Shown here piece by piece: positions 1 through 64,000 of a stretch of DNA of 64,000 nt. This DNA comes from Methanococcoides methylutens (GTDB lineage: Archaea > Halobacteriota > Methanosarcinia > Methanosarcinales > Methanosarcinaceae). The stretch's first letter is position 1. Every line of letters begins with the position of its first letter. The translations under genes were made by a program, and so were the position numbers. The DNA is taken from the NCBI RefSeq assembly GCF_000765475.1, contig NZ_JRHO01000013.1, positions 62,001 to 126,000 on the forward strand, written 5' to 3'. The notes beneath the pieces are model-generated. The model ran no database searches, was not told where the DNA came from, and worked only from the letters and a program-made list of their open reading frames with translations.

Positions 1-60
1 GGTTATACTGACGCGATGTATCCATATCTGGAAAGCGGATTGGAAGATATCTTTGCTTAA
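1..60 (+). CDS. C-terminal end of an unidentified protein (partial)
   Basis: A reading frame enters from the left edge and stops with TAA at 58-60, giving an acidic tail that ends YLESGLEDIFA. It is too short to assign. The second frame is also open across these bases and runs on to a TGA near 75, so the frame choice rests only on the protein-like composition. If real, it is convergent with the chelatase-like gene that follows. Confidence 0.4.
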   Translation, partial: GYTDAMYPYLESGLEDIFA

Positions 61-128
61 TATATCTATTGATGAATGATTTATGGATAAATAAGCAATT
101 AAGCAATCAAAAAAGTAAAAAAGAAACA

Positions 129-148
129 GGCATCCATCTAAGGATGCC
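129..148 (-). terminator. Hairpin terminator of the CobN-like gene
   Basis: A perfect 7-bp stem, GGCATCC/GGATGCC, with a 6-base loop lies just beyond the stop codon at 157-159. Read on the minus strand it is followed by TGTTTCTTTTTTAC, a T-rich tract. This has the form of an intrinsic terminator for the long minus-strand gene and could also act on the gene ending at 60. Confidence 0.6.
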
Positions 149-156
149 ACTTATTT

Positions 157-3100
157 TTAGAGTCTTTGTCTGCGGAATCCGTAGATGATAGTTCCTACGG
201 CAACCAGAACAACTGCTGTAGCGATCACGTCAGATCCTGAGAATCCACTTGAGGATGCATTCTCTTCAGAAGTTGTTTCCTTTGTCATCTCGTATCCTTC
301 CACGTAGTTATCATCCACTGCAGATGCCTGTTCTGTAGCAGTTCCATAACCTGCAGTATCAGTGTTTGTGCTTGTAGTATTGATTATGTTTGCAGAAGGT
401 GTGTTCGAGTTGCTCTTACTGCTGGTACTGGTTTCAGGATAACGATGTGTTGCTTCCTGCATAAGTTCATTGTACTTCTCGAGAGTATCCCTATCTACAT
501 CTACTCCCAGAAGGGATATCTGTCCGGAGATGAACTGGTCGAGTGAAGGATTGCCACAAGTGTGATGGCAGCAGGTAACACCGTTCTCAGCAACGGACTC
601 AACATAATCTTTAATGAGGTTCTTAAGCACTTCATCAGATGCATCCCAGTTACCCTTTCTTGCAGTTTCGATCATTCTTGCGTTCATAGACTGGTATGCA
701 TACGGGTTGTTGTCTTTGATCCACTCCGCATTATCTCCGGTCATGTATGTGTCATATACACTGTCCCATACATGTTCATCTATCAGGTCAGGACATACAG
801 CTTCCCATCCCCAGAGATTCTCTATGAAGTCACCCATTGCACCTGCACCTTCGAAACCATGCTGCTGCATACCTTCGATCCATGTTGGGTTGAGGTACCT
901 TGTAACGATCTCCCTTGAGAGATATGTCTTCAGTGTCTCTATGGTTTCAGCATCCGGGTTCTGCAGGTTCATTATATATGTGTCTGGGGTTGTACCGGAA
1001 GCTTCTCCTACAACAAGCATCAATCCGCCCATGTACTGGAAGAAGTCATCTGTATCAAGGGATCCATAGGTGTTCGAACTGCGGCTGTGCAAGATCGCAT
1101 TTACGTCTTCGAGGTTTTCTTTGAAGACGTCTTCGTTATCTATGGAGCTATCAGCAACATCCCACTGGCTGACAATTTCCTCAATGCTTTCTCCCCAGAC
1201 GTATTCACCATAGGCATGGCTCATCCTTTCCATGTAAAGATCTGCAAGAACGGTGTTGTCTTCCCAGGTGTCACTTGCAGAGATCGCATTTGCCATACCT
1301 GTTCCATAGGCACCGTCCTCTGGACCGAATATCCTGAGCAGGGAAACGGTCATGGAAGCAGTTTCATTCTGGAATGTTGTATTCAGTCCTTCATAGATGT
1401 TGTTGGTATTTTCCCTGACATAGTTTGTGTTATCTGCGGGGTTATATGGAATATATTCAGGTGTAGGTCGCACCACATCCTCTTCCGCACTGTAGCCATT
1501 AGCAGGTGCATTATATGCCAGATAGACTGCCTTATCGATCAGCTCTACTTTATGTGGGAAGCTATCTCTGTAAAGGCCTGATATCTGTACAAGCACATCT
1601 ATACGTGGTCTATTTAATTCGGATGAATTGATCAGCTCAACGTCTACTACCTCACCGTTATCCCAGACAGGCTTGACTCCGAGTAGGTATAGGATCTCTG
1701 ATTCCATCACACCTTCATGACGCGTGGATTCTCCTGCCCAGAGTATAAATGCAACCTTGTTTGGATATTCATCATCATTTTCAGCTTTGTACATGTCAAT
1801 GGTCTCGTTGGCAAGATCCGTTCCGAGATCCCATGCTTGTTTGGTCGGTATGAGTTGTTCATCAAAAGCATAGAAATTACTTCCTGATGGAAGTGTATTC
1901 GGACGAAGTATCGGATCTCCTCCAAGGTTAGATTCAATATACTTACCATCCATAGCCTTGAGAACCTGCTGTATCTCATCCTCACTCTGACCAAGATTAT
2001 TGGCGTACTCAGTTGCAGTTCCCAGATAATCATCCATTGAAACTGAACTGTTACCAGCACCAAGAATTTGTTCCTGGGCATCAGTGAAATCAATTCCCTG
2101 ATTCAGTATAAGGTCGAGAAGCATGATTGGTGCATTTTCTGATGTGTTGTATAGTGCAACTTCCTCTTTGAAATCATTTCCAAGCATAGAACAGACCATT
2201 CCGGTAAGTTGCTCTCCTTGTGGTGAAGTTCCAAGGATATGCAATCCATATGGCATAGATGTTGTCCTGAGTTCCCTTAAAACGTCATCAAGCTCATCTA
2301 GGAACTCTTCTCTGGTTGACTCTTCTTGTGAAAGGCTCATGTTCACCCTTTCGTCAAGGTGCAACTCAAGTGTCAGGTTAAGGATCTCATTATACCTTAA
2401 TTCCTGCATACCTGGATCGCTGGAAAGGGAATTGTACTGGCCTATCTTTTCATTCAATATTGTGTAATTGCCATAACTTCCGGACATTACTACAGGTGGT
2501 ATGAGGTGATCGATAATGATGGCATTACCTCTGCGTTTTGCCTGCATACCTTCGCCCATACCATCCATTACATATGGATAGATCACAGGAATGTCACCAG
2601 CCATAATGGCAGGCCATTCCTCTTTGAACAGACAGAATTCCTTTCCAGGCAACCATTCTACAGTACCATGTCTTCCCATGTTTACCATTGCATCTGCATC
2701 GAACTCGTTCTGTAACCAGAGGTAGAATGCGATATACTGATGGTGAGGTGGCAGTTCTCCGGCATGATAGAGTGCATCATTGTCCTGTAACCATCCACGA
2801 GTAGGTTGTGGTGCAAGTATGATATTTTTGCTTATCTCTATATTTGGTATGACTATGAACCTGTCTCCGGAGTTGTCTACATAGACCATGATATCTCCGG
2901 GTGCTTCACCCCACATGTCAATTACTTCCTGTTTTCTTTCTTCAGGGAGTGCATTGAACCATCCGTTATATGTCTCTTCAGGTATCAGTTCAACTTTATC
3001 GGATTCCACAAGCTCTTCCAGTTTACCTGGTGCCCATGTACCTATATTACTTCCCTGTGTCAGGAAAAGATCTACGAATTCTGTTTCGTTGGGGATCTCT

Positions 3101-4698
3101 GAACTGTTCACTTCATACCCTGCATCAGCCATTGCATTGAGGAGGTTGTTGATACTTGGCACTACTTCAAGGTAGGAAGCACCAATGTTGTCCTTTCCTG
3201 CTCCATGGTTGTAGTAAATGATAGCTACCTTTTTATCAGACTCATCTTTTAGAGCAAGTTCTGTCTGTGCTTCAGCCCTGTCCACAAGCCAATCTACCTG
3301 ACTCTCAACAGGAACGTAGATATCGTTACCCTGAGCATCGATTTCTTCTGATGCGATCATTATGGGATCAATCCAGCCCCACGTTTCCGGTCTGTAGATC
3401 CTCAGCATATTGGTGTTTGGTAGCGGATTGTTTGTATCCTGCCACTCCGTCAGGTTCATGTATCCGTTGAGTACCGTGTTCATGACCGGTACACCCAAAC
3501 CTTCGATGTCAAAGTACTGGCTTCGGTAAGTTGTTGAAAGTATCAGGTCAACTTTTGTTTCAGGACTGTGGTTAAAGAAAATATCTGCAGTTTCTTTGCT
3601 GTCACTATAACATGCAATAACATTTATTCCTCTTCCTTCCAGCGTTTCAATGATACTATCATAAGTATCCATATTATCCGGATAATAGGAGGCATAGAAT
3701 GTTAGGCCAACAGTTGGAGCATTCTCATCAAAGGAATGTTCTGTTGAATTCCTGTTGCTGTACCATTCAAAATATTCACTGGCATTGTTAGTGAAATATG
3801 GTGCAGGCATTTCAGGATGGTAAATTGCTCTCTTTGAACCTGAAGGTTCCTCTGCTTTCAGGTCGTTGCGATCACCAAATTCAGTGGCTAAGTAGAATAT
3901 CAGGTTATCAAAGTTTGATTCATCTATGCTACCATATATCCAGTAATCCTGAAGAAGTGCTTCAAAATCATCCTCATTGGAAAAACCTGCTGGAATAACA
4001 TAGTTTTCATTGAGGTATGTGTTATATCCTACTACTATTGTGCCGTTTGCAATCGCTGCATCGATATCATCTGATATAACTGAAGCAGTTGCAGTGAACA
4101 TATTAACATAAATTATATCTGTTTCAGAAAAGTCGATGCTACCTTCGATTGTAGAAGGCAAATAATATGAAACAGTTATGTTGTAATCAGGATTGCTGTT
4201 TAACCTTTCAGCTACACTGTTTAATTTTGCAGAATAGCTTTCATAACCTGTAATTATGGATATGTTAAGATGTGGACTGTTTGTAATCGATATATCTTTT
4301 TCTTTTAAAAGTAATATATCTGAATATGGCAATTGATCATATGGCAAACTCATTGCTTTTTTAAATGTTTGTCCTGAGATCGATGATCTATCCAAAAAAT
4401 CATACCATAAATTGATTTGTGCTTCGGAGGCTCCACTTGTACTTAGATTTAATGTCTGTTCCACAGAAGAACCATTGACAAAAATATCAGCTTCTACTTT
4501 TCTCCACTTGGCTGAATAATTCATTCCAATAAGTGTATAATTCCCATTTGGAATATCTTCGAAGCTATAGTACCCGTTCTCATCACTCGTTGTATTCGCA
4601 ACAAGTTCCATGTTGTCGTAACTTCCTGCCGATACCACTGGCATTGCAATTGCCAGCAACAAAAGTATGCTTAAAGCTAATATGCCGCATTTTTTCAT
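157..4698 (-). CDS. Secreted, membrane-anchored CobN-like chelatase subunit
   Basis: This 1513-residue protein is a CobN/magnesium-chelatase H-subunit homologue, the large subunit that inserts a metal into a tetrapyrrole. The family is recognised from stretches such as MGRHGTVEWLPGKEF and WAGESTRHEGVMESEILYLLG. Unlike cytosolic CobN it begins with a signal peptide (MKKCG, then a long hydrophobic run ending VSAG), followed by a short carboxypeptidase-regulatory-like domain (NENGYYSF-type, about residues 30-75). A Ser/Thr/Asn-rich linker precedes a C-terminal membrane helix and a basic tail, FRRQRL. I chose the ATG at 4698 because it starts the signal peptide and has GGTGGTAGG upstream; a longer frame extends to 4761. 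No ATPase subunits (ChlI/ChlD type) lie nearby. Extracytoplasmic CobN relatives are known in methanogens but their substrate is not established. Family call secure, function inferred. Confidence 0.85.
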   Translation of the reverse strand: MKKCGILALSILLLLAIAMPVVSAGSYDNMELVANTTSDENGYYSFEDIPNGNYTLIGMNYSAKWRKVEADIFVNGSSVEQTLNLSTSGASEAQINLWYDFLDRSSISGQTFKKAMSLPYDQLPYSDILLLKEKDISITNSPHLNISIITGYESYSAKLNSVAERLNSNPDYNITVSYYLPSTIEGSIDFSETDIIYVNMFTATASVISDDIDAAIANGTIVVGYNTYLNENYVIPAGFSNEDDFEALLQDYWIYGSIDESNFDNLIFYLATEFGDRNDLKAEEPSGSKRAIYHPEMPAPYFTNNASEYFEWYSNRNSTEHSFDENAPTVGLTFYASYYPDNMDTYDSIIETLEGRGINVIACYSDSKETADIFFNHSPETKVDLILSTTYRSQYFDIEGLGVPVMNTVLNGYMNLTEWQDTNNPLPNTNMLRIYRPETWGWIDPIMIASEEIDAQGNDIYVPVESQVDWLVDRAEAQTELALKDESDKKVAIIYYNHGAGKDNIGASYLEVVPSINNLLNAMADAGYEVNSSEIPNETEFVDLFLTQGSNIGTWAPGKLEELVESDKVELIPEETYNGWFNALPEERKQEVIDMWGEAPGDIMVYVDNSGDRFIVIPNIEISKNIILAPQPTRGWLQDNDALYHAGELPPHHQYIAFYLWLQNEFDADAMVNMGRHGTVEWLPGKEFCLFKEEWPAIMAGDIPVIYPYVMDGMGEGMQAKRRGNAIIIDHLIPPVVMSGSYGNYTILNEKIGQYNSLSSDPGMQELRYNEILNLTLELHLDERVNMSLSQEESTREEFLDELDDVLRELRTTSMPYGLHILGTSPQGEQLTGMVCSMLGNDFKEEVALYNTSENAPIMLLDLILNQGIDFTDAQEQILGAGNSSVSMDDYLGTATEYANNLGQSEDEIQQVLKAMDGKYIESNLGGDPILRPNTLPSGSNFYAFDEQLIPTKQAWDLGTDLANETIDMYKAENDDEYPNKVAFILWAGESTRHEGVMESEILYLLGVKPVWDNGEVVDVELINSSELNRPRIDVLVQISGLYRDSFPHKVELIDKAVYLAYNAPANGYSAEEDVVRPTPEYIPYNPADNTNYVRENTNNIYEGLNTTFQNETASMTVSLLRIFGPEDGAYGTGMANAISASDTWEDNTVLADLYMERMSHAYGEYVWGESIEEIVSQWDVADSSIDNEDVFKENLEDVNAILHSRSSNTYGSLDTDDFFQYMGGLMLVVGEASGTTPDTYIMNLQNPDAETIETLKTYLSREIVTRYLNPTWIEGMQQHGFEGAGAMGDFIENLWGWEAVCPDLIDEHVWDSVYDTYMTGDNAEWIKDNNPYAYQSMNARMIETARKGNWDASDEVLKNLIKDYVESVAENGVTCCHHTCGNPSLDQFISGQISLLGVDVDRDTLEKYNELMQEATHRYPETSTSSKSNSNTPSANIINTTSTNTDTAGYGTATEQASAVDDNYVEGYEMTKETTSEENASSSGFSGSDVIATAVVLVAVGTIIYGFRRQRL

Positions 4699-5479
4699 AT
4701 ACCTACCACCAATAATGCAGCGCATTCTGCCAACAAGTGCAGTTGACCAAATGGCGTGCATCTAAATACCTTCACATATTTTGAATCAAATTGTTTCAAA
4801 TTCACTTAAGATAATGTAAATCAACTTGTTTTAAAAATCCAAAAAAATTAGCACATTTTTTATTCCTGAGTCTGGGAGAGCCTGGATCACACGATTGTTT
4901 TTGGAGTTCTACTTTTATCCATAATATGGCAGGAAATTTGATTGTCATTTTTTTGATTTTCATTAGCGACTTATTTATCTAAAGATAAATTGAACTTATG
5001 TTTGTAATTATACTACTATATAAAACAACAAAAATGCTATTTTATGTCAATACAATTACACTTAAAACATTGAGGCATATTTATATCTCATATGTTTTCA
5101 TAAGTAGAATGAATTATACTATATAAATTTTCTGAATATACAACTAATGTTATCTTAATTGCTAATATTAAAATAAGTCTAATGCTTATTGGTGTCTTTT
5201 TTAAAATTATGTTACACTTTGTACTAACTTTGATCTGGATTATATAAATAAAATAAAACATTTAATCAAAGCCACTTTTATTTGTACGACTAAATATCTC
5301 TCAAATTATTACATTAAGCTAATTCTGTATCTGTAAATTAGGCCTTTTACTGGAAACTTCAAATCCAAAAACACTATCTCAACAAGCTATAGCTACAATA
5401 TTCTTAAATAAAATAACTCAATTGTAACAGCCGTCCCGGATTATTAGAAATAAATGATCAGGACCTTTGGAGCAATATT
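4699..5479. other. Intergenic region, about 780 bp, no gene seen
   Basis: A very AT-rich divergent interval between the CobN-like gene and the geranylgeranyl reductase. It must hold both promoters; several TATA-like tracts (for example around 5019-5025 and 5236-5250) are present, but with so much A/T none can be singled out. No convincing open frame, repeat array or RNA gene is visible. Confidence 0.5.
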
Positions 5480-6706
5480 ATGAAAGATCGGTATGATGTG
5501 ATCGTTGTAGGTGCAGGGCCGGCTGGTTCGATAGCAGCAACCACTGCTGCAAGGAAAGGACTTTCTGTTCTTCTTGTTGAGAAGAGACAGGAGATAGGTG
5601 CACCTATAAGATGTGCTGAGGGTGTAAGCAAAATACGACTTCAACAGCATATTGAACCTGATGAAAAATGGATCTGCTCTGAAGTTAAAGGAGCACATAT
5701 CATATCACCTAATGGTATTACCATTACGATGTCTGAAGAGAATGCCGGATCGGAAGTCGGTTATGTTCTTGACAGGAAGGTATTTGACCGTGCACTTGCA
5801 GAACAAAGTGCAGAAGCTGGTGCTGATGTTCTTGTAAAGACAAGGGTAACCGGACTTATTATTGAGAATGGGGCTGTATGTGGCGTTCACCTGATGTATC
5901 ATGGTGAAATGCATATGATTCGCTCCGGTATTGTCATTGGTGCAGATGGAGTTGAATCCAAGGTTGGCCGGTGGGCAGGCATCGATACATCCCTTAAGCC
6001 TTCACAGGTTGAAACATGTGCACAGTTCCTTGTAAGTGGCTCTGGTATAGATCAGAATTTCTGTTATTTCTATATAGGAAATGAAGTTGCACCTTCAGGA
6101 TATGTCTGGTTGTTCCCTAAAGGCGGTGACGTTGCAAATGTAGGTATTGGCATACTCGGGAACAGGGCCGGTAGCAAGAGGCCGATAGACCTATTGACCG
6201 ATTTTGTAGAGAATAACATTCCTGAGGGCAGGATCATTGAGAGGGTAGCTGGTGCAGTTCCTGCAAGTGGTCCTATTGAGAAGACAATTGCCAATGGATT
6301 AATGCTTGTAGGTGATGCTGCAAGGCAGTCCGATCCTTTTACTGGTGGCGGGATAAGCAATGCCATGGATGCTGGGATGATGGCAGGTGAGGTTGCAGCA
6401 AAGGCGATCGCATCCGGTGATGTTTCTGAGAAGATGCTTCAGGAATACGAATCAATCTGGCGTGAGACCATCGGAAAGGATATCGGCAACAGCCTGATCG
6501 TGAAAGACACTTTCTTTAACCTGGCAGATGATGATCTCAACAGTCTTGCTGAATCAGTCAAGGATGTGGATTTCGATAAGATGGATTTCATTGTACTTGT
6601 GTCTGCATTGTTCAAGAGTAACAAGAAACTTCTCTGGAATCTCAGGCCATTGTTCACCCAGAAACTAAAACAGAAGTTTTCTGGGCTTAACAAATTTAAA
6701 AAATAA
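5480..6706 (+). CDS. Geranylgeranyl reductase family protein (digeranylgeranylglycerophospholipid reductase)
   Basis: A 408-residue FAD-dependent reductase that saturates the double bonds of geranylgeranyl chains in archaeal ether lipids. The N-terminal dinucleotide-binding motif [11 protein letters not shown] (about residues 10-20) is followed by the family's RCAEGVS stretch (about 45-50). The second FAD-binding motif, [17 protein letters not shown], is near residue 277. Length is normal for the family. The ATG at 5480 is preceded by TTGGAGC, a plausible ribosome binding site. It stands alone, with a hairpin immediately after the stop. Methanogens often carry several paralogues, so the exact substrate (archaeol precursor or menaquinone-like chain) cannot be fixed from sequence alone. 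Confidence 0.85.
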
Positions 6707-6722
6707 GTCTGGCAACAGACTT
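6705..6722 (+). terminator. Hairpin terminator after the geranylgeranyl reductase
   Basis: AAGTCTG and CAGACTT form a 7-bp stem closed by a GCAA tetraloop, starting at the stop codon. It is followed by a T-rich stretch (ATTATTCTTTTTTTATTT). Confidence 0.6.
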
Positions 6723-6859
6723 ATAAATCTTAATTATTCTTTTTTTATTTATCATGAACTGAATTTATCGTCCTCAGTTGAATTGAATAGAAGCTAGAGT
6801 ATGGAACGATACATATATTCGTTTCAAAAAATAATATTTTTTTATAATCGGATGATAAT

Positions 6860-7705
6860 ATGTTCAAATATTTACAATCAATTAACCAAAAGCCTGAACC
6901 ATTTGAGTTTTACACAGCTGAGACTCTATGGAACGATAAACATATTTCAAAGAAAATGCTTGAGTATCACCTTAACAGGGATGTAGACCTTGCTTCCCGG
7001 AATAGCACTTTCATAAAGGATTCTGTTGAATGGATGACCGATCATTTTAATATTGAAAAAGGAACCAGAATTTGTGATTTTGGCTGTGGTCCCGGTCTCT
7101 ATACAACACGCTTTGCTAAAAAAGGGGCCATAGTTAAAGGAGTCGATTTTTCAGAAAGGTCAATTCGATATGCAAGGGAGACTGCATCAAAGAACGTATT
7201 AGAGATCGATCATGTTCTGCAGAACTACCTTGATTTTGACACACAGGAGAGTTTTGACCTTATAACCATGATATTCTGTGACTTTTGTGCTTTAAGTCCT
7301 GATCAAAGAAAGATACTGCTCGGTAAATTCTATGAATTTCTGGATGATGACGGGTCAATTTTCCTCGATGTGTGTTCAATCAGTGCTTTCGATCAAAGAG
7401 AAGAAACAATTGCATACGGACCTTATTTGATGGATGGCTTTTGGTCTGCTAACGAATACTATGGCTTTATGAACACTTTCAAGTATGGTGATGAAAAGGT
7501 CGTTCTTGATAAATATACTATCATAGAAGAATCCGGAACAATTGAAGTCTACAACTGGTTGCAGTATTACGGCTTGGCATCCATTAGAAAAGAACTTGAA
7601 GATATTGGATTCTGTGTAACTGAACATTATTCAAATGTAAGTGGGGTCCCATATGATCCGAAATCTCCGGAATTTGCGATTGTTGCAAAGAAAAAAAACA
7701 AGTAA
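6860..7705 (+). CDS. Class I SAM-dependent methyltransferase
   Basis: A 281-residue Rossmann-fold methyltransferase. Motif I is CDFGCGPGLYTTRFA at about residues 73-87, with an acidic residue ending the next strand (VKGVDFSERS) as expected for binding the ribose of S-adenosylmethionine. The region DLITMIFCDFCAL matches motif IV. The substrate is unknown. The start at 6860 follows GGATGAT with good spacing. The gene is monocistronic, ending in a hairpin, and nothing next to it suggests a pathway. Small-molecule methylation is more likely than rRNA methylation from the domain layout, but this is inference. Confidence 0.75.
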   Translation: MFKYLQSINQKPEPFEFYTAETLWNDKHISKKMLEYHLNRDVDLASRNSTFIKDSVEWMTDHFNIEKGTRICDFGCGPGLYTTRFAKKGAIVKGVDFSERSIRYARETASKNVLEIDHVLQNYLDFDTQESFDLITMIFCDFCALSPDQRKILLGKFYEFLDDDGSIFLDVCSISAFDQREETIAYGPYLMDGFWSANEYYGFMNTFKYGDEKVVLDKYTIIEESGTIEVYNWLQYYGLASIRKELEDIGFCVTEHYSNVSGVPYDPKSPEFAIVAKKKNK

Positions 7706-7734
7706 AAGATTCTGCAGACAGCACTTTAATGAAG

Positions 7735-7756
7735 TGGAATATTTATTAAAATTCCA
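7735..7756 (+). terminator. Probable terminator after the methyltransferase
   Basis: TGGAAT and ATTCCA form a stem around an A/T loop that can extend with A-T pairs, followed directly by TTTCTTTTTTT. Confidence 0.5.
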
Positions 7757-7856
7757 TTTCTTTTTTTCGACCAATTACTTTGGTTATTAATATTGGATCA
7801 ATAAACCTGAACTGTACAAAAGACTAATATCTAACTACTGCCCATTCACAACTCTA

Positions 7857-8918
7857 ATGAGCTTTACATTATGCCCAAAGTGTGGGGCAGAGACCAAAAG
7901 ACTCTACAAAAACGTTTGTAGGAAATGCTTTTTAGAACAATTTACTTTAGCTGTGCTTCCGCTTGTCCTTCACACACGGATATGCTCCAGGTGCAATGCT
8001 CGATTTGACCGCAATAAATGGCGGGATGAAGGTGACCTTAAGGATATCGTCATAAGGACTGTTGAAGATGAGCTTTTTATCCACGATGAAGCGGATGATG
8101 TTGACGTCTACATTGATCCCCGGGAGATGACTCCCCATCTCTATAAGGTAAGAGTAGGGATCGATGCTATGGTTGAGGGAGAACCACTGCATCAGGAGCT
8201 CAAGGCAGAGGTTCGCATCATACGTGAAGCCTGTGACAGGTGCAGCCGTATGGCAGGTGGTTATTTCGAGGCTATCCTGCAGATAAGGGCAGCAAACCGA
8301 ATCGTAACTCCTGAAGAGATCGATTCCTGTAAGCTCATCTGTGCCGAGATGGTAGAGAAATTATGGAAAAAAGGAGACCGTTTTGCGTTCATTACGGATT
8401 GCATTGATTCAAAGGATGGAGCTGATCTATATCTTGGTTCGGCAAATGCAGGCCGTCAGATATGCAAGGCCATTGTATCAGAAATCGGGGGGACCTTTTC
8501 AGAGTCTCCTACGCTTTACAGTCACAAAGACGGGAAAGACCTTTACAGAATTACTTTTTCCATGAGATTGCCTGAGTTCATGCCAGGTGATATCATTCTC
8601 TTTAAAGGTGATGTTATCGAGATCAGGAACTCCGGAAAGAACTCCAAAGGTATCTACCTTGCAACTGGTGCCAAGTTTCTCGAAGAAACTGAAAAACTCA
8701 ATGGTGCTATACGCATAGCCAACAGGGATGATGCAGTTGGTGCTGTTCTTGTAGCTGTGGAGGGCGATGATATAATGGTCCTTGATCCTTCCACTTATCA
8801 GACTATAACATTAAAGAAGCCTATGTTCTTCTCATCCGAGTCAGGCAGTGAGATACCGGTGATAAGTACCGAGCAGGGACTTTTTGCTCTGCCGGAGGAC
8901 AGTGCACACAGGCTATAA
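7857..8918 (+). CDS. NMD3-family ribosome biogenesis protein
   Basis: A 353-residue homologue of the N-terminal part of eukaryotic NMD3, the 60S-subunit export adaptor. The archaeal form is thought to act on the large ribosomal subunit in the cytoplasm. Zinc-binding cysteine pairs lie at residues 6/9, 21/24 and 43/46 (CPKC, CRKC, CSRC) with a fourth pair, CDRC, near residue 125, followed by the conserved GGYFEAILQIR segment. The ATG at 7857 places the first CPKC at the very N-terminus, as in the family. No Shine-Dalgarno is evident, so the message may be leaderless. It heads a plus-strand run that continues with an ATP-grasp protein 14 bp downstream, so the two are probably co-transcribed. 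Confidence 0.85.
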   Translation: MSFTLCPKCGAETKRLYKNVCRKCFLEQFTLAVLPLVLHTRICSRCNARFDRNKWRDEGDLKDIVIRTVEDELFIHDEADDVDVYIDPREMTPHLYKVRVGIDAMVEGEPLHQELKAEVRIIREACDRCSRMAGGYFEAILQIRAANRIVTPEEIDSCKLICAEMVEKLWKKGDRFAFITDCIDSKDGADLYLGSANAGRQICKAIVSEIGGTFSESPTLYSHKDGKDLYRITFSMRLPEFMPGDIILFKGDVIEIRNSGKNSKGIYLATGAKFLEETEKLNGAIRIANRDDAVGAVLVAVEGDDIMVLDPSTYQTITLKKPMFFSSESGSEIPVISTEQGLFALPEDSAHRL

Positions 8919-8932
8919 GGAGGTTATCTTTT

Positions 8933-10084
8933 TTGGAGAATGTTCTTGTTTTAGGGTACAGTAGCAGGAACATAGCCTGCTCAGCTACAAAAGCCGGCTA
9001 TAATGTCTATGCCATCGATGCTTTCTGTGACATGGACCTGAAAGAAAATACAGTTGCATGTCAATCTCTTCTTACGAACGAAGATATCGACATCAAGGAC
9101 ATCGATAAAAAGACCATTCTTGAACTGATCGATAATTTTGATGTATGTCCCGATGCCATCGTACTCGGTTCCGGGTTTGAAGAACTGGACCTGGGGGATC
9201 AGTCCTGCAGGATACTGAACAATGATCCTGTTACTATGAAACAGGTTTCTGACAAATCATTTCTTGCAGAAGAGCTTGAGTCTCTGGGAATTTCCCATCC
9301 TCGCTCAGGTAATGTGGAAGAAGCTGATGAGATCGGCTATCCTCTCATGGTGAAACCTAAATGTGCAGGAGGAGGCCGTTTGAACAGGATCGCACATAAT
9401 GAAGATGATCTTACTGCCATTCTGGAAGAGATCCCTGAACTGGATCCGACCTTGACATCCGGGGATATCATGGTCCAGGAGTTCCTGTCAGGTTTTCCCG
9501 CAAGTGTTTCTCTTGTTGCGGTCGGATCCCGTGCAGTCCCTATAGCAGCCAACGAGCAGCTCATCGGTGTTCCCTGGCTTTCCGGCTTGCCTTTTGCGTA
9601 CTGTGGTAACATAACGCCTTATAGGACACCTTATACTCAGCAAATGTATGAGATCTCTGAAAAGATCTCATCCGAATTTGGATTAATAGGCTCCAATGGT
9701 GTGGATTTTCTCCTTACTGATACAGGTCCTGTGGTAATAGAGGTAAATGCCCGATTGCAGGGAAGTCTGGATACTGTGGAAATGTCAACCGGCGTTAATC
9801 TCTTTGATCTTCATGTACGGTCCTTTGATGGCATTCTTCCGGAAGAAACTCCTGATATCTGTCGATATGCCATTCGGGCTGTATTGTATGCTGATAAGAA
9901 TGTAACTGTGGATGGCTCATTTTATGAGATGATAAGGACTGAACCCATTGCTGATATTCCTGCACCGGGATATCAGGCTCTTCCCGATGATCCCGTTGCA
10001 TCAATACTTGCTACAGGTGCTACCCGTGAAGACGTTATGGAAAAGGCATTGGACACAACATACAGAATAAGAAACATGGCTTAA
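8933..10084 (+). CDS. ATP-grasp carboligase-like protein (COG2232 type)
   Basis: A 383-residue ATP-grasp enzyme. An N-terminal pre-ATP-grasp region (VLVLGYSSRNIACSA) precedes the ATP-binding half (YPLMVKPKCAGGGRLNRI, about residues 139-156). The metal-binding segment VVIEVNARLQGSLDTVE lies at about 266-282. These features resemble the biotin-carboxylase-like group of predicted carboligases. The start is a TTG at 8933, chosen because a strong AAGGAGGT lies 8 bases upstream and no ATG is suitably placed. Substrates are unknown: family members join a carboxylate to an amine or thiol with ATP. It follows NMD3 closely. A role in cofactor synthesis is possible but unsupported here. Confidence 0.75.
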   Translation: MENVLVLGYSSRNIACSATKAGYNVYAIDAFCDMDLKENTVACQSLLTNEDIDIKDIDKKTILELIDNFDVCPDAIVLGSGFEELDLGDQSCRILNNDPVTMKQVSDKSFLAEELESLGISHPRSGNVEEADEIGYPLMVKPKCAGGGRLNRIAHNEDDLTAILEEIPELDPTLTSGDIMVQEFLSGFPASVSLVAVGSRAVPIAANEQLIGVPWLSGLPFAYCGNITPYRTPYTQQMYEISEKISSEFGLIGSNGVDFLLTDTGPVVIEVNARLQGSLDTVEMSTGVNLFDLHVRSFDGILPEETPDICRYAIRAVLYADKNVTVDGSFYEMIRTEPIADIPAPGYQALPDDPVASILATGATREDVMEKALDTTYRIRNMA

Positions 10085-10221
10085 GACCGGAAGGACGAAA
10101 CTAATACCAATTATTTATGGATTAGTTATAAATAACAAAATACCCAAGAGTCCTATCCTTAGTTTAATAATTATTCATATTATCTACTTATAAATACGAT
10201 CTTACTTGAAAGGTGATACTA

Positions 10222-10722
10222 TTGACAGATTTAAATGATCCAGTTGTCCGAGGATATCTGATACAATTAATGGGTGAAGAAGGGCTTGAGATGATCGAGA
10301 AGATGCCTGAGGGCGAGGTCACTGACGAGCAGATCGCCGAAGCAACCGGTGTTATGCTTAACATTGTCAGGAGAACACTTTTCATCATGAACGAGAACAA
10401 GCTTGCGATCTGCAGAAGGGAGCGTGATTCCAGCAGTGGATGGCTTACTTACTTGTGGCAGCTTGATCTTAGTGACATTGAATCCCATCTTGCAAAGGAA
10501 AAAAAGAAACTTTTCAAGAACCTTCAGTTGCGCCTTGAATCTGAAGAAGATAATGTATTCTACACATGTCCTGAAGGATGTGTAAGGTTCCAGTTCAATG
10601 ATGCAAGTGAATGTGAGTTCCTTTGCCCTGCATGCGGTGAAGATCTTATGTTCGAAGATAATTCACCTATGGTCGAAAAGCTTACAAAACGCCTTGAAGA
10701 GCTAAAAACCAGCAATCCATGA
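10222..10722 (+). CDS. tfe: Transcription factor E, alpha subunit (TFE)
   Basis: Archaeal homologue of the TFIIE alpha N-terminal half; it helps RNA polymerase melt the promoter. An N-terminal winged helix spans roughly residues 1-90 (with FIMNENKLAICRRERD). A C-terminal zinc ribbon follows with CPEGC at about 118-122 and CPACG at about 138-142. I chose TTG at 10222 because GGTGAT ends 4 bases upstream; a GTG at 10213 overlaps that site and is less likely. The stop codon overlaps the next gene's ATG by 4 bases (ATGA), so the HD protein is translationally coupled. Length is typical of methanogen TFE. Confidence 0.9.
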   Translation: MTDLNDPVVRGYLIQLMGEEGLEMIEKMPEGEVTDEQIAEATGVMLNIVRRTLFIMNENKLAICRRERDSSSGWLTYLWQLDLSDIESHLAKEKKKLFKNLQLRLESEEDNVFYTCPEGCVRFQFNDASECEFLCPACGEDLMFEDNSPMVEKLTKRLEELKTSNP

Positions 10723-11225
10723 TCTCACCTTCTGATGCCCTGGAACTTCTTGAGGAAGCAGGCTGTGCAGCGAACGTTATCCGCCATTGCCAGGTGGTTT
10801 CAAAGAAGGCGGTGGAAATTGCTGCTGCATACAGGGGATCGGGTAAGGATGTAGATCTCGGGATCGTGGAAGTGGGTGCCCTTCTTCATGATATTGGAAG
10901 ATGTCGTACTCATGGAATAAGGCACGCTCTGGAAGGGGCATCGATCGCAGAAGATCTTGATCTTGATCCCCGTCTTATACGTATTATAAGGAACCATATT
11001 GGTGCAGGTATAACCTGTCAGGAAGCTTCACTTCTGGGTCTTCCTGAAGACGATTACCTTCCTGTGAGCATCGAAGAGAAGATCGTGTCTCATGCTGATA
11101 ATCTTGTAATGGGGGAAGAAACTGTGACCATTTCAAGATGTATCCAGCGTATGAAGGACAGGGGGATGAGTGAAGATGCTATTGCCAGGGTTCAGGATCT
11201 TGAAGATGAGGTCGGAATTTATTGA
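10719..11225 (+). CDS. HD-domain protein, TIGR00295 family
   Basis: A 168-residue HD-superfamily phosphohydrolase. The metal-binding pattern is visible: an early histidine in VIRHCQVV, the HD pair in LLHDIGR, then RTHGIRH, RNHIG and SHADNLV. Such proteins hydrolyse phosphate esters of nucleotides; the substrate of this family is unknown. It overlaps the TFE stop by 4 bases and so is co-translated with a basal transcription factor, an arrangement I recall as common in methanogens. That linkage may reflect regulation rather than shared biochemistry. Confidence 0.8.
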   Translation: MISPSDALELLEEAGCAANVIRHCQVVSKKAVEIAAAYRGSGKDVDLGIVEVGALLHDIGRCRTHGIRHALEGASIAEDLDLDPRLIRIIRNHIGAGITCQEASLLGLPEDDYLPVSIEEKIVSHADNLVMGEETVTISRCIQRMKDRGMSEDAIARVQDLEDEVGIY

Positions 11226-11262
11226 TCTTTATATTGTCTTTTGAAAAATGACTATGGATAAA

Positions 11263-11273
11263 TTTATATATTA
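11263..11273 (+). promoter_or_regulatory. TATA box of the proteasome beta gene
   Basis: TTTATATATTA is the clearest TATA element between the HD protein and psmB. Archaeal initiation about 25 bases downstream would give a leader of roughly 65 bases containing the GAGGT ribosome binding site before the start at 11360. Confidence 0.55.
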
Positions 11274-11359
11274 AAATCACTAAAGAGATGTTGTATTGCG
11301 GGAAGCAAAACACATTTTTACCTATTGATTTTCTCGTTTTTTACTATGAGGTATAATTA

Positions 11360-11992
11360 ATGGATAATGATAAGCATTTAAAAGGCACAACTACTGTAGG
11401 TATAGTGTGCTCTGATGGAGTAGTCCTTGCTACTGAACAGAGAGCAACAATGGGGAATTTTATCGCCAGCAAGACTGCAAAGAAGATCTATCAGATCGAT
11501 GACCTTGTGGGAATGACCACTGCAGGTTCTGTAGGCGATGCACAGCAGATCGTACGTGTCATTAGTGTAGAATCCAAGCTTTTCAAGATGCGCAGGCAGG
11601 AGTCAGTCACCATCAAAGGTATTGCGACACTTCTCTCTAATCTTTTGAGCGGACAGAGATATTATCCACTTATGGTTCAGTTGCTTATTGGCGGATTTGA
11701 CAAGAACGGACCTGCAGTTTATTCACTGGATGCACTTGGAGGCAAGATCGAAGAGACAAAGGCAGTGTCAACAGGTTCAGGATCTCCTATGGCATATGGT
11801 GTTCTCGAGGACCGCTATAAAGATGATATGACCGTAGATGAAGGAGTTGACCTTGCAATACGTGCTCTTCACAATGCAATGAAGAGGGATTCCGCTTCCG
11901 GAGAAGGTATTGACGTCGTTGTGATCACAAAGGACAAGTATGAAAGACTTGATCAGGAAGAGGTTAAGGAAAAACGTAAAGCTCTATATTGA
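11360..11992 (+). CDS. psmB: Proteasome subunit beta
   Basis: The 210-residue catalytic subunit of the 20S proteasome. A 9-residue propeptide ending in Gly9 precedes the nucleophile Thr10 (GTTTVG), which becomes Thr1 after self-cleavage. The catalytic partners Glu17 and Lys33 of the mature numbering are present as Glu26 and Lys42 ([11 protein letters not shown]). The AGSVGDAQ and [14 protein letters not shown] motifs are intact. GAGGT precedes the ATG. It has its own TATA box and a downstream hairpin, so it is probably a single-gene transcript, although aCPSF1 follows within about 100 bp. The alpha subunit is not in the window. Confidence 0.95.
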
Positions 11993-12000
11993 TTTTATGC

Positions 12001-12030
12001 AGACCAGATCCGTTCTTATGGGTTTGGTCT
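12001..12030 (+). terminator. Terminator between psmB and the aCPSF1 gene
   Basis: AGACCA and TGGTCT form a stem around an 18-base loop (with an extra T on the 3' side), followed by AATTTTAATATATTTTTTTT. The U-rich tract is also the kind of signal recognised by aCPSF1, the gene just downstream. Confidence 0.5.
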
Positions 12031-12095
12031 AATTTTAATATATTTTTTTTAAATTTTAACATTTTTTGACTTTTTTGAAATAGGAAGGCTATTTA

Positions 12096-14006
12096 ATGGC
12101 AATAGAAGATGTACTATCTGACCTAAAAAAGAAAATAGAAGAAAAGGTCCCTGATGGAACTACCATCACCAGTGTTGAGTTTGAGGGACCACAACTTGTT
12201 GTTTATACTGAGGATCCTAAAAATTTTGCAGATAATGGTCATATCGTAAGGAACCTTGCAAAAGCTCTTCGAACAAGGATAGTCGTTCGTCCGGACCCTA
12301 AGGTCTTAGTTCCTCCAGAGGATGCTATCGAAAAAATAAAAGATACCGTTCCAAAGGATTCCATTCTAACTAATTTTCACTTTGATCCTGATGTGGGAGA
12401 AGTGGTTATAGAAGCGGAGAAACCCGGACTTGTGATCGGTAAGCACGGAGAGACGCTCCGTGAGATCACAAAGAAGATCGGCTGGACACCAAAGGTTGTC
12501 CGCACGCCGCCTATCAAATCCCGAACTGTTAATAACATCAGGGAATTTATGCGAACCAACCACAAGGACCGTAAAGAGATTCTTAAGACCGTTGGTCGCA
12601 ATATTCACAGGGAATGTACCTCAAAGGATAAGTGGGTAAGGGTCACATCATTAGGAGGGTGTAAAGAAGTAGGAAGAAGTTGTTTCCTTTTATCAACTCC
12701 TGAGTCAAAGGTCCTGATCGATTGTGGTGTGAACGTTGGTTCAGACGACAATATGACCCCATACCTCTATTTACCTGAAGTACAGCCACTTAACCAGATC
12801 GATGCGGTTGTAATTACACATGCTCACCTTGATCACCAGGGACTTGTTCCTCTCCTTTACAAATATGGATATGAAGGTCCTATTTACTGCACATCACCTA
12901 CAAGGGATATGATGGTGCTCTTACAGCTGGATTATATCGATGTAGCTGCAAAAGATGGTAAAAGGATACCTTACGAGTCTTCAAATGTGCGTGACGGACT
13001 TAAACACACCATTGCACTTGATTTCGAAGAGGTCACCGATATTGCACCTGATATTAAGCTCACATTCCACAATGCCGGCCATATCATTGGTTCAGCCATA
13101 TCACATTTCCATATTGGTGATGGTCTTCACAATGTTGTTATCACCGGTGACTACAAGTACGGTCCGACAAGGCTCTTTGATCCGGCTGTCAACAAGTTCC
13201 CGCGTGTTGAGACCGTTATAACCGAATCAACCTATGGTGCATCCTCGGCAACACAGCCATCCCTTAAAGAAGCTGAGAAGAACCTTCAGCAGATCGTCAA
13301 AAAGACAATTGCCAACAATGGTATTGTACTGATCCCTGCGTTTGCTGTTGGAAGAAGCCAGGAAGTTATGATAGTTCTTGAAGATGCTATCAGGAAAGGT
13401 ATAATTGACGATATTCCTGTCTACCTTGATGGTATGATATGGGAGGCTACAGCAATCCATGCGACCTATCCGGAATACCTGAACAATAATCTCAGGAAGC
13501 TCATTTTCCAGAAAGGACAGAATCCGTTCCTTGCAGAATGCTTCAAGCCGGTAGATTCCCATGACCTTCGAAAGAAGATCATCAATGATCCACACCCATG
13601 TGTTATCCTCTCGACCTCCGGTATGATGAATGCAGGTCCTGTTATGGAATATTTCAAGGCATTTGCACCTGATCCTAACAACACTCTTGTGTTCGTCGGT
13701 TACCAGGCAGATGGTACACTTGGAAGACGCATTCAGAAAGGCTGGAAGGAGATCCCGCTCTCATCCAAGAACGGAGCTGAGGTTGTCCAGATGAATATGG
13801 ATGTACAGGTAGTCGATGGTTTCTCAGGTCACTCTGACAGAAAACAGCTGATGGACTTCTTCAAGAAGATGAAGCCACAGCCAGAGCGTGTTTTCACTGA
13901 GCATGGTGATGAACGTTCCTGCATTGATCTTGCAAGTTCATTGCACAAGAAGTATCGTCTTGAAACAAGAGCACTTACAAACCTTGAGACTGTAAGGCTT
14001 GTTTGA
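12096..14006 (+). CDS. Archaeal CPSF1 beta-CASP ribonuclease (transcription termination factor)
   Basis: A 636-residue KH-MBL-beta-CASP protein. Two KH domains occupy about residues 1-145 (GXXG-like loop in [12 protein letters not shown]). The metallo-beta-lactamase core has the zinc motif THAHLDHQG at about 240-248, with later ligands in [15 protein letters not shown] and SGHSDRKQ. Homologues (aCPSF1/FttA) cleave nascent RNA at U-rich sites and terminate transcription in archaea. The ATG at 12096 follows AGGAAGG. All catalytic motifs are intact and the length matches family members. Confidence 0.93.
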
Positions 14007-14039
14007 AGCATCTAATAGAAAAAAAGGATATTGAAAGAA

Positions 14040-14690
14040 TTACCTGGGCGATTCGATATCGCTCAGGAATTCAATTAATTGTTTGTGATCCTGGATTATC
14101 TGGTCTGCTCTCTTAAGTTTTTCAGCATCCACATAGGTTGGAACTGCCACGCAGTAAATTCCTGCATTCTTTGCAGAATCTACGCCAAGAGGTGCGTTCT
14201 CGATCACAAGACAGTTCTCTTTTTTTACTTTTAATATTTCCATGGCCTTAAGGTAAGGTTCAGGATCTGGTTTTCCATTGTTAACATCGGCACCTGATAT
14301 CGTCACTTCGAAGATGTCCGGATAGAATTCATTTATCATACTATCAACGATCGGACGATCTGAACCGGAAACCACGGCAAGATGGAAATCGTTTTTAAGT
14401 TTCTTCAGTAGATTGTACATCCCGTCAAAAGGATCTATATTCTTCTTTTTTAAGAACAGTTCACGTTTTCGAACCCGAAGCTTTTCGATAATTTCAGGGT
14501 CTGCTTCACGACCGGCTTTTTTGAATATGAGCTTGATGACGCCGACGTGGTTTGAACCCTCAATGTCATAGATATCCTGTCGGACGATGTCAATACCAAC
14601 TTCAGAGAATGTGTGTACCCAGGCATCAGCATGGCATGGCATAGAATCCATAAGGACTCCATCAGCGTCAAATATCAGTGAATTTAACAT
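14040..14690 (-). CDS. HAD-superfamily phosphatase, beta-phosphoglucomutase-like
   Basis: A 216-residue haloacid-dehalogenase-fold phosphatase. Motif I is IFDADGVLMDS at the N-terminus, with catalytic Asp pair DAD. Motif II is VVSGSDRP and motifs III/IV are GKPDPEPYLKA and CLVIENAPLGVDSAKNAG. A helical cap lies between motifs I and II. In-frame ATGs also occur at 14717 and 14738. A TATATAAA at about 14752-14759 would start RNA near 14728, which excludes 14738, and family alignment favours 14690. It probably acts on a sugar phosphate; the substrate cannot be told. It is divergent from the small-gene pair that follows. Confidence 0.8.
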   Translation of the reverse strand: MLNSLIFDADGVLMDSMPCHADAWVHTFSEVGIDIVRQDIYDIEGSNHVGVIKLIFKKAGREADPEIIEKLRVRKRELFLKKKNIDPFDGMYNLLKKLKNDFHLAVVSGSDRPIVDSMINEFYPDIFEVTISGADVNNGKPDPEPYLKAMEILKVKKENCLVIENAPLGVDSAKNAGIYCVAVPTYVDAEKLKRADQIIQDHKQLIEFLSDIESPR

Positions 14691-14815
14691 GCATTTAAAA
14701 TCCGGTTGATCTGACATAAAGGTTGCCTGTTCTTTCATTCTTTTTAAGGTTTATATACCGGTTTTCGAAAGGATTAATAACTATACCAACCCACTTTATT
14801 AGTGAGGTGAAATGT

Positions 14816-14941
14816 ATGTCAAAGTACCATAAACGCGAGTCAGAACGTAAGGGTGAAAAGAAGATCGAAATTCTGGAAGACAAATTAATACACGAAAACC
14901 TCGAAGATCTCAAAGGAGAAGGCGGTGAAATACTAGATTGA
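14816..14941 (+). CDS. 41-residue charged protein coupled to a ubiquitin-like modifier
   Basis: A very short gene with a convincing start: ATG at 14816 preceded by GTGAGGTGAA. The product is strongly charged (HKRESERKGEKK at the N-terminus, then an acidic helix-like middle) and ends GEGGEILD. I do not recognise a family. Its TGA overlaps the TTG start of the next gene (TTGA), so the two are translated together. That coupling suggests a partner, adaptor or target of the ubiquitin-like protein. Ten of its 41 residues are Lys or Arg, so it could be a conjugation substrate, but that is speculation. Confidence 0.7.
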   Translation: MSKYHKRESERKGEKKIEILEDKLIHENLEDLKGEGGEILD

Positions 14942-15150
14942 GTCCGCAAGTAGAAGTGAAGATCTTCCCTGAAAGTCCGGAAGGACAGATCATAGATGTT
15001 CCCGATGGAGCAACCTATGAAGACCTGTTGAAAATTCTGGATATAAATCAGGAGCTAGTAATATTATTAAACAACGGTCAGGCTGTTCCCATTGATGGGA
15101 CAGTCGATGCCGGAACAATAACTATTCTCAGGGCGATATCAGGTGGCTGA
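14938..15150 (+). CDS. Ubiquitin-like small modifier / sulfur carrier (SAMP, ThiS/MoaD fold)
   Basis: A 70-residue beta-grasp protein ending in the diglycine needed for adenylation and thiocarboxylation or conjugation (LRAISGG). The interior pattern VPDGATYEDLLK...LVILLNNGQAV...DAGTITILRAISGG is typical of archaeal MoaD/ThiS/SAMP proteins. The start is TTG at 14938, overlapping the previous stop. Members deliver sulfur for molybdopterin, thiamine or tRNA thiolation and can be linked to lysines by an E1-like enzyme. No E1 gene lies nearby; a MoaE-containing fusion lies about 6.5 kb away, so a molybdopterin role is possible. Confidence 0.85.
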   Translation: MSPQVEVKIFPESPEGQIIDVPDGATYEDLLKILDINQELVILLNNGQAVPIDGTVDAGTITILRAISGG

Positions 15151-15174
15151 TACTACCCTGTAATATAATTCATC

Positions 15175-15216
15175 GCAGCAATATAATTCATTAACAATTC
15201 ATTTGAATATTGCTGC
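15175..15216. other. 10-bp inverted repeat downstream of the modifier gene
   Basis: GCAGCAATAT at 15175-15184 is perfectly complementary to ATATTGCTGC at 15207-15216, with a 22-base loop. It lies 25 bp after the modifier stop. It could be a terminator or mRNA-stabilising hairpin; no U-run follows directly. Confidence 0.5.
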
Positions 15217-15350
15217 AATGTAATGTATATGGTTGCAAGAGTTGCAAAGTATTTTGATAATATATAGTAATGTGATCGATGATCATATAAATCAAAAAAA
15301 GCAAAGCTGTTTTGAAACTTTCTTTCTTGCAACCAAAGAACACATCTAAC

Positions 15351-15380
15351 AAAAAAAACCCGGAAGGATCTAAATCCGGG
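15351..15380 (-). terminator. Intrinsic terminator of the winged-helix regulator gene
   Basis: On the minus strand CCCGGA and TCCGGG form a GC-rich 6-bp stem with a 10-base loop, followed immediately by eight T. It sits a few bases after the regulator's stop codon. This is the cleanest terminator in the window. Confidence 0.75.
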
Positions 15381-15386
15381 TGTTCT

Positions 15387-15761
15387 TTATTTGGCAAGAG
15401 TTTTCAGTTTGTTGATTATGCGCATTCTTGCTTCGTTTTCCTCACGGATCTTTTCTTCATAATGTTTAATGATCTTTGCAAAAGGAGTTTTTAAAGAATA
15501 GATCTTTGTAGGCCTTCCTTTGCCGGTCACCTTCTCATTATGGACTGAGATCCAGGAGTTCTCTCTCATTTCTCTCATTGCAACACTGACTTCGGGTTGA
15601 CGAAGACCTGTGCTCATTTCTATCTCCTGCGAAGAGGCTTCTTTCACATTTGATAGATATGCAATGGTCGTAGCAAGATTTCGTGTCATTCCAAGACTCT
15701 TGAGAGACTCAACGATCTCCTCGTTGGATTCACCCAATTGCTTTCCACCAAAGCTTATCAT
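15387..15761 (-). CDS. Winged-helix transcriptional regulator (ArsR/TrmB-like)
   Basis: A 124-residue DNA-binding protein. The winged helix spans roughly residues 17-92: SSQEIEMSTGLRQPEVSVAMREM reads as the helix-turn-helix and KVTGKGRPTKIYSL as the wing. A basic/acidic coiled helix (KIIKHYEEKIREENEARMR) forms the C-terminus and probably the dimer interface. I chose ATG at 15761, with GGTGGT 4 bases upstream; an in-frame GTG at 15770 overlaps that site. Two direct repeats lie just upstream and may be its own operator. The regulated pathway is unknown. Confidence 0.75.
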   Translation of the reverse strand: MISFGGKQLGESNEEIVESLKSLGMTRNLATTIAYLSNVKEASSQEIEMSTGLRQPEVSVAMREMRENSWISVHNEKVTGKGRPTKIYSLKTPFAKIIKHYEEKIREENEARMRIINKLKTLAK

Positions 15762-15781
15762 GTTTACCACCGTACCACTAT

Positions 15782-15803
15782 TGTAGAGTAATACTGTAGA
15801 GTA
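15782..15803 (-). promoter_or_regulatory. Paired 9-mer, candidate operator
   Basis: TACTCTACA (minus strand) occurs twice, at 15795-15803 and 15782-15790, with a 13-bp repeat spacing, 21-42 bp upstream of the regulator start codon. The position overlaps where the transcription start should be, which suits an autorepressor site. Confidence 0.5.
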
Positions 15804-15883
15804 TTTTCTACCCCCAATTAAAGATGTGTCATTATTATATTTAAACTGTGTGTGACGAATTAGGCAATTATGCAGAGATTATA

Positions 15884-15923
<40 letters not shown>

Positions 15924-16131
15924 ATAATATTTAATCTCCTTATTTTACATGTATATTTTTAAAGATCAGCCTTCAAGATCATCCCGTATTTCGTACAGGG
16001 TGACTACTATGGAGTAATTACTATGGTGGAGTTTTGTATGGAAACTCTGGTATGGAGATTTACTATGCAGATTTACTGTACAGATCTACTATTAGTCCTG
16101 GTGTGGAAATCTGTCAACTAACATAGATTAT

Positions 16132-17265
16132 TTAATAATTGGTCAACAGTACCAGTTTTTCCCCGATTATTTCCAGAACATTCTCTCGCATATTTTCAAA
16201 GCTGTCAAATCTTGCACGATCATTGCCATCGAAAAGTTTCTTGCGTATAAGTTTCCCGATAATATCATCCCATCCCGGCTCAAGTTGCAGAACAAGAGAT
16301 CCCGGATAAAAGTGTGCAGTGTGTGAAAAACCATCGGGGTCACCATCAGTGATCCCAATGACAGGAATATGCAACCTGTAGAGAATATCACCTGCTATTG
16401 CAGTCGTATCATCACCCACAGTGATGGCACATTTACATCCTTCGGCAAGTTCTATGGATCGCTCTGCCAGATGATCGATCAAAGTGGCCATGAGGGAAGA
16501 GCTGCTTTCATGTATTAATGTATGGCATTTTTTTGATCCGATCCCAACTTCAGGTAAACTGCGTCTTATAGCGCCGGTCTTAACCCAGGCTTTCCTGATA
16601 TCAAGTGGTTCCAAGGATTCGTACATATGCAGTTTCTCAAGTCCATGCTCTTTGATTATGCCGCCCTCTAATCCCGTTACAAAACCGTTTTCCACTACAA
16701 TGGATACATCCTCGGAAATAGCTTTACCAATGACGAATCCTTCGACCATGATAAGCTCGCCGGCATGAACCCCTCGTATCTTCCTCATAGTCTTTGAGCC
16801 TAGAGTCGAGATATCAACATCTCCGTGATCCTGACCTTCGGATACTGGCATTGCAAGCAGATCTCCCACTTTCGTTGCGAGACTGTAACCTTCATCGTTC
16901 CAGTAGATCACGCTGCTACCTTCACAGCCCGGGCTTTCTATCTGGATGATGGGGTTGAGGTTCCTGTCAGAAAGCCTGGACATTACAATACTGCCAAATT
17001 CAATCCCATTTTCTGGCGTTTTCCCATGATTGAGCAGGAAAACAGCATCACAGTTACCAAGAAGGGAATCAATGGCATTACTAGGTTTGAGGCTTTCCTT
17101 AATATCTATGAGATCTTCCATGTGTGCATCCATGACTGCGATCTTTCCCATTGTACCACCAAGCTTCGCAGTGACTTTCCCCATGCCTGAGAGAATCTCC
17201 AGTATATGTTTTGCATGACCGGAATCGATCACTTCAGGTCCGTGGATAACAACACCTATTTTCAT
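16132..17265 (-). CDS. DUF2117 domain protein of unknown function
   Basis: A 377-residue protein beginning MKIGVVIHGPEVIDSG, the conserved opening of the DUF2117 family of methanogens. It contains GKVTAKLGGTMGKIAV, a hydrophilic central domain, and near the C-terminus GDDTTAIAGDILYRL and IGITDGDPDG, which look like nucleotide- or metal-binding loops. I chose 17265 because the family starts there; an in-frame ATG at 17316 would add 17 unrelated residues. No good ribosome binding site precedes 17265. It stands alone, and I cannot assign a function. Confidence 0.75.
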   Translation of the reverse strand: MKIGVVIHGPEVIDSGHAKHILEILSGMGKVTAKLGGTMGKIAVMDAHMEDLIDIKESLKPSNAIDSLLGNCDAVFLLNHGKTPENGIEFGSIVMSRLSDRNLNPIIQIESPGCEGSSVIYWNDEGYSLATKVGDLLAMPVSEGQDHGDVDISTLGSKTMRKIRGVHAGELIMVEGFVIGKAISEDVSIVVENGFVTGLEGGIIKEHGLEKLHMYESLEPLDIRKAWVKTGAIRRSLPEVGIGSKKCHTLIHESSSSLMATLIDHLAERSIELAEGCKCAITVGDDTTAIAGDILYRLHIPVIGITDGDPDGFSHTAHFYPGSLVLQLEPGWDDIIGKLIRKKLFDGNDRARFDSFENMRENVLEIIGEKLVLLTNY

Positions 17266-17616
17266 GGTTAATACTTTGTAATGGACCGTATTTTTGGTTT
17301 TCGATGTGATCTCCAAACAATAAAATCAATACATTTATATTCGATGTAAACGAACTAAAATTAGGCAAAAGTCGAACTAATTATTATGAAGTATAAATCC
17401 ATCCCCTCTAAACTTCCGTCATAGACTTTTGCCTTTCATCTTATTCTGATTACTTCCTTTTAGAATAGCTTATACCATAATCTTTGAAATCGTTTTTATA
17501 CTATAAAGTAAAAGCTTTCAGCTCATTTCTTTATCAAAAAAGAAAAAATGCGAAAGATGTCAACATGAAGTTTATCAGTTAATTTTCTTCTATGTTGATC
17601 ATCTTATCTGCTGATC
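17266..17616. other. Intergenic region with a long-range inverted repeat
   Basis: No gene in about 350 bp. GGCAAAAGTC at 17364-17373 is perfectly matched by GACTTTTGCC at 17424-17433, 50 bp apart. CGAACTAA occurs twice (17351-17358 and 17373-17380). These lie upstream of the DUF2117 gene and downstream of the first symporter, so they could be operator sites or a distant RNA stem. Confidence 0.45.
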
Positions 17617-19203
17617 TTATTTTTTATAGCAGGTCGCAAGATGTTCTTCTGATGGTGGTTTTGTCATCAGGCTGACCGCAATGGCCACAATAGCTGAAAT
17701 AGGAGTGGCCACCAGTATCGGGTCAACAACTGTCCAGGTCCCGGTCAGGATCGTATCCATACCGAAAAGTGCCTGTGAAATGCCCAGTGGTACTGCCTCT
17801 TTTGCGTGGACAAATGTCAGCCAGAAAAGGCTGCTGAATGTACCGACCAGAAGACTTGCAATTGCACCCTGGCGGGTCATTCTCTTCCAGAAAAGAGCAC
17901 CTGCATACATGGGCAGGAAAGCTGCTGCACAAATTCCGAAGAATATTGCTGTTGCTCTTGCAATTATGCTAATAGGCAGGATGTATGCAAGTATCACACT
18001 CGCAATAATGGTAATGAAAATTCCCACTCTTGTCATAGTCACTGTCTGCCCGGATTTTCCTTTCATAAGGAACTCGCGATAGAAGTCGTGACCAATCGCA
18101 CTTCCCATTGTGTGGTACTGTGAACTCATGGTTGACATTGCTGCTGCAAGCAGGGTCACCATGAATATAATTACAAACAGGTCAGGCATGGCACTGTTGA
18201 TATATTCAGGAATGATAAGGTCCTGATTCCCACCTGCTGCGGCGATGGCTATCAGGCCATCTGTCTGGAAGAAATATACGTTGGAAAGTGAACCTACGAT
18301 AAAGGCGACACCTGTCATCATAAGGATAAAAGGTCCTCCCACAAAGACTGCCCTGTTGAGCGACTTCTTGCTGTTCACGGTCATGAAACGTACGGCAAGC
18401 TGTGGCTGTGCAAGAACGCCGATACCCACACCAAGCACCAGTGTTGAAATAAGTGTCCACCATATAGGCGAGCCAAACGCTGGCATTGAGGTCCATCCCG
18501 TATGTCCTCCTGCAGCCAGGCTATCGGGTACAAGACTTGCCATATTGGTAAGTGCCATATGGGCTTCGGTAATTCCTCCGAGCTTAATATATGTAAGAAC
18601 CAGAAGGACGGTCATACCAATGAACATCAGGGCTCCCTGCAAGGCATCGGTGTACATAACGGCAAGTAATCCTCCTGTAATAACATAAGCTGCAACAATG
18701 ATCGCAAGGATCAGGACTGCAACATCATAATTGATCCCCAGAGTGGTTTCAACAAATCTTGCTCCACCGATCAGGACAATTCCTGCGTAAAGAGGCATGA
18801 ACAACCCGATAATTGCTCCGGAAAAACCCTGTATGAAACGGGATTGGTATCGCTTTCCCAGAAGTTCGGGGAAAGTGACTGCTTTAAGGTTAGCTCCCAT
18901 ACTCCTGGTTCTGGATCCGAATAAAACGAAAGCAACAAAGATCCCTACAATTATAGTCATGGCAGCAAGCCACAAGAGACCCATTCCCAGGACAGCGGCA
19001 GCACCGCCAAACCCTACAATTGCCGATGTGCTGATGAATGCAGCACCGTAGGAGAGGGCAAGAATGACAGGATGCACGTTCCTTCCTGCCAGCATGTAGT
19101 CATCCACTTCCTTGGTACGCTTGTATGCAAGCCAGCCGCACCAGAAAACAACCATCAGGTAAATAAGTACAACAATTCCGAGAAGAGGTATACTCACTGC
19201 CAT
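17617..19203 (-). CDS. Sodium:solute symporter, copy 1
   Basis: A 528-residue integral membrane transporter of the SSS family with about 13 predicted helices. Family signatures include DDYMLAGRNVHPVILALSYG after helix 1 and the GGLLAVMYTDALQGALMF segment around residues 175-192. It imports a small organic solute with sodium; relatives carry proline, pantothenate or acetate, and the substrate here is not evident. Its ATG overlaps the stop of a 38-residue membrane peptide (TAATG). A close paralogue with the same arrangement lies just upstream, so the pair arose by duplication of the whole cassette. Confidence 0.88.
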   Translation of the reverse strand: MAVSIPLLGIVVLIYLMVVFWCGWLAYKRTKEVDDYMLAGRNVHPVILALSYGAAFISTSAIVGFGGAAAVLGMGLLWLAAMTIIVGIFVAFVLFGSRTRSMGANLKAVTFPELLGKRYQSRFIQGFSGAIIGLFMPLYAGIVLIGGARFVETTLGINYDVAVLILAIIVAAYVITGGLLAVMYTDALQGALMFIGMTVLLVLTYIKLGGITEAHMALTNMASLVPDSLAAGGHTGWTSMPAFGSPIWWTLISTLVLGVGIGVLAQPQLAVRFMTVNSKKSLNRAVFVGGPFILMMTGVAFIVGSLSNVYFFQTDGLIAIAAAGGNQDLIIPEYINSAMPDLFVIIFMVTLLAAAMSTMSSQYHTMGSAIGHDFYREFLMKGKSGQTVTMTRVGIFITIIASVILAYILPISIIARATAIFFGICAAAFLPMYAGALFWKRMTRQGAIASLLVGTFSSLFWLTFVHAKEAVPLGISQALFGMDTILTGTWTVVDPILVATPISAIVAIAVSLMTKPPSEEHLATCYKK

Positions 19204-19319
19204 TAGAGCTCCTCCTCCTCTTCATTCCATTTTAAAAGACCATATACCATACAACCAAGAGCGCTTACAACGCAAAGGACGTAAGCGATCCAGATCTGCG
19301 GGTCATCTATTCCTAACAT
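19203..19319 (-). CDS. Symporter small accessory protein, copy 1
   Basis: A 38-residue single-helix membrane peptide starting MLGIDDPQIWIAYVLC and ending in an acidic run, EEEEEL, after KWN. The ATG is preceded by GGTGACAATT. Its TAA overlaps the symporter ATG, giving obligate translational coupling. The same peptide precedes the second symporter, nearly identical in sequence, which shows the small frame is under selection. Small accessory peptides of this kind are annotated next to SSS transporters in methanogens; a role in assembly or activity is inferred. Confidence 0.85.
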   Translation of the reverse strand: MLGIDDPQIWIAYVLCVVSALGCMVYGLLKWNEEEEEL

Positions 19320-19615
19320 AATTGTCACCACGTTTTTTTATCAATATAAATCATGACAAATGTTAACAATGCTATACATTAAGGTTTCGTATGAAAAAAA
19401 GTATATATTTAGAATAAAATTGGCAGCTGTTCACAAAGTCTGAAGATATATACTATCAGGTATATAAAAAAATCAACCGGTAGTTACTGCGCTGAACTGA
19501 ATAGCAGCTCAGGTATTATCCTGCCGGTATTATGATGGATCAGGACAGCAACGATACTGTCCTTTTGTATGATCTGTCCACACATTTTCTTAATGTTTTG
19601 ATCAGCGAGTTACTC

Positions 19616-21208
19616 TCATTTCTGATTGCTGTAACAAGCATCAAGGTGTTCCTTCGATGGAGGCTTTGTGGCAAGGCTGACAACCACTGCAACAACCATT
19701 GCAAGGGGGGTCGCTACAAGGATAGGGTCAACGACTGTCCATGTTCCTGTGAGCAATGTGTCCATTCCGAAGATCGCTTTTGATATGCCGAGAGGAACTG
19801 CTTCCTTTGCATGGACGAACGTAAGCCAGAAAAGGCTGCTTACAGTACCTACAAGCATACTTGCGATAGCGCCTTCTTTTGTCATCCTCTTCCAGAACAA
19901 TGCGCCTATGTACATTGGAAGGAATGCTGCTGCACACAACCCGAAGAAGATCGCTGTTGCTCTTGCAATGATACTTATTGGAAGTATGTATGCCAGGATG
20001 ACACTTGCAAGGATGGTCACTGCAATACCAAGTCTTGTGATGTTCACCGTATTTCCGATCTCTCCTTTCTTGATGTATTCGCGGTAGAGGTCATGTCCTA
20101 TGGCGGTTCCCATTGTGTGGAACTGTGAGCTCAGCGTAGACATTGCAGCTGCAAGTAGTGTTAGCATGAAGAGGACAACGAACAATTCCGGCATTGCACC
20201 ATTGATATATTCCGGCATAATGAGGTCAGTGTTCCCTTTTGCTGCTGCTACTGCAATAAGTCCCTGTGTTTTCTGGAAATAGACATTTGAGAGGGCTCCT
20301 ACGGTAAAGGCCACACCGGTCATCATCAGGATGAATGGTCCTCCTACGAAGACAGCACGATTTAGTGCCTTGTCGTTCTCAACTGTCATGAACCTGACAG
20401 CAAGCTGAGGCTGTGCCAGTACGCCGATCCCTACTCCAAGAACGAGGGTTGAAATCAGTGTCCACCAGATGGGCGTACCGAAAGCCGGCATCACTGTCCA
20501 TCCAAGATGTCCTCCCGCAGCAAGGGATTCAGGAACAAGATTTGACATGCCTGAAAGTGCTTCGTGTGCTGCACTGACACCTCCGAGTTTGACATATGTC
20601 AGTGCAAGCAGGATTATCATACCGACGAACATGAAAGCACCCTGCAATGCATCGGTATACATTACAGCAATAAGTCCGCCTGTAATTACATAAGCTGCTA
20701 CTATGATCGTAAGGATAAGAACTGCAATATCGTAGTTCACTCCAAGTGTGGTCTCAACAAAACGTGCTCCGCCGATCAGGACGATACCTGCATAAAGGGG
20801 CATGAACACGCCGATGAGGGCTCCGGAGAATCCCTGGATGAACCGGGACTGGAAACGCTTCCCAAGCAATTCCGGGAATGTGACAGCATTCAGACGGGCA
20901 CCAATGCTTCTTGTTCTTTTTCCAAATATGACAAAAGCGATGAAGATACCGACAATGATGTTCATCACTGCAAGCCAGAGCAGACCCATGCCAAGAGCAC
21001 CTGCAGCACCGCCAAAACCGACGATCGCAGATGTACTGATAAATGTCGCACCATAGGAAAGTGCAAGAATATAAGGATGGATCGTTCTTCCGGCGACCAT
21101 GTAGTCATCGATCTGTTTTGTTTTCTTGTATCCTAATAATCCCAGGTAGAAGATTATCATCAGATATACAAGTACAATAACTCCAAGCAGAGGGGTACTG
21201 ACTGCCAT
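19616..21208 (-). CDS. Sodium:solute symporter, copy 2
   Basis: A 530-residue SSS transporter very similar to copy 1 over its whole length, including IDDYMVAGRTIHPYILALSYG and GGLIAVMYTDALQGAFMF. Differences are scattered and conservative, so both copies look functional. It too starts within the stop codon of a small accessory peptide. The paralogues are separated by about 300 bp with its own upstream AT-rich promoter region, so they may be expressed separately. Divergence in expression or in substrate preference would explain retention of both. Confidence 0.88.
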   Translation of the reverse strand: MAVSTPLLGVIVLVYLMIIFYLGLLGYKKTKQIDDYMVAGRTIHPYILALSYGATFISTSAIVGFGGAAGALGMGLLWLAVMNIIVGIFIAFVIFGKRTRSIGARLNAVTFPELLGKRFQSRFIQGFSGALIGVFMPLYAGIVLIGGARFVETTLGVNYDIAVLILTIIVAAYVITGGLIAVMYTDALQGAFMFVGMIILLALTYVKLGGVSAAHEALSGMSNLVPESLAAGGHLGWTVMPAFGTPIWWTLISTLVLGVGIGVLAQPQLAVRFMTVENDKALNRAVFVGGPFILMMTGVAFTVGALSNVYFQKTQGLIAVAAAKGNTDLIMPEYINGAMPELFVVLFMLTLLAAAMSTLSSQFHTMGTAIGHDLYREYIKKGEIGNTVNITRLGIAVTILASVILAYILPISIIARATAIFFGLCAAAFLPMYIGALFWKRMTKEGAIASMLVGTVSSLFWLTFVHAKEAVPLGISKAIFGMDTLLTGTWTVVDPILVATPLAMVVAVVVSLATKPPSKEHLDACYSNQK

Positions 21209-21327
21209 TAGATGTCATCCTCCTCTTCTTCATTCCATTTCAAAAGGCCATAAACCATACAACCAAGAGCGCTTACAATGCAAAGCACGTAGGCGAGCCA
21301 GATCTGCGGGTCATCTATTCCTAACAT
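21208..21327 (-). CDS. Symporter small accessory protein, copy 2
   Basis: A 39-residue membrane peptide matching copy 1 (MLGIDDPQIWLAYVLC...) with the acidic tail EEEEDDI. GGTGAT precedes the ATG at a normal distance. The TAA overlaps the ATG of symporter copy 2. Only a few substitutions (I to L, V to I and the tail) separate the two peptides. Confidence 0.85.
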   Translation of the reverse strand: MLGIDDPQIWLAYVLCIVSALGCMVYGLLKWNEEEEDDI

Positions 21328-21574
21328 AATTATCACCACGTTTTTTTATAAATTGTATAAATCATGTCAAGCGTTAACATGGAGCATACATTAATGTTTC
21401 GTCTGAACTAAGTATATTCTGGAAGTTACTGAACATATAGTTGCATCAATGTCCATAAGTATACGGAAGCTGACGTGTGGTGAAGTTGTATAAGTAGTAA
21501 AAGGTCAATTAAAAGGAGAATTATAATTAATTTACATGTAAAATAAGGTTGGATGCGCTGAACTGAAAGACAGT

Positions 21575-22399
21575 TCAGGCATGGTCGTGTACCCAGAAGT
21601 TACCATCAACAGTGATCTCTTTCTTCCAGATAGGTACTTCTGATTTAACTCTTTCAAGAGTCTCTGCAAGCGCCGGGAATAGCTGCTGCCTGTGGCCTGC
21701 TGCCACTACAATGTACACGATATCCTCCAGAGGCTTAATAGTGCCGACCTTGTGATGGATCAGCACATCAATGATACCTTCCTGCTGCATGATCTCTTCA
21801 CGGATCTTCTGAATGCTTGTATCCGCCGCTGTTTTATAACTCTCGAACTCGAGCTGGCTGGTCCTGAAGTCCTCATTGTCCACACGGACGATCCCGGTAA
21901 AGCTTCCTATACCGCCTACCTTCTCTATTCCAGGAGTCTCTTTGATCTGCTTGAGAAGCAGGTCCAGTGTCACATGGTCAGGCTGTTCCCTGATGACGTC
22001 TACAAGCTCTCCAAGGTTCCATTCAGACCTTGCAGGAAGCCTTGCAACCACATTCTGAACATCCTCATCTATATCTCCCAGTAATATTTTTGCGATAGTG
22101 CTGTCCTTTGCACCTTCGACCACAGCAAAGTCCATTCCTGCGTCTGCAAGAGCATCGATTGCCTTTTCAATAGATGGATCACGCTGGATGGAAACAAGTT
22201 CGCTGTTGGTGACTGCAGTGACCATGTCAGCACCGGCATCGAAATGTTTGCCTGTGTCAGTTTTCGGATCATCAAGACGATGGTCAAGCATCATTTTGGC
22301 CGTTCCCACACGACCAAGCTTTGAAAGTTCCTGCACAAGTCTTGTAACAAGGGTAGTCTTTCCTGTGTTCTTGTAGCCTATTACTGAGATGACTTTCAT
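21575..22399 (-). CDS. MobB-MoaE fusion, molybdopterin cofactor biosynthesis
   Basis: A 274-residue two-domain protein. Residues 1-150 are MobB-like, a GTP-binding factor for molybdopterin dinucleotide formation, with the P-loop GYKNTGKTTL at about 8-17 and VVEGAKDS near 95. Residues 155-274 are MoaE-like, the large subunit of molybdopterin synthase: GGIGSFTGIVRVDNED, VLIHHKVGTIKPLEDIVYIVV and the C-terminal PIWKKEITVDG with a conserved lysine. Fusing an early and a late step of cofactor synthesis in one chain is seen in some methanogens. Molybdenum or tungsten formylmethanofuran dehydrogenase would be the main user. The partner MoaD could be the modifier at 14938-15150. Confidence 0.85.
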   Translation of the reverse strand: MKVISVIGYKNTGKTTLVTRLVQELSKLGRVGTAKMMLDHRLDDPKTDTGKHFDAGADMVTAVTNSELVSIQRDPSIEKAIDALADAGMDFAVVEGAKDSTIAKILLGDIDEDVQNVVARLPARSEWNLGELVDVIREQPDHVTLDLLLKQIKETPGIEKVGGIGSFTGIVRVDNEDFRTSQLEFESYKTAADTSIQKIREEIMQQEGIIDVLIHHKVGTIKPLEDIVYIVVAAGHRQQLFPALAETLERVKSEVPIWKKEITVDGNFWVHDHA

Positions 22400-22704
22400 G
22401 GTCTTTCTGTATTTTCAGCTCAGTATATAAGCACGTTGGATTGTGTATTGGTGTACAATACCTAACTTCGTTGAAGTTATTTTTCCAACGATCAACAGCA
22501 CTCTTAGTCTTATAGGGAGAGCGTCAGAAAATGCAGGTTACGAAAACATGTGGTTGATGCCACTGGTAGCGATAGTAATGCCCTATTCTCTGTTAAATGA
22601 AAAAGATAAAAATCAAAAATCATATCAAAAAAGATTAAAAAAGAAAAGAAGGTTAGTGGCTTAGAAAAAAGAAAATGCCACTTACTACATCCAAACTTCT
22701 GAAC
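22400..22704. other. Intergenic region, about 300 bp
   Basis: No supported gene; a 73-codon plus-strand frame at 22443-22664 lacks a ribosome binding site and protein-like features. The region contains the MobB-MoaE promoter side and the terminator of the secreted protein downstream. Confidence 0.5.
22655..22682 (-). terminator. Terminator of the secreted PGF-type protein gene
   Basis: On the minus strand AGTGGC and GCCACT form a 6-bp stem with a T-rich 16-base loop. It is followed by AACCTTCTTTTCTTTTTTAA, soon after the stop codon at 22705. Confidence 0.5.
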
Positions 22705-24555
22705 TTATGACCTTCTGAACAGCATAACTACGAAAATTACAAAGGTAGTCATCCAGAGTTCAAAACCCGGAAGTCCTTTTTCTTCGGTCGGCACAGTGCT
22801 CTCTGGAATTACAGGTTCTTCCAGGGTCGGAATAACTTTAGAGCCATCAGGTAGCGTCATAGGTGTTGTCGGATACTGTGAGCTCAGTTCAACCTCTGCG
22901 ACCTCACCATTCTTTATGATTCGCTCCCCATAATTTTGCAGTTGTTCTGTATTGGTGTTCATGACGAAGAACTCAAACTCACCATCATCAAATGCTGTAA
23001 TGTCAACATCATATTCACCTGTATTCGGGAGAATGAAATACCATGAATAGCCTCCTTCTCCATCGCCCATCCTCGTAATGAAAGCATCCGGAATATCAAA
23101 AACCATGTTGCTATCATCAATAGCACCCATCTGACGACCATTACTGTCAGTGATCAAAATGTTTACCGGACATTGGCCAAAGCCCACTAATGCACCTACA
23201 TCCCCAATCAGGTCACTTGTTTCCTGAGCCAGGTCACCGGCTGCGGTCCATGCAGCATATTGGTAATCATTTGGGTCTTTTGTAGTATTATATTTATGTC
23301 TGGATCCTGGAGAAGTGTCACCCGCGATCGGTGAGAAGGTTTTTTCCCATTCGCTAATGGACATTACCTCCGGTTTCTGTTGAGGCCATGGATCAAAGAC
23401 TATCCCGGTCTTTTTCCAGTCAGTTCCTTTGGGATATACAACGGTTGCATGGTGTGCACTGTATGATCCTTCTATGGGCCCGAAATCATATCCGTTCAAA
23501 AGATGACATTCTTCGGGATTTGACTGCATTTTACTCAGAAATCTCAATACTTTATCTTGATATGATCCACAGGTAAATTCTCCATATTCATCATTTAAGT
23601 TAGCATAAAGGTTTGTAGCGGTACCCGGTTGAAGACCTATGAAACTTGACCATACTTTTCCTGCTTTAAGATCCCTGTGATATGGGCCTTCAGAAATGCG
23701 AAGCTGGTAGAGGCGAATAACTTCCTCAATATCTGCTTCCTCGTCACAAGGACATATTACATTTACTTCAGCTTCGGCTTTTATTTCCCCACCCATTCTG
23801 GCAAAAACAGAGCAGGTACCGATCTCTTCGGAAGTAAAAACACCACCATTGGAGTTTAAAAGGCCTGCATTATCTATTGTTCCTATAGTTACACTTCTAA
23901 AATCACTAAGTGATCGGGATTGTCTAACAATCCATTCGACATCACTATCATCTACGTCTGAATAGATGCCATTTCTCTCTTTTTTCAGAGTGAAATCAAT
24001 TGTTTCGCCACATTCGATCTCTTCATATGCCGGAACAATAAAGAAATCATCTTCATCATCTTCTACAGCCATTAAAAAGAAAGTTAGATATCTAAGATCT
24101 CGAGACTGTCTACTCGACACTTGTACGGAATAAAAATTGCTAGTAGCGTATTTAAGGTTATCATAATCTGAGTCTAAGATATAGGACAACATGAATTCAT
24201 TAGTTGAATTATATGTTCTCTTTATAGGGTAGCTTCGTTTGAGGAGTGACCATCCTTTAGTATCTACTCCTTCAACTTCAATTATAGTATAAACACCCGA
24301 CTGCTTATTTTCCGGAGTGCTATCAACTGAAAGTTTGACATAATCACCCCTGCCATCAACATGATACACAGGGTCACAACCTACTACATCCCCATTTGGA
24401 AAGGTGAATTTGAAAGTATATTCCCCGTGAGGATCCTGAAATTCATAAGTTGTAGCTGCCGAGGCAACCAATATCATCGAAGTAAAAAGCGTTATAGAAA
24501 GAGTTAGAATTATCAATACCCTACATATTTTCAAATTTGTATAGTTTAAGCTCAT
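22705..24555 (-). CDS. Secreted PGF-anchored protein with a cysteine-peptidase-like region
   Basis: A 616-residue surface protein. A signal peptide (hydrophobic run ending VASAATT) is followed by beta-rich domains to about residue 270. The section around 320-430 has CGSYQDKVL, then SAHHATVVYP and IVFDPW, in the order Cys, His, Asp expected for a papain- or transglutaminase-like fold. A C-terminal beta domain follows, then LPGFELWMTTFVIFVVMLF and a basic tail, which is a PGF-type sorting signal for archaeosortase-mediated lipid anchoring. ATG at 24555 is chosen because GGTGGT lies 4 bases upstream. The enzyme role is inferred from residue order only; substrate unknown. A hairpin terminator follows. 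Confidence 0.7.
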   Translation of the reverse strand: MSLNYTNLKICRVLIILTLSITLFTSMILVASAATTYEFQDPHGEYTFKFTFPNGDVVGCDPVYHVDGRGDYVKLSVDSTPENKQSGVYTIIEVEGVDTKGWSLLKRSYPIKRTYNSTNEFMLSYILDSDYDNLKYATSNFYSVQVSSRQSRDLRYLTFFLMAVEDDEDDFFIVPAYEEIECGETIDFTLKKERNGIYSDVDDSDVEWIVRQSRSLSDFRSVTIGTIDNAGLLNSNGGVFTSEEIGTCSVFARMGGEIKAEAEVNVICPCDEEADIEEVIRLYQLRISEGPYHRDLKAGKVWSSFIGLQPGTATNLYANLNDEYGEFTCGSYQDKVLRFLSKMQSNPEECHLLNGYDFGPIEGSYSAHHATVVYPKGTDWKKTGIVFDPWPQQKPEVMSISEWEKTFSPIAGDTSPGSRHKYNTTKDPNDYQYAAWTAAGDLAQETSDLIGDVGALVGFGQCPVNILITDSNGRQMGAIDDSNMVFDIPDAFITRMGDGEGGYSWYFILPNTGEYDVDITAFDDGEFEFFVMNTNTEQLQNYGERIIKNGEVAEVELSSQYPTTPMTLPDGSKVIPTLEEPVIPESTVPTEEKGLPGFELWMTTFVIFVVMLFRRS

Positions 24556-24877
24556 ATCTACCACCGATTAAAAGCTATATAAAAATATAGTTATTATTAT
24601 TTATAAACTACTACTAAAAGTGTCTTTGTAGAAATACTCAACCATACCAAACATACAATCTTAACATACTTGTCAAGATTGTGTGTTAACGTCTTGAACT
24701 TCACTTATTTCACTTGATTTCTTTACTTTCTTGCACAGAAACTTTTTCTATACTTTCTTTTCAGGACTGAAAATATTTTTTAATAAGATCATGTCATTAT
24801 ATAGTTCCTCATAAAAATATAATATGGATACTTAAATTTCGGATGCTTTATATTAATCTTCTATATTATACCTCCAT
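24556..24877. other. Intergenic region with a hairpin
   Basis: No gene in about 320 bp. ACAATCTT at 24655-24662 pairs with AAGATTGT at 24675-24682 around a 12-base loop. It lies between two divergent genes, so it is more likely an operator-like palindrome than a terminator. TATA-like tracts flank it on both sides. Confidence 0.45.
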
Positions 24878-25567
24878 ATGCCTGACAACAAAGTGCGGAT
24901 ACATGATATGCCTGAAGAGGAACGTCCCAGGGAACGCCTGTTAAAGCATGGCCCCGGTTCACTTTCCAATGCAGAACTACTGTCAATTATCCTTCGCACA
25001 GGTTCAAAGGATGAGAACGTCCTGAACATGTGTGCACGCATACTTTCTGAATACAACCTGAAGCAGCTCAGCCAGGCAAACATCAGCCAGTTAACAAAGA
25101 TGCGTGGTATCGGGCCTGCAAAGGCCACTCAGATAGCTGCTGTCTTTGAACTTGCAAGAAAGCTGGAGGTCTTCATGGATGATCCCAAACGGAAGATACG
25201 ATCAGCCGGTGATGTCTATTCACTCCTTTATCCAAAACACAGGGAGCTCAAAAAGGAAATTCTCACTGCTCTCTACCTTGACACCAAGAACCAGATCCTT
25301 CGGGAAGAGGTCGTATCCGTAGGCAGCTTGAATGCAAATATCGTCCACCCGCGCGAGGTGTTCAAGTCGGCACTGATGGAATCATCAGCATCTGTTATAT
25401 TGACCCATAACCACCCATCTGGAGATCCTTCACCAAGCAGGGAGGATATTGCTGTTACTGAAAAGCTTGTGGAGGGCGGGAAGATCCTCGGGATCAATGT
25501 GCTTGACCACGTGATAATCGGGGATGGCAGGTATGTCAGTTTGAAGGAAGAAGGTTTTATCAGTTGA
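24878..25567 (+). CDS. radC: RadC-family JAB/MPN domain protein
   Basis: A 229-residue RadC homologue. An N-terminal helix-hairpin-helix-like region (RGIGPAKATQIAAV, about residues 75-88) precedes a JAMM metalloprotease-fold domain. The zinc motif reads ILTHNHPSGDPSPSRED at about 172-188, with the HxHPxGD core intact. RadC is widespread in bacteria and scattered in archaea; despite its name a direct repair role is unproven. Length and motifs match bacterial proteins, so transfer from bacteria is likely. It stands alone on the plus strand between minus-strand genes. Confidence 0.88.
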   Translation: MPDNKVRIHDMPEEERPRERLLKHGPGSLSNAELLSIILRTGSKDENVLNMCARILSEYNLKQLSQANISQLTKMRGIGPAKATQIAAVFELARKLEVFMDDPKRKIRSAGDVYSLLYPKHRELKKEILTALYLDTKNQILREEVVSVGSLNANIVHPREVFKSALMESSASVILTHNHPSGDPSPSREDIAVTEKLVEGGKILGINVLDHVIIGDGRYVSLKEEGFIS

Positions 25568-25618
25568 TATTTCGTCAATCAGTATTTAATCAAATATAAG
25601 GGGATATCGGTACTATTT

Positions 25619-26119
25619 TCAATCGACGTGGCTGAGAAGTTCCATAAGCTGTAGCACAAAGATAAGCAATGCAAGTAACAGGTATGGTATTTTTCGGAAT
25701 GCAATTAGGAAGCCTATTAGTGAATGGGCAAGCGAATACTTCCAGAAATCATCAATAATATCAAATATGTATGTCCATTCAAAATACCTGTCAAGTCGTG
25801 AGAGTTGGAAATCAACAATTGCACCGATGGGTCCGGCATAAAAGAACATAAGTGGAATTACCACTAGTCCTAACATTGCAGAAGACAGTTTGTTTCCTGT
25901 GTAGTAGGCATAGCAAGCCAATGTAATAATTGGTCCAACCAGTATAACGAACATAGAAAATGGGTCGAACAGTCCTCCTATCAATGCAAGTATGAATGGA
26001 AATCCCAGGATAACAAATATGGAATAAGATGGATCTTTGATAACATCTTTAATTCTATCTGTATATTCTGTTCTTTTTTCCGTAGAAAGTTTAAGTTCCA
26101 TTGTTGCTAAATCCATCAT
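25619..26119 (-). CDS. Four-to-five-helix membrane protein of unknown function
   Basis: A 166-residue protein with a hydrophilic N-terminus (about 35 residues, rich in Lys/Glu/Arg) followed by four or five membrane helices. Prolines and glycines within helices and the pattern of loops recall small Yip1-like membrane proteins, but I do not recognise a specific family. In-frame ATGs lie at codons 1, 2 and 7 and no ribosome binding site distinguishes them. It converges on radC and is unlinked to the reductase gene upstream. Confidence 0.65.
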   Translation of the reverse strand: MMDLATMELKLSTEKRTEYTDRIKDVIKDPSYSIFVILGFPFILALIGGLFDPFSMFVILVGPIITLACYAYYTGNKLSSAMLGLVVIPLMFFYAGPIGAIVDFQLSRLDRYFEWTYIFDIIDDFWKYSLAHSLIGFLIAFRKIPYLLLALLIFVLQLMELLSHVD

Positions 26120-26225
26120 TCAATATTTAATTATATGTACTATTCATAAATATATGATGTATCTCTGATTTGTTTTATTTATTTTGTCCCCTTAATTTCA
26201 ATGAACTGATCCATATGAATATCGC

Positions 26226-26750
26226 TTATCTTTTTGTATAATGGAGCATTGCAATTCCATTCACAGTTTCATTCTTTAACAATTTCAGCTTGATCTCAGG
26301 ATTGTTGTCTTTGAAAAGAGAGATACCTTCTCCCAGGATACAGGGGATAACAGAAATGAAGTATTCATCGATCAGTTCTTTCTTTATGAAAGCATCAATG
26401 AGTCCTGCGCCGCCTATTAACCAGACATCTTTTCCGGTCTCTCGTTTTAGTTTTCCAATGAGATCTTCGGCATTTTCATCAGTGAATTCAACATCTTCAT
26501 TTTTGTCCCTTTTTTCTGATGTGTAAACATATCCTCTGGTCCCCTTGTACGGATATTCTCCGAAAGTAAGTATCTGGTCGTATGTCTTCCGACCCATGAT
26601 CAATGTATCAATAGTTCCATAGAATTCATCATAACCAATATTCGCATCAGGTTCAGAGCCATCACCTTCCAGCCAATCAACATCTCCGTTCTTTCGTGCG
26701 ATGTAACCATCCAGACTCATTGCAATATACAAAATAATATTTCTACTCAT
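26226..26750 (-). CDS. Dihydrofolate reductase-like protein (RibD C-terminal domain)
   Basis: A 174-residue single-domain reductase of the DHFR/RibD_C superfamily. It begins NIILYIAMSLDGYIARKNGDVDWL, the usual opening, with MGRKTYDQIL near residue 52 and IWLIGGAGLIDAF-like GGAG motif around 115 (VWLIGGAGL), which binds NADPH. The ATG at 26750 follows AAGGTG. Substrate is unknown; family members reduce pteridines or ribityl pyrimidines. A block of three 20-bp repeats lies 58-117 bp upstream of the start codon and may regulate it. Confidence 0.8.
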   Translation of the reverse strand: MSRNIILYIAMSLDGYIARKNGDVDWLEGDGSEPDANIGYDEFYGTIDTLIMGRKTYDQILTFGEYPYKGTRGYVYTSEKRDKNEDVEFTDENAEDLIGKLKRETGKDVWLIGGAGLIDAFIKKELIDEYFISVIPCILGEGISLFKDNNPEIKLKLLKNETVNGIAMLHYTKR

Positions 26751-26807
26751 CTTTTTACACCTTTTAGTTTTTCACCTAATTTCATGCACTTTCAACTGTC
26801 AATTCTT

Positions 26808-26867
26808 TGTCCGAATATTCATGATTCTGTCCGAAAATTCGTGTTGTTGACCGAAAAAAGAAGTTGT
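26808..26867. repeat. Three tandem 20-bp units, block A
   Basis: Units at 26808-26827, 26828-26847 and 26848-26867 each begin TGTCCGAA or TGACCGAA. Units 1 and 2 share TGTCCGAA-N-ATTC-R-TG; unit 3 is more diverged. The exact two-turn period suggests a protein binding one DNA face. A related block lies at 28616-28675. Confidence 0.75.
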
Positions 26868-27035
26868 TTGGTTCAATCGTTTTTGCTTTTTAAGTACGGA
26901 CAAGAATGCCATTCCAATAAGCAACATTTCTATGAGTACTATGGCTGTTACTGATTTACTTATGGCTTTCAGCTTCCTCCAGCTCTTCTATCAATGGATA
27001 TTTATCCAAAAATAGAATATGAGGAGTTGAGCTCC

Positions 27036-28124
27036 TCATTCCATTGATTTCGCGACCTTTATTGTTTCTTCACGTCCTAATGTGCTGGTTATAGTAATGG
27101 TTGCTTTTCCTGCATTCCATGAAAGGGTAGCAAAATATTCATCATGGCCCAGAAAATTAAGGTGTCCTTCGTGGCCATTAATATCAACGATCTCGCTATT
27201 TGTTGTCATCGGTTCAAGGGGTTCTTCGTCATAGAAGGTTTCATGGATGGTGAGGTATGGCACATCTTTCTTATAGAGTATGGTAATGATCTCCTGTATT
27301 CCATTATAATATCTTGATTGATTGCTGACCATTGCACTTTCAAACTCATACCCCTCAGGAAGGTACGAAGGTATCAATATATCGCACTCAGATAGCTCCT
27401 GTGCTTCTTCAAGAGTCATTTCCTCAGGAACCATATCAGTTTCATCGAAATTGATAACTTCAGCTTCTTCAGGTATCTCGAATTCGAATTCTGAATCAGG
27501 AATGCCTGTGTTTAACTCAAAATCTCTGTATTCGGTAACGATCAGGAGATTTCCTTCTTCATCATAGATCTCAAATTTAAGGGGCATCCATGTTTCCTTA
27601 TCGATCCATGCTTTCGTATCAACGACAAAGGTAGATGTTGTGTTATCATTTGGTCTTGCAAATATTACATAACTGCTTCTGCCAGCAACATTGTCCATTC
27701 CATCGAATGTAAGATCACTATCATCCAGAAGATCCTGTATTAGACTATTATATTCCATCTGGCTGGCATCAAAAGTATTTTCGGGATCCATCTCCATAAC
27801 CATCACAGAATTCTGATCTGGATTATATGTCCACATTGTTTTCCCGTTGGAAACCATAACCATGCCTTCACCCTGTTCGGCTTTTATTATAGTAGTTTTC
27901 ATCTTATCGGGCATCTTTTGGGAAATTGAAGAAATGGATGTGATTTCCTGCTCACCCAAATATGCCGTCGTGTTAATAGTAGCAGAATAGTCCTCAACGC
28001 TTGCTTGCTTTTGTTTGTATTCCTCAGCTATCTGCTCGGCTGTAAGTTCTTCACCAATACATCCCGCAGAAAAGAGTAGGAGAAATGATATTAGTAAAAT
28101 AACTGTTAATTTTTGTGTATTCAT
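27036..28124 (-). CDS. LolA-like outer-surface lipoprotein with a C-terminal DUF4367-like domain
   Basis: A 362-residue lipoprotein. The signal peptide ends in a lipobox, FSAGC (Cys about residue 22). The following domain, to about residue 210, resembles LolA/LppX-type lipid-handling folds: repeated strands such as MVSNGKTMWTYNPDQNSVMV and WMPLKFEIYDEEGNLLIVTEYRDF. The rest (ILIPSYLPEGYEFESAMV...) is like the DUF4367 module of sigma-factor-associated proteins. ATG at 28124 is chosen because it starts the signal peptide and has TTGGAGTGG upstream. In an archaeon without an outer membrane it sits on the cell surface; function is unknown. Confidence 0.78.
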   Translation of the reverse strand: MNTQKLTVILLISFLLLFSAGCIGEELTAEQIAEEYKQKQASVEDYSATINTTAYLGEQEITSISSISQKMPDKMKTTIIKAEQGEGMVMVSNGKTMWTYNPDQNSVMVMEMDPENTFDASQMEYNSLIQDLLDDSDLTFDGMDNVAGRSSYVIFARPNDNTTSTFVVDTKAWIDKETWMPLKFEIYDEEGNLLIVTEYRDFELNTGIPDSEFEFEIPEEAEVINFDETDMVPEEMTLEEAQELSECDILIPSYLPEGYEFESAMVSNQSRYYNGIQEIITILYKKDVPYLTIHETFYDEEPLEPMTTNSEIVDINGHEGHLNFLGHDEYFATLSWNAGKATITITSTLGREETIKVAKSME

Positions 28125-28736
28125 AGTTCCACTCCAAAAGGTATGGGGTAGAATGCATAACATCTATAAAAATATGGTTAAATCGCTAAAAATAGGGAAT
28201 ATTCTTTACAGTTTCTTTAGATAATTCTATGTGAAATGTCAGATTTCGATAATTTTTAGATGAAATTAGTTTTTGAGCAAAATCCACATCCTTACAGTTA
28301 ATACATTTATACGATGTTCTGATATATGATATCATTGAAATATATTATCAATGTTGGATGTGGGGATAGATCCAAATGAAATGATGCATCAGATTTTATC
28401 TTGCAATAGCAATTGTTTTTTTGATAATAACACCGTTATCAACTAGATCACGATAGGGAAATTGCCGAGATGCCATTTATTAGTCCCTCGCTGACCTTAA
28501 TCATGTTGGGAATTGCATTTGTGTTTATGAGAAGTGAATGAAATACAACTGGGTTAATTGAAAGACTGTTGTGAGGATGGGAATTAAAGTGAGGGGAATT
28601 GGCTTTTTTACTTTTTGACCGAATAATAATGATTTCGTCCAAAAATTCATGTTGTTGTCCAATAACTACTTTATTTCCCGAACAAAGCACCCTTTTAACA
28701 AAACTTTTAAACCATCACCTGTAATTATCAATTCAG
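28125..28736. other. Intergenic region, about 610 bp
   Basis: Divergent promoters of the lipoprotein and marker-11 genes. The interval holds repeat block B and otherwise AT-rich sequence. An 80-codon minus-strand frame (28448-28690) overlaps the repeat and has no recognisable features. The length is unusual for this window and could hide a short RNA that I cannot detect. Confidence 0.5.
28616..28675. repeat. Three tandem 20-bp units, block B
   Basis: Units at 28616-28635, 28636-28655 and 28656-28675 align with block A in the same order and period (TGACCGAATAATAATGATTT, then CGTCCAAAAATTCATGTTGT). It lies 62-121 bp before the start of the methanogenesis marker gene. Confidence 0.7.
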
Positions 28737-29645
28737 ATGACAGAAGTAGAACTAACAGACCCCTACACAATCCCTTACAGGGGCATATATGTAGTCTGCG
28801 ATGAGGATAATAAGAACGCAGAGATAATTGAGCATACCAATTGCTATAGTGGGGCTGCATGGTCACGTTTTCATTATGCAAGGTCACCCCTGATACAGCA
28901 GGCACGTGCTGTGGGGAACATGACCCGCTATCTTGTGGACACCGGAGTATGTGACCTTACACTTCAGCCATCTGTGGCTGCTGCAGGAATCGAGTCCGTT
29001 GTGGTCGAAGGTGATGAAGTATCAATAACCTATGCAGGTCTTGGTGGTGGTGGCGTTGGTGCTACTAAATGCAGGGCATTTGCACAGGGAGTATTGCGCT
29101 ACGACGTTAGTGAATCCGGTGGCGGAAAAGCTGCCAAAGGCACCATCGTGGTTCCAAGGCGTGAGCGTGTCCTTATTGGCATAGATGATACCGACACCAA
29201 GGAAGAGGGTGCCACATGGTCAATGACACACAACATTGCAACGGCGCTGAACTGCAACGAATCCGTCTATCTTTCACATTCACTTGTACAGCTTTTCCCG
29301 GTATCAGCAAAGACGCAGAACTGTGTTTCCACTGTGCTGGAGTTTGGTTGTGTCAGCAAGGAAGCAAAGCAGGAGCTTCTGGAAGACCTGAAGGCTGCAC
29401 TTCTCAAATACAGTGTTTCCGATGAGACTGGAATGGTCGTACTATCATCCTTTGAAGCCTCTAAGATGGAGGAATACAGCACCATGTGCCGCAGTGGGGA
29501 GCTTACTAAGGATATCGCCATGGAACATGCGGAGAAGAACGGCGTTGATATCTGGCTTGATGGCAACGGTGTCATCGGTGCTCTTGCATCACTGGCATGG
29601 TTCGCACGACCTGACGAATCGGTAGACCTGGAAGAAAAGTTATGA
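28737..29645 (+). CDS. Methanogenesis marker protein 11
   Basis: A 302-residue protein of the family found essentially only in methanogens. The N-terminal half contains IPYRGIYVVCDEDN and a glycine-rich loop, AGLGGGGVGATKCRAF. The C-terminal half opens with IGIDDTDTKEEGATW, a motif shared with the tRNA-Ile agmatidine synthase TiaS, suggesting an ATP-dependent or nucleotide-binding fold. The function is unknown. Its TGA overlaps the ATG of the next gene (ATGA), so it is co-translated with a TPP-dependent enzyme. The repeat block upstream may be its regulatory site. Confidence 0.88.
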   Translation: MTEVELTDPYTIPYRGIYVVCDEDNKNAEIIEHTNCYSGAAWSRFHYARSPLIQQARAVGNMTRYLVDTGVCDLTLQPSVAAAGIESVVVEGDEVSITYAGLGGGGVGATKCRAFAQGVLRYDVSESGGGKAAKGTIVVPRRERVLIGIDDTDTKEEGATWSMTHNIATALNCNESVYLSHSLVQLFPVSAKTQNCVSTVLEFGCVSKEAKQELLEDLKAALLKYSVSDETGMVVLSSFEASKMEEYSTMCRSGELTKDIAMEHAEKNGVDIWLDGNGVIGALASLAWFARPDESVDLEEKL

Positions 29646-31195
29646 ACCAAACTGGCAGTGAGATCGGAATTTCAGAGATCACAGGGCTTGAAGCACTCTA
29701 TTTTGCATTGATCGACAGCAAAGTGGAGCTGGTCACGGGAGTTGCCGGATTTCCTGTCACTGCCGTAATGAACTATTTTGAGAAGAACCTCGCATCTGAC
29801 ATTCCCACGCTCTGGATGACGAATGAGAAGGTTGCCCTGGAGGCAGCACTGGGTGCTTCGGTCTCAGGCAAACGATCTCTTGTGCTCACAAAGCACGTGG
29901 GTATGAACGTCCTTTCCGACCCCCTTGTTACAGCTGTTACTCACACAATTGGTGCCGGGGTAGTGATCGTAGCAGGAGATGATCCGGGGGTCAGGGCATC
30001 CCAGAATGAGCAGGACTCGCGATGGTATGGCGAGGTGGCGGAGGTCGCCGTGTTCGACCCGTCGAATCCGGATGCTACATACAGTTCACTTATCAGGGCT
30101 TTTGAGCTCTCTGAAAGTACAAAGACACCTGTTATAGTCAGGATAACCGACCGTCTGGAAAAAACCATTGGAACTGTTACAAGATCGGATGATATTAAAA
30201 CAGGGACCGAAGCAAAAGCCACATTTGACAGGTCGATCTGGAAGCTGACAATGCGTGGCAAGCACCAGCATTTTCACATAAATGTGCAGCCGTTGCTTGT
30301 GGATGAAGCAGAGAACAGTCCACTGACCCGATCCGTTAAAGCCAGTAAAACAAGCAAGATCGGAATTATCTCTTCCGGCTATCCCTCTTTGCTCGTGGAT
30401 GAACTATTGTCCGAAAAACAGCTTGAGGTCTCACATCTTTCACTTAATGTCGTATGCCCGCTTCCTCTCAGGAAATTAAGGGATTTCATATCCGACCATG
30501 AAAAGGTTCTCGTTGTTGAGGAAAGTGAAGCCTTCATCGAATCTCACATCAGTATCTGTGGGAACGTGTTGGGAAAGATGACCGGACATCTCCCCTATGG
30601 TCGCATTGAAAAAGAGCAGATCGCTCTTGCAATCGAGAACTTCGATAAAGATAAGGTAACTGAATATACTTTCATTGAAACTATCAAGGGAAGAGGTTCC
30701 CGTTCTTTGTGCGAGGACTGTCTTTTCCTGCCGGTCTACAGAATGCTTCACGACCTGAACATTCTGATAGCAGGCGACATGGGCTGCTCCATACGCAGTG
30801 CCCCTGCACCCCTTGAAGCCGTTGATGTAGGCTTTGCACTCGGTGCCGCTATTTCCACAGCCATAGGTTTCGATAAGAAGTCCGTTGCTGTCATAGGTGA
30901 TTTCGGACTTTCACATTCCGGCATCGTAGGTCTGATAAATGCTGTCGAGACTGGACGTGACGTGCTGGTTATGGTACTTGACAACAGGACAGCAGCAATG
31001 ACGGGTGGCCAGTCTACACCTGACCTTACGGGGGCTGTAAAGGCTCTATGTGATGATGTCACTGTCTTTGAGTTCAATGATCCGGAACTTGCTGGTGACA
31101 GGATAAAGGAACTCGAAGGGCTTGTGAGGGATAAGCTTTCTATAAATGGGGTTTCGGTTATCTATGTCAGGGCTGATTGTGTTTTGTATAAGTGA
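29642..31195 (+). CDS. TPP-dependent enzyme related to indolepyruvate ferredoxin oxidoreductase alpha, without ferredoxin domain
   Basis: A 517-residue protein with the two-domain layout of IorA: a pyrimidine-binding half (LEAALGASVSGKRSLVLTKHVGMNV) and a pyrophosphate-binding half. The latter contains GDMGCSIRSAP and the metal-binding stretch IGDFGLSHSGIVGLINAV...LDNRTAAMTGGQ. Unlike the IorA at 55644-57527 it stops before the two 4Fe-4S motifs, and no beta subunit follows. A CEDC pair near residue 358 corresponds to the CAGC of IorA. It is co-translated with marker protein 11, so a role in a methanogen-specific cofactor or decarboxylation step is a reasonable inference. It could also borrow the IorB elsewhere. 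Confidence 0.82.
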   Translation: MNQTGSEIGISEITGLEALYFALIDSKVELVTGVAGFPVTAVMNYFEKNLASDIPTLWMTNEKVALEAALGASVSGKRSLVLTKHVGMNVLSDPLVTAVTHTIGAGVVIVAGDDPGVRASQNEQDSRWYGEVAEVAVFDPSNPDATYSSLIRAFELSESTKTPVIVRITDRLEKTIGTVTRSDDIKTGTEAKATFDRSIWKLTMRGKHQHFHINVQPLLVDEAENSPLTRSVKASKTSKIGIISSGYPSLLVDELLSEKQLEVSHLSLNVVCPLPLRKLRDFISDHEKVLVVEESEAFIESHISICGNVLGKMTGHLPYGRIEKEQIALAIENFDKDKVTEYTFIETIKGRGSRSLCEDCLFLPVYRMLHDLNILIAGDMGCSIRSAPAPLEAVDVGFALGAAISTAIGFDKKSVAVIGDFGLSHSGIVGLINAVETGRDVLVMVLDNRTAAMTGGQSTPDLTGAVKALCDDVTVFEFNDPELAGDRIKELEGLVRDKLSINGVSVIYVRADCVLYK

Positions 31196-31527
31196 AGAAT
31201 AGGGACCTTGGATTGCTTTTTTGGTGGTCTGATTCATGATTCATGAATTATTTTTTGTTATATAGAATATCTAAAAAGACCACTCTTAGAAATTTTTGAT
31301 TTACAATAGGTTCGAATCTTCCCTCTCGCATAGAAAGTTGGGGATATAGGTAAGTGTAAAAAACCGAACTTTTAAAATTTTTAGTTAATTTCATTTTATC
31401 TTTAAAATTGAGTATTTCAAAGTTAGTAAACAAAAAAAATTCAACGCTTTTAGTCTAAAACGCTTGATTTTATTAGCCTTTCTCGGTTGCCAAAAATTAA
31501 TTATAGATTAGATTCAGTGAACTAAAA
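31196..31527. other. Intergenic region at the edge of a low-GC stretch
   Basis: No gene in about 330 bp. The composition drops in GC here. GGATATAGGTA at about 31339-31349 recurs near 37758 with similar A-rich flanks, so it may be a short dispersed motif. A T-arm-like TTCGAATC at about 31312 is discussed and not accepted as tRNA. Confidence 0.4.
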
Positions 31528-32265
31528 ATGAAAATTAAGATGAATGACGAAATATTGAATAATCTATATGAATTTTGGACTTATATTGGAGAAAAAACGG
31601 ACAAATTAGATGAAAATAAAAATTACAGTTCAATTTCACTAATTAATTCCGATTATCCTAATAGAGTATTTTCGGTTTCACCTAAAAAAGAAATTATCTC
31701 AGAGATTATTGATCTGAGTCAAAAAAAGTTGTTGCCAAACATTATTACGATTCCAAAAACAAATGATTTAGAGAATCATTCTCAGGTTGAATTGCTTTTC
31801 AGACAGATGAATATGGCTCTGGAGTTGAAAATGGTAGAAGCAACCTTTGAGATGGATGAAAACATTCATCAAGTTAGATCAAGAGAAAACGCCTTTAGTT
31901 TTGCTGAAACGGCTTCAGAAGCATTTGGTACTAGGGTCGATGGAGATATTATTTATTTAATAAGTAAAGACGCATCTAAGGTAAGAATGTTTAATTATAC
32001 AAAAAATGGTGAATATCTCGGGTGTGGGATCGTTTTTTTTGATTCTAATAATATTGCAGGGTTTCATATGATCGGAACTATTCCTAAAGGAAGAGGGCAG
32101 GGAATTGGAACTAAGATTACTGAAAAATTAATTATGGAAGCTAAAACCAACAAAAATGAATATTGTGTTTTGCATGCTTCTTTGATGGGTGAGAAAATAT
32201 ACAAGAAATTGGGATTCGTTTCATTTGAGGAAATTGAAACATATCAAATAATAGAAAGACAATAA
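31528..32265 (+). CDS. GNAT-family N-acetyltransferase, low GC
   Basis: A 245-residue protein whose last 100 residues match GNAT enzymes: the acetyl-CoA loop reads PKGRGQGIGTKITEKLI, followed by HASLMGEKIYKKLGFVSFEE. The N-terminal 110 residues are unlike typical GNAT domains and include many Asn, Lys and Ile. Codon use is much more A/T-rich than in flanking core genes, which suggests recent acquisition. No good ribosome binding site is visible; ATG at 31528 or 31540 could start it. The substrate is unknown. Confidence 0.72.
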   Translation: MKIKMNDEILNNLYEFWTYIGEKTDKLDENKNYSSISLINSDYPNRVFSVSPKKEIISEIIDLSQKKLLPNIITIPKTNDLENHSQVELLFRQMNMALELKMVEATFEMDENIHQVRSRENAFSFAETASEAFGTRVDGDIIYLISKDASKVRMFNYTKNGEYLGCGIVFFDSNNIAGFHMIGTIPKGRGQGIGTKITEKLIMEAKTNKNEYCVLHASLMGEKIYKKLGFVSFEEIETYQIIERQ

Positions 32266-32290
32266 TCTGATGTTTCTGTATTAGCATCCA

Positions 32291-32611
32291 TTAACAGCAC
32301 TCTCCCCAACTCTCTAATCTCTCTTTCACATGTGCATTCAAACTAAACGGTTTATCTGCTTCAGCATTCTGTTTCATGTAATGTAAAGTACCTTTAGAGA
32401 AACCCATTTTCTTCCATTCATCATAAGGCATGGCAAGGATCTTCTTCCTCATATCATCTGAATCATCCCTTTCAACAACATAAACAGGCTTGCTGAAGTC
32501 AATTGTCTTCCTCTTACCTACAAGATATTGAGCTAACTCCCTTGCCTTCAGCAACAGGACAGTTCCCCATGAACTATTCTTCTTCCTGTACTCAACCTTC
32601 CCATTCATCAT
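32291..32611 (-). pseudogene. Cas1 C-terminal fragment, copy B
   Basis: A 106-codon frame whose product matches the helical C-terminus of archaeal Cas1: KKMGFSKGTLHYMKQNA, DKPFSLNAHVKERLESW. It starts exactly at the MMNGKVEYRKKN block shared with copy A and has nothing of the Cas1 N-terminal domain or active site. About 77% of residues match copy A and most changes are conservative, so the frame may have been kept by selection. It begins 12 bp after the stop of the GNAT gene on the same strand. I treat it as a remnant but it could be an expressed small protein. Confidence 0.65.
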
Positions 32612-32623
32612 AGGATTAGTCTT

Positions 32624-33175
32624 TCACTCTCTCCAATGCTCTGGTTTATTCAAAGCATCTGCACATACAACTCTTCCCTTAACTCCATCAACAGATTCTG
32701 AACTCAAATGATAGACCATCCATGCACCTGCATGCTCTTCAGGAATTGGATAAGGTGCAGCAAAACCCATACTTCCGGCATCCTGCTTAAATCCGTACTT
32801 TGGATAATAACTTTCATGTCCGAGAACAAATACCATTTCAGCACCAATCCCTTTCAATTTCTTCAACCCTTCATTAATTAACATTCCACCGATTCCTTGT
32901 TTTTGATGTTGTGGTTTAATTGCCAGAGGTGCAAGAAGATAAATTAACGGAGATGCTTTTCCATCTAAAGTTGCTTTTGTAAACAAAATATGTCCGACTG
33001 CTTCATCTTCGTTGAAAGCCAGTAAAGATAATACTGGTGTTGCACTTTTGTCTTCAAGAAGTTGAGATACTAAAATTGCTTCCTTCTCATAGCCAAAGGC
33101 TTCTTTTTCTACTTGCATTACAGCAGCAAAATCGGATTCTTTTGCTTCTCTAATCTGAATATCTTGAGTTGTCAT
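32624..33175 (-). CDS. GNAT-family N-acetyltransferase (YhbS-like)
   Basis: A 183-residue acetyltransferase with the whole GNAT core: APLAIKPQHQKQGIGGMLINEGL binds acetyl-CoA and ESYYPKYGFKQDAGSMGF forms the later strand. The C-terminal PYPIPEEHAGAWMVYHL is typical of the YhbS-like group. GTGATC precedes the ATG. It lies between two Cas1 C-terminal fragments, all on the minus strand, an arrangement best explained by duplication around it. The acetylated substrate is unknown. Confidence 0.8.
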   Translation of the reverse strand: MTTQDIQIREAKESDFAAVMQVEKEAFGYEKEAILVSQLLEDKSATPVLSLLAFNEDEAVGHILFTKATLDGKASPLIYLLAPLAIKPQHQKQGIGGMLINEGLKKLKGIGAEMVFVLGHESYYPKYGFKQDAGSMGFAAPYPIPEEHAGAWMVYHLSSESVDGVKGRVVCADALNKPEHWRE

Positions 33176-33197
33176 TTTAGATCACTTTTAATAATTG

Positions 33198-33716
33198 TTA
33201 CTTACCATTACCAACATAGCTCAGTTTAACTTCATGTAATACTTTAACACTCTGTTCCCACATTTCTTCTCTTTCTCTTACATGAGCATTGAGAGTAAAA
33301 GGCTTATCAGCTTTAGCGTTCTGCTTCATGTAATGCAAAGTACCTTTAGAGAAACCCATATCCTTCCATTCAGTGTAGGACATATCAATGATCTTCTTCC
33401 TCAACAGATCAGTATCATGCCTTTCAGCCACATAAACAGGTTTCATAAACTCAACAGCTTTCCTCTTCCCAACAAGATGATGGCTTAACTCCCTTGCCTT
33501 GAGTAACAGGATAGATCCCCAAGAACTATTCTTTTTCCTGTACTCAACCTTACCGTTCATCATATTGTTGAACTCAGCAGTAACCTTCCTTGCTCCTGTT
33601 GGTCTAAGCCTCAATGAAAAGCTCTCAGTTCTGATAAAGTCCTTATTATCCACAGCTCCCTTCTCAATCAGGTTCATAACAGCAAGATCAACAATGAACC
33701 TGAACGTTTCTTGATC
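33198..33716 (-). pseudogene. Cas1 C-terminal fragment, copy A
   Basis: An open frame that starts right after an in-frame TAA with DQETFRFIVDLAV, which corresponds to the Cas1 segment usually reading D-L-x-E-P-F-R. It continues through TESFSLRLRPTGARKV, KKNSSWGSILLLKAREL and KDMGFSKGTLHYMKQNA to the end. The N-terminal domain and catalytic histidine are missing. The first ATG is at 33677 (159 residues). The Cas1 call rests on recognition of these motifs, not on a search. No cas2, other cas genes or repeat array lie nearby, so this is the relic of a lost CRISPR locus or a captured fragment. Confidence 0.65.
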
Positions 33717-33778
33717 TTAGATGACTTGCCTGTAAGCATCTTTCATGCTAAAATATCGGGGAAGGAATATTGATCATC

Positions 33779-34390
33779 TTATATTGAACAATGTTTCTCC
33801 TGTACATCGGATATATCAGGGACCTTCTTCAATGCATTTTTAGATAGCAGGAACATGGATAGCATCTCAAGTTCATCGTAAGGTATCTGCATTTCTTGCA
33901 GGGACTCTCTGGAATGAAATTCTGAGGCCTCTATTGCATAAGACTCAAGGCTTATCTCCCATTGCATCAGTTTTTCAACTTTTTCAGCAGCAGTAATGTC
34001 TGCTTTCGATATTGTGTCTGTTGCCCATGATGATATGTCTTTGATGATCATAAAACCCAATGGACATGGTTGTAATCCCAATGATGTCCCTGAATTGTTC
34101 ACTTTGAATGGGTACATACCACAAACAGTTGGTCTTCTTTCATAGGTGTCACACCTGTTAGTCTGATTGAGAAAAGAACATGGATTGTTCATAATGTAAA
34201 GAGCTGGATAAAGAACATCACTTCTAATATCCTTTGTTCTTTCATGATCATTTTCTTTCAGAAGATTGAACTCGGCTTCGAATATATGAACCCGTCCATT
34301 CCTGCAACATTCTGCCTTACAGGTATCAGGACATTCATAGTATTGCAGAATGTTCTGTATCACATTGTAGTGAATAGCTTTTTTTACCAT
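33779..34390 (-). CDS. YkgJ-family cysteine cluster protein
   Basis: A 203-residue protein with the cysteine pattern of the YkgJ family, presumed to bind zinc or an Fe-S cluster: CPDTCKAECCRNGRVHI near the N-terminus, then NPCSFLNQTNRCDTYERRPTVCGMYPF and LQPCPLGF. The C-terminal 70 residues are helical and polar. ATG at 34390 begins MVKKAIHY; an in-frame TTG at 34405 would add five residues. The function of the family is unknown. It lies at the edge of the Cas1/GNAT stretch but looks intact. Confidence 0.8.
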   Translation of the reverse strand: MVKKAIHYNVIQNILQYYECPDTCKAECCRNGRVHIFEAEFNLLKENDHERTKDIRSDVLYPALYIMNNPCSFLNQTNRCDTYERRPTVCGMYPFKVNNSGTSLGLQPCPLGFMIIKDISSWATDTISKADITAAEKVEKLMQWEISLESYAIEASEFHSRESLQEMQIPYDELEMLSMFLLSKNALKKVPDISDVQEKHCSI

Positions 34391-34953
34391 TATAACAGAG
34401 TTCAAAATCCTTAAGCTCCATTTTTAGAAAATATTTTATCAATTAAAAACTAGAATTAGTTTTAATAATGATATAACACATATATAGGAGCTTTGCTTTA
34501 TTAAAAACAGATATAATAAGGTTTTTACGCTTATAATTAGTAATAATAAGCCCATTATTTTCAAAAACAAATAAAATCAGAAAAATAAGGATTTAAAATT
34601 TAAATTTAGCTTTTTGAACTTATAATTAGAAAATAAATTAGAATAATCAATTTTAAAATATTATTAAAAATTAAATCTTTGTTTAAAGCTATTATTAGCT
34701 TTTTTTTGTTAATTAATAGGTATAAGGATGATCTTATGAAAAATAAAGTTTTAATAATTCCATATAATATTATAAATAAAATAAAAAAGACTATGTGGAT
34801 ATCCAGTCCTTTTTATTTCACTCCTGATATAATCGGAAACCCGGTGAGTGCTTACTATGTAGGAAAGTAGGGTTGCAGGATGGGGAAAACACAAAGTAAA
34901 GTTGCAGTTTTGAACTTTTTCAGCATTTCTCTCAAGTGTTCTCTGCATGCTTC
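34391..34953. other. Very AT-rich intergenic region, about 560 bp
   Basis: Mostly A and T, with long A/T runs between 34430 and 34790. A 63-codon plus-strand frame at 34679-34870 is low-complexity Ile/Lys and not supported. Nothing recognisable is present. The composition is typical of a degraded insertion scar. Confidence 0.5.
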
Positions 34954-35178
34954 TCAGAGCTGCGGAGGTTGCCACCCGCCCATGACTTTCTCGATGTATT
35001 GAATCACAGCCAGAGCAACATCTTCTCTCCATGGGCGAGCCACCACCTGCACATCAATGGGCAGTCCTTCCGGTGAAGTGCCGGCACGTACAACTGCAGC
35101 AGGCCATCCGGTCAGGTTATAGGTCATAGTATAGCTAAAAGCAGGGAACTGTTCGAAAGAGGTTCTTTGACCTTGGCT
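34954..35178 (-). pseudogene. C-terminal remnant of an amidase
   Basis: Seventy-four codons in one frame, closed upstream by a TGA, match the end of amidase-signature enzymes: TMTYNLTGWPAAVVRAGTSP, then GLPIDVQVVARPWREDVAL and a GGWQPPQL tail. The catalytic Ser-Ser-Lys region is entirely absent, and no start codon with a ribosome binding site precedes it. Upstream DNA is the promoter of the next plus-strand gene. It is therefore a decay product of a once full-length gene of about 450 codons. Confidence 0.75.
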
Positions 35179-35248
35179 TCAACCAGAACTCGAATAAACA
35201 CATATAATATAAATGAAGACAGAACAATAAATAAGATAGGTGAGTTGT

Positions 35249-37225
35249 ATGAAAAGAAAAATAATCTTAGTTCTGCTAATTTCTATAATTCTTTTGACCG
35301 GAATAACAAGTACAGGCTTTGCTCTATCCAATACAGGGGGAGGGGACTGGAATCACTCTGAAGAAATGACAATAGAAGAGAACTCTGGTAAGGATTTAAG
35401 CAATTACCAGATACAGGTTCTGCTGGATTCTTCAAATTTCGATTTCTCAAAAGCAAACCCGGATGGGTCAGATATCAGATTTTCCGTAAACGATAATCAA
35501 TTGTATCATTGGATCGAAGAGTGGGATGCTGAATCAGAGAGTGCTATTATATGGATCAAGGTTCCTTCGATCCCCGCTAATGGAATGACAGGTGTGACAA
35601 TGCATTATGGAAATCCAGCTGCAACTGACATTAGCAATGGTGCTTCCACGTTCGATTTCTTTGATGACTTTGTCGAATCGCGCCTGGGCATTGCAAACTG
35701 GAGATCAGATACAAATGCTGGAGGAGAAATTGAGATTAGCAATGGGATCCTCAGTTTGGTAAACCCAATAAAACACCCCACGGATTTTTCGGAAATTACT
35801 TCCAAGGATGCATTTGGGATAAACTCAATGTTCGTTGTCAAGAGAATGAAGGTTACCACAGGATCCGAACCAATAGGTCCGGTGCTGGAGCAGGGACTTC
35901 GTGATCCGCAAGACGAAAGCGAAAATAGGATTATCCTTCGTACAGAACTCGCCAATGAGAGTAAGGTTTCGTGGACTCTGACCAGGGATGACGATAAGTT
36001 CAAATCAAGAGACCTGACAGACCTTGGTATTGCGGAGGGGACATGGTATACATCAGGTATTGCATGGTATCAGGATGGTGATTTCAAAAACGTTTCATGG
36101 TTCAAGAACGGAGTAAGAGATACAAGGATGGATTATTCCTATTACATTGAGAATGAAGATGAAACTATAATTGACCATATCCCGGACAATGAATTGAAAT
36201 TATACTTGCATTCAACTACAGCCAGCACCATAAATAATATGGGATATATGGCTGTGGATTATGCATTTGTACGTAAATATACGCCACAGGAGCCAACCGT
36301 TTTCCTGCCCGGAGAGGTCGTTGCGCAAGAGCCAGAGCCCTTGCCGGAAAGTGAGATGCAGGTCCCTCAGCCGATTTTAAAAGATATTAATATGCCCGCC
36401 TCTGAGGCTGGAAAACAAGCGATCTTTATCTTTGAACCTTATTCTGATGACAGATCGATTTCCGTTATAAACGATCTGAAGGACAGTGGCATAAACACAG
36501 TGTTCCTTAGAACGGACATCAATAATATCTGGAGCTCTGAAAGATTCATAAAGTCTGCTCATGAAAATGACATAACCGTCCACGCAATGATCCTTGATGA
36601 AAACAAGGATTTCGTGGGTGGAATTGATGAAAGTTCAATTGAGGCGATCGAGGCAGTCCTTGATTACAACACGAAATCACTTGCAGGATTTGATGGCATA
36701 TACATAAGCCTGAAAACCTGCGATCCTGCTGAACTGGAACAGGTGTGTCAGGAAAATGAACAGCTTCTGGAAGTCATCCATGAAAAAACAGCTGGAAAGA
36801 TATTATTGGTTGCAGGAATCCCGGCAGCTTATGACAGATCAGCTATAGAGAACATTACATCCAATGTTGATCTCTTTGTCCTAATGACCCATGACATGGA
36901 TCAAATCGAGCTGACAGCTGAAGAAATAGAGGATTCTGTTGCTTCAAAAATGGGAGAGATAAGGGGGGGTGGAGAATATGCTCTTATCACAGTTGTCGTG
37001 AGCGAAGGATCTGATGATGCAGAAGTCAATGAACTGTTGAACAGTCTATACGCCTACTACTCTGATGATCCCGCATTTTTGGGTGTTTCTCTTCTAATGC
37101 ACGAAGACCTGCAAGAAATTATAGAGGCTTCAGCCCCAGCCGAAGAAAAGAGAACACCAGGATTTGAAGCTATATTTGCGATCATTGGTTTGCTATCGAT
37201 CGCATATAGACTAAGGAAGCAATGA
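35249..37225 (+). CDS. PGF-anchored surface protein with DUF2341 domain
   Basis: A 658-residue secreted protein. After a signal peptide (ending GFALS) a DUF2341 module (DLSNYQIQVLLDSSNF...DIRFSVNDNQLYHWIEEWD) leads into a lectin-like beta domain to about residue 340. A Pro/Glu linker follows. The region 375-620 looks like an alpha/beta barrel (AIFIFEPYSDDRSISVINDL, GFDGIYISLKTCDP, ILLVAGIPAAYDRS, DLFVLMTHDMDQ), resembling glycoside-hydrolase-like folds without obvious catalytic residues. The tail TPGFEAIFAIIGLLSIAYRLRKQ without its last residues is a PGF sorting signal. ATG at 35249 follows AGGTGA. It is probably a lipid-anchored surface or cell-contact protein; activity is unproven. Confidence 0.75.
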   Translation: MKRKIILVLLISIILLTGITSTGFALSNTGGGDWNHSEEMTIEENSGKDLSNYQIQVLLDSSNFDFSKANPDGSDIRFSVNDNQLYHWIEEWDAESESAIIWIKVPSIPANGMTGVTMHYGNPAATDISNGASTFDFFDDFVESRLGIANWRSDTNAGGEIEISNGILSLVNPIKHPTDFSEITSKDAFGINSMFVVKRMKVTTGSEPIGPVLEQGLRDPQDESENRIILRTELANESKVSWTLTRDDDKFKSRDLTDLGIAEGTWYTSGIAWYQDGDFKNVSWFKNGVRDTRMDYSYYIENEDETIIDHIPDNELKLYLHSTTASTINNMGYMAVDYAFVRKYTPQEPTVFLPGEVVAQEPEPLPESEMQVPQPILKDINMPASEAGKQAIFIFEPYSDDRSISVINDLKDSGINTVFLRTDINNIWSSERFIKSAHENDITVHAMILDENKDFVGGIDESSIEAIEAVLDYNTKSLAGFDGIYISLKTCDPAELEQVCQENEQLLEVIHEKTAGKILLVAGIPAAYDRSAIENITSNVDLFVLMTHDMDQIELTAEEIEDSVASKMGEIRGGGEYALITVVVSEGSDDAEVNELLNSLYAYYSDDPAFLGVSLLMHEDLQEIIEASAPAEEKRTPGFEAIFAIIGLLSIAYRLRKQ

Positions 37226-38118
37226 GATCATCGCTATACCGGAATAGCTGAAAATGTGAATAGGATGGATATTTGGAAAGCAATCTTCCAATGATCCATT
37301 CCTTAAGTTCTTTTTTTTTGATTATCTCTTTTTTTAATAATTATTTTTCTCTTATACAGTTATTTCTTGACCCCGATCACAGTATATCCCTTGAAACCTG
37401 TCTTGAGGTTGCCAGAAATGCCTCAGGGGTTAAAAACTGCCGGAACCCACAAGGTTTGTGCATATGTAGGTCAATGAGATCAAAAGGGGAATTCTGGAGG
37501 TTGAGCTTTGAAATCGAGATATACTGTCCCGGAATTTAAGTTCTTTTTTTGTATATTTTACTAAATTACTACGTAACATCATATTATGGATGACTAATGA
37601 TATTGGATCTTAAGTATGATGTCATATTTAACAAAAAAAGTAAACACAAGATTTTAAATTCTTCGAAGGCTCTTAATAGTCATTTTCAGTCGTTTGAGCT
37701 ATTATTTTATCATAGTGTACTATGAATTCAAATGTTACCTTTGAACAGTAAGTCGGTGGATATAGGTATCTGAAAAAAAGAATTTCGCTTTCAAATCGAA
37801 AAACGAATTTGATGATCTATCTCAAATGAGATATTAGTTCTTCTTTACAGATCGATTTCGTTTATGGGAATGCGGAGCAAATTCATACGTATGTGTAAAC
37901 AATTTCATATTATTTTCTGTTCTAATTTATTTATATTTACTGCCTGATACCCCTTCTACAAATTAACATCGTCACGGTGTTAATACCAAATTATATATAA
38001 TACCTATTTAGTATGAGTTTTTAATAAATAAGTAACACAAAAAACAACGATTAATTGAATAAATATTATTAATAGATATTAATTATGGTATAATTATTAA
38101 AAACCGGAGGGGTGAGCT
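37226..38118. other. Intergenic region, about 890 bp
   Basis: No supported gene. An 88-codon plus frame at 37273-37539 is not protein-like. A motif GGATATAGGTA with A-rich flank at about 37758 repeats one near 31339. From 37900 the DNA is strongly A/T-rich and includes the probable promoter of the uptake cluster. Loss of an older gene is possible here, as a broken frame follows directly. Confidence 0.45.
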
Positions 38119-38322
38119 ATTAAGACTAAACTAGCTAAAAAGGTAAATCTCACATTGCTGATATTTATATCACTTGTCCTGATGCAGGCGTCTGCTCTGC
38201 ATCATTATTTAAGATTCGCAGATTCTCACTTGATTTATCATTCTCCCAAAAATCTCAGGACTTCTTGCGGTCTTTTTCTTTTCCAAAAGAAGGCACTAAT
38301 GTGCAATAATAGATGCCGATAA
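38119..38322 (+). pseudogene. Signal-peptide ORF without a start codon, ahead of the transporter permease
   Basis: After a strong AAACCGGAGGGGTGAGCT the frame opens with ATT where ATG would be expected, then KTKLAKKVNLTLLIFISLVL and MQASA, a clear signal peptide. About 40 unlike residues follow before TAA at 38320-38322. It ends 12 bp before the permease start. The best reading is a decayed secreted protein, possibly a binding protein of this transporter, with a mutated start and later frameshift. Rare ATT initiation cannot be excluded. Confidence 0.5.
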
Positions 38323-38334
38323 AGGAAGTTGACA

Positions 38335-39417
38335 ATGTTTGAAAGATTAAAATGCATTAATATCCTGGAACGGATAACAAATCAGGATGTAACGGGTTTC
38401 TCGGATATGAGAAAGTTCTTAATCCTTTTCATTCTTTTTGCAGTGCTGGGCCTTGCAGCAGTCATCGCCATGGTACTTGGTGCATATAATATCTCCTTTG
38501 TAGATGTATATGCAACTATCATCGCTAACCTCAGTCCCTTTCAGGATGCATCCAGCATCAATAAACTACATAATACCATAATATGGAACATACGGTTACC
38601 AAGAGTTTTGTTAGCTATTATAGTAGGTGCTGCCCTTGCAACATCTGGTGCGGTCTTCCAGGGATGTTTCAGGAATCCCCTGGTTGAACCCTATATTCTC
38701 GGTGTTTCCTCCGGGGCGGCGTTCGGAGCGGCTCTGGCAATTGTTTATCCCCATATATTTCAGTCTATCCAGATATCGGCCTTTGTTTTTGCCTCACTTG
38801 CAGTTATGGCCGCTTATATGCTGGCGAGAACGCGAGGTCAGACCCCGATCATCACTCTCATACTTGGAGGTGTTATCATTGGTTCTATTTTTTCAGCACT
38901 GGTATCCCTCCTAAAATATACGGCTAATGATTCCTCATTACGTGAGATCGTCTTCTGGTTGATGGGTGGTTTCTACTATGCTACCTGGAATGACGTTGTT
39001 ATTATCGCACCAATTGTGGGTCTGTCTTTTCTGGTACTGTGGATGTATGGCTGGAAACTGAATATTCTCTCAATGGGGGATGAAGAAGCCCGGGCACTGG
39101 GTATTAACCCGGAGAAATCCAAGATGATCGTGGTCGCACTTGCAACACTTGTTACAGCTGTTGCGGTTTCAACTGTTGGAATAATCGCGTGGGTTGGTCT
39201 TATGATGCCCCACGCAACGCGAATGATCCTTGGTCCTGATCACAGATTTGTGATACCTTCTGCGGCAATGCTTGGCGGGATATATCTTATTGTCTGTGAT
39301 ACACTGGCACGTACGCTCACCACTTCCGAGATTCCAGTCGGGATCATCACATCAATTGTGGGTGCACCATATCTTTGCTATCTTTTGAGAAACAAAGGAC
39401 GTTCGTTACTTGGGTGA
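38335..39417 (+). CDS. FecCD/BtuC-type ABC transporter permease
   Basis: A 360-residue membrane permease for import of iron chelates or corrinoids. The family signature RLPRVLLAIIVGAALATSGA is at about residues 83-102, followed by FRNPLVEPYILGVSSGAAFGA. The EAA-like cytoplasmic loop DEEARALGINPEKSKM lies near 240, where the ATPase docks. About ten helices are predicted. ATG at 38335 is preferred because GGAAG lies 7 bases upstream; a TTG at 38329 is also in frame. The ATPase gene follows after 5 bp. Confidence 0.88.
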   Translation: MFERLKCINILERITNQDVTGFSDMRKFLILFILFAVLGLAAVIAMVLGAYNISFVDVYATIIANLSPFQDASSINKLHNTIIWNIRLPRVLLAIIVGAALATSGAVFQGCFRNPLVEPYILGVSSGAAFGAALAIVYPHIFQSIQISAFVFASLAVMAAYMLARTRGQTPIITLILGGVIIGSIFSALVSLLKYTANDSSLREIVFWLMGGFYYATWNDVVIIAPIVGLSFLVLWMYGWKLNILSMGDEEARALGINPEKSKMIVVALATLVTAVAVSTVGIIAWVGLMMPHATRMILGPDHRFVIPSAAMLGGIYLIVCDTLARTLTTSEIPVGIITSIVGAPYLCYLLRNKGRSLLG

Positions 39418-39422
39418 TTCTC

Positions 39423-40247
39423 ATGCTACAGGTAAAAGATATTCATTTTAACTATGGATCGACTCAGATCCTTAAAGACATCTCTTTTGATGTTGAAGAA
39501 GGACAGCTCTGTGGGTTATTTGGTCCAAACGGATGCGGAAAGACCACACTTTTCAAATGCTGCATGAAATTCCTAAAGTTCCATAAGGGTTCCGTGACCA
39601 TGGATGGTGTGGACATCAATGAGTGCAGGATCGAGGATATGGCCAAAGTAGTGGCGTACGTTCCTCAGGAGCATAAACCCCCCTTTCCATATCTGGTAAA
39701 GGAAGTTGTATTGATGGGAAGAACACCACATCTTGGAGGCTTTTTTGGCGTCAAACGTGCCGATAAAGAAAAAGCACTGGATGCACTTGAATTGCTGGAG
39801 ATCTCCCATCTTGCAGAACAACCTTATAACGAGTTGTCAGGCGGACAGCGTCAGATGGTGTTGATAGCACGGGCAATAGCCCAGGAGACAAAATTGATGT
39901 TCCTTGACGAACCTACTTCTGCCCTTGATTTTAGCAACCAGTTGAAAATCTGGAAGCTACTACGCAAGGTGGCTGATCAGGGAATTACCATTCTTGCGTG
40001 CAGTCACAATCCGAATCATGTCTCGTGGTTCTGCGACGATGTGGTGGTTATGAATAAAAATGGGATAATTGGGCAGGGTCATCCCTGCCATGTGATCACA
40101 GAGCCCGTCCTCGATGAGATCTACCAGAGTATGTGCACAGTCAGGAGTCTGGATGGGACCAAAATGGTATTGCCCCGTGATGTGGCAGTCAAAAAGAAAA
40201 ATGGGATGTCAAGACAGATGTCATCGCTTCGGAGAGATGTAGAATAA
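39423..40247 (+). CDS. FecE/BtuD-type ABC transporter ATP-binding protein
   Basis: A 274-residue ATPase that powers the preceding permease. Walker A is GPNGCGKTT (about residues 34-42), the signature is LSGGQRQM, and Walker B is LMFLDEPTSALD. The switch histidine lies in LACSHNPNH. The start is ATG at 39423, where MLQVKDIHFNYG matches family N-termini. It is co-transcribed with the permease and with the methyltransferase 15 bp downstream. The C-terminal 35 residues are basic and not part of the ATPase core. Confidence 0.9.
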   Translation: MLQVKDIHFNYGSTQILKDISFDVEEGQLCGLFGPNGCGKTTLFKCCMKFLKFHKGSVTMDGVDINECRIEDMAKVVAYVPQEHKPPFPYLVKEVVLMGRTPHLGGFFGVKRADKEKALDALELLEISHLAEQPYNELSGGQRQMVLIARAIAQETKLMFLDEPTSALDFSNQLKIWKLLRKVADQGITILACSHNPNHVSWFCDDVVVMNKNGIIGQGHPCHVITEPVLDEIYQSMCTVRSLDGTKMVLPRDVAVKKKNGMSRQMSSLRRDVE

Positions 40248-40261
40248 ACGGATGAATTACT

Positions 40262-41107
40262 ATGGATGAAAATACGATTGATTGGAATAAAGTCTGGAAA
40301 AATCAAATGCTAAAGAACATTGAATCGAAGTGTGCCGTTGAGTGTGCCCGTGTATGGGATAACAAGGAAAGTGCAACACAATACTGGAATGCGACGCAGA
40401 ATAACAAAGAACAAACACAGCAGACCATCGAGGGACTTGCACTCACTCCGGATTCCCGAATACTGGATATTGGTGCCGGGCCGGGAACACTTACGATTCC
40501 ACTATCCACTCAGGCAATGCATGTAACTGCAGTAGAACCCTCCGAAGGGATGGCGGGTGTGCTGCAGAACAACATCGCAGAGTATGAGGCCGATAATATC
40601 ACCTGTGTTCAGAAGCGGTGGGAGGATGTGAATGTTGAACAGGATCTTGAAGGGCCCTATGATGTGGTCATAGCCTCTTAGTCCTTAGGTATGCCTGATA
40701 TCAGGGAATCGATCAAGAAGATGACAGACGTCTCCTCGAGATATGTCTATTTATTCTGGTTTGCCGGAGAACCTTCCTGGGGAACCCATTACAAGGCGCT
40801 TTGGCCTTCCCTTCATGCGAGTGATTATCATCCTGGACCAAAATGCGATGTGATCTACAATGTGCTCTACAATATGGGCATATATCCCCATATAGAGGTC
40901 TCTCCGCGTGACCATTTCAACCGTTTTAAGTCTATTGAAGAGGCGATTGGACATTTCAAATCCTACTACAATATCACTACAGAACATCAGGAATCGGTTC
41001 TTAAGAGTTACCTTGAAGACGTTCTTGAAAAGGATGATGATTCCCTTTTTTTGAATGAATCATATACTTCTGTGAAGATCTGGTGGGAACAACAGGCAGA
41101 CGATTGA
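40262..41107 (+). CDS. SAM-dependent methyltransferase with one in-frame UAG (possible pyrrolysine)
   Basis: A 281-residue frame if the UAG at 40679-40681 (codon 140) is read through. The N-terminal part has motif I, LDIGAGPGTLTIPL, and VTAVEPSEGM. The text flanking the UAG, YDVVIAS then SLGMPDIRESI, is continuous conserved methyltransferase sequence, so only one codon is affected. The 141 codons after it are intact, ending in a normal stop. GGATGA precedes the ATG. It lies between the ATPase and binding-protein genes of the uptake cluster, a place where methanogens often carry such a methyltransferase. Alternatives are a single nonsense mutation or expression of two pieces; a second ATG at 40691 has no good ribosome binding site. 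Confidence 0.75.
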
Positions 41108-41153
41108 TCACTCGAATTTATTTATGCATTATATCAAAAAAGAGGACATAAAT

Positions 41154-42386
41154 ATGAAATCCAATTTACAATATTGCGTTTTTGTTACTGTATTGTTGAG
41201 CGTCCTGCTGAGTGCAGGATGTGTGGGGAATGCTAGTGAAGATTCCGCAGTATCTCACGAGAAGTACCGAACAGTTGTCGATAGTCGCGGAGTTGCTGTG
41301 CAGGTACCAATAGAGATTGAAAAGGTGGCCACGATCAGCGATGGAATGATTGAAGGGGTTATGACTTCGATTGGAGTCCAAGATACTCTTGTGGGTGTGG
41401 GGTCAAGCTGTCTTCAACGGAACTTTAAATACGCCTACGAAACCGTCGGTGGGGAGACATTTATCTATGAGGATGGGATGAATCCGGTTACCTATCTGAA
41501 CCCCGGGATCGTGGACCTTCCTTGCTTTGCAAAGTCCGGTTCTGCGGTGAACTACGAAACACTTGCAAGCCTTGATCCTGATGTGGTGATCGTACGCCTT
41601 GGTAGCTGCTCACTGCGTTTCATTGATGATGAAAGCACACAAAAGAGCATCGAAACGATCGAATCTCTTGGAATACCGCTGGTCGTTTTATATGGATCAA
41701 ATTGCTATGATGATCCGGATGTTACCACCATCTCGGATGAAATTTGCATCATCGGTCAGGTCTTTGGCAAAGAGGCCGAAACTACCAAACTCGCAGGATA
41801 TCTTGAAAGCCAGACTAATCTTATAAATGAAAGGACAAAAGATATTCCCGATGAAGAAAAACCTGATGTGCTGATTTTTGGAGCATCGCCTAAAGCCCGG
41901 GGTGATGGTGGTGCAGGTCAAATCTTTGGTCTTGATACAATCGAGTCGTTCTTTATTCAGGACATTGCTCATGCGAAAAATGGGTTCCAGGAATCAGGGT
42001 ACTTCAAGACTGTAAGTGCCGAGCACGTGTTGGCATTGGATCCTGATGTGATTGTGCTTTGCACTGCATCTGGATATCACCCGCCACTGGAACTTTATGA
42101 GGCACCTTACTACCAGAATCTGCAGGAACTTAGCGCCGTGAAGAACAGACGGGTTGTAGCATTACCGTGGTCACCGTGCAACTGTGCAAAACGGCTTGAA
42201 TACCCGATTGATGTAATGGTGATTGCAAAGGGAACATATCCGGAGCACTTTGAGGATATTAACCTTGCTGAGTGGCTGTTAGACTTCTACCAGAACGTCT
42301 ATGGTGTTGACCGCGATACTGCAAAAGAGTTGCGCTCAGCCCAGTGGATGGACTGGACGGTCGAGGGGTGCCCAACCTGCAGTTAA
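41154..42386 (+). CDS. Iron/corrinoid ABC transporter substrate-binding lipoprotein
   Basis: A 410-residue lipoprotein of the FecB/BtuF class. The signal peptide ends LLSAGC, with the lipid-modified Cys near residue 23. The mature part has VVDSRGVAVQVPIEIEKVAT, LASLDPDVVIVRLGS and HVLALDPDVIVL, the two-lobe pattern of the family. Extra cysteines occur (WSPCNCAKRL and the C-terminal CPTC), possibly for metal or disulfide. ATG at 41154 follows AGAGGAC. It completes the uptake cluster with the permease and ATPase. The ligand (iron chelate, haem-like or corrinoid) cannot be told. Confidence 0.85.
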   Translation: MKSNLQYCVFVTVLLSVLLSAGCVGNASEDSAVSHEKYRTVVDSRGVAVQVPIEIEKVATISDGMIEGVMTSIGVQDTLVGVGSSCLQRNFKYAYETVGGETFIYEDGMNPVTYLNPGIVDLPCFAKSGSAVNYETLASLDPDVVIVRLGSCSLRFIDDESTQKSIETIESLGIPLVVLYGSNCYDDPDVTTISDEICIIGQVFGKEAETTKLAGYLESQTNLINERTKDIPDEEKPDVLIFGASPKARGDGGAGQIFGLDTIESFFIQDIAHAKNGFQESGYFKTVSAEHVLALDPDVIVLCTASGYHPPLELYEAPYYQNLQELSAVKNRRVVALPWSPCNCAKRLEYPIDVMVIAKGTYPEHFEDINLAEWLLDFYQNVYGVDRDTAKELRSAQWMDWTVEGCPTCS

Positions 42387-42524
42387 ATTCTCAAATCCAT
42401 ATCAACTGAAATTTGATATGGATTTCAACATTTTTTGGCATACAGATTATGAATGTTTTTCACTGACGGTTTTTATCCTTGGATATGGACGCAATAAGGT
42501 ATTGGAACGATATGAGGACTAACC

Positions 42525-42893
42525 ATGAATGAAAATTTAATAAACTTGAATGAGATCTGGAAACCCCAGATGTTGAAGCAGGTAGAATCGCACAGTAATG
42601 TAGATTGTGCTTTTGTATGAGAGGAAAAATAGAATGCAAAGCGCTTCTGGGCGATGTCCGGGGCAAACAGTGGAGAACGGATTGAAAAGACCATAAGTGG
42701 AATTTTGATCTCTCCGGATTCCCGAGTGCTTGATGTTGGTGCCGGACGCGGGACATTGGCAATCCCACTTGCAAAAAAGGTCTCCATGTCAGCTGTTGAG
42801 CTATTTAGGGGTATGATAAGTGTGCTGCAGCATCCGATCATCAAGGATTGTGAGGTACTTCTGCTCTCTCCGGGAAGTGTGAACTATCTGTAA
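42525..42893 (+). pseudogene. Decayed copy of the cluster methyltransferase
   Basis: The frame starting at 42525 reads like the methyltransferase at 40262: NEIWKPQMLKQVESHSNVDCAFV, but TGA replaces Trp at 42618-42620 and TAG replaces another codon at 42630-42632. Then AKRFWAMSG and SPDSRVLDVGAGRGTLAIPL follow. The sequence loses similarity after VLQ and stops at 42893. UGA is not known to be recoded in these archaea, so the copy is dead. It shows that this gene family was duplicated here. Confidence 0.75.
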
Positions 42894-42991
42894 TTGTTGA
42901 ACCCAGTGCGATAGAACTCGAAATCATTGAGGGAAAGGTAAAGGGAAGTGTTATTCGATGCGATGGGGATTCATGTCGTTATTTTGAGTGA
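42854..42991 (+). pseudogene. C-terminal fragment of an unidentified small protein
   Basis: A frame shifted from the decayed methyltransferase encodes CELSVIVEPSAIELEI and then KGSVIRCDGDSCRYFE before TGA. It looks like a real protein terminus with two cysteines but has no start. I cannot name the family. It is probably joined to the methyltransferase relic by a deletion. Confidence 0.4.
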
Positions 42992-43048
42992 GAAGAAACG
43001 AATTAAATGATAATAAATTGAATTGAATTGAAAAAATGATGTTAATAA

Positions 43049-43061
43049 GGTTCAAAGAACC
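43049..43061 (-). terminator. Possible terminator of the pst operon
   Basis: GGTTC and GAACC form a short 5-bp stem with a 3-base loop downstream of phoU, with TTTTTT about 12 bases further on the minus strand. TTCAACCTTT is repeated twice nearby (43079-43099). Weak, but it is the only candidate at the operon end. Confidence 0.35.
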
Positions 43062-43104
43062 CTATCAACTTTTAACCGTTCAACCTTTTAAGCACTTCAA
43101 CCTT

Positions 43105-43755
43105 TCAATTAAGGTTTGGTCTCTGGTTTGTGACCATATAAACCACACTTTCACAGATATTGCATGCGTGGTCTGCGATACGTTCTAGATACCTGAGGAC
43201 GAATATCAGGTCAACAGCATTTGGAATAAGGATCGCATCATCTATCATCATATTAACCATCTTTTCCCATGTGGAATAGAATAGCTTATCGACCTTCTCA
43301 TCCTCTGCAGCTGTTGCTTTTGCAAGTTCAGCATCTGCTTCTGCGTAGGCTTTGATGGAATTAGTGAGCATATTCTGGGTGATGGATGCAATGGTGGTTA
43401 TTTCGGACAACGGAATCGAATTTTCTCCCTCGATCTTCTTGACAAGCTCTGCAATATTGACTGCAAAATCGCTCATTCTCTCAAGGTCGATGGCGATCTT
43501 GTAAGAGGCTGTTATCAGGCGGAGGTCACCGGCCATTGGCTGCTGAAGGGCAAGTAAGTGGGCTGTAGCCTTTTCGACATCATATTCATAATTATCGACG
43601 GCTGTATCCATTTCAATAACCTTTTCTGAGAGTTCTATATCAAGGGTTTCCAGAGCTTTTATTGAACTGGCCAGCATTTCTCCGGATACCTTTCCCATCT
43701 CTTCTATCTCTGATTTTAAGTAATCAAGTCTCTCAATGTATCTTTCTCTCACCAT
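43105..43755 (-). CDS. phoU: Phosphate transport regulator PhoU
   Basis: A 216-residue all-helical PhoU with two related three-helix repeats. The metal-binding motifs appear as EKVIEMDTAVDNYEYDVEK and DEKVDKLFYSTWEKM. It modulates activity of the Pst transporter and phosphate signalling. ATG at 43755 is chosen because GGGTGATC lies just upstream; the frame extends to 43815 but would overlap pstB. It is the last gene of the operon, 4 bp after pstB. Confidence 0.92.
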   Translation of the reverse strand: MVRERYIERLDYLKSEIEEMGKVSGEMLASSIKALETLDIELSEKVIEMDTAVDNYEYDVEKATAHLLALQQPMAGDLRLITASYKIAIDLERMSDFAVNIAELVKKIEGENSIPLSEITTIASITQNMLTNSIKAYAEADAELAKATAAEDEKVDKLFYSTWEKMVNMMIDDAILIPNAVDLIFVLRYLERIADHACNICESVVYMVTNQRPNLN

Positions 43756-43759
43756 ATGA

Positions 43760-44527
43760 TCACCCGAACCTTCCTGTAATATAGTCCTCAGTACTTTTGA
43801 CCTGTGGATTCTCAAATATGTTCTTTGTCTTTCCGAACTCTACCAGTTCCCCGAGAAGGAAAAAGGCAGTGTAGTCAGAAATACGTGCTGCCTGTTGCAT
43901 ATTATGTGTAACGATCACGATAGTATAGTCCTTCTTAAGCTCAAGGATAAGGTCCTCGATCTTGGAAGTGGAAATAGGATCAAGAGCACTGCATGGTTCG
44001 TCGAACAGGATTATTTCCGGCTTGACTGCAAGTGTTCTTGCAATGCACAACCTTTGCTGCTGTCCGCCACTAAGTGCAAATGCCTGGTCACCAAGTCTCT
44101 CCTGAACCTCTTCCATAAGGGCAGCATCATCGAGTGCTTTGTGTACCCTTTCATTTGTCTCGGATTTTGAACAACCATGGATCTTCGGACCATAGGCGAT
44201 GTTATCATAGATCGACATGGGGAAAGGGTTTGGCTTCTGGAAGACCATTCCAACCTTTTTCCTCAGGTCGACGACATCAACGTCCTTTTCATAGATGTTC
44301 TCATCATCAACAAGTACTTCTCCTTCTATCCTGCATGATTTTACCAGGTCGTTCATGCGGTTCAGGCATCTGAGGAATGTTGATTTCCCACAGCCTGAAG
44401 GCCCTATTAATGCAGTAACGCTTTTCTCCGGTATGTCAAGTGAAATATCTTTAAGTGCGTGTTTTTCACCGTACCAGAGATTAAGGTCTTTAATATTGAT
44501 ATTCGTATTAATTTCATTTTTAGACAT
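43760..44527 (-). CDS. pstB: Phosphate ABC transporter ATP-binding protein PstB
   Basis: A 255-residue ATPase of the high-affinity phosphate importer. Walker A is GPSGCGKST (about residues 41-49), the signature [15 protein letters not shown], and Walker [30 protein letters not shown] is the PstB-specific Q-loop region. ATG at 44527 follows GGATGATCC. Order pstS-pstC-pstA-pstB-phoU with short gaps indicates one transcript. Confidence 0.95.
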
Positions 44528-44549
44528 AGGATCATCCTTGAATTCTCTT

Positions 44550-45407
44550 TTACCTGTTCAGTTTGTTCCGGTAATGTCTTCTTATCACTACTGCAATGCT
44601 GTTCATGAAAACAACTATCAAGAGCAGTATCAGTGCTGTTCCATACTGGATCGGTCTTGTCTGTGTGATGTTCGTACCTGAGGTCGCCAGTACGAAAAGG
44701 TGGTATGGCAATGCCATGAACTGGGAGAATACCGAATCCGGTATTCTTGGTAAGAAGTATGCTGCTCCTGTAAGCAGGATCGGTGCTGTTTCACCTGCAA
44801 CCCTGCCGATACTCAGGATTATGCCTGTCATCATTCCGGGGATCGCTGCAGGAAGAATTACCTTTCTTGTGGTCTGCCATTTGGTAACACCCAGTGCGAG
44901 GGAAGCTTCCCTGTACTCCTGTGGTACTGTCATCAGTGCTTCCTTGCTTGCACGGATTATCACGGGCAGGATCAGCAAGGCCAATGTCAGGGATGCTGAC
45001 AGGATGGACGCTCCGAATCCGAAGTACTTGACGAACAATGCCAGTCCGAAAAGGCCGAACACTACTGATGGTGTACCTGCAAGGTTGTTGATCGCCATCT
45101 CAATTGCCCAGGAAGTACGTCCCGGAGTTGAATATTCATTAAGGTAAACTGCCGAGAGTATGCCAAGTGGAATTGCAAAGGCCATTGAAAGTCCGATAAG
45201 CATGAGACTTCCCACAATTGCCGGGTAAATGCCTCCCTCGGTCATTCTTTTCATTGGCATCTGGGTTATGAAATCAAGGCTGAGCACGCTGTAGCCGTTG
45301 ACAGTAATGTAGACCACAAGGACCGATACAAAAGCGAGTACTAGTGCCATGGAGAGCTTCAGCGTGGCAAATGCCAGTTTCTCGGATGTCTTTGCTCCAA
45401 AGAACAT
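44550..45407 (-). CDS. pstA: Phosphate ABC transporter permease PstA
   Basis: A 285-residue membrane protein with six predicted helices. The EAA loop, [27 protein letters not shown], lies around residues 180-206 and contacts Pst[26 protein letters not shown] without its ends is the typical permease entry segment. Its start overlaps the pstC stop by one base. Confidence 0.92.
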
Positions 45408-46300
45408 TATGCTGCCTCCTTGAGTCTGTATTTCTTCTTAACGCTGTCAGCGATAAGATTGATTATGAATGTTATTAGGAAAAGTACTGCACCAACTGCG
45501 AACAGGGCATGGAAATGATCACTTCCCTGTGGAACTTCTCCCATTTCAAGTGCAATGGTTGCGGTCATTGTCCTTACCGGATCAAAGAGACCTTCGGGAA
45601 TTCCGGGTATGATAGCAGTATTTCCTGTTACCATCATGACGGTCATGGTCTCGCCGATAGCCCTTCCGATACCAAGCATAACGGCTGCGGATATTCCTGA
45701 CAATGCTGCTGGTAAGACTACCCTGTAAATAGTCTGCCACTTGGTACTTCCAAGTGCAAGGGAACCTTCCTTTAGTGCAGTGGGAACTGAATTTATAGCA
45801 TCCTCTGATACTGATATAATTGTAGGAAGTGCCATCATTCCAAGCATGATAGAACCTGCAAGTGCTGTCTGTCCTGTGGGGAGGTCTAGTAGGTCCTGTA
45901 GCAACGGGACCACTATAATAAGTCCGAAGAAACCGTAAACGACTGAAGGTATGCCTGCGAGGATCTCTACAAATGGTTTGATAATTTGTGCTACCTTCGG
46001 GTCTGCAAGTTCTGATATATAGATCGCAGAAGCAATTCCAAGAGGCACCGAGAGGATAATAGCACCGGCTGTTACGATCAATGATCCTGTCAATAACGGC
46101 AACAAACCGAATTTTGCCGGTGATGATGATGGATACCAGGAAGTTTCGGTTAGGAAAGATATGATGGAATAGTCACCGAACAAAAGGTAACCTTCCCTGA
46201 AAAGGAAAAAACAAAGAAGGAACAGAGCTACAACTGTAATTCCACTTACCATTAAGAGAGTGGATTCAATTGCCTTTTCCTTCTTTTTTCTATGCATCAT
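45407..46300 (-). CDS. pstC: Phosphate ABC transporter permease PstC
   Basis: A 297-residue permease with six predicted helices. It carries GLLPLLTGSLIVTAGAIIL, then IPSVVYGFFGLIIVVPLL and the EAA loop LKEGSLALGSTKWQTIYRVVLPA. A basic N-terminus (MMHRKKKEK) precedes helix 1. The first or second Met could start translation. It is 36 bp downstream of pstS. Confidence 0.92.
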   Translation of the reverse strand: MMHRKKKEKAIESTLLMVSGITVVALFLLCFFLFREGYLLFGDYSIISFLTETSWYPSSSPAKFGLLPLLTGSLIVTAGAIILSVPLGIASAIYISELADPKVAQIIKPFVEILAGIPSVVYGFFGLIIVVPLLQDLLDLPTGQTALAGSIMLGMMALPTIISVSEDAINSVPTALKEGSLALGSTKWQTIYRVVLPAALSGISAAVMLGIGRAIGETMTVMMVTGNTAIIPGIPEGLFDPVRTMTATIALEMGEVPQGSDHFHALFAVGAVLFLITFIINLIADSVKKKYRLKEAA

Positions 46301-46336
46301 AATTTATCCCTGATCCTTTAGGAGATCTTTAAAAAA

Positions 46337-47206
46337 TTAAGCAGGGAAGTACCCTACTTCAAATACTGTTTCTTCTCCGGTCTCGCTGGATATGAATTCA
46401 ATGAATTCCAGTGCAAGGCCTGTTGGTTCACCGTCAGTGTAGAAGTAAAGTGGTCTTGCAAGCGGGTATGCACCTGAGAGAATGTTCTCGGAGGTTGGTT
46501 CCTCAGCACCTTCGCCCTTGTCTACTGCAAGTGCCTTTACTGTCTCGTCAAGGTAAGCGACACCGACATATCCGATAGCATTAGGGTTCTGTGAGACGGT
46601 CTGGATGATCGCTCCGGTTGATGGATTGATAAGTGCATCAGCTCTGTATTCGTTTCCTTCCATCACTTCGTCCTTGAAGTACTCGTAGGTACCGGAACTG
46701 CTGTCACGTGAGAGAACCACGATCTCAAGGTCTTCGCCACCGACTTCATTCCAGTTGGAGATATCTCCTACATAGATCGCCTCGAGCTGTTCGTATGTCA
46801 GATCAGATACAGGGTTCTCAGGATTTACAACAACTGAGATACCATCCCATGCAATTGTCTGCTGCAGTGGGTTGATACCATTTGTCTGTGCATTTTCGAT
46901 CTCTGATTCTTTCATTGCTCTTGATGTCATTGCGATGTCTACTTCACCATCAATGAGTGCTGCGATACCGACACCGGATCCACCACCGATGATAGATACG
47001 ATGCTTTCATGGTTTTCCATCATGAAAACTTCAGCTTCTGCCTGTGCAAGTGGAAGTACTGTGTCAGATCCCTTGATCATAATTGACTGCATTTCTTCTT
47101 CACTACCGGAATCTGTAGCATCATTACCAACACATCCTGCTCCGAAAAGAGCAAGTGAAGTGACCAGCAAAAGCGTGATCATATATGACATTGATTTTTT
47201 GGACAT
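46337..47206 (-). CDS. pstS: Phosphate-binding lipoprotein PstS
   Basis: A 289-residue periplasmic-type phosphate binder anchored by a lipobox Cys (LFGAGC). The phosphate site is visible as IKGSDTVLPLAQ, IGGGSGVGIAAL, TSRAMKESE and SRDSSSGTYEYF. ATG at 47206 follows AAGGTGAAAG; a GTG at 47218 overlaps that site. First gene of the operon, divergent from dihydroorotase. A C-terminal FEVGYFPA is usual for the family. Confidence 0.93.
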   Translation of the reverse strand: MSKKSMSYMITLLLVTSLALFGAGCVGNDATDSGSEEEMQSIMIKGSDTVLPLAQAEAEVFMMENHESIVSIIGGGSGVGIAALIDGEVDIAMTSRAMKESEIENAQTNGINPLQQTIAWDGISVVVNPENPVSDLTYEQLEAIYVGDISNWNEVGGEDLEIVVLSRDSSSGTYEYFKDEVMEGNEYRADALINPSTGAIIQTVSQNPNAIGYVGVAYLDETVKALAVDKGEGAEEPTSENILSGAYPLARPLYFYTDGEPTGLALEFIEFISSETGEETVFEVGYFPA

Positions 47207-47546
47207 TGGTTCTTTCACCTTATTGAACTAAAGCATTTTTTGGATTTCAGATCGGAAGTGTAATTTATCGACCTGCAAGGGATGAAATAAGGTGAAACGT
47301 ATATATTCTTTCTCGATATATTCTATATTTCAATATATAATACTAAATATTCGCTATATTCATATATATTCTATATATCTTGATACATAATTTGATCGTT
47401 CAGTGAGTATTGAAGCAGAACAGAGAAGTGCAAAATGCTAAAACGATAAAGAACAGTTTTATAATACATAAAAAAGTAAATCCCAGTGTTGACTTAAGTC
47501 TAAATCTATATTTAAATCTACATTTTTCAAAAAGGGGCTCCTATCC
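47207..47546. promoter_or_regulatory. Divergent pst/pyrC control region
   Basis: No gene in 340 bp. Between about 47300 and 47390 are many overlapping TATATTC/GATATATT elements (TATATTCTTTCTCGATATAT and similar), about 100-180 bp upstream of pstS. They could be tandem sites for a phosphate regulator or just TATA-rich promoter DNA. The pyrC start at 47547 has an upstream GGGGCTCC. Confidence 0.45.
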
Positions 47547-48917
47547 ATGACTGATATCCTAATTAAGAACACAAAGGTCTTCTACAACAACTTTTTGCAA
47601 CCAGGAGAAATATCGATCAACAATGGAAAGATCGAGCGAATTGCAAAGGATATCAGCGGGGCTGACCCCGATCTCCTGATAGATGCTAAAGGTGCATTGA
47701 CCATACCTGCAGGTATAGATGCACATGTGCATTTCAGGGAACCTGGTATGATCAAGAAAGAGGACTGGTATACAGGTTCATGTTCAGCAGCAGCAGGCGG
47801 CATCACAACTGTGATAGAGCATCCGAACACCATTCCACCTACTATCAGCAAGTCATCTTTCAAGGAAAAGCTTAAACTCGCAAACCGCAAATCGGTAATC
47901 GATTTCGGAATCAATGGTGGCGTAACAAAGAACCTTGAGTCACTTTCCCTTCTCTGGGAATTGGGTGTTACCTCATTTGGTGAGATATTCATGGCCGAGT
48001 CCACAGGCGGGTTAAACATAGATGAGAAGGACTTTTCGGAAGCTCTTGGGATCATCAAGGAACTTGATGCTGTCGCCTGCATACATGCAGAGGATGAGAA
48101 CATCCGCCTGGAAAACGAAAAGCTGCTTAAGAAGGACTTTTCCCCTTCATCGCATTCACGAATACGCTCAAACCTCTGTGAAGGATATGCTGTTGAGAAA
48201 GCACTTGAAGTCATTGCAGAAAAGGGCACAAGATCACACTTCTGCCATATCAGCACACTTGAGGCACTGGGGCTTATCCGTAAGGAAAAATATGTGGCAG
48301 CAGCAGAGAACCGTGAGCATAACGTTACCTGTGAGGTCGCTCCACATCACCTCTTCTTATCTACAAGGGATTGGGACAAGCTGGGAACTTTCGGAAAGAT
48401 GAACCCCCCATTGCGTGACCGCAGGAATGTGAAAGCGCTTATGAATGCGGTAAATGATGGAACTGTGAGTGCTATAGCTTCAGACCATGCACCACATTCA
48501 GAGTTCGATAAGGACCTTGATATCAGGAGTGCACCATCAGGTGTTCCGGGAGTGGAGACACTTATGCCGCTTATGCTAATGGCTGTAAAGAAGAACATTC
48601 TTCCGATCGGCAGGATGATAGAGGTCACAAGCAGAAATCCTGCACACATATTTGGCCTTGATACACGTCACTCAAAAGGAGTTTTTGCTGAAGGGTATGA
48701 TGCCGACCTGATAATTGTGGATACACGCAATGCCACTCCTATCAAAGCTGACAAGCTTCACAGCAAAGCCGGTTGGTCTCCGTTTGAAGGTATGGATGCC
48801 ATCTTCCCGATGACCACTATCGCTAGGGGTGAAGTTGTCTGGGAGAATGAGGTTATTGCTGAAAAGGGACGCGGAAAGTTCCTTGAAGGGCATGGTTACC
48901 CTGAAGAAGAGCAATGA
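47547..48917 (+). CDS. pyrC: Dihydroorotase
   Basis: A 456-residue amidohydrolase closing carbamoyl aspartate to dihydroorotate in pyrimidine synthesis. The metal site includes IDAHVHFREPG (about residues 55-65), the catalytic lysine region with IHAEDE, HFCHIST and the catalytic Asp in IASDHAPHSEFDK. The C-terminal RGEVVWEN is typical. It stands alone next to the pst operon, with no other pyrimidine genes in the window. Allantoinase is the nearest alternative but the motifs fit dihydroorotase better. Confidence 0.9.
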   Translation: MTDILIKNTKVFYNNFLQPGEISINNGKIERIAKDISGADPDLLIDAKGALTIPAGIDAHVHFREPGMIKKEDWYTGSCSAAAGGITTVIEHPNTIPPTISKSSFKEKLKLANRKSVIDFGINGGVTKNLESLSLLWELGVTSFGEIFMAESTGGLNIDEKDFSEALGIIKELDAVACIHAEDENIRLENEKLLKKDFSPSSHSRIRSNLCEGYAVEKALEVIAEKGTRSHFCHISTLEALGLIRKEKYVAAAENREHNVTCEVAPHHLFLSTRDWDKLGTFGKMNPPLRDRRNVKALMNAVNDGTVSAIASDHAPHSEFDKDLDIRSAPSGVPGVETLMPLMLMAVKKNILPIGRMIEVTSRNPAHIFGLDTRHSKGVFAEGYDADLIIVDTRNATPIKADKLHSKAGWSPFEGMDAIFPMTTIARGEVVWENEVIAEKGRGKFLEGHGYPEEEQ

Positions 48918-48985
48918 TGGACATATTATTCATATATGTGAACACATGAAGTAAGTCTTAAATATGTAGCATTCAATCTACATTT

Positions 48986-49888
48986 ATGGCAAGAAACAAG
49001 TTCCCTGTTCACACAACATTAAGTTCTGATGCTGTTAAGATACTTGAAAGGTATGAGAAGGAACTTGGAGCCAAGAACCTTGTACTTGAAAAAGCTCTGA
49101 TGTCACTTGATAGCAGCAAGTTCAAATCCAAGATCGATACGAACAATATAGAGAAGGCTATCAAAAGGGTCAATACTGGTGTTGTCGGGCTTGATGACAT
49201 GCTTGAAGGCGGTATTCCGGAAGGATTTACAGTTGTTGTTACAGGTCCTCCGGGAACAGGTAAAACTACCCTTTGTATGCAGTTTTTGATGGAAGGGATC
49301 AAGAATGATGAGAAATGCCTCTTTTTCTCCTTTGAAGAAAGGATTCAGCAATTAATTCAGCATTTCATGCGTTTTGGCTGGGATATTGGCAAGCATATCG
49401 ATGATGGATACCTTGAAGTGTTCGGTATGTCCATGCTGTCATTTGAAGAGATCGGTGAGATCATAGAGTCGTATAAACCGCGACGTATCGTTTTCGATTC
49501 TCTTAACATGTTCACCGATCCTGCTGAGTTCAGGAAATCCCTGGAATGGCGTACATTGCATAAGATGCTAAAATCAAAAAATATTACTTCTTTCCTTGTA
49601 ACTGAGAAAGAGTTTGGAATTGAGACAAAGTCATATGATACATATGATTTCCTTGGAGATGGAATAATCTTCCTTGATAAAATGCAGGCAAATGAGGTCG
49701 ATGCAAATCTGACCCCTGTTATGGCTGTACAGAAAATGCGAGCTACCCGGGTGGATACTTCCCCACAACCTTTCAGGTTCACGGATAATGGTATTTCAAA
49801 GTACAGGACCGTTAACCTGACAGCCAGCAAACTTCAGGAGAGGATGAACATGCGCCAGAACTCTTCTTCAAACGAACCAGGATATTAA
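48986..49888 (+). CDS. KaiC-like RecA-superfamily ATPase
   Basis: A 300-residue single-domain KaiC-type ATPase. A short N-terminal segment (FPVHTTLSSDAVKILERYEKE) resembles a ribbon-helix-helix or coiled region. The ATPase opens with VNTGVVGLDDMLEGGIPEG, Walker A TGPPGTGKTT (about 91-100), then FFSFEERIQQLI and Walker B RRIVFDSLNMF. No Shine-Dalgarno precedes the ATG, and a TATA-like TTAAATATG is about 30 bases upstream, so the transcript may be leaderless. Such proteins are linked to signalling or motility in archaea; no partner is nearby. It overlaps the convergent next gene by 21 bp. Confidence 0.82.
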   Translation: MARNKFPVHTTLSSDAVKILERYEKELGAKNLVLEKALMSLDSSKFKSKIDTNNIEKAIKRVNTGVVGLDDMLEGGIPEGFTVVVTGPPGTGKTTLCMQFLMEGIKNDEKCLFFSFEERIQQLIQHFMRFGWDIGKHIDDGYLEVFGMSMLSFEEIGEIIESYKPRRIVFDSLNMFTDPAEFRKSLEWRTLHKMLKSKNITSFLVTEKEFGIETKSYDTYDFLGDGIIFLDKMQANEVDANLTPVMAVQKMRATRVDTSPQPFRFTDNGISKYRTVNLTASKLQERMNMRQNSSSNEPGY

Positions 49889-50560
49889 TGCTGCAACTAT
49901 TGCTGTCACATACACTGCTTTAAAGCTTCCAACTCCACCAAGGTTGATGAAAGCACTTCCTTTATTCTCTTTATCAAACATCAGCAGTCCTGTGAGATTT
50001 CCCAGAAGGATACCTCCAATACCTGATACGAATATCACGGAAGCTGCATTTCCCGGTGCGAAGATGAGTGCGAAAGGCACTGCTATCAAACCAATGTAAT
50101 CAGGCATCACAATGCCGATACCATTAACAAAATCGGAGAGAAGTGTTGCAGCTACTATCATGATCAGCATGATCTCAAGCCCTACAAAGTCAGGCTGAAA
50201 TATGATCAGGAACAGCATTACAGCAAAAGGAATTATGAATCCCCCAACATTGAGGGTAATGACCGTGTCGAATGCCAGCTTCATACTGGATGAGATATCT
50301 TTTACCAGAGGCACTGAATAGACCTCTTCAAGTGTTGCTGCATCCCTTTGAAGGTCCTGTGTTTTCTTTGTCCTGATGGTACTGACAGGTAGTTCAATAT
50401 TAGCACCAAGAAGCATGAGAACCAGTATGATGAAAAGTGGATAAGAAGATATTATCCCTAACGAAAGTTCCTGCTGAAAACACAGGAATGCCATAGGCAG
50501 TAGTATGGCTCCAAAGATCAAAAACATGCGCATCTCTGATTTATTGATATATCCTCTCAT
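49868..50560 (-). CDS. DUF1614 membrane protein
   Basis: A 230-residue protein with six or seven predicted helices and the glycine-rich loops GNAASVIFVSGIGGILLGNL and FVNGIGIVMPDYIGLIAV characteristic, as I recall, of the DUF1614 family. ATG at 50560 is chosen because AAAGAGA precedes it; a GTG at 50581 is in frame. The 3' end overlaps the convergent KaiC-like gene. Function unknown; a transporter or membrane scaffold is possible. Confidence 0.72.
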   Translation of the reverse strand: MRGYINKSEMRMFLIFGAILLPMAFLCFQQELSLGIISSYPLFIILVLMLLGANIELPVSTIRTKKTQDLQRDAATLEEVYSVPLVKDISSSMKLAFDTVITLNVGGFIIPFAVMLFLIIFQPDFVGLEIMLIMIVAATLLSDFVNGIGIVMPDYIGLIAVPFALIFAPGNAASVIFVSGIGGILLGNLTGLLMFDKENKGSAFINLGGVGSFKAVYVTAIVAALISWFV

Positions 50561-50910
50561 TGTTCTCTTTAATAAGAGCACGTTTTTAGTTATTAAATAT
50601 TTCTAATGCGAATTCAATTCAAAATCTGATTTTTGTCATCTCAGTTTAAACTTCAGTCCTTTACATATCAATTAGATTGTTCATGAGAAGTCAATAAAGC
50701 ATCTTTTTTGATGAAAAGGTAAGATCACATTTGCTGGACCTTACCTTCTCTGCCTTAATCAGAAAAGCTACGTAGGTATAAATTCTCTATATATTTTATT
50801 GAGTTATCTATAAATTATGTACACATAATATATATGCTTTAAATGTATATTGTCATATGTAACACGAGATCAGAGATAAATAGAGTCTAAATTTAAAAAG
50901 AGGAAAGCTA
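50561..50910. other. Intergenic region upstream of the small-gene island
   Basis: No gene in about 350 bp. TATA-like stretches at about 50792-50800 and 50825-50835 could drive the 52-residue gene; the second gives a leader of about 50 bases. Confidence 0.45.
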
Positions 50911-51069
50911 ATGATCAAAGTTCAAATCAAAAACGATAGCATTCTGAAAAAGAACTCTCAGTTAAATAATGACCAACATTCAGTGATCGGGGGACACGTC
51001 GGGAATGATCTGAATGCTGAAGAGCTTGACCTTTACAGGTTCATGCTCGGTGGCCTCCTATCTAAATGA
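50911..51069 (+). CDS. 52-residue protein of unknown function
   Basis: A small gene with AAAGAGGAAAGC before its ATG. The product starts with a basic amphipathic segment (MIKVQIKNDSILKKNSQ), has a VIGGHVGND turn and ends with a hydrophobic, acidic helix (EELDLYRFMLGGLLSK). No family is recognised. It may be a regulatory or secreted peptide; the double-glycine is suggestive of a leader but no transporter is near. The next small gene follows 61 bp later, likely on the same transcript. Confidence 0.6.
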   Translation: MIKVQIKNDSILKKNSQLNNDQHSVIGGHVGNDLNAEELDLYRFMLGGLLSK

Positions 51070-51130
51070 TAGATAGAAGTTAGAAACTTTTAAAAAATCA
51101 ATAGAGTAGAAACTAACGGAGGGGAAAATT

Positions 51131-51310
51131 ATGGCAAACGAAGAAAAACTGTTATGTCGAAATTGCAACACAGAGCTTGAAAGACAAATGATAGGTCTGA
51201 ACACATTTTATTGTTGCAGGGAATGTCTGAGTATGACATCTGTCCGGGAAATGATCAATCTCAAGCTAGACATGATGAGATCGATCGGCACGATAAAAGC
51301 AAGTTCCTGA
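51131..51310 (+). CDS. 59-residue zinc-ribbon-like protein
   Basis: A small protein with cysteines at 9/12 (CRNC) and 28/29/32 (YCCREC), a zinc-ribbon pattern, followed by a helical tail (REMINLKLDMMRSIG). AGGGGAAAATT precedes the ATG. It is probably co-transcribed with the 52-residue gene. Such single ribbons often bind RNA, DNA or a protein partner. Not recognised as a named family. Confidence 0.65.
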   Translation: MANEEKLLCRNCNTELERQMIGLNTFYCCRECLSMTSVREMINLKLDMMRSIGTIKASS

Positions 51311-51359
51311 AGTGAATAGTTCGGGCTAACGTATATAATTTATAGAATTTATATATTCA

Positions 51360-51393
<34 letters not shown>

Positions 51394-51631
51394 CGTAAAC
51401 TGAATAAAAGTGCATATTGTCCTTGAAATTGATATGATTAGGGCAATCATTCTGCTTTTTATATCTCATAATGATTTTATTTTTGATATCAATAAGTCTG
51501 ATGTTATGTGTGATTATTGACAGTACCATTACTGCCATGGGTATTGGAATCAAATAAACGCACTTTGTGCGTCTTAAAGGCCATAATCAGCAACAATAAG
51601 CTATTGCTAACATAATAATACAAAAATGAAT

Positions 51632-51669
51632 TGTGCGATGTTGATAGGGATATTCTATCTAATCGCACA
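51632..51669. other. Two-part hairpin between convergent small genes
   Basis: TGTGCGAT at 51632-51639 pairs with ATCGCACA at 51662-51669, and GATAG/CTATC at 51643-51647 and 51655-51659 extend the stem inside. It could be a shared terminator or a structured RNA end. TTTAACTTT follows on the plus strand. Confidence 0.55.
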
Positions 51670-51707
51670 TTTAACTTTGATCTTTAAAAGTTATTAGTCA
51701 CATCCAC

Positions 51708-51866
51708 TTAGAATTTTTTAGGTGGTCTGTGGCTCTGGAAGCATTCCCTGCAGTATACCGGTCTGTTTGGGTCCGGTACGAAAGGTACTTCTGTTTCCTG
51801 ACCGCAGTCAGCACATTTTGCTTTGTGCATATCCCTTGGTCCGTTGTTGAAACCTCTATTTTCCAT
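51708..51866 (-). CDS. CxxC-x17-CxxC domain protein
   Basis: A 52-residue protein with CADC, exactly 17 residues, then CREC. This is the defining pattern of a small zinc-binding family found in methanogens and some bacteria, usually rich in Arg and Gly at the N-terminus as here (ENRGFNNGPRDMHKAK). ATG at 51866 follows GGGAGGAAAAC, a strong ribosome binding site. Likely a nucleic-acid-binding zinc ribbon; function unproven. Confidence 0.82.
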   Translation of the reverse strand: MENRGFNNGPRDMHKAKCADCGQETEVPFVPDPNRPVYCRECFQSHRPPKKF

Positions 51867-52357
51867 TTGTTTTCCTCCCTTTATATTGTATACCAATTCG
51901 ATCCAAAAAGCCGCACTTGGGAATCTATTATTCTTGGGAGGTCTTGATGAACTAGTTGACTATGTTCCCTCATGGTCTGACCGGATATATCACTGTTGGT
52001 TTTCAGGTGGCTGAAAATGCTGGTAAGACAGTAAAAAGTTGAGCTGCTTTTTGATTTGTCTCCAAAATGTTTATTGTTTATTTATTGGTCATGGAGTTGC
52101 TGGATCAAGGAATGATCAAGTTAGTTCAAACAATTGAGCAGCCTCAGGTATTTATTGATGTGGTAATGATCACTTAATTTGAGAGAATTTACTTAATTTC
52201 CTCTATGTGACTGGATACAAACCTTATTAAAGATAGAGGACATTATAAGAACTACGTTTTTTTAAAGGTTTTTGATAATTGGTAATGATTAATTTTTCAT
52301 TTTGTGAATGAATGGCAAATGTTCATTCGTTTTATTATATTTGTTATAGGAGCTATA
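51867..52357. other. Intergenic region, about 490 bp
   Basis: No supported gene. A 63-codon plus frame at 51823-52014 overlaps the CxxC gene antisense and is not protein-like. Candidate promoter of the 67-residue gene lies after 52230. Confidence 0.45.
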
Positions 52358-52561
52358 ATGTCCGATAAACCAAAATGTGCTTTTTACGGTGAAACTAATG
52401 ATGTTCATGCTTTGATCGGTTGTGTTATCAGAGCATTGGATAAGGCTGATATGTATAAAGAGAAACTTGAATACATCAGGAAGATCAACCGTGATGGCAA
52501 CATGTTCGATTCAGCTATTAAAACTTCAAGTAATTATGTGGAATTTGTCGAAATTGAATAA
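52358..52561 (+). CDS. 67-residue protein of unknown function
   Basis: A small soluble protein beginning MSDKPKCAFYGETNDVHALI and continuing with a helical GCVIRALDKADMYKEKLEYI. AGGAGC lies 7 bases before the ATG. The frame extends upstream to 52304 but that part is hydrophobic and lacks a ribosome binding site. Two cysteines (7 and about 21) are present. I do not recognise a family. Confidence 0.68.
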   Translation: MSDKPKCAFYGETNDVHALIGCVIRALDKADMYKEKLEYIRKINRDGNMFDSAIKTSSNYVEFVEIE

Positions 52562-52678
52562 GATCAATAATTCATTTTCAAGATACCGATTGACTTGATC
52601 GGCATACAAGATCCACAAATAATTCTTAAAAATTCCTTTTCCGGAATCTAATAAAACGAAACTTCTAGAACGAAAATC

Positions 52679-53149
52679 TCAAAAATAACTTTTTGCTTTT
52701 GATATCAGGAAGTCCGATATTATGTGGACTTCCATTGACAGACACATCCCTGCTGTGGTTGCTACTATATACCTCAAAGGTACTTTGTGCAGATCAACAC
52801 CTGTAAGCAGAAACAATAAGGCTACTATCAATGCAAGATTAATTACAATAGACAGGGGTCCGATTATAGGATTATGGGAGAATCCTCTGTGTTTGAATAT
52901 AACCTTGTAGGGCCACCAGAGGAACTTGAAGATCTTCCATCTTTTATACGGCTTACTTTCAATATCGAGATCCGGGCTAAGGAAGAATGTTGCGAACAGA
53001 TAGGATATGGAAAAGACCGATATCATATAAATGTCCAGATAACTGATAGCTATCTCATTTTTTGCCCATATAGTAAGATAGGAAATGACTGCCAGTATAA
53101 CTAACATCACTGCAATATTTATCGTATCATGTGTTTTTGCGTCTGGCAT
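52679..53149 (-). CDS. DUF2227-like membrane metal-binding protein
   Basis: A 156-residue membrane protein with about four helices. It starts MPDAKTHDTINI and has histidine/aspartate motifs typical of DUF2227: FLSPDLDIESKPYKRW, FKHRGFSHNPIIGPL and EVHIISDFLIS. These resemble a membrane-bound phosphohydrolase-like site. ATG at 53149 is chosen as the family-like start; ATGs at 53218 and 53215 are also in frame. It stands alone. Confidence 0.7.
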   Translation of the reverse strand: MPDAKTHDTINIAVMLVILAVISYLTIWAKNEIAISYLDIYMISVFSISYLFATFFLSPDLDIESKPYKRWKIFKFLWWPYKVIFKHRGFSHNPIIGPLSIVINLALIVALLFLLTGVDLHKVPLRYIVATTAGMCLSMEVHIISDFLISKAKSYF

Positions 53150-53309
53150 TGTTAATTCGTTTCCTTGATCTGAATTCTGGCCTTTAATGGTGTGAAGGAT
53201 TTTATATCTTCGCATCATGGTGCTTTTTCATATCAGGGAACAAATATATGATCCGGGAAAAATGACTTCCGTTCAGGTCAAAGCTTGATATAAAACAGTT
53301 TTTCTGTGT

Positions 53310-53624
53310 TTACAATAACTCCATCCAAAGTAAAATAGCAGCAAATACTCCGATCAGGATCAAGAAAACCAAAATAAAAAGAATATAATCTGAATAATTT
53401 GCCTTTTTGAAGGTTATCTCAGCTGAATTCATTTTCTTTGAGGTGGTGTAAGCATCATAAACTCCATATGCACATATTATCAGTCCTGGAATAAGATAAG
53501 TAATCCATCCAACAACGACACCTACTAATATTCCAATTCCTTTTTTAAGTTTACCGTTGTAAACTTGTCCTAAACCACTGAATAAAAGGGATAAGAAAGC
53601 TGCTAGTCCGGGATTCTTTGGAGA
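53310..53624 (-). pseudogene. Remnant of a zinc-ribbon/TM2-type membrane protein
   Basis: After an in-frame TAA at 53625-53627 the frame reads PKNPGLAAFLSLLFSGLGQV and YNGKLKKGIGILVGVVVG, then a second helix pair and TAA at 53310-53312. It has no usable start codon. The codons before the TAA, up to about 53670, read FCGVPTGTQYPAS, like the end of the zinc ribbon that precedes this domain in related proteins. A single stop, plus loss of the 5' end into paaK, has broken the gene. Confidence 0.65.
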
Positions 53625-53676
53625 TTATGAAGCTGGATATTGTGTGCCAGTAGGAACTCCACAGAAAGGGATTATC

Positions 53677-55002
53677 TCACATATCCCTGTTATCAATGAC
53701 CCTCTTGCTCTTCTTCTCACTACGGGGTAGTTCTCCTACTCCGACGCATTCCACATCTACACTGATACCTATGAAGTCCTTGAAGGCTTTATTCAGTGCT
53801 TTTGCAGTCCTTGATTTTATTCCGGGATCATCTGCATCAGCGATCTCGACTCTGAAGAGCATTGAATCTCTGCCTTGATATCTTTCAAGAATGATCTGGT
53901 ATTCGCTGCTGACGCCTTCGACCCTCTGTATGACATCCTCGATCTGGCCGGGATAGACGTTTACAGCTTTGATCTTTATCCTGTCATCGGTACGTCCCAG
54001 CAGGCGGTCTATGCGAGGGAAGGGGGATCCACATTTGCAGACTTCAGGAATGATGCGTGTAAGGTCCCTTGTCCTGTAGCGTATCAGGGGTGCCCCTTCC
54101 TTTGTTAGGGTTGTTATGACAAGTTCCCCGAGGGTGCCGTCGGGTAGCTTTTCTTCAGTTACCGGGTCGATGATCTCAAAGAGAAGGTGGTCGGACCAGT
54201 AGTGAAGCCCTTCATGCATGGAACAATCGAGGGCAATGCCGGGTCCGTAGATCTCGGTGAGGCCGAAGATGTCAAAGCTCTCGATTCCGAGCTCATTCTC
54301 TATGCGGGACCGCATCTTTGGGCTCCAGCGCTCGGAACCGATGATGCCGACCTTCAGGTTGATATTGTCCCTCAGGCCCCGTTTGTTGATCTCCTCTGCA
54401 AGGAGGAGGGCGTAGGACGAGGTGCTTGCAAGTGCTGTGGACTTGAGGTCGAGGAGCATCTGCAATTGTTTTTCCGTGTTTCCCGGGCCCGTGGGAACTG
54501 CCATTGCTCCGAGACGTTCCGCACCTGCCTGGAAACCGATCCCTGCGGTCCAGAGGCCGTATCCGGGTGTTATCTGTATCCTGTCAGTTTCGGTAAGGCC
54601 TGCCATCCGGTAGCAGCGCATCATCATTTCTGCCCAGACATCAACATCTTTCTGTGTGTATGGGATGATGACAGGACTGCCGGTGGTGCCTGATGATGAA
54701 TGTATCCTGATTATCTTTTCATCCGGGACCGCCTGGAGACCCAGGGGATAAGCATCCCGTAATTCCTCTTTGGTGGTGAATGGAAGCTTTGCGATATCTT
54801 CTATCGTCTTTATTGAATCGATGTCAAGTCCAGCTTCTTCGAACTTCTTCTGATAGAAAGGACTTCCCGATGCAACCCTTTTGAGAAGATCCTTGAGCTT
54901 TATCAATTGATCCTCTTCGGAAGATCCGGTGGCTTCATACTCATTGCAGGCCATGTTCTGCTTTGTTTCTGTATCTTCACAAATATTGCACATCTTCATC
55001 AT
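53677..55002 (-). CDS. Phenylacetate--CoA ligase family protein
   Basis: A 441-residue AMP-forming ligase that activates aryl acids to CoA thioesters. The AMP-binding motif is SSSGTTGSPVIIPYT (about residues 98-112). GLTEIYGPG lies near 255, and the C-terminal lid motif is IKIKAVNVYPGQIE. Located 9 bp after iorB, it is the third gene of an ior operon. In methanogens this lets exogenous aryl acids such as phenylacetate or indoleacetate be activated and then reductively carboxylated by IorAB to aromatic 2-oxo acids. N-terminal CNICEDTETK has two extra cysteines. Confidence 0.9.
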   Translation of the reverse strand: MMKMCNICEDTETKQNMACNEYEATGSSEEDQLIKLKDLLKRVASGSPFYQKKFEEAGLDIDSIKTIEDIAKLPFTTKEELRDAYPLGLQAVPDEKIIRIHSSSGTTGSPVIIPYTQKDVDVWAEMMMRCYRMAGLTETDRIQITPGYGLWTAGIGFQAGAERLGAMAVPTGPGNTEKQLQMLLDLKSTALASTSSYALLLAEEINKRGLRDNINLKVGIIGSERWSPKMRSRIENELGIESFDIFGLTEIYGPGIALDCSMHEGLHYWSDHLLFEIIDPVTEEKLPDGTLGELVITTLTKEGAPLIRYRTRDLTRIIPEVCKCGSPFPRIDRLLGRTDDRIKIKAVNVYPGQIEDVIQRVEGVSSEYQIILERYQGRDSMLFRVEIADADDPGIKSRTAKALNKAFKDFIGISVDVECVGVGELPRSEKKSKRVIDNRDM

Positions 55003-55011
55003 CTCTGAATA

Positions 55012-55647
55012 TCAGGTATCCATTGCCTGCACTTGCACTTGCTCCTGCTTCTCAGGATCCTTCATGCCTGAAACTCTTTCGAGGGACATGTCAAATGCTT
55101 TTCTGTTCAGTTCCCTGTACTTCTCCGGTACCATCTTCTCAAGCACGCTCCACAATTCTTCTGGATTGAAAGGAAGCAGGTCTGCACCTGCAGCAGCGGC
55201 CAGCATGGCAACGTTTGTTGCCCTGTAGGTTCCTGCTTCTTTTGCAAGCTGCGTGAAATCCACGTTTATGGTTTCCTGACAGTTCTCTTTCAGGAATTCG
55301 ATTACATGTTCCGGAATGTATTCAGCATTGTTAGCTGAAGCTGAAGGGATCACAGCATGTTCATTTACAACAATGCTGCCGTCTTTGCTCAGGAAATGGA
55401 TGTTCCTTGCGGCTTCTGCAGGCTCAAGACCAATTATCAGGTCAGCATTCCCGGCAGGGATGAGTGAACCGCAGACCTCGTCCCCGATCCTGACGTGGCT
55501 GGTGACCGATCCTTCTCTTTGTGCCATTCCTATTGTTTCTGCGGTGGCCACATGGTAACCGGCATCTATGGCAGCCGTTGCCAGCAGGCGGGATGCAAGT
55601 ACAACGCCCTGTCCTCCCACACCTGCAATAAGAATATCGAATTTCAT
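55012..55647 (-). CDS. iorB: Indolepyruvate ferredoxin oxidoreductase, beta subunit
   Basis: A 211-residue subunit with the oxidoreductase gamma-type fold: ILIAGVGGQGVVLASRLLA at residues 4-22, GMAQREGSVTSHVRIG near 45-60. It pairs with IorA to oxidise aryl pyruvates to aryl-CoA or run the reverse. The start overlaps the IorA stop by 4 bases. Confidence 0.92.
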   Translation of the reverse strand: MKFDILIAGVGGQGVVLASRLLATAAIDAGYHVATAETIGMAQREGSVTSHVRIGDEVCGSLIPAGNADLIIGLEPAEAARNIHFLSKDGSIVVNEHAVIPSASANNAEYIPEHVIEFLKENCQETINVDFTQLAKEAGTYRATNVAMLAAAAGADLLPFNPEELWSVLEKMVPEKYRELNRKAFDMSLERVSGMKDPEKQEQVQVQAMDT

Positions 55648-57527
55648 TGTAGTACCTCCCTGAGGTCAATAGCATCCGACGGACAGACCTGTGCACACAG
55701 GCTGCAACCGGTGCAGTTGTCCTGTATTTGCGGTATTCCTGATGACATCGAGAAGATGGCAGGGCAGCCAAGCTGTGAGACGCAGAAGTTGCAACCTGTA
55801 CATTTCTCTTCATCGATCACGTATTGTCCTGTTGCTTTTGTGATACCCACGCATTTTCCTTTGAAGACCACAGCAGAGGGACCTTCATACTCTATGGCCA
55901 TTTTTGCTGTCTCGATACATTTACCAAGGTCATCCGCCTCGATGGTTTCAACAAGGTCCACCCCACAGCTTCGGAGGACTTCGGCAATATCGATTGCCTT
56001 TGTAGGATTACCCATGGCGGTCAGTCCGATCCCCGGATGTGGCTGATGTCCTGTCATGGCAGTGGTTCGGTTGTCAAGGACTGCCAGTGTGATGTCAGCA
56101 TTATTGTAAACGGCGCTGATCATTGCAGCGATTCCGGAATGGAAGAAAGTGGAATCTCCGATGAAGGCTACCTGTTTAGCATAATTTCCCTCCTGATATT
56201 GCTGTGTGTGGGAAAGGCCTGCTGCCATGCTGATTCCTGCTCCCATGCAGAGGCAAGTGTCCACCATGTTGAGCGGCTGGGCGTTTCCGAGGGTGTAGCA
56301 ACCGATATCACCTGAGAATACGGTTCCTTTTCCGTTCTCTTTCTTCAGTTTCGCTGCTGCTTTCTTGAAAGCATAGAAGACAGTTCGGTGCATGCATCCG
56401 GCACAGAATGTGGGTGGCCTTACAGGAAGCGAAGGGATATTCTCCCTTGCGACTACAGGTGTTGAATGTGTCAGGAGAGGAACTTCTGCATTCATGGACT
56501 GAAGGGAGCTGTTCACTCCTTCGATCACGACATCTACATCATATTCTCCGCTTACAGGGAAGTGGCCGTTCTTCTTTCCATATACGTTCACATCGAGATG
56601 ATGTCTGCCTATCAGTTGCAGGAACTGCTCCTCGAGGTATGGGTCAAGCTCTTCGATGACTATAAGGTCTGTAATGTCGCTGAGGAACTCAAGAGCTGCT
56701 TTTTCAGGGAAGGGATGGACGGTTGCGAGCTTGAAATGCGAGAAAGTTCCTGTTTGCTTATTAGTGGCCTCATTAGTGTACAGGGAGGAAACACCGGAGG
56801 ATGCAATGCCTATTTTGCTGTTCCCTTTTGATATTGAGTTGAATGTATTTTCACTGAAATGATCTGAGAAACGGTCAGATATCCTGATTTGAAGATCTTC
56901 AAGCCAGGGGTGTCTTTGTGCTGTCAGTTTTGGGAATATGGTCCAGCGTGGTTCCTTTACGTAGCCTTCGATGTCACGACCGGCCGGTTCGATGTCTTCT
57001 GTAACTACGTCAGCACAGCCATGGGAGACACGGGTGGTGGTCCTGAGTATTACAGGGATCTCCATTTCATGGGACAGCCTGAAGGCCAGTTTTGCCATGT
57101 CATAGGCTTCCTGTGGTGTGGATGGGTCAAGAACCGGAATGTTCGAGAAGTGCCCAAAAGCTCTTGTGTCCTGTTCGGTCTGGGAGGAATGTGGTCCGGG
57201 GTCATCGGATACAAGAATAACAAGGGAGCCTTTTACTCCTATGTAGGAGAGGCTCATGAGAGGGTCAGAGGCTACGTTGAGTCCGACCTGCTTCATGGTG
57301 ACCAGGGTATTGGCACCTGAGTAGGCGGCTCCGACTGCTGTTTCCAGTGCTACCTTCTCGTTTGTGGCCCATTCGGCATATATACCATATTTGCTCGCAT
57401 GAGAGGCGATGGTCTCCATTACTTCAGTGGAAGGTGTCCCCGGATAGCCGCTTGCTACCTGAAGGCCAGCCTTCATCGCCCCAAAGGCGATTGCTTCGTT
57501 GCCCATTAATATACGTTTACTGGTCAA
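55644..57527 (-). CDS. iorA: Indolepyruvate ferredoxin oxidoreductase, alpha subunit
   Basis: A 627-residue TPP enzyme. The pyrimidine half has VASGYPGTPSTEV and TNEKVALETAVGAAYSG. The pyrophosphate half has FCAGCMHRTVFYA, FSGDIGCYTLGNAQP and IGDSTFFHSGIAAM...LDNRTTAMTG. The C-terminus carries CTGCNFCVSQLGCP and CTGCSLCAQVCP for two 4Fe-4S clusters (the first slightly atypical). TTG at 57527 is preferred because AGAGGA lies 6 bases before it; ATG at 57533 touches that site directly. First gene of iorA-iorB-paaK. Confidence 0.92.
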   Translation of the reverse strand: MTSKRILMGNEAIAFGAMKAGLQVASGYPGTPSTEVMETIASHASKYGIYAEWATNEKVALETAVGAAYSGANTLVTMKQVGLNVASDPLMSLSYIGVKGSLVILVSDDPGPHSSQTEQDTRAFGHFSNIPVLDPSTPQEAYDMAKLAFRLSHEMEIPVILRTTTRVSHGCADVVTEDIEPAGRDIEGYVKEPRWTIFPKLTAQRHPWLEDLQIRISDRFSDHFSENTFNSISKGNSKIGIASSGVSSLYTNEATNKQTGTFSHFKLATVHPFPEKAALEFLSDITDLIVIEELDPYLEEQFLQLIGRHHLDVNVYGKKNGHFPVSGEYDVDVVIEGVNSSLQSMNAEVPLLTHSTPVVARENIPSLPVRPPTFCAGCMHRTVFYAFKKAAAKLKKENGKGTVFSGDIGCYTLGNAQPLNMVDTCLCMGAGISMAAGLSHTQQYQEGNYAKQVAFIGDSTFFHSGIAAMISAVYNNADITLAVLDNRTTAMTGHQPHPGIGLTAMGNPTKAIDIAEVLRSCGVDLVETIEADDLGKCIETAKMAIEYEGPSAVVFKGKCVGITKATGQYVIDEEKCTGCNFCVSQLGCPAIFSMSSGIPQIQDNCTGCSLCAQVCPSDAIDLREVLQ

Positions 57528-57860
57528 TATCATTCCTCTTGAATGGATAAGTAGTAAAAGAAAATCAAATTATACAGCAGATCATGCCCGGAACATGAAT
57601 TATTGCACATATTCATACACTGATGCTGGTCTATGCACTTGTTTGATACAATATAAATATTTTGCCATTTCTTTTTTTGTTTTGCCAGAAAATATGTTAG
57701 TAAACTAATCCAAGCTCACTATTTCTTCAATGAAAGTACGAAGTGTGAAATACTTTTAGAATGGCTCTGGCATTGGGAACAAACAAAAATGTTTTTAATC
57801 TATAATGTACTATTCCGTGCATCATAGTACATAGTAGTCCAACAAAGAGGAGGGCAGGAA
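57528..57860. other. Divergent promoter region of ior and symporter 3
   Basis: About 330 bp without a supported gene. Near 57805-57835 short repeats of ATAGTACATAGTA and ATGTACTATT occur, close to where the symporter transcript would start; they might be operator half-sites. Confidence 0.4.
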
Positions 57861-57935
57861 TTGGTATTGAAACACAACACATTAAAAATAACCACTACTA
57901 AGAATGAAAAACAGAATGGGGAGATGAGCTCCTGA
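57861..57935 (+). CDS. 24-residue leader ORF before the symporter cassette
   Basis: A TTG codon 6 bases after GAGGAGGG opens a 24-residue frame (MVLKHNTLKITTTKN...) that ends TGA at 57933-57935. The stop overlaps the ATG of the next small gene (TGATG). The ribosome binding site is far stronger than any for the downstream ATG, so this looks like a translated leader. No similarity recognised. Confidence 0.5.
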   Translation: MVLKHNTLKITTTKNEKQNGEMSS

Positions 57936-58024
57936 TGCCTCTGCCTTACATTTACCTGATGATCGCCGTCATGATCATGCTGGTCACAACATTCTTTTTC
58001 GTATTGAGGCAAGACCATGATTAA
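57935..58024 (+). CDS. 29-residue membrane microprotein of symporter 3
   Basis: A single hydrophobic helix, MPLPYIYLMIAVMIMLVTTF and FFVLRQ, with a charged end, DHD. It overlaps the leader stop at its start and the symporter ATG at its end (ATGATTAA). The place and design match the accessory peptides of symporters 1 and 2 but the sequence is unrelated. Its role is inferred from position. Confidence 0.7.
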   Translation: MPLPYIYLMIAVMIMLVTTFFFVLRQDHD

Positions 58025-59429
58025 TCTGGTTCTTCTGGTTGTATATATACTTGGGATACTTTTACTTTCCCTGAAGCTCAGGCAGGGAACCTTTTCAGGA
58101 TTTGTGGTCTCGGACAGGAATGTTATGCATCCTGCGGTAATAGGCATCGCCTATATGGCTGCTTACTTTAGTGCTGCCTCTTTCCTCGGGGGCGGAGGTT
58201 ACGGTCTCATTGCCGGACTTCCATGGGTTATCTGGGGTGTATTCTTCCATGTAGCATTTGCCTGCCTGGCATTCATCATTGCACCGAAGATATGGATGTT
58301 CTCCCAGAAGTACGATGCCAAGACCATACCCCAGCTACTGGAACGCAGGTACGATTCACAGAGAGGCAAGATATTGCTTGCAGGGATCATGCTGTTGATG
58401 TACACAATATATCTGGTTGCCATTTTCAAGGGCTGTGCCAACCTTTTCCAGGGACTGCTTGGAGTAACATATGTCCAGGGTCTCCTCATAGCTGTTGCTA
58501 TCGTGGCACTCTATTATGTGATAGGAGGACTGCCTGCTATCATCTGGATAAGCTTTTTGCAAGGTTTGATCATGCTTGTGGGAGCAGTGCTGCTTTATAC
58601 AGGTCTTATTTCAAGTGGAGGAGGCATGGCAATATGGGATATGGTCCCGGCCGACATCCTGAGTATGACAGGTGCAGCAGTACCATGGCAAAAGACCTTC
58701 GGAATGGCGTTTGCCATCAGTCTCGGACTTCTGGCATTACCCGATCTGTTGATCATGCTGTTCTCTGCAAAGGATAAGAGAGTAGTACGTTTTGCAGGTA
58801 TCTATGGTCCAATATCCATTACTATTTATGCAATATGCATTTTTTCCCTGGGCGTCATGGTTCACGGGGTATTCAGCCCGGAGCAACTGGCTCCTTTCAT
58901 GAAAAACCCGGATGGTCTGATACCGTTTCTGGCTACATCACTGCTTCCCCGTGGATTTGATAGTATCGTCCTGCTGGCCGCCATCTCCGCTGCTATGTCA
59001 ACCATGAGTGCCATTGTGCTGGTCACAACAACAGCCCTTACTTCGGATATCCTGAGGTACCTGCGTCCGGCTATACCCGATGACAAAGTGCTTTGCATGA
59101 CAAGAATAGTAGGGGTGATGATCATCATAGTTTCGGCATTCTTCGCAATGGATGTGCCACAGATGATAGTACCTCTGGTGTCTGTAAGCATGGGCGTGAT
59201 TGCTTGCTGTGTCTTCATACCACTTATTTTTGGACTTTACTGGGACCGTGGTACTTCAACCGGATTTGTTGCCAGCCTTGTGGCAAGCTTCGGTTCTGTG
59301 GTGCTGTGGCAGTTCCTTGGCAATCCCCTCATCCATCCTGTGTTCATCGGTTTGATATGTGGTACCGTGGCATACCTGGGAGGAAGTCTGGCAAGTCCCC
59401 GTCCGACCCCTATGGTGGAAATGGAATGA
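58017..59429 (+). CDS. Sodium:solute symporter, third member
   Basis: A 470-residue SSS transporter with about 13 helices, shorter and more distant than copies 1 and 2. It has GIAYMAAYFSAASFLGGGGYG after helix 1 (without its last residue), YYVIGGLPAIIWISFLQGLI and AAISAAMSTMSAIVLVTTTAL, typical of the pantothenate/proline branch. It begins inside the microprotein stop. A clear hairpin terminator follows. Substrate not determinable. Confidence 0.87.
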   Translation: MINLVLLVVYILGILLLSLKLRQGTFSGFVVSDRNVMHPAVIGIAYMAAYFSAASFLGGGGYGLIAGLPWVIWGVFFHVAFACLAFIIAPKIWMFSQKYDAKTIPQLLERRYDSQRGKILLAGIMLLMYTIYLVAIFKGCANLFQGLLGVTYVQGLLIAVAIVALYYVIGGLPAIIWISFLQGLIMLVGAVLLYTGLISSGGGMAIWDMVPADILSMTGAAVPWQKTFGMAFAISLGLLALPDLLIMLFSAKDKRVVRFAGIYGPISITIYAICIFSLGVMVHGVFSPEQLAPFMKNPDGLIPFLATSLLPRGFDSIVLLAAISAAMSTMSAIVLVTTTALTSDILRYLRPAIPDDKVLCMTRIVGVMIIIVSAFFAMDVPQMIVPLVSVSMGVIACCVFIPLIFGLYWDRGTSTGFVASLVASFGSVVLWQFLGNPLIHPVFIGLICGTVAYLGGSLASPRPTPMVEME

Positions 59430-59468
59430 TAGATAGGGTTATGGATAAGGTGTTCGATTCTTGACCCT

Positions 59469-59492
59469 GTGCTGAAAATAAACCTTCAGCAC
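59469..59492 (+). terminator. Terminator of the third symporter gene
   Basis: GTGCTGAA and TTCAGCAC form an 8-bp perfect stem with an 8-base loop, followed by CATTTCTTTTTCATTT. Confidence 0.7.
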
Positions 59493-59675
59493 CATTTCTT
59501 TTTCATTTATGCATTTATCCTGCTTGCAAACAGTTTATCTTTGATTAACATTCCCATGCTGGTTAATTTTACATGTCCTGCATGCAGTAGCATCTTTTGA
59601 TGAATCTCTATTTGGGACCACTTCATGAAAACTGATTTATTGAATAGGTCTTAATTAAATAAAAGGTGTTCAAAA

Positions 59676-60032
59676 TTGAAGAATGTGATCAACAAGAGCT
59701 TCGAAATTAAGGATTACGCCATCGATGATTCACAGATCAACGGGTTCTGGATGACATTGCTGGACAAGGAAACTCTAACAACTGAAATAATCTATAGTCC
59801 GGAAAAGGCTGGGACCTTTAATTCAGCCGAAGCAAAAAGGATGATAAAAGAGATTACCAGAAAATGTGATGGTTTCAGCTCATTGCTTCCGGAGAACATT
59901 AATTGTGAGGTCATTTTCAAAGACCTTGATGACCTGACATATATTGCAGATGAAGGCAACTTTGAAGTAGAATACAGGGAAATGGATGAGATAAGGGTTG
60001 TTTATAAGTTCCATGTTCAATATCACATTTGA
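59676..60032 (+). CDS. 118-residue protein of unknown function
   Basis: A soluble, acidic alpha/beta protein starting at TTG 59676, 7 bases after AAAAGGTG. It contains SFEIKDYAIDDSQINGFWMT and a C-terminal strand-rich part, ADEGNFEVEYREMDEIRVVY. No family recognised. It is a single gene. Confidence 0.6.
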   Translation: MKNVINKSFEIKDYAIDDSQINGFWMTLLDKETLTTEIIYSPEKAGTFNSAEAKRMIKEITRKCDGFSSLLPENINCEVIFKDLDDLTYIADEGNFEVEYREMDEIRVVYKFHVQYHI

Positions 60033-60158
60033 TCTTTTCAAAGTTTACTTTTTTTAAAAATGAGATGTTAGGTCCCGCTGGCGTCCTGGTTAGGTGGTTT
60101 GCTGATCGAAAGCCTGTTGGAGATCGTTTTTGTTATGTGATTATTACAGGGGCAAAAT

Positions 60159-60614
60159 ATGAATCAAAAAAGCTGGAGAATACGAAAAGCTATTGTTGAC
60201 GATGCAAAGGGTCTCAAAAAATGTATGGATCTGGCTTACACGAAGTATCTGGATAGACTAAAAGGGGAACGACTGCCGCCCATGGACGTTGATTATGAAG
60301 ATGAGATCACCTATTTTCCTGTCTGGGTTGCAGAATCTGATAAAGAGATAGTAGGTGGCTTGATCTTAATGTTCGAAGATGATTATACTACGATAGCAAA
60401 TGTGGCAGTACGTCCTGATTTCCAGGGAACTGGTATTGGTCGGGGGCTAATGGATCTCGCTGAATCAGAAGCTAAACGCAGAGGCTATCTGGAATTACGT
60501 TTAGCAACTCATGTATTATTGACCGAGAATATTTCTTTTTACCATCATTTAGGCTGGTCAGAGATCGACCGTGATGATACCCGTGTTTACATGAGAAAAA
60601 CGATCGATGTTTAA
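60159..60614 (+). CDS. GNAT-family N-acetyltransferase
   Basis: A 151-residue acetyltransferase. The acetyl-CoA loop reads VRPDFQGTGIGRGLMDLAE (about residues 88-106), and SFYHHLGWSEIDRDDTRVYMRK closes the fold (shown here without its context). GGGGC precedes the ATG. Small-molecule or amino-acid N-acetylation is likely; the substrate is unknown. Confidence 0.82.
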   Translation: MNQKSWRIRKAIVDDAKGLKKCMDLAYTKYLDRLKGERLPPMDVDYEDEITYFPVWVAESDKEIVGGLILMFEDDYTTIANVAVRPDFQGTGIGRGLMDLAESEAKRRGYLELRLATHVLLTENISFYHHLGWSEIDRDDTRVYMRKTIDV

Positions 60615-60659
60615 TGATCTAGTTAGTGGCCGTTTTTCATTATTTATGCTTCTGCCATT

Positions 60660-61043
60660 TCACCAGTTTATCATTAGATGGATAGTGAGTACTGCCTGAA
60701 TCAGGGATACGATCAGGGTTGACACAAGAATGAACAATGAGATGGGGATTTTGAATTCATCTCTTCCTTTCCTGATAAAATACATGTGGGCTGTAAAGGC
60801 AAAAATGCCAGCAAAACTCAAGACAAGTGAAAATACCAATCCAGTGAAGGATTGCTGAAAGACTAAAACAAGTCCATATAAGACAAAAAATATCAAAGGA
60901 ATATGTATCAGAAGAAATCCAGTGATGCTACCTGGTAATTTGAATAGTTCCCATTCTTTCCAGTAGGCAGAGTCGATCTCGTGGTTGATCAATAGAATTG
61001 AATTGACCAGATAGACCCAGAATAAAATTTCGGCCGTAATCAT
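60660..61043 (-). CDS. Small four-helix membrane protein (DUF6713-like)
   Basis: A 127-residue protein with four predicted helices. The conserved stretch NHEIDSAYWKEWELFKLPG after helix 1 resembles DUF6713/HXXEE-type membrane proteins. Glu and His in that loop may bind metal. It is convergent with the acetyltransferase gene. Function unknown. Confidence 0.65.
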   Translation of the reverse strand: MITAEILFWVYLVNSILLINHEIDSAYWKEWELFKLPGSITGFLLIHIPLIFFVLYGLVLVFQQSFTGLVFSLVLSFAGIFAFTAHMYFIRKGRDEFKIPISLFILVSTLIVSLIQAVLTIHLMINW

Positions 61044-61212
61044 TACATCACCTCTGTTAGGTAATTATATATTTATTTTAATCTTTGTTAATAGCTCCTG
61101 TCAGATCGATTCTGAACAAACGTAGGGAAGGTCTGTATTTCGGCAAAGCTGGGCACATCCAAAAAAATTAAATGATTCTTCATCCCCGCTTTAAATGGGG
61201 ATGCGGTATTAG

Positions 61213-61464
61213 ATGGAAGAAAAGCATGAACATTTTAATTTAAACAGAAAGACCACAGTAATTGTGGGAGCATTAATCCTAATTGCGTATGGAGTGCTGG
61301 GTTCTTTCTTTTTAGAATCATTGATAATTGTAATACTCATTGAGTTGATTAGTGGCGCTGCAATTGTTGGTATGGCAGTTTTGATGTTTTCGATCTTAAA
61401 ACCACACAACAAAAATCGAAGTCTTGGGTACGTTGCATTGCATGAAGTGCAACGACAAGCGTGA
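61213..61464 (+). pseudogene. N-terminal fragment of a DUF4386-like membrane protein
   Basis: An 83-codon frame with two helices and FSILKPHNKNRSLGYVALHE, which resembles the second-helix boundary of DUF4386 proteins (usually over 200 residues). The product then ends abruptly in VQRQA. GGGGATG precedes the ATG. It is probably a truncated gene, though a short functional form is possible. Confidence 0.5.
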
Positions 61465-61551
61465 TAACCCGCTATCTTTTCAAAGAATAGCTGCAGATAT
61501 ATGGGGGAATAACTTCTGATCAGATAGATCTGTCAAATCATATAGAACAGA

Positions 61552-63195
61552 TCAACAGGATATGTTTTCAGGATCAGTTGGCATGCTAAATCCAAATGTA
61601 CTTCCTTTTCCAAGTTCACTCTTGACCCAGACCTCACCACCATGCATTTCAACAAATTTCTTAACAAGAGCAAGGCCAAGTCCTGTACCGCCATATTCTC
61701 TTGAGTTTGAAGAATCCACCTGGAAGAACGGCTTGAACAGTTTTTCCTGATTCTCTTGTGAAATACCTATACCAATATCCTTTACGAAGATATTAACAGA
61801 ACTATCAGATATTTTACCACCAATGGTCACTGCCCCTCCCTGATCTGTGAACTTGATGGAGTTGTTCACAAGGTTGTAAAGGACCTGCTTGAATTTGATC
61901 ATGTCTGCTTTTATGGTAGGCATTTCAATGTCGATGTTAAATGTCAGATCGATCCCTTTCTTTTTTGAAAGAGGTATCATCAATGCTCCTACTTCATCAA
62001 TAGCATCGGATACAGTGAATTCATTAACACGAAGTTCCATCTCACCGGTTTCAATATTTGAGAAATCCAAAAGATCATTGATCAGTTCCAGCAGATGATT
62101 TCCATTTCTAAGAACTTTAGATATGTATTTCTTCTGCTCTTCATTCAAAGAGCCGTAATCTTCACTGCAAAGTAGATCGGAGAATCCGATGATCATAGTA
62201 AGGGGAGTTCTTAGCTCATGGCTCATATTAGAGATGAATTCGGTCTTGGCCATGTTGGCAGATTCCGCAGCAACTTTTGCACGGAGCATTGCTTCTTCTG
62301 CTTGCTTGCGCTCGGTAATATCTTGGACAATTCCCTGGAAGTGAGTTGCTTTTCCTTCCCCGTTCCTCAAAATAAAGGTCTTCTCATTTACCCACAATAA
62401 ATTTCCATCTTTTGTTATCAAACGATATTCTGAGTTATAGTTGTCACTTCCCTCCTTACACTTTCCTTTAAGTGTATCCTTTACCATTTGATAATCATCG
62501 GGATGGACCAGATCTCCATAATTAATTCGCCCAAGTACGAAATCCTCGGCTGAATAACCAAGCTTTAAAACATTCTCTGAAGCATAATCTGCAGGCCAGA
62601 GATCCTCTGCCCTCCATAAGAATGCCATTGTAGAGCTATTGTTTATGATGCCTTCCAGAGCTTTTTGTTTCCGAATTGCTTCCTCAAAGGCAAGACAATT
62701 GTTCTTCTGCTCAGTAATATCGTCCACAGTCAGCAATACAAGTGGTTCATTATTTTGTCGTATCAGGGTCGTTGAAATCAAAAAATGAAGTGTTACAGAC
62801 TTATCATTGCTTACGATCTCCAATTCGCCTTCCTTTTTGTAAATGCTTTCACCGGTCTCAAAAGTGTGCATAACAGAGTTTCTTACAGTACATTCTGAGC
62901 ATTCTCTGTTCTTCCCACAACCTTCTAATTTGATCGAATTTACACAGCCGAAGAGTTCACCACCAAGAAGACCAATACTATCCTTTTTTTCGTTCCCTAA
63001 TGCAATAGTAGCAGTCCGATTGATGTATTCAACTTTCCCTTCCTGATTGACAAGGATCATAATCATAGGAATATCATCAAAAATAGGACTTAATATATCA
63101 GAATCTACAAATGATCCAGTGGAACTTTTACAAGATTCGTCGCCGCTAAACTCACGCTGAATTATGTTACTTCCATCCAGATTCGATCCCTCCAT
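61552..63195 (-). CDS. PAS-domain sensor histidine kinase
   Basis: A 547-residue soluble kinase. A first PAS domain (about residues 35-165) carries CGKNRECSEC, a possible metal or redox site. A second PAS/PAC (about 175-295) ends QGIVQDITERKQAEEA. The dimerisation helix has the phosphorylated His326 in SNMSHELRTPL. The ATPase domain shows NLVNNSIKFT, DIGIGIS and YGGTGLGLALVKKFVEMHGG. No membrane segments, so it senses a cytoplasmic signal. No response regulator is adjacent, so it is an orphan kinase; a neighbouring receptor-like lipoprotein is divergent. Confidence 0.9.
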   Translation of the reverse strand: MEGSNLDGSNIIQREFSGDESCKSSTGSFVDSDILSPIFDDIPMIMILVNQEGKVEYINRTATIALGNEKKDSIGLLGGELFGCVNSIKLEGCGKNRECSECTVRNSVMHTFETGESIYKKEGELEIVSNDKSVTLHFLISTTLIRQNNEPLVLLTVDDITEQKNNCLAFEEAIRKQKALEGIINNSSTMAFLWRAEDLWPADYASENVLKLGYSAEDFVLGRINYGDLVHPDDYQMVKDTLKGKCKEGSDNYNSEYRLITKDGNLLWVNEKTFILRNGEGKATHFQGIVQDITERKQAEEAMLRAKVAAESANMAKTEFISNMSHELRTPLTMIIGFSDLLCSEDYGSLNEEQKKYISKVLRNGNHLLELINDLLDFSNIETGEMELRVNEFTVSDAIDEVGALMIPLSKKKGIDLTFNIDIEMPTIKADMIKFKQVLYNLVNNSIKFTDQGGAVTIGGKISDSSVNIFVKDIGIGISQENQEKLFKPFFQVDSSNSREYGGTGLGLALVKKFVEMHGGEVWVKSELGKGSTFGFSMPTDPENISC

Positions 63196-63441
63196 ATTAC
63201 TTGTGTATGGTGTTGACTATGTTGTAGTATATAAAATATTCTATTGTTACATATATAAGAGTTTGAAAATGTAACAAATAATGTCTAAAAATTACCGAAT
63301 TTCTCCCTAACTTTGAGGGCTTATACAAAGACAAAAAATAGGTCATTTTAAAAACAAAATCCTGATCTCTGATCCTAAAACCAATAAATAAAAATCGAAA
63401 TATATAAATATGGACATTGTGTATGGGCTGAATGTGATTTT

Positions 63442-64000
63442 ATGAAAAGAACGGCGCTTTTTTTAATAAGTATACTACTTATGGCAACTTTCCTCTCAGG
63501 TTGTGTTGAATCGACCGGAGGAGCTACCAGTGAATCCGAGGATATAACCATTGGAGCACTTTTACCGCTTACAGGAGGTCTTTCCTCTATAGGAGAAGCA
63601 AGCCAGACAGCACTTGCAGTATCTGCAGATGACATCAACGGCTATTTCTCAGGACTTGGTTCCGGAAAGAACGTGAATGTAATTGTAAAGGATACCGAAA
63701 GTAATCCTGAGATGGCTCTGGAGCAGCTTAAAGAACTTGATGAAATGGGGATAACGCTAGTTATCGGTCCACAGTCAAGCAATGAAGCAGAAGCTGTCCT
63801 TGAATATGCAAACGAGAATGGTATTACCCTTCTGAGTACTGCATCAACAGCTCCATCTTTAGCTATTCCTGATGATAACCTGTTCAGGCTTGTGCCTGAT
63901 GACACTAACCAGGGAATGGTACTGGCTAGATTCATGCAGGAAGATGACATCAGTACTGTGATCCCTATGTACAGAAATGATGTTTGGGGTAATGGACTCT
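63442..64000 (+). CDS. ABC-type branched-chain amino acid-binding lipoprotein (5' part)
   Basis: The N-terminal 186 residues of a periplasmic-binding protein cut by the window end. A lipobox, TFLSGC (Cys about residue 21), follows the signal peptide. The mature start ITIGALLPLTGGLSSIGEAS and the segment LVIGPQSSNEAEAVL are typical of LivJ-like receptors. Transport or sensing is possible; the divergent kinase next door suggests sensing, but only as inference. Confidence 0.85.
   Translation, partial: MKRTALFLISILLMATFLSGCVESTGGATSESEDITIGALLPLTGGLSSIGEASQTALAVSADDINGYFSGLGSGKNVNVIVKDTESNPEMALEQLKELDEMGITLVIGPQSSNEAEAVLEYANENGITLLSTASTAPSLAIPDDNLFRLVPDDTNQGMVLARFMQEDDISTVIPMYRNDVWGNGL

What the first reader, a model, noticed from the sequence alone, without database searches (positions are those of the whole stretch)
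40262..41107. Methyltransferase with a single in-frame UAG inside a metal/corrinoid uptake cluster
Codon 140 is TAG, while both flanks are continuous conserved methyltransferase sequence (DVVIAS / SLGMPDIRESI) and the next 141 codons are intact. In pyrrolysine-using Methanosarcinaceae UAG can be read through, so this may be a pyrrolysine-containing non-catabolic methyltransferase. Relatives probably have Tyr or His there. The decayed copy at 42525 warns that it may instead be an early nonsense mutation.
Basis: partly seen in the sequence, partly recalled or inferred. Interest (0 to 1): 0.72.

Follow-up and report, generated by a model that had tools for sequence, protein, structure and literature searches.

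The report
Methyltransferase gene with a pyrrolysine codon
In a methane-producing archaeon whose genome barely uses the 'stop' triplet TAG to end genes any more, one accessory methyltransferase gene has a TAG in its middle that is most likely read as the rare amino acid pyrrolysine, one of many such codons in this genome and not a sign of a dead gene.

Summary
In detail: window 40262-41107 is a 281-codon class I methyltransferase frame with one TAG (40679-40681, codon 140). Every relative that covers the codon has Tyr or Phe there; the two closest orthologues (85% and 82%) have TAC, so one C>G change made the TAG. The host is a Methanococcoides species with complete pylTSBCD. In a 545-kb sample of its genome (492 genes called) TAG ends at most two genes, pylB being the clear one, while 17 in-frame TAGs have coding sequence on both sides. 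Several lie inside conserved domains (UvrD helicase, biotin carboxylase, TatD, CcmF, Nudix). The TAG in the pyruvate carboxylase A subunit is shared by six species. UAG therefore behaves as a sense codon here, and full-length protein with pyrrolysine 140 is the likely product. The 141 codons after the TAG show no decay: no frameshift, no second stop, and no conserved column lost by this lineage alone. Pyrrolysine replaces an aromatic residue that never varies otherwise, so whether the enzyme keeps its activity is open; a chance, nearly neutral gain (as for Thg1 in M. acetivorans) is likelier than a selected catalytic role. It is a new member of a known kind. Peptide evidence is missing.

The parts
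40262..41107 (+). Class I SAM-dependent methyltransferase (MT1), 281 codons read through one in-frame TAG, ends at TGA
   Evidence: open frame with TAG as sense, uninterrupted orthologues 82-85% identical, Methyltransf_25 E 1.3e-10
40679..40681 (+). In-frame TAG, codon 140, predicted pyrrolysine; TAC (Tyr) in both closest orthologues, Tyr/Phe in all other relatives
38329..39417 (+). FecCD/BtuC-type ABC permease, upstream in the same cluster
   Evidence: PF01032 E 6.7e-94; best NCBIfam BtuC, below cut-off
39417..40247 (+). ABC ATPase, ends 15 bases before MT1
   Evidence: PF00005 E 2.6e-33; best NCBIfam corrinoid ABC transporter ATPase, below cut-off
41154..42386 (+). Substrate-binding lipoprotein (Peripla_BP_2), directly downstream
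   Evidence: PF01497 E 2.3e-16; 87-88% identical in G005 and G009
42525..42842 (+). Truncated, broken remnant of the second methyltransferase (MT2) of the cluster; intact in G005
   Evidence: about 106 codons, contains TGA and TAG, then similarity and synteny stop

Best explanation
The UAG at codon 140 is a sense codon in this organism and is decoded by tRNA-Pyl (CUA) charged by PylS, giving a full-length 281-residue methyltransferase with pyrrolysine at position 140. It arose on this lineage by one C>G change in a Tyr codon (TAC), within a genome in which UAG no longer serves as a general stop, so the change did not truncate the protein. Shown: the TAG, its single-base origin, the complete pyl gene set, the near absence of TAG terminators, other in-frame TAGs in conserved genes, and the intact downstream frame. 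Inferred: that the protein is made, with Pyl at 140, and that the change was tolerated or nearly neutral, not selected for a catalytic role.
For: Complete pylTSBCD: tRNA-Pyl with CTA anticodon; PylS 707 bits, PylB 568, PylC 559, PylD 376, all above NCBIfam cut-offs. MttB carries its expected single TAG. In 545 kb of own genome, 492 genes called: TAG follows coding sequence 21 times and in 17 coding sequence continues, against 55 of 261 for TAA and 32 of 260 for TGA (Fisher p 6e-10). Of the four TAGs classed as terminators, one is MT1 itself and one a dubious frame, leaving at most two, pylB the clear one. TAG terminators were 0 in 138-140 kb samples each of G001, G005 and G010. TAGs lie inside Pfam domains of a UvrD helicase, biotin carboxylase, TatD, CcmF, Nudix, pentapeptide and MarR proteins. 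The TAG in the biotin carboxylase subunit (PycA, codon 412) is present in six species (90-99% identical) and Ile/Val in four others. In MT1, own-branch omega is 0.27 before the TAG and 0.49 after it (0.13 for codons 141-210), difference from other branches not significant; no conserved column after the TAG is lost by this lineage alone. Another member of the same family, in G003, has an independent in-frame TAG in place of a Glu codon GAG.
Against: No peptide or expression evidence was available. Column 140 is otherwise always Tyr or Phe (29 of 29 in the alignment), so pyrrolysine may damage the enzyme. The last 71 codons have omega 1.25 on this branch against 0.33 elsewhere (not significant). 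The tandem copy MT2 is broken in this genome. No RNA structure after the TAG exceeds chance (z 0.41), though such an element is reported as not obligatory (PMC4153887).
Confidence: 0.78

Rival explanations
1. The TAG is a recent nonsense mutation in a dispensable gene: UAG terminates translation here and the rest of the frame is intact only because there has been no time to decay.
For: The tandem MT2 copy is already broken; the cluster is patchy in the genus; an otherwise invariant aromatic residue is hit; omega of the last 71 codons is 1.25 on this branch, not significant.
Against: TAG is almost never used as a terminator in this genome or in three congeners, in-frame TAGs are common in real genes, and one is held in PycA of six species. 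So a UAG-decoding tRNA is active and a new TAG should not simply truncate. No decay downstream.
Confidence: 0.12
2. Pyrrolysine at 140 is decoded and has been selected: it sits at the end of strand beta-4, near the methyl-transfer site of class I methyltransferases, and changes substrate choice or chemistry.
For: The position is the end of a predicted strand 133-140 (low-confidence model) and follows the motif DVVIAS; established knowledge of the class I fold places this near the active site. Pyrrolysine is functional in methylamine methyltransferases (PMC2933860).
Against: Found in one genome only; relatives with the same decoding ability keep Tyr/Phe; other in-frame TAGs in this genome fall in unrelated proteins, as expected for drift.
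Confidence: 0.06
3. Sequencing or assembly error: the true codon is TAC.
For: Only one assembly was available; the neighbours have TAC.
Against: The genome is 99.87% complete in 15 contigs; single-base substitution errors are rare in such assemblies (general knowledge); the pattern fits the genome-wide TAG usage.
Confidence: 0.03
4. The gene is split into two working halves, the second starting at ATG 40691.
For: An ATG lies 3 codons after the TAG and opens a 138-aa frame.
Against: The break cuts the Rossmann fold at strand beta-4; no ribosome-binding sequence at a suitable distance before 40691 (sequence); that Met is simply the Met of the SLGMPDI stretch found in uninterrupted relatives.
Confidence: 0.01

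Closest known systems
Thg1 (tRNA-His guanylyltransferase) of Methanosarcina acetivorans, with Pyl gained by neutral evolution (Heinemann 2009, as described in PMC2933860)
   Same: A non-methanogenesis enzyme in a pyl-bearing archaeon with an in-frame amber codon in one species only; relatives use ordinary residues
   Different: Pyl was physically observed and shown dispensable in Thg1; here there is no protein evidence, and the replaced residue is an otherwise invariant aromatic
TAG-poor Pyl-decoding genome of 'Ca. Methanomethylophilus alvus' (PMC4153887)
   Same: Very few TAG terminators (1.6% there) and many in-frame TAGs outside methylamine methyltransferases (16 proteins there)
   Different: Different order of archaea; here at most 2 TAG terminators in 492 genes called and 17 in-frame TAGs in a 22% sample
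Archaeal 'Pyl code' with all TAG codons read as pyrrolysine (Kivenson and colleagues, Science 2025; recalled from memory, not found in the library)
   Same: Would explain the whole pattern, including this gene; I recall that Methanococcoides was among the organisms studied
   Different: Not checked here; pylB in this genome still appears to end in TAG
MtmB/MtbB/MttB methylamine:corrinoid methyltransferases
   Same: In-frame UAG read as pyrrolysine in the same genome (MttB)
   Different: Unrelated fold and chemistry; there Pyl is conserved and catalytic, here it is in one genome only and replaces Tyr

Membership tests
Pyrrolysine-containing proteins | Host has pylT, pylS and pylBCD | tested here: met
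Pyrrolysine-containing proteins | Single in-frame UAG with homologous coding sequence on both sides | tested here: met
Pyrrolysine-containing proteins | Pyrrolysine present in the purified protein or a spanning peptide | not testable with these tools
   Needs mass spectrometry
Genome with UAG as sense codon (Pyl code) | TAG strongly depleted as terminator | tested here: met
   At most 2 of 492 in own sample; 0 in samples of G001, G005, G010
Genome with UAG as sense codon (Pyl code) | In-frame TAGs in conserved genes beyond methylamine methyltransferases | tested here: met
Genome with UAG as sense codon (Pyl code) | No gene ends in TAG at all | tested here: not met
   pylB appears to end in TAG; PMC2933860 reports the same in M. 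burtonii and two Methanosarcina. So strict membership is not claimed; it works like such a code
Class I SAM-dependent methyltransferases (Methyltransf_25) | Score above Pfam gathering cut-off, glycine-rich motif I (LDIGAGPGT) | tested here: met
   42.3 bits against 27; motif at residues 68-76
CpaM (corrinoid protein-associated methyltransferase) | Score above NCBIfam cut-off (180 bits) | tested here: not met
   41.8 bits
Methylamine methyltransferases (MtmB/MttB) | Membership of PF05369 or PF06253 | tested here: not met
   Genome-wide searches for both families did not report this gene; it is a class I methyltransferase

The most novel reading that the evidence does not exclude
Pyrrolysine has been recruited to the methyl-transfer site of a SAM-dependent class I methyltransferase, replacing an invariant aromatic residue and changing its chemistry or substrate: a functional pyrrolysine outside corrinoid methylamine methyltransferases.
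Probability: 0.06. Interest if true: 0.75.

Novelty: new member of a known kind. Interest (0 to 1): 0.36.

Why it matters
The gene is one clear case of how a former stop codon enters ordinary proteins once it has become a sense codon. Annotation under the standard code would split this gene and others of the genome (helicase, biotin carboxylase, TatD and so on) or call them pseudogenes. The PycA codon shared by six species suggests that central metabolism in part of the genus now depends on pyrrolysine, which can be tested directly by deleting pylT or pylS.

Tried and rejected
Structure prediction of the protein (Tyr at 140, three-row alignment) gave mean pLDDT 44.8 and pTM 0.38, so no fold search was made and the position of residue 140 rests on the predicted strand and on fold knowledge. 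Solved-structure search found only distant class I methyltransferases (best 8e-6). A downstream RNA element was sought: z 0.41 and 0.86, none. No Rfam match or tRNA in the window. A second, UAG-blind release factor was considered: every Methanococcoides genome searched has a single full-length aRF1 over the cut-off. A low hexamer score right after the TAG (3.2 for 60 codons) looked like decay, but intact orthologues score the same there (5.3, 4.7). The raw count of in-frame TAA and TGA with coding on both sides (55 and 32) includes neighbouring genes in one frame, so only the ratio to terminators was used. Searches for the 2025 'Pyl code' paper found nothing in the library.

Full report
Observation. 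Window 40262-41107 holds a frame of 281 codons that is open except for TAG at 40679-40681, codon 140. The translation with TAG as sense is a class I SAM-dependent methyltransferase (Pfam Methyltransf_25 E 1.3e-10). It lies in a cluster of FecCD/BtuC-type permease, ABC ATPase, this methyltransferase (MT1), a Peripla_BP_2 lipoprotein and the remnant of a second methyltransferase (MT2) at 42525-42842. The same order, with intact MT1 and MT2, is found in G005; G009 (M. seepicolus) has the permease, ATPase, intact MT1 and lipoprotein, with related methyltransferases further on. No NCBIfam model for the transporter reaches its cut-off, so corrinoid or iron chelate is only a guess.

Codon 140 in relatives. 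In tblastn alignments of relatives from the own genome and the order, every sequence covering the codon has Tyr (TAC/TAT) or Phe (TTC/TTT); the two nearest, 85% and 82% identical, have TAC. In an alignment of 30 full-length family members column 140 is Tyr 16, Phe 13 and the TAG. The TAG is thus a single C>G change on the lineage of this genome.

Can the host read UAG? Yes by gene content. The genus is Methanococcoides. The own genome has PylS, a tRNA-Pyl with CTA anticodon next to it, and PylB, PylC and PylD in the same cluster, all above their NCBIfam cut-offs. MttB has its single TAG. All ten congeners searched have PylS over the cut-off.

How does this genome use TAG? I sampled 545 kb (22%), called 492 genes with a hexamer coding model with TAG as sense, and asked what follows each TAG, TAA or TGA that ends a coding stretch. 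Coding sequence continues after 17 of 21 TAGs, but after 55 of 261 TAAs and 32 of 260 TGAs, many of which are neighbouring genes in one frame (Fisher p 6e-10). Of the four TAGs counted as terminators, one is MT1 itself (family-typical low score just after the TAG), one is in a dubious frame, one leaves 17 codons, and one ends pylB. A pylB ending in TAG is reported for M. burtonii, M. mazei and M. acetivorans (PMC2933860). Samples of G001, G005 and G010 contained no TAG terminator. The literature gives about 4-5% TAG terminators in Methanosarcina and 1.6% in 'Ca. M. alvus', where 16 further proteins are predicted to hold Pyl (PMC4153887). The own sample is below both.

Are the other in-frame TAGs in real genes? 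Seven of ten read-through proteins scanned have a Pfam domain spanning a TAG: UvrD_C, Biotin_carb_C, TatD, CcmF_C, NUDIX, pentapeptide repeats and MarR. The clearest is the biotin carboxylase subunit (PycA): TAG at codon 412 in six Methanococcoides genomes, 90-99% identical, against ATT or GTT in four others. A stop in this gene would not be expected to be kept through that divergence, so in this clade UAG is very probably translated. A second member of the methyltransferase family, in G003, has an independent TAG where relatives have GAG.

Is MT1 decaying? A branch model on window, G005 and G009 gives own-branch omega 0.27 for codons 1-139 and 0.49 for 141-281; the latter splits into 0.13 (141-210) and 1.25 (211-281), none significantly different from the other branches. 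Of 33 conserved columns after the TAG, the window sequence departs at two, one shared with G005 and one shared with both G005 and G009, so none is its own. There is no frameshift and no second stop. This fits both continued translation and a very recent change; together with the genome-wide use of TAG it favours translation.

Mechanism. Most likely tRNA-Pyl reads UAG 140 and a full-length protein with Pyl140 is made. No RNA element near the TAG exceeds chance, which suits a general sense reading, not a programmed one. In M. acetivorans, where UAG is both stop and sense, an introduced amber codon was read at 20-30% (PMC2933860); efficiency here may be higher given the lack of TAG terminators, but this is inference. 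The position follows the motif DVVIAS at the end of predicted strand 133-140; the model is of low confidence, and nearness to the active site rests on knowledge of the class I fold. Because the site is otherwise always aromatic, activity may be reduced, kept or changed.

Comparison. The closest case is Thg1 of M. acetivorans, where one species gained an amber codon read as Pyl and not needed for activity (PMC2933860). I recall a 2025 Science paper (Kivenson and colleagues) describing archaea that read all TAG codons as pyrrolysine, with Methanococcoides among the organisms; I could not find it in the library, so it is a lead only. The gene is therefore a new member of a known kind, in a genome that itself is likely covered by known work.

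Limits. TAG usage was measured on samples. Gene calling was a simple coding model. One assembly only was available for the codon. No expression or peptide data.

Noticed in passing
L071:16442-17935 (own genome C5:67442-68932), codon 412; L115-L119: The biotin carboxylase (pyruvate carboxylase A) gene carries the same in-frame TAG in six Methanococcoides species and Ile/Val in four others: an old pyrrolysine codon in a core enzyme, a better marker of the code change than the finding itself.
   Followed up: yes
L046:8443-9564 (own genome C9), minus strand: pylB seems to be the only clear gene ending in TAG in the 545-kb sample; read-through would add 42 residues. Reported as TAG-ended in M. burtonii too (PMC2933860). 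It could be a feedback control of pyrrolysine synthesis.
   Followed up: partly
L039 (own genome C5:118412-119761): An MtmB homologue without any in-frame TAG; probably the MtqB type described for tetramethylammonium and choline use in M. methylutens Q3c (PMC13044021).
   Followed up: partly
L030:10-780 (G003): Another member of the same methyltransferase family has an in-frame TAG at a different position, where close relatives have GAG (Glu).
   Followed up: yes
L054:2078, L057:9537, L055:17579, L048:13389, L066:3613: Further in-frame TAGs in a UvrD-type helicase, TatD-like nuclease, CcmF-like protein, Nudix hydrolase and a methylene-THF reductase C-terminal-type protein of the own genome.
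   Followed up: partly
G006 samples L084-L093: G006 shows few in-frame TAGs (0.5 per 100 kb against 3.1 in the own genome), so use of TAG as sense may differ within the genus.
   Followed up: no
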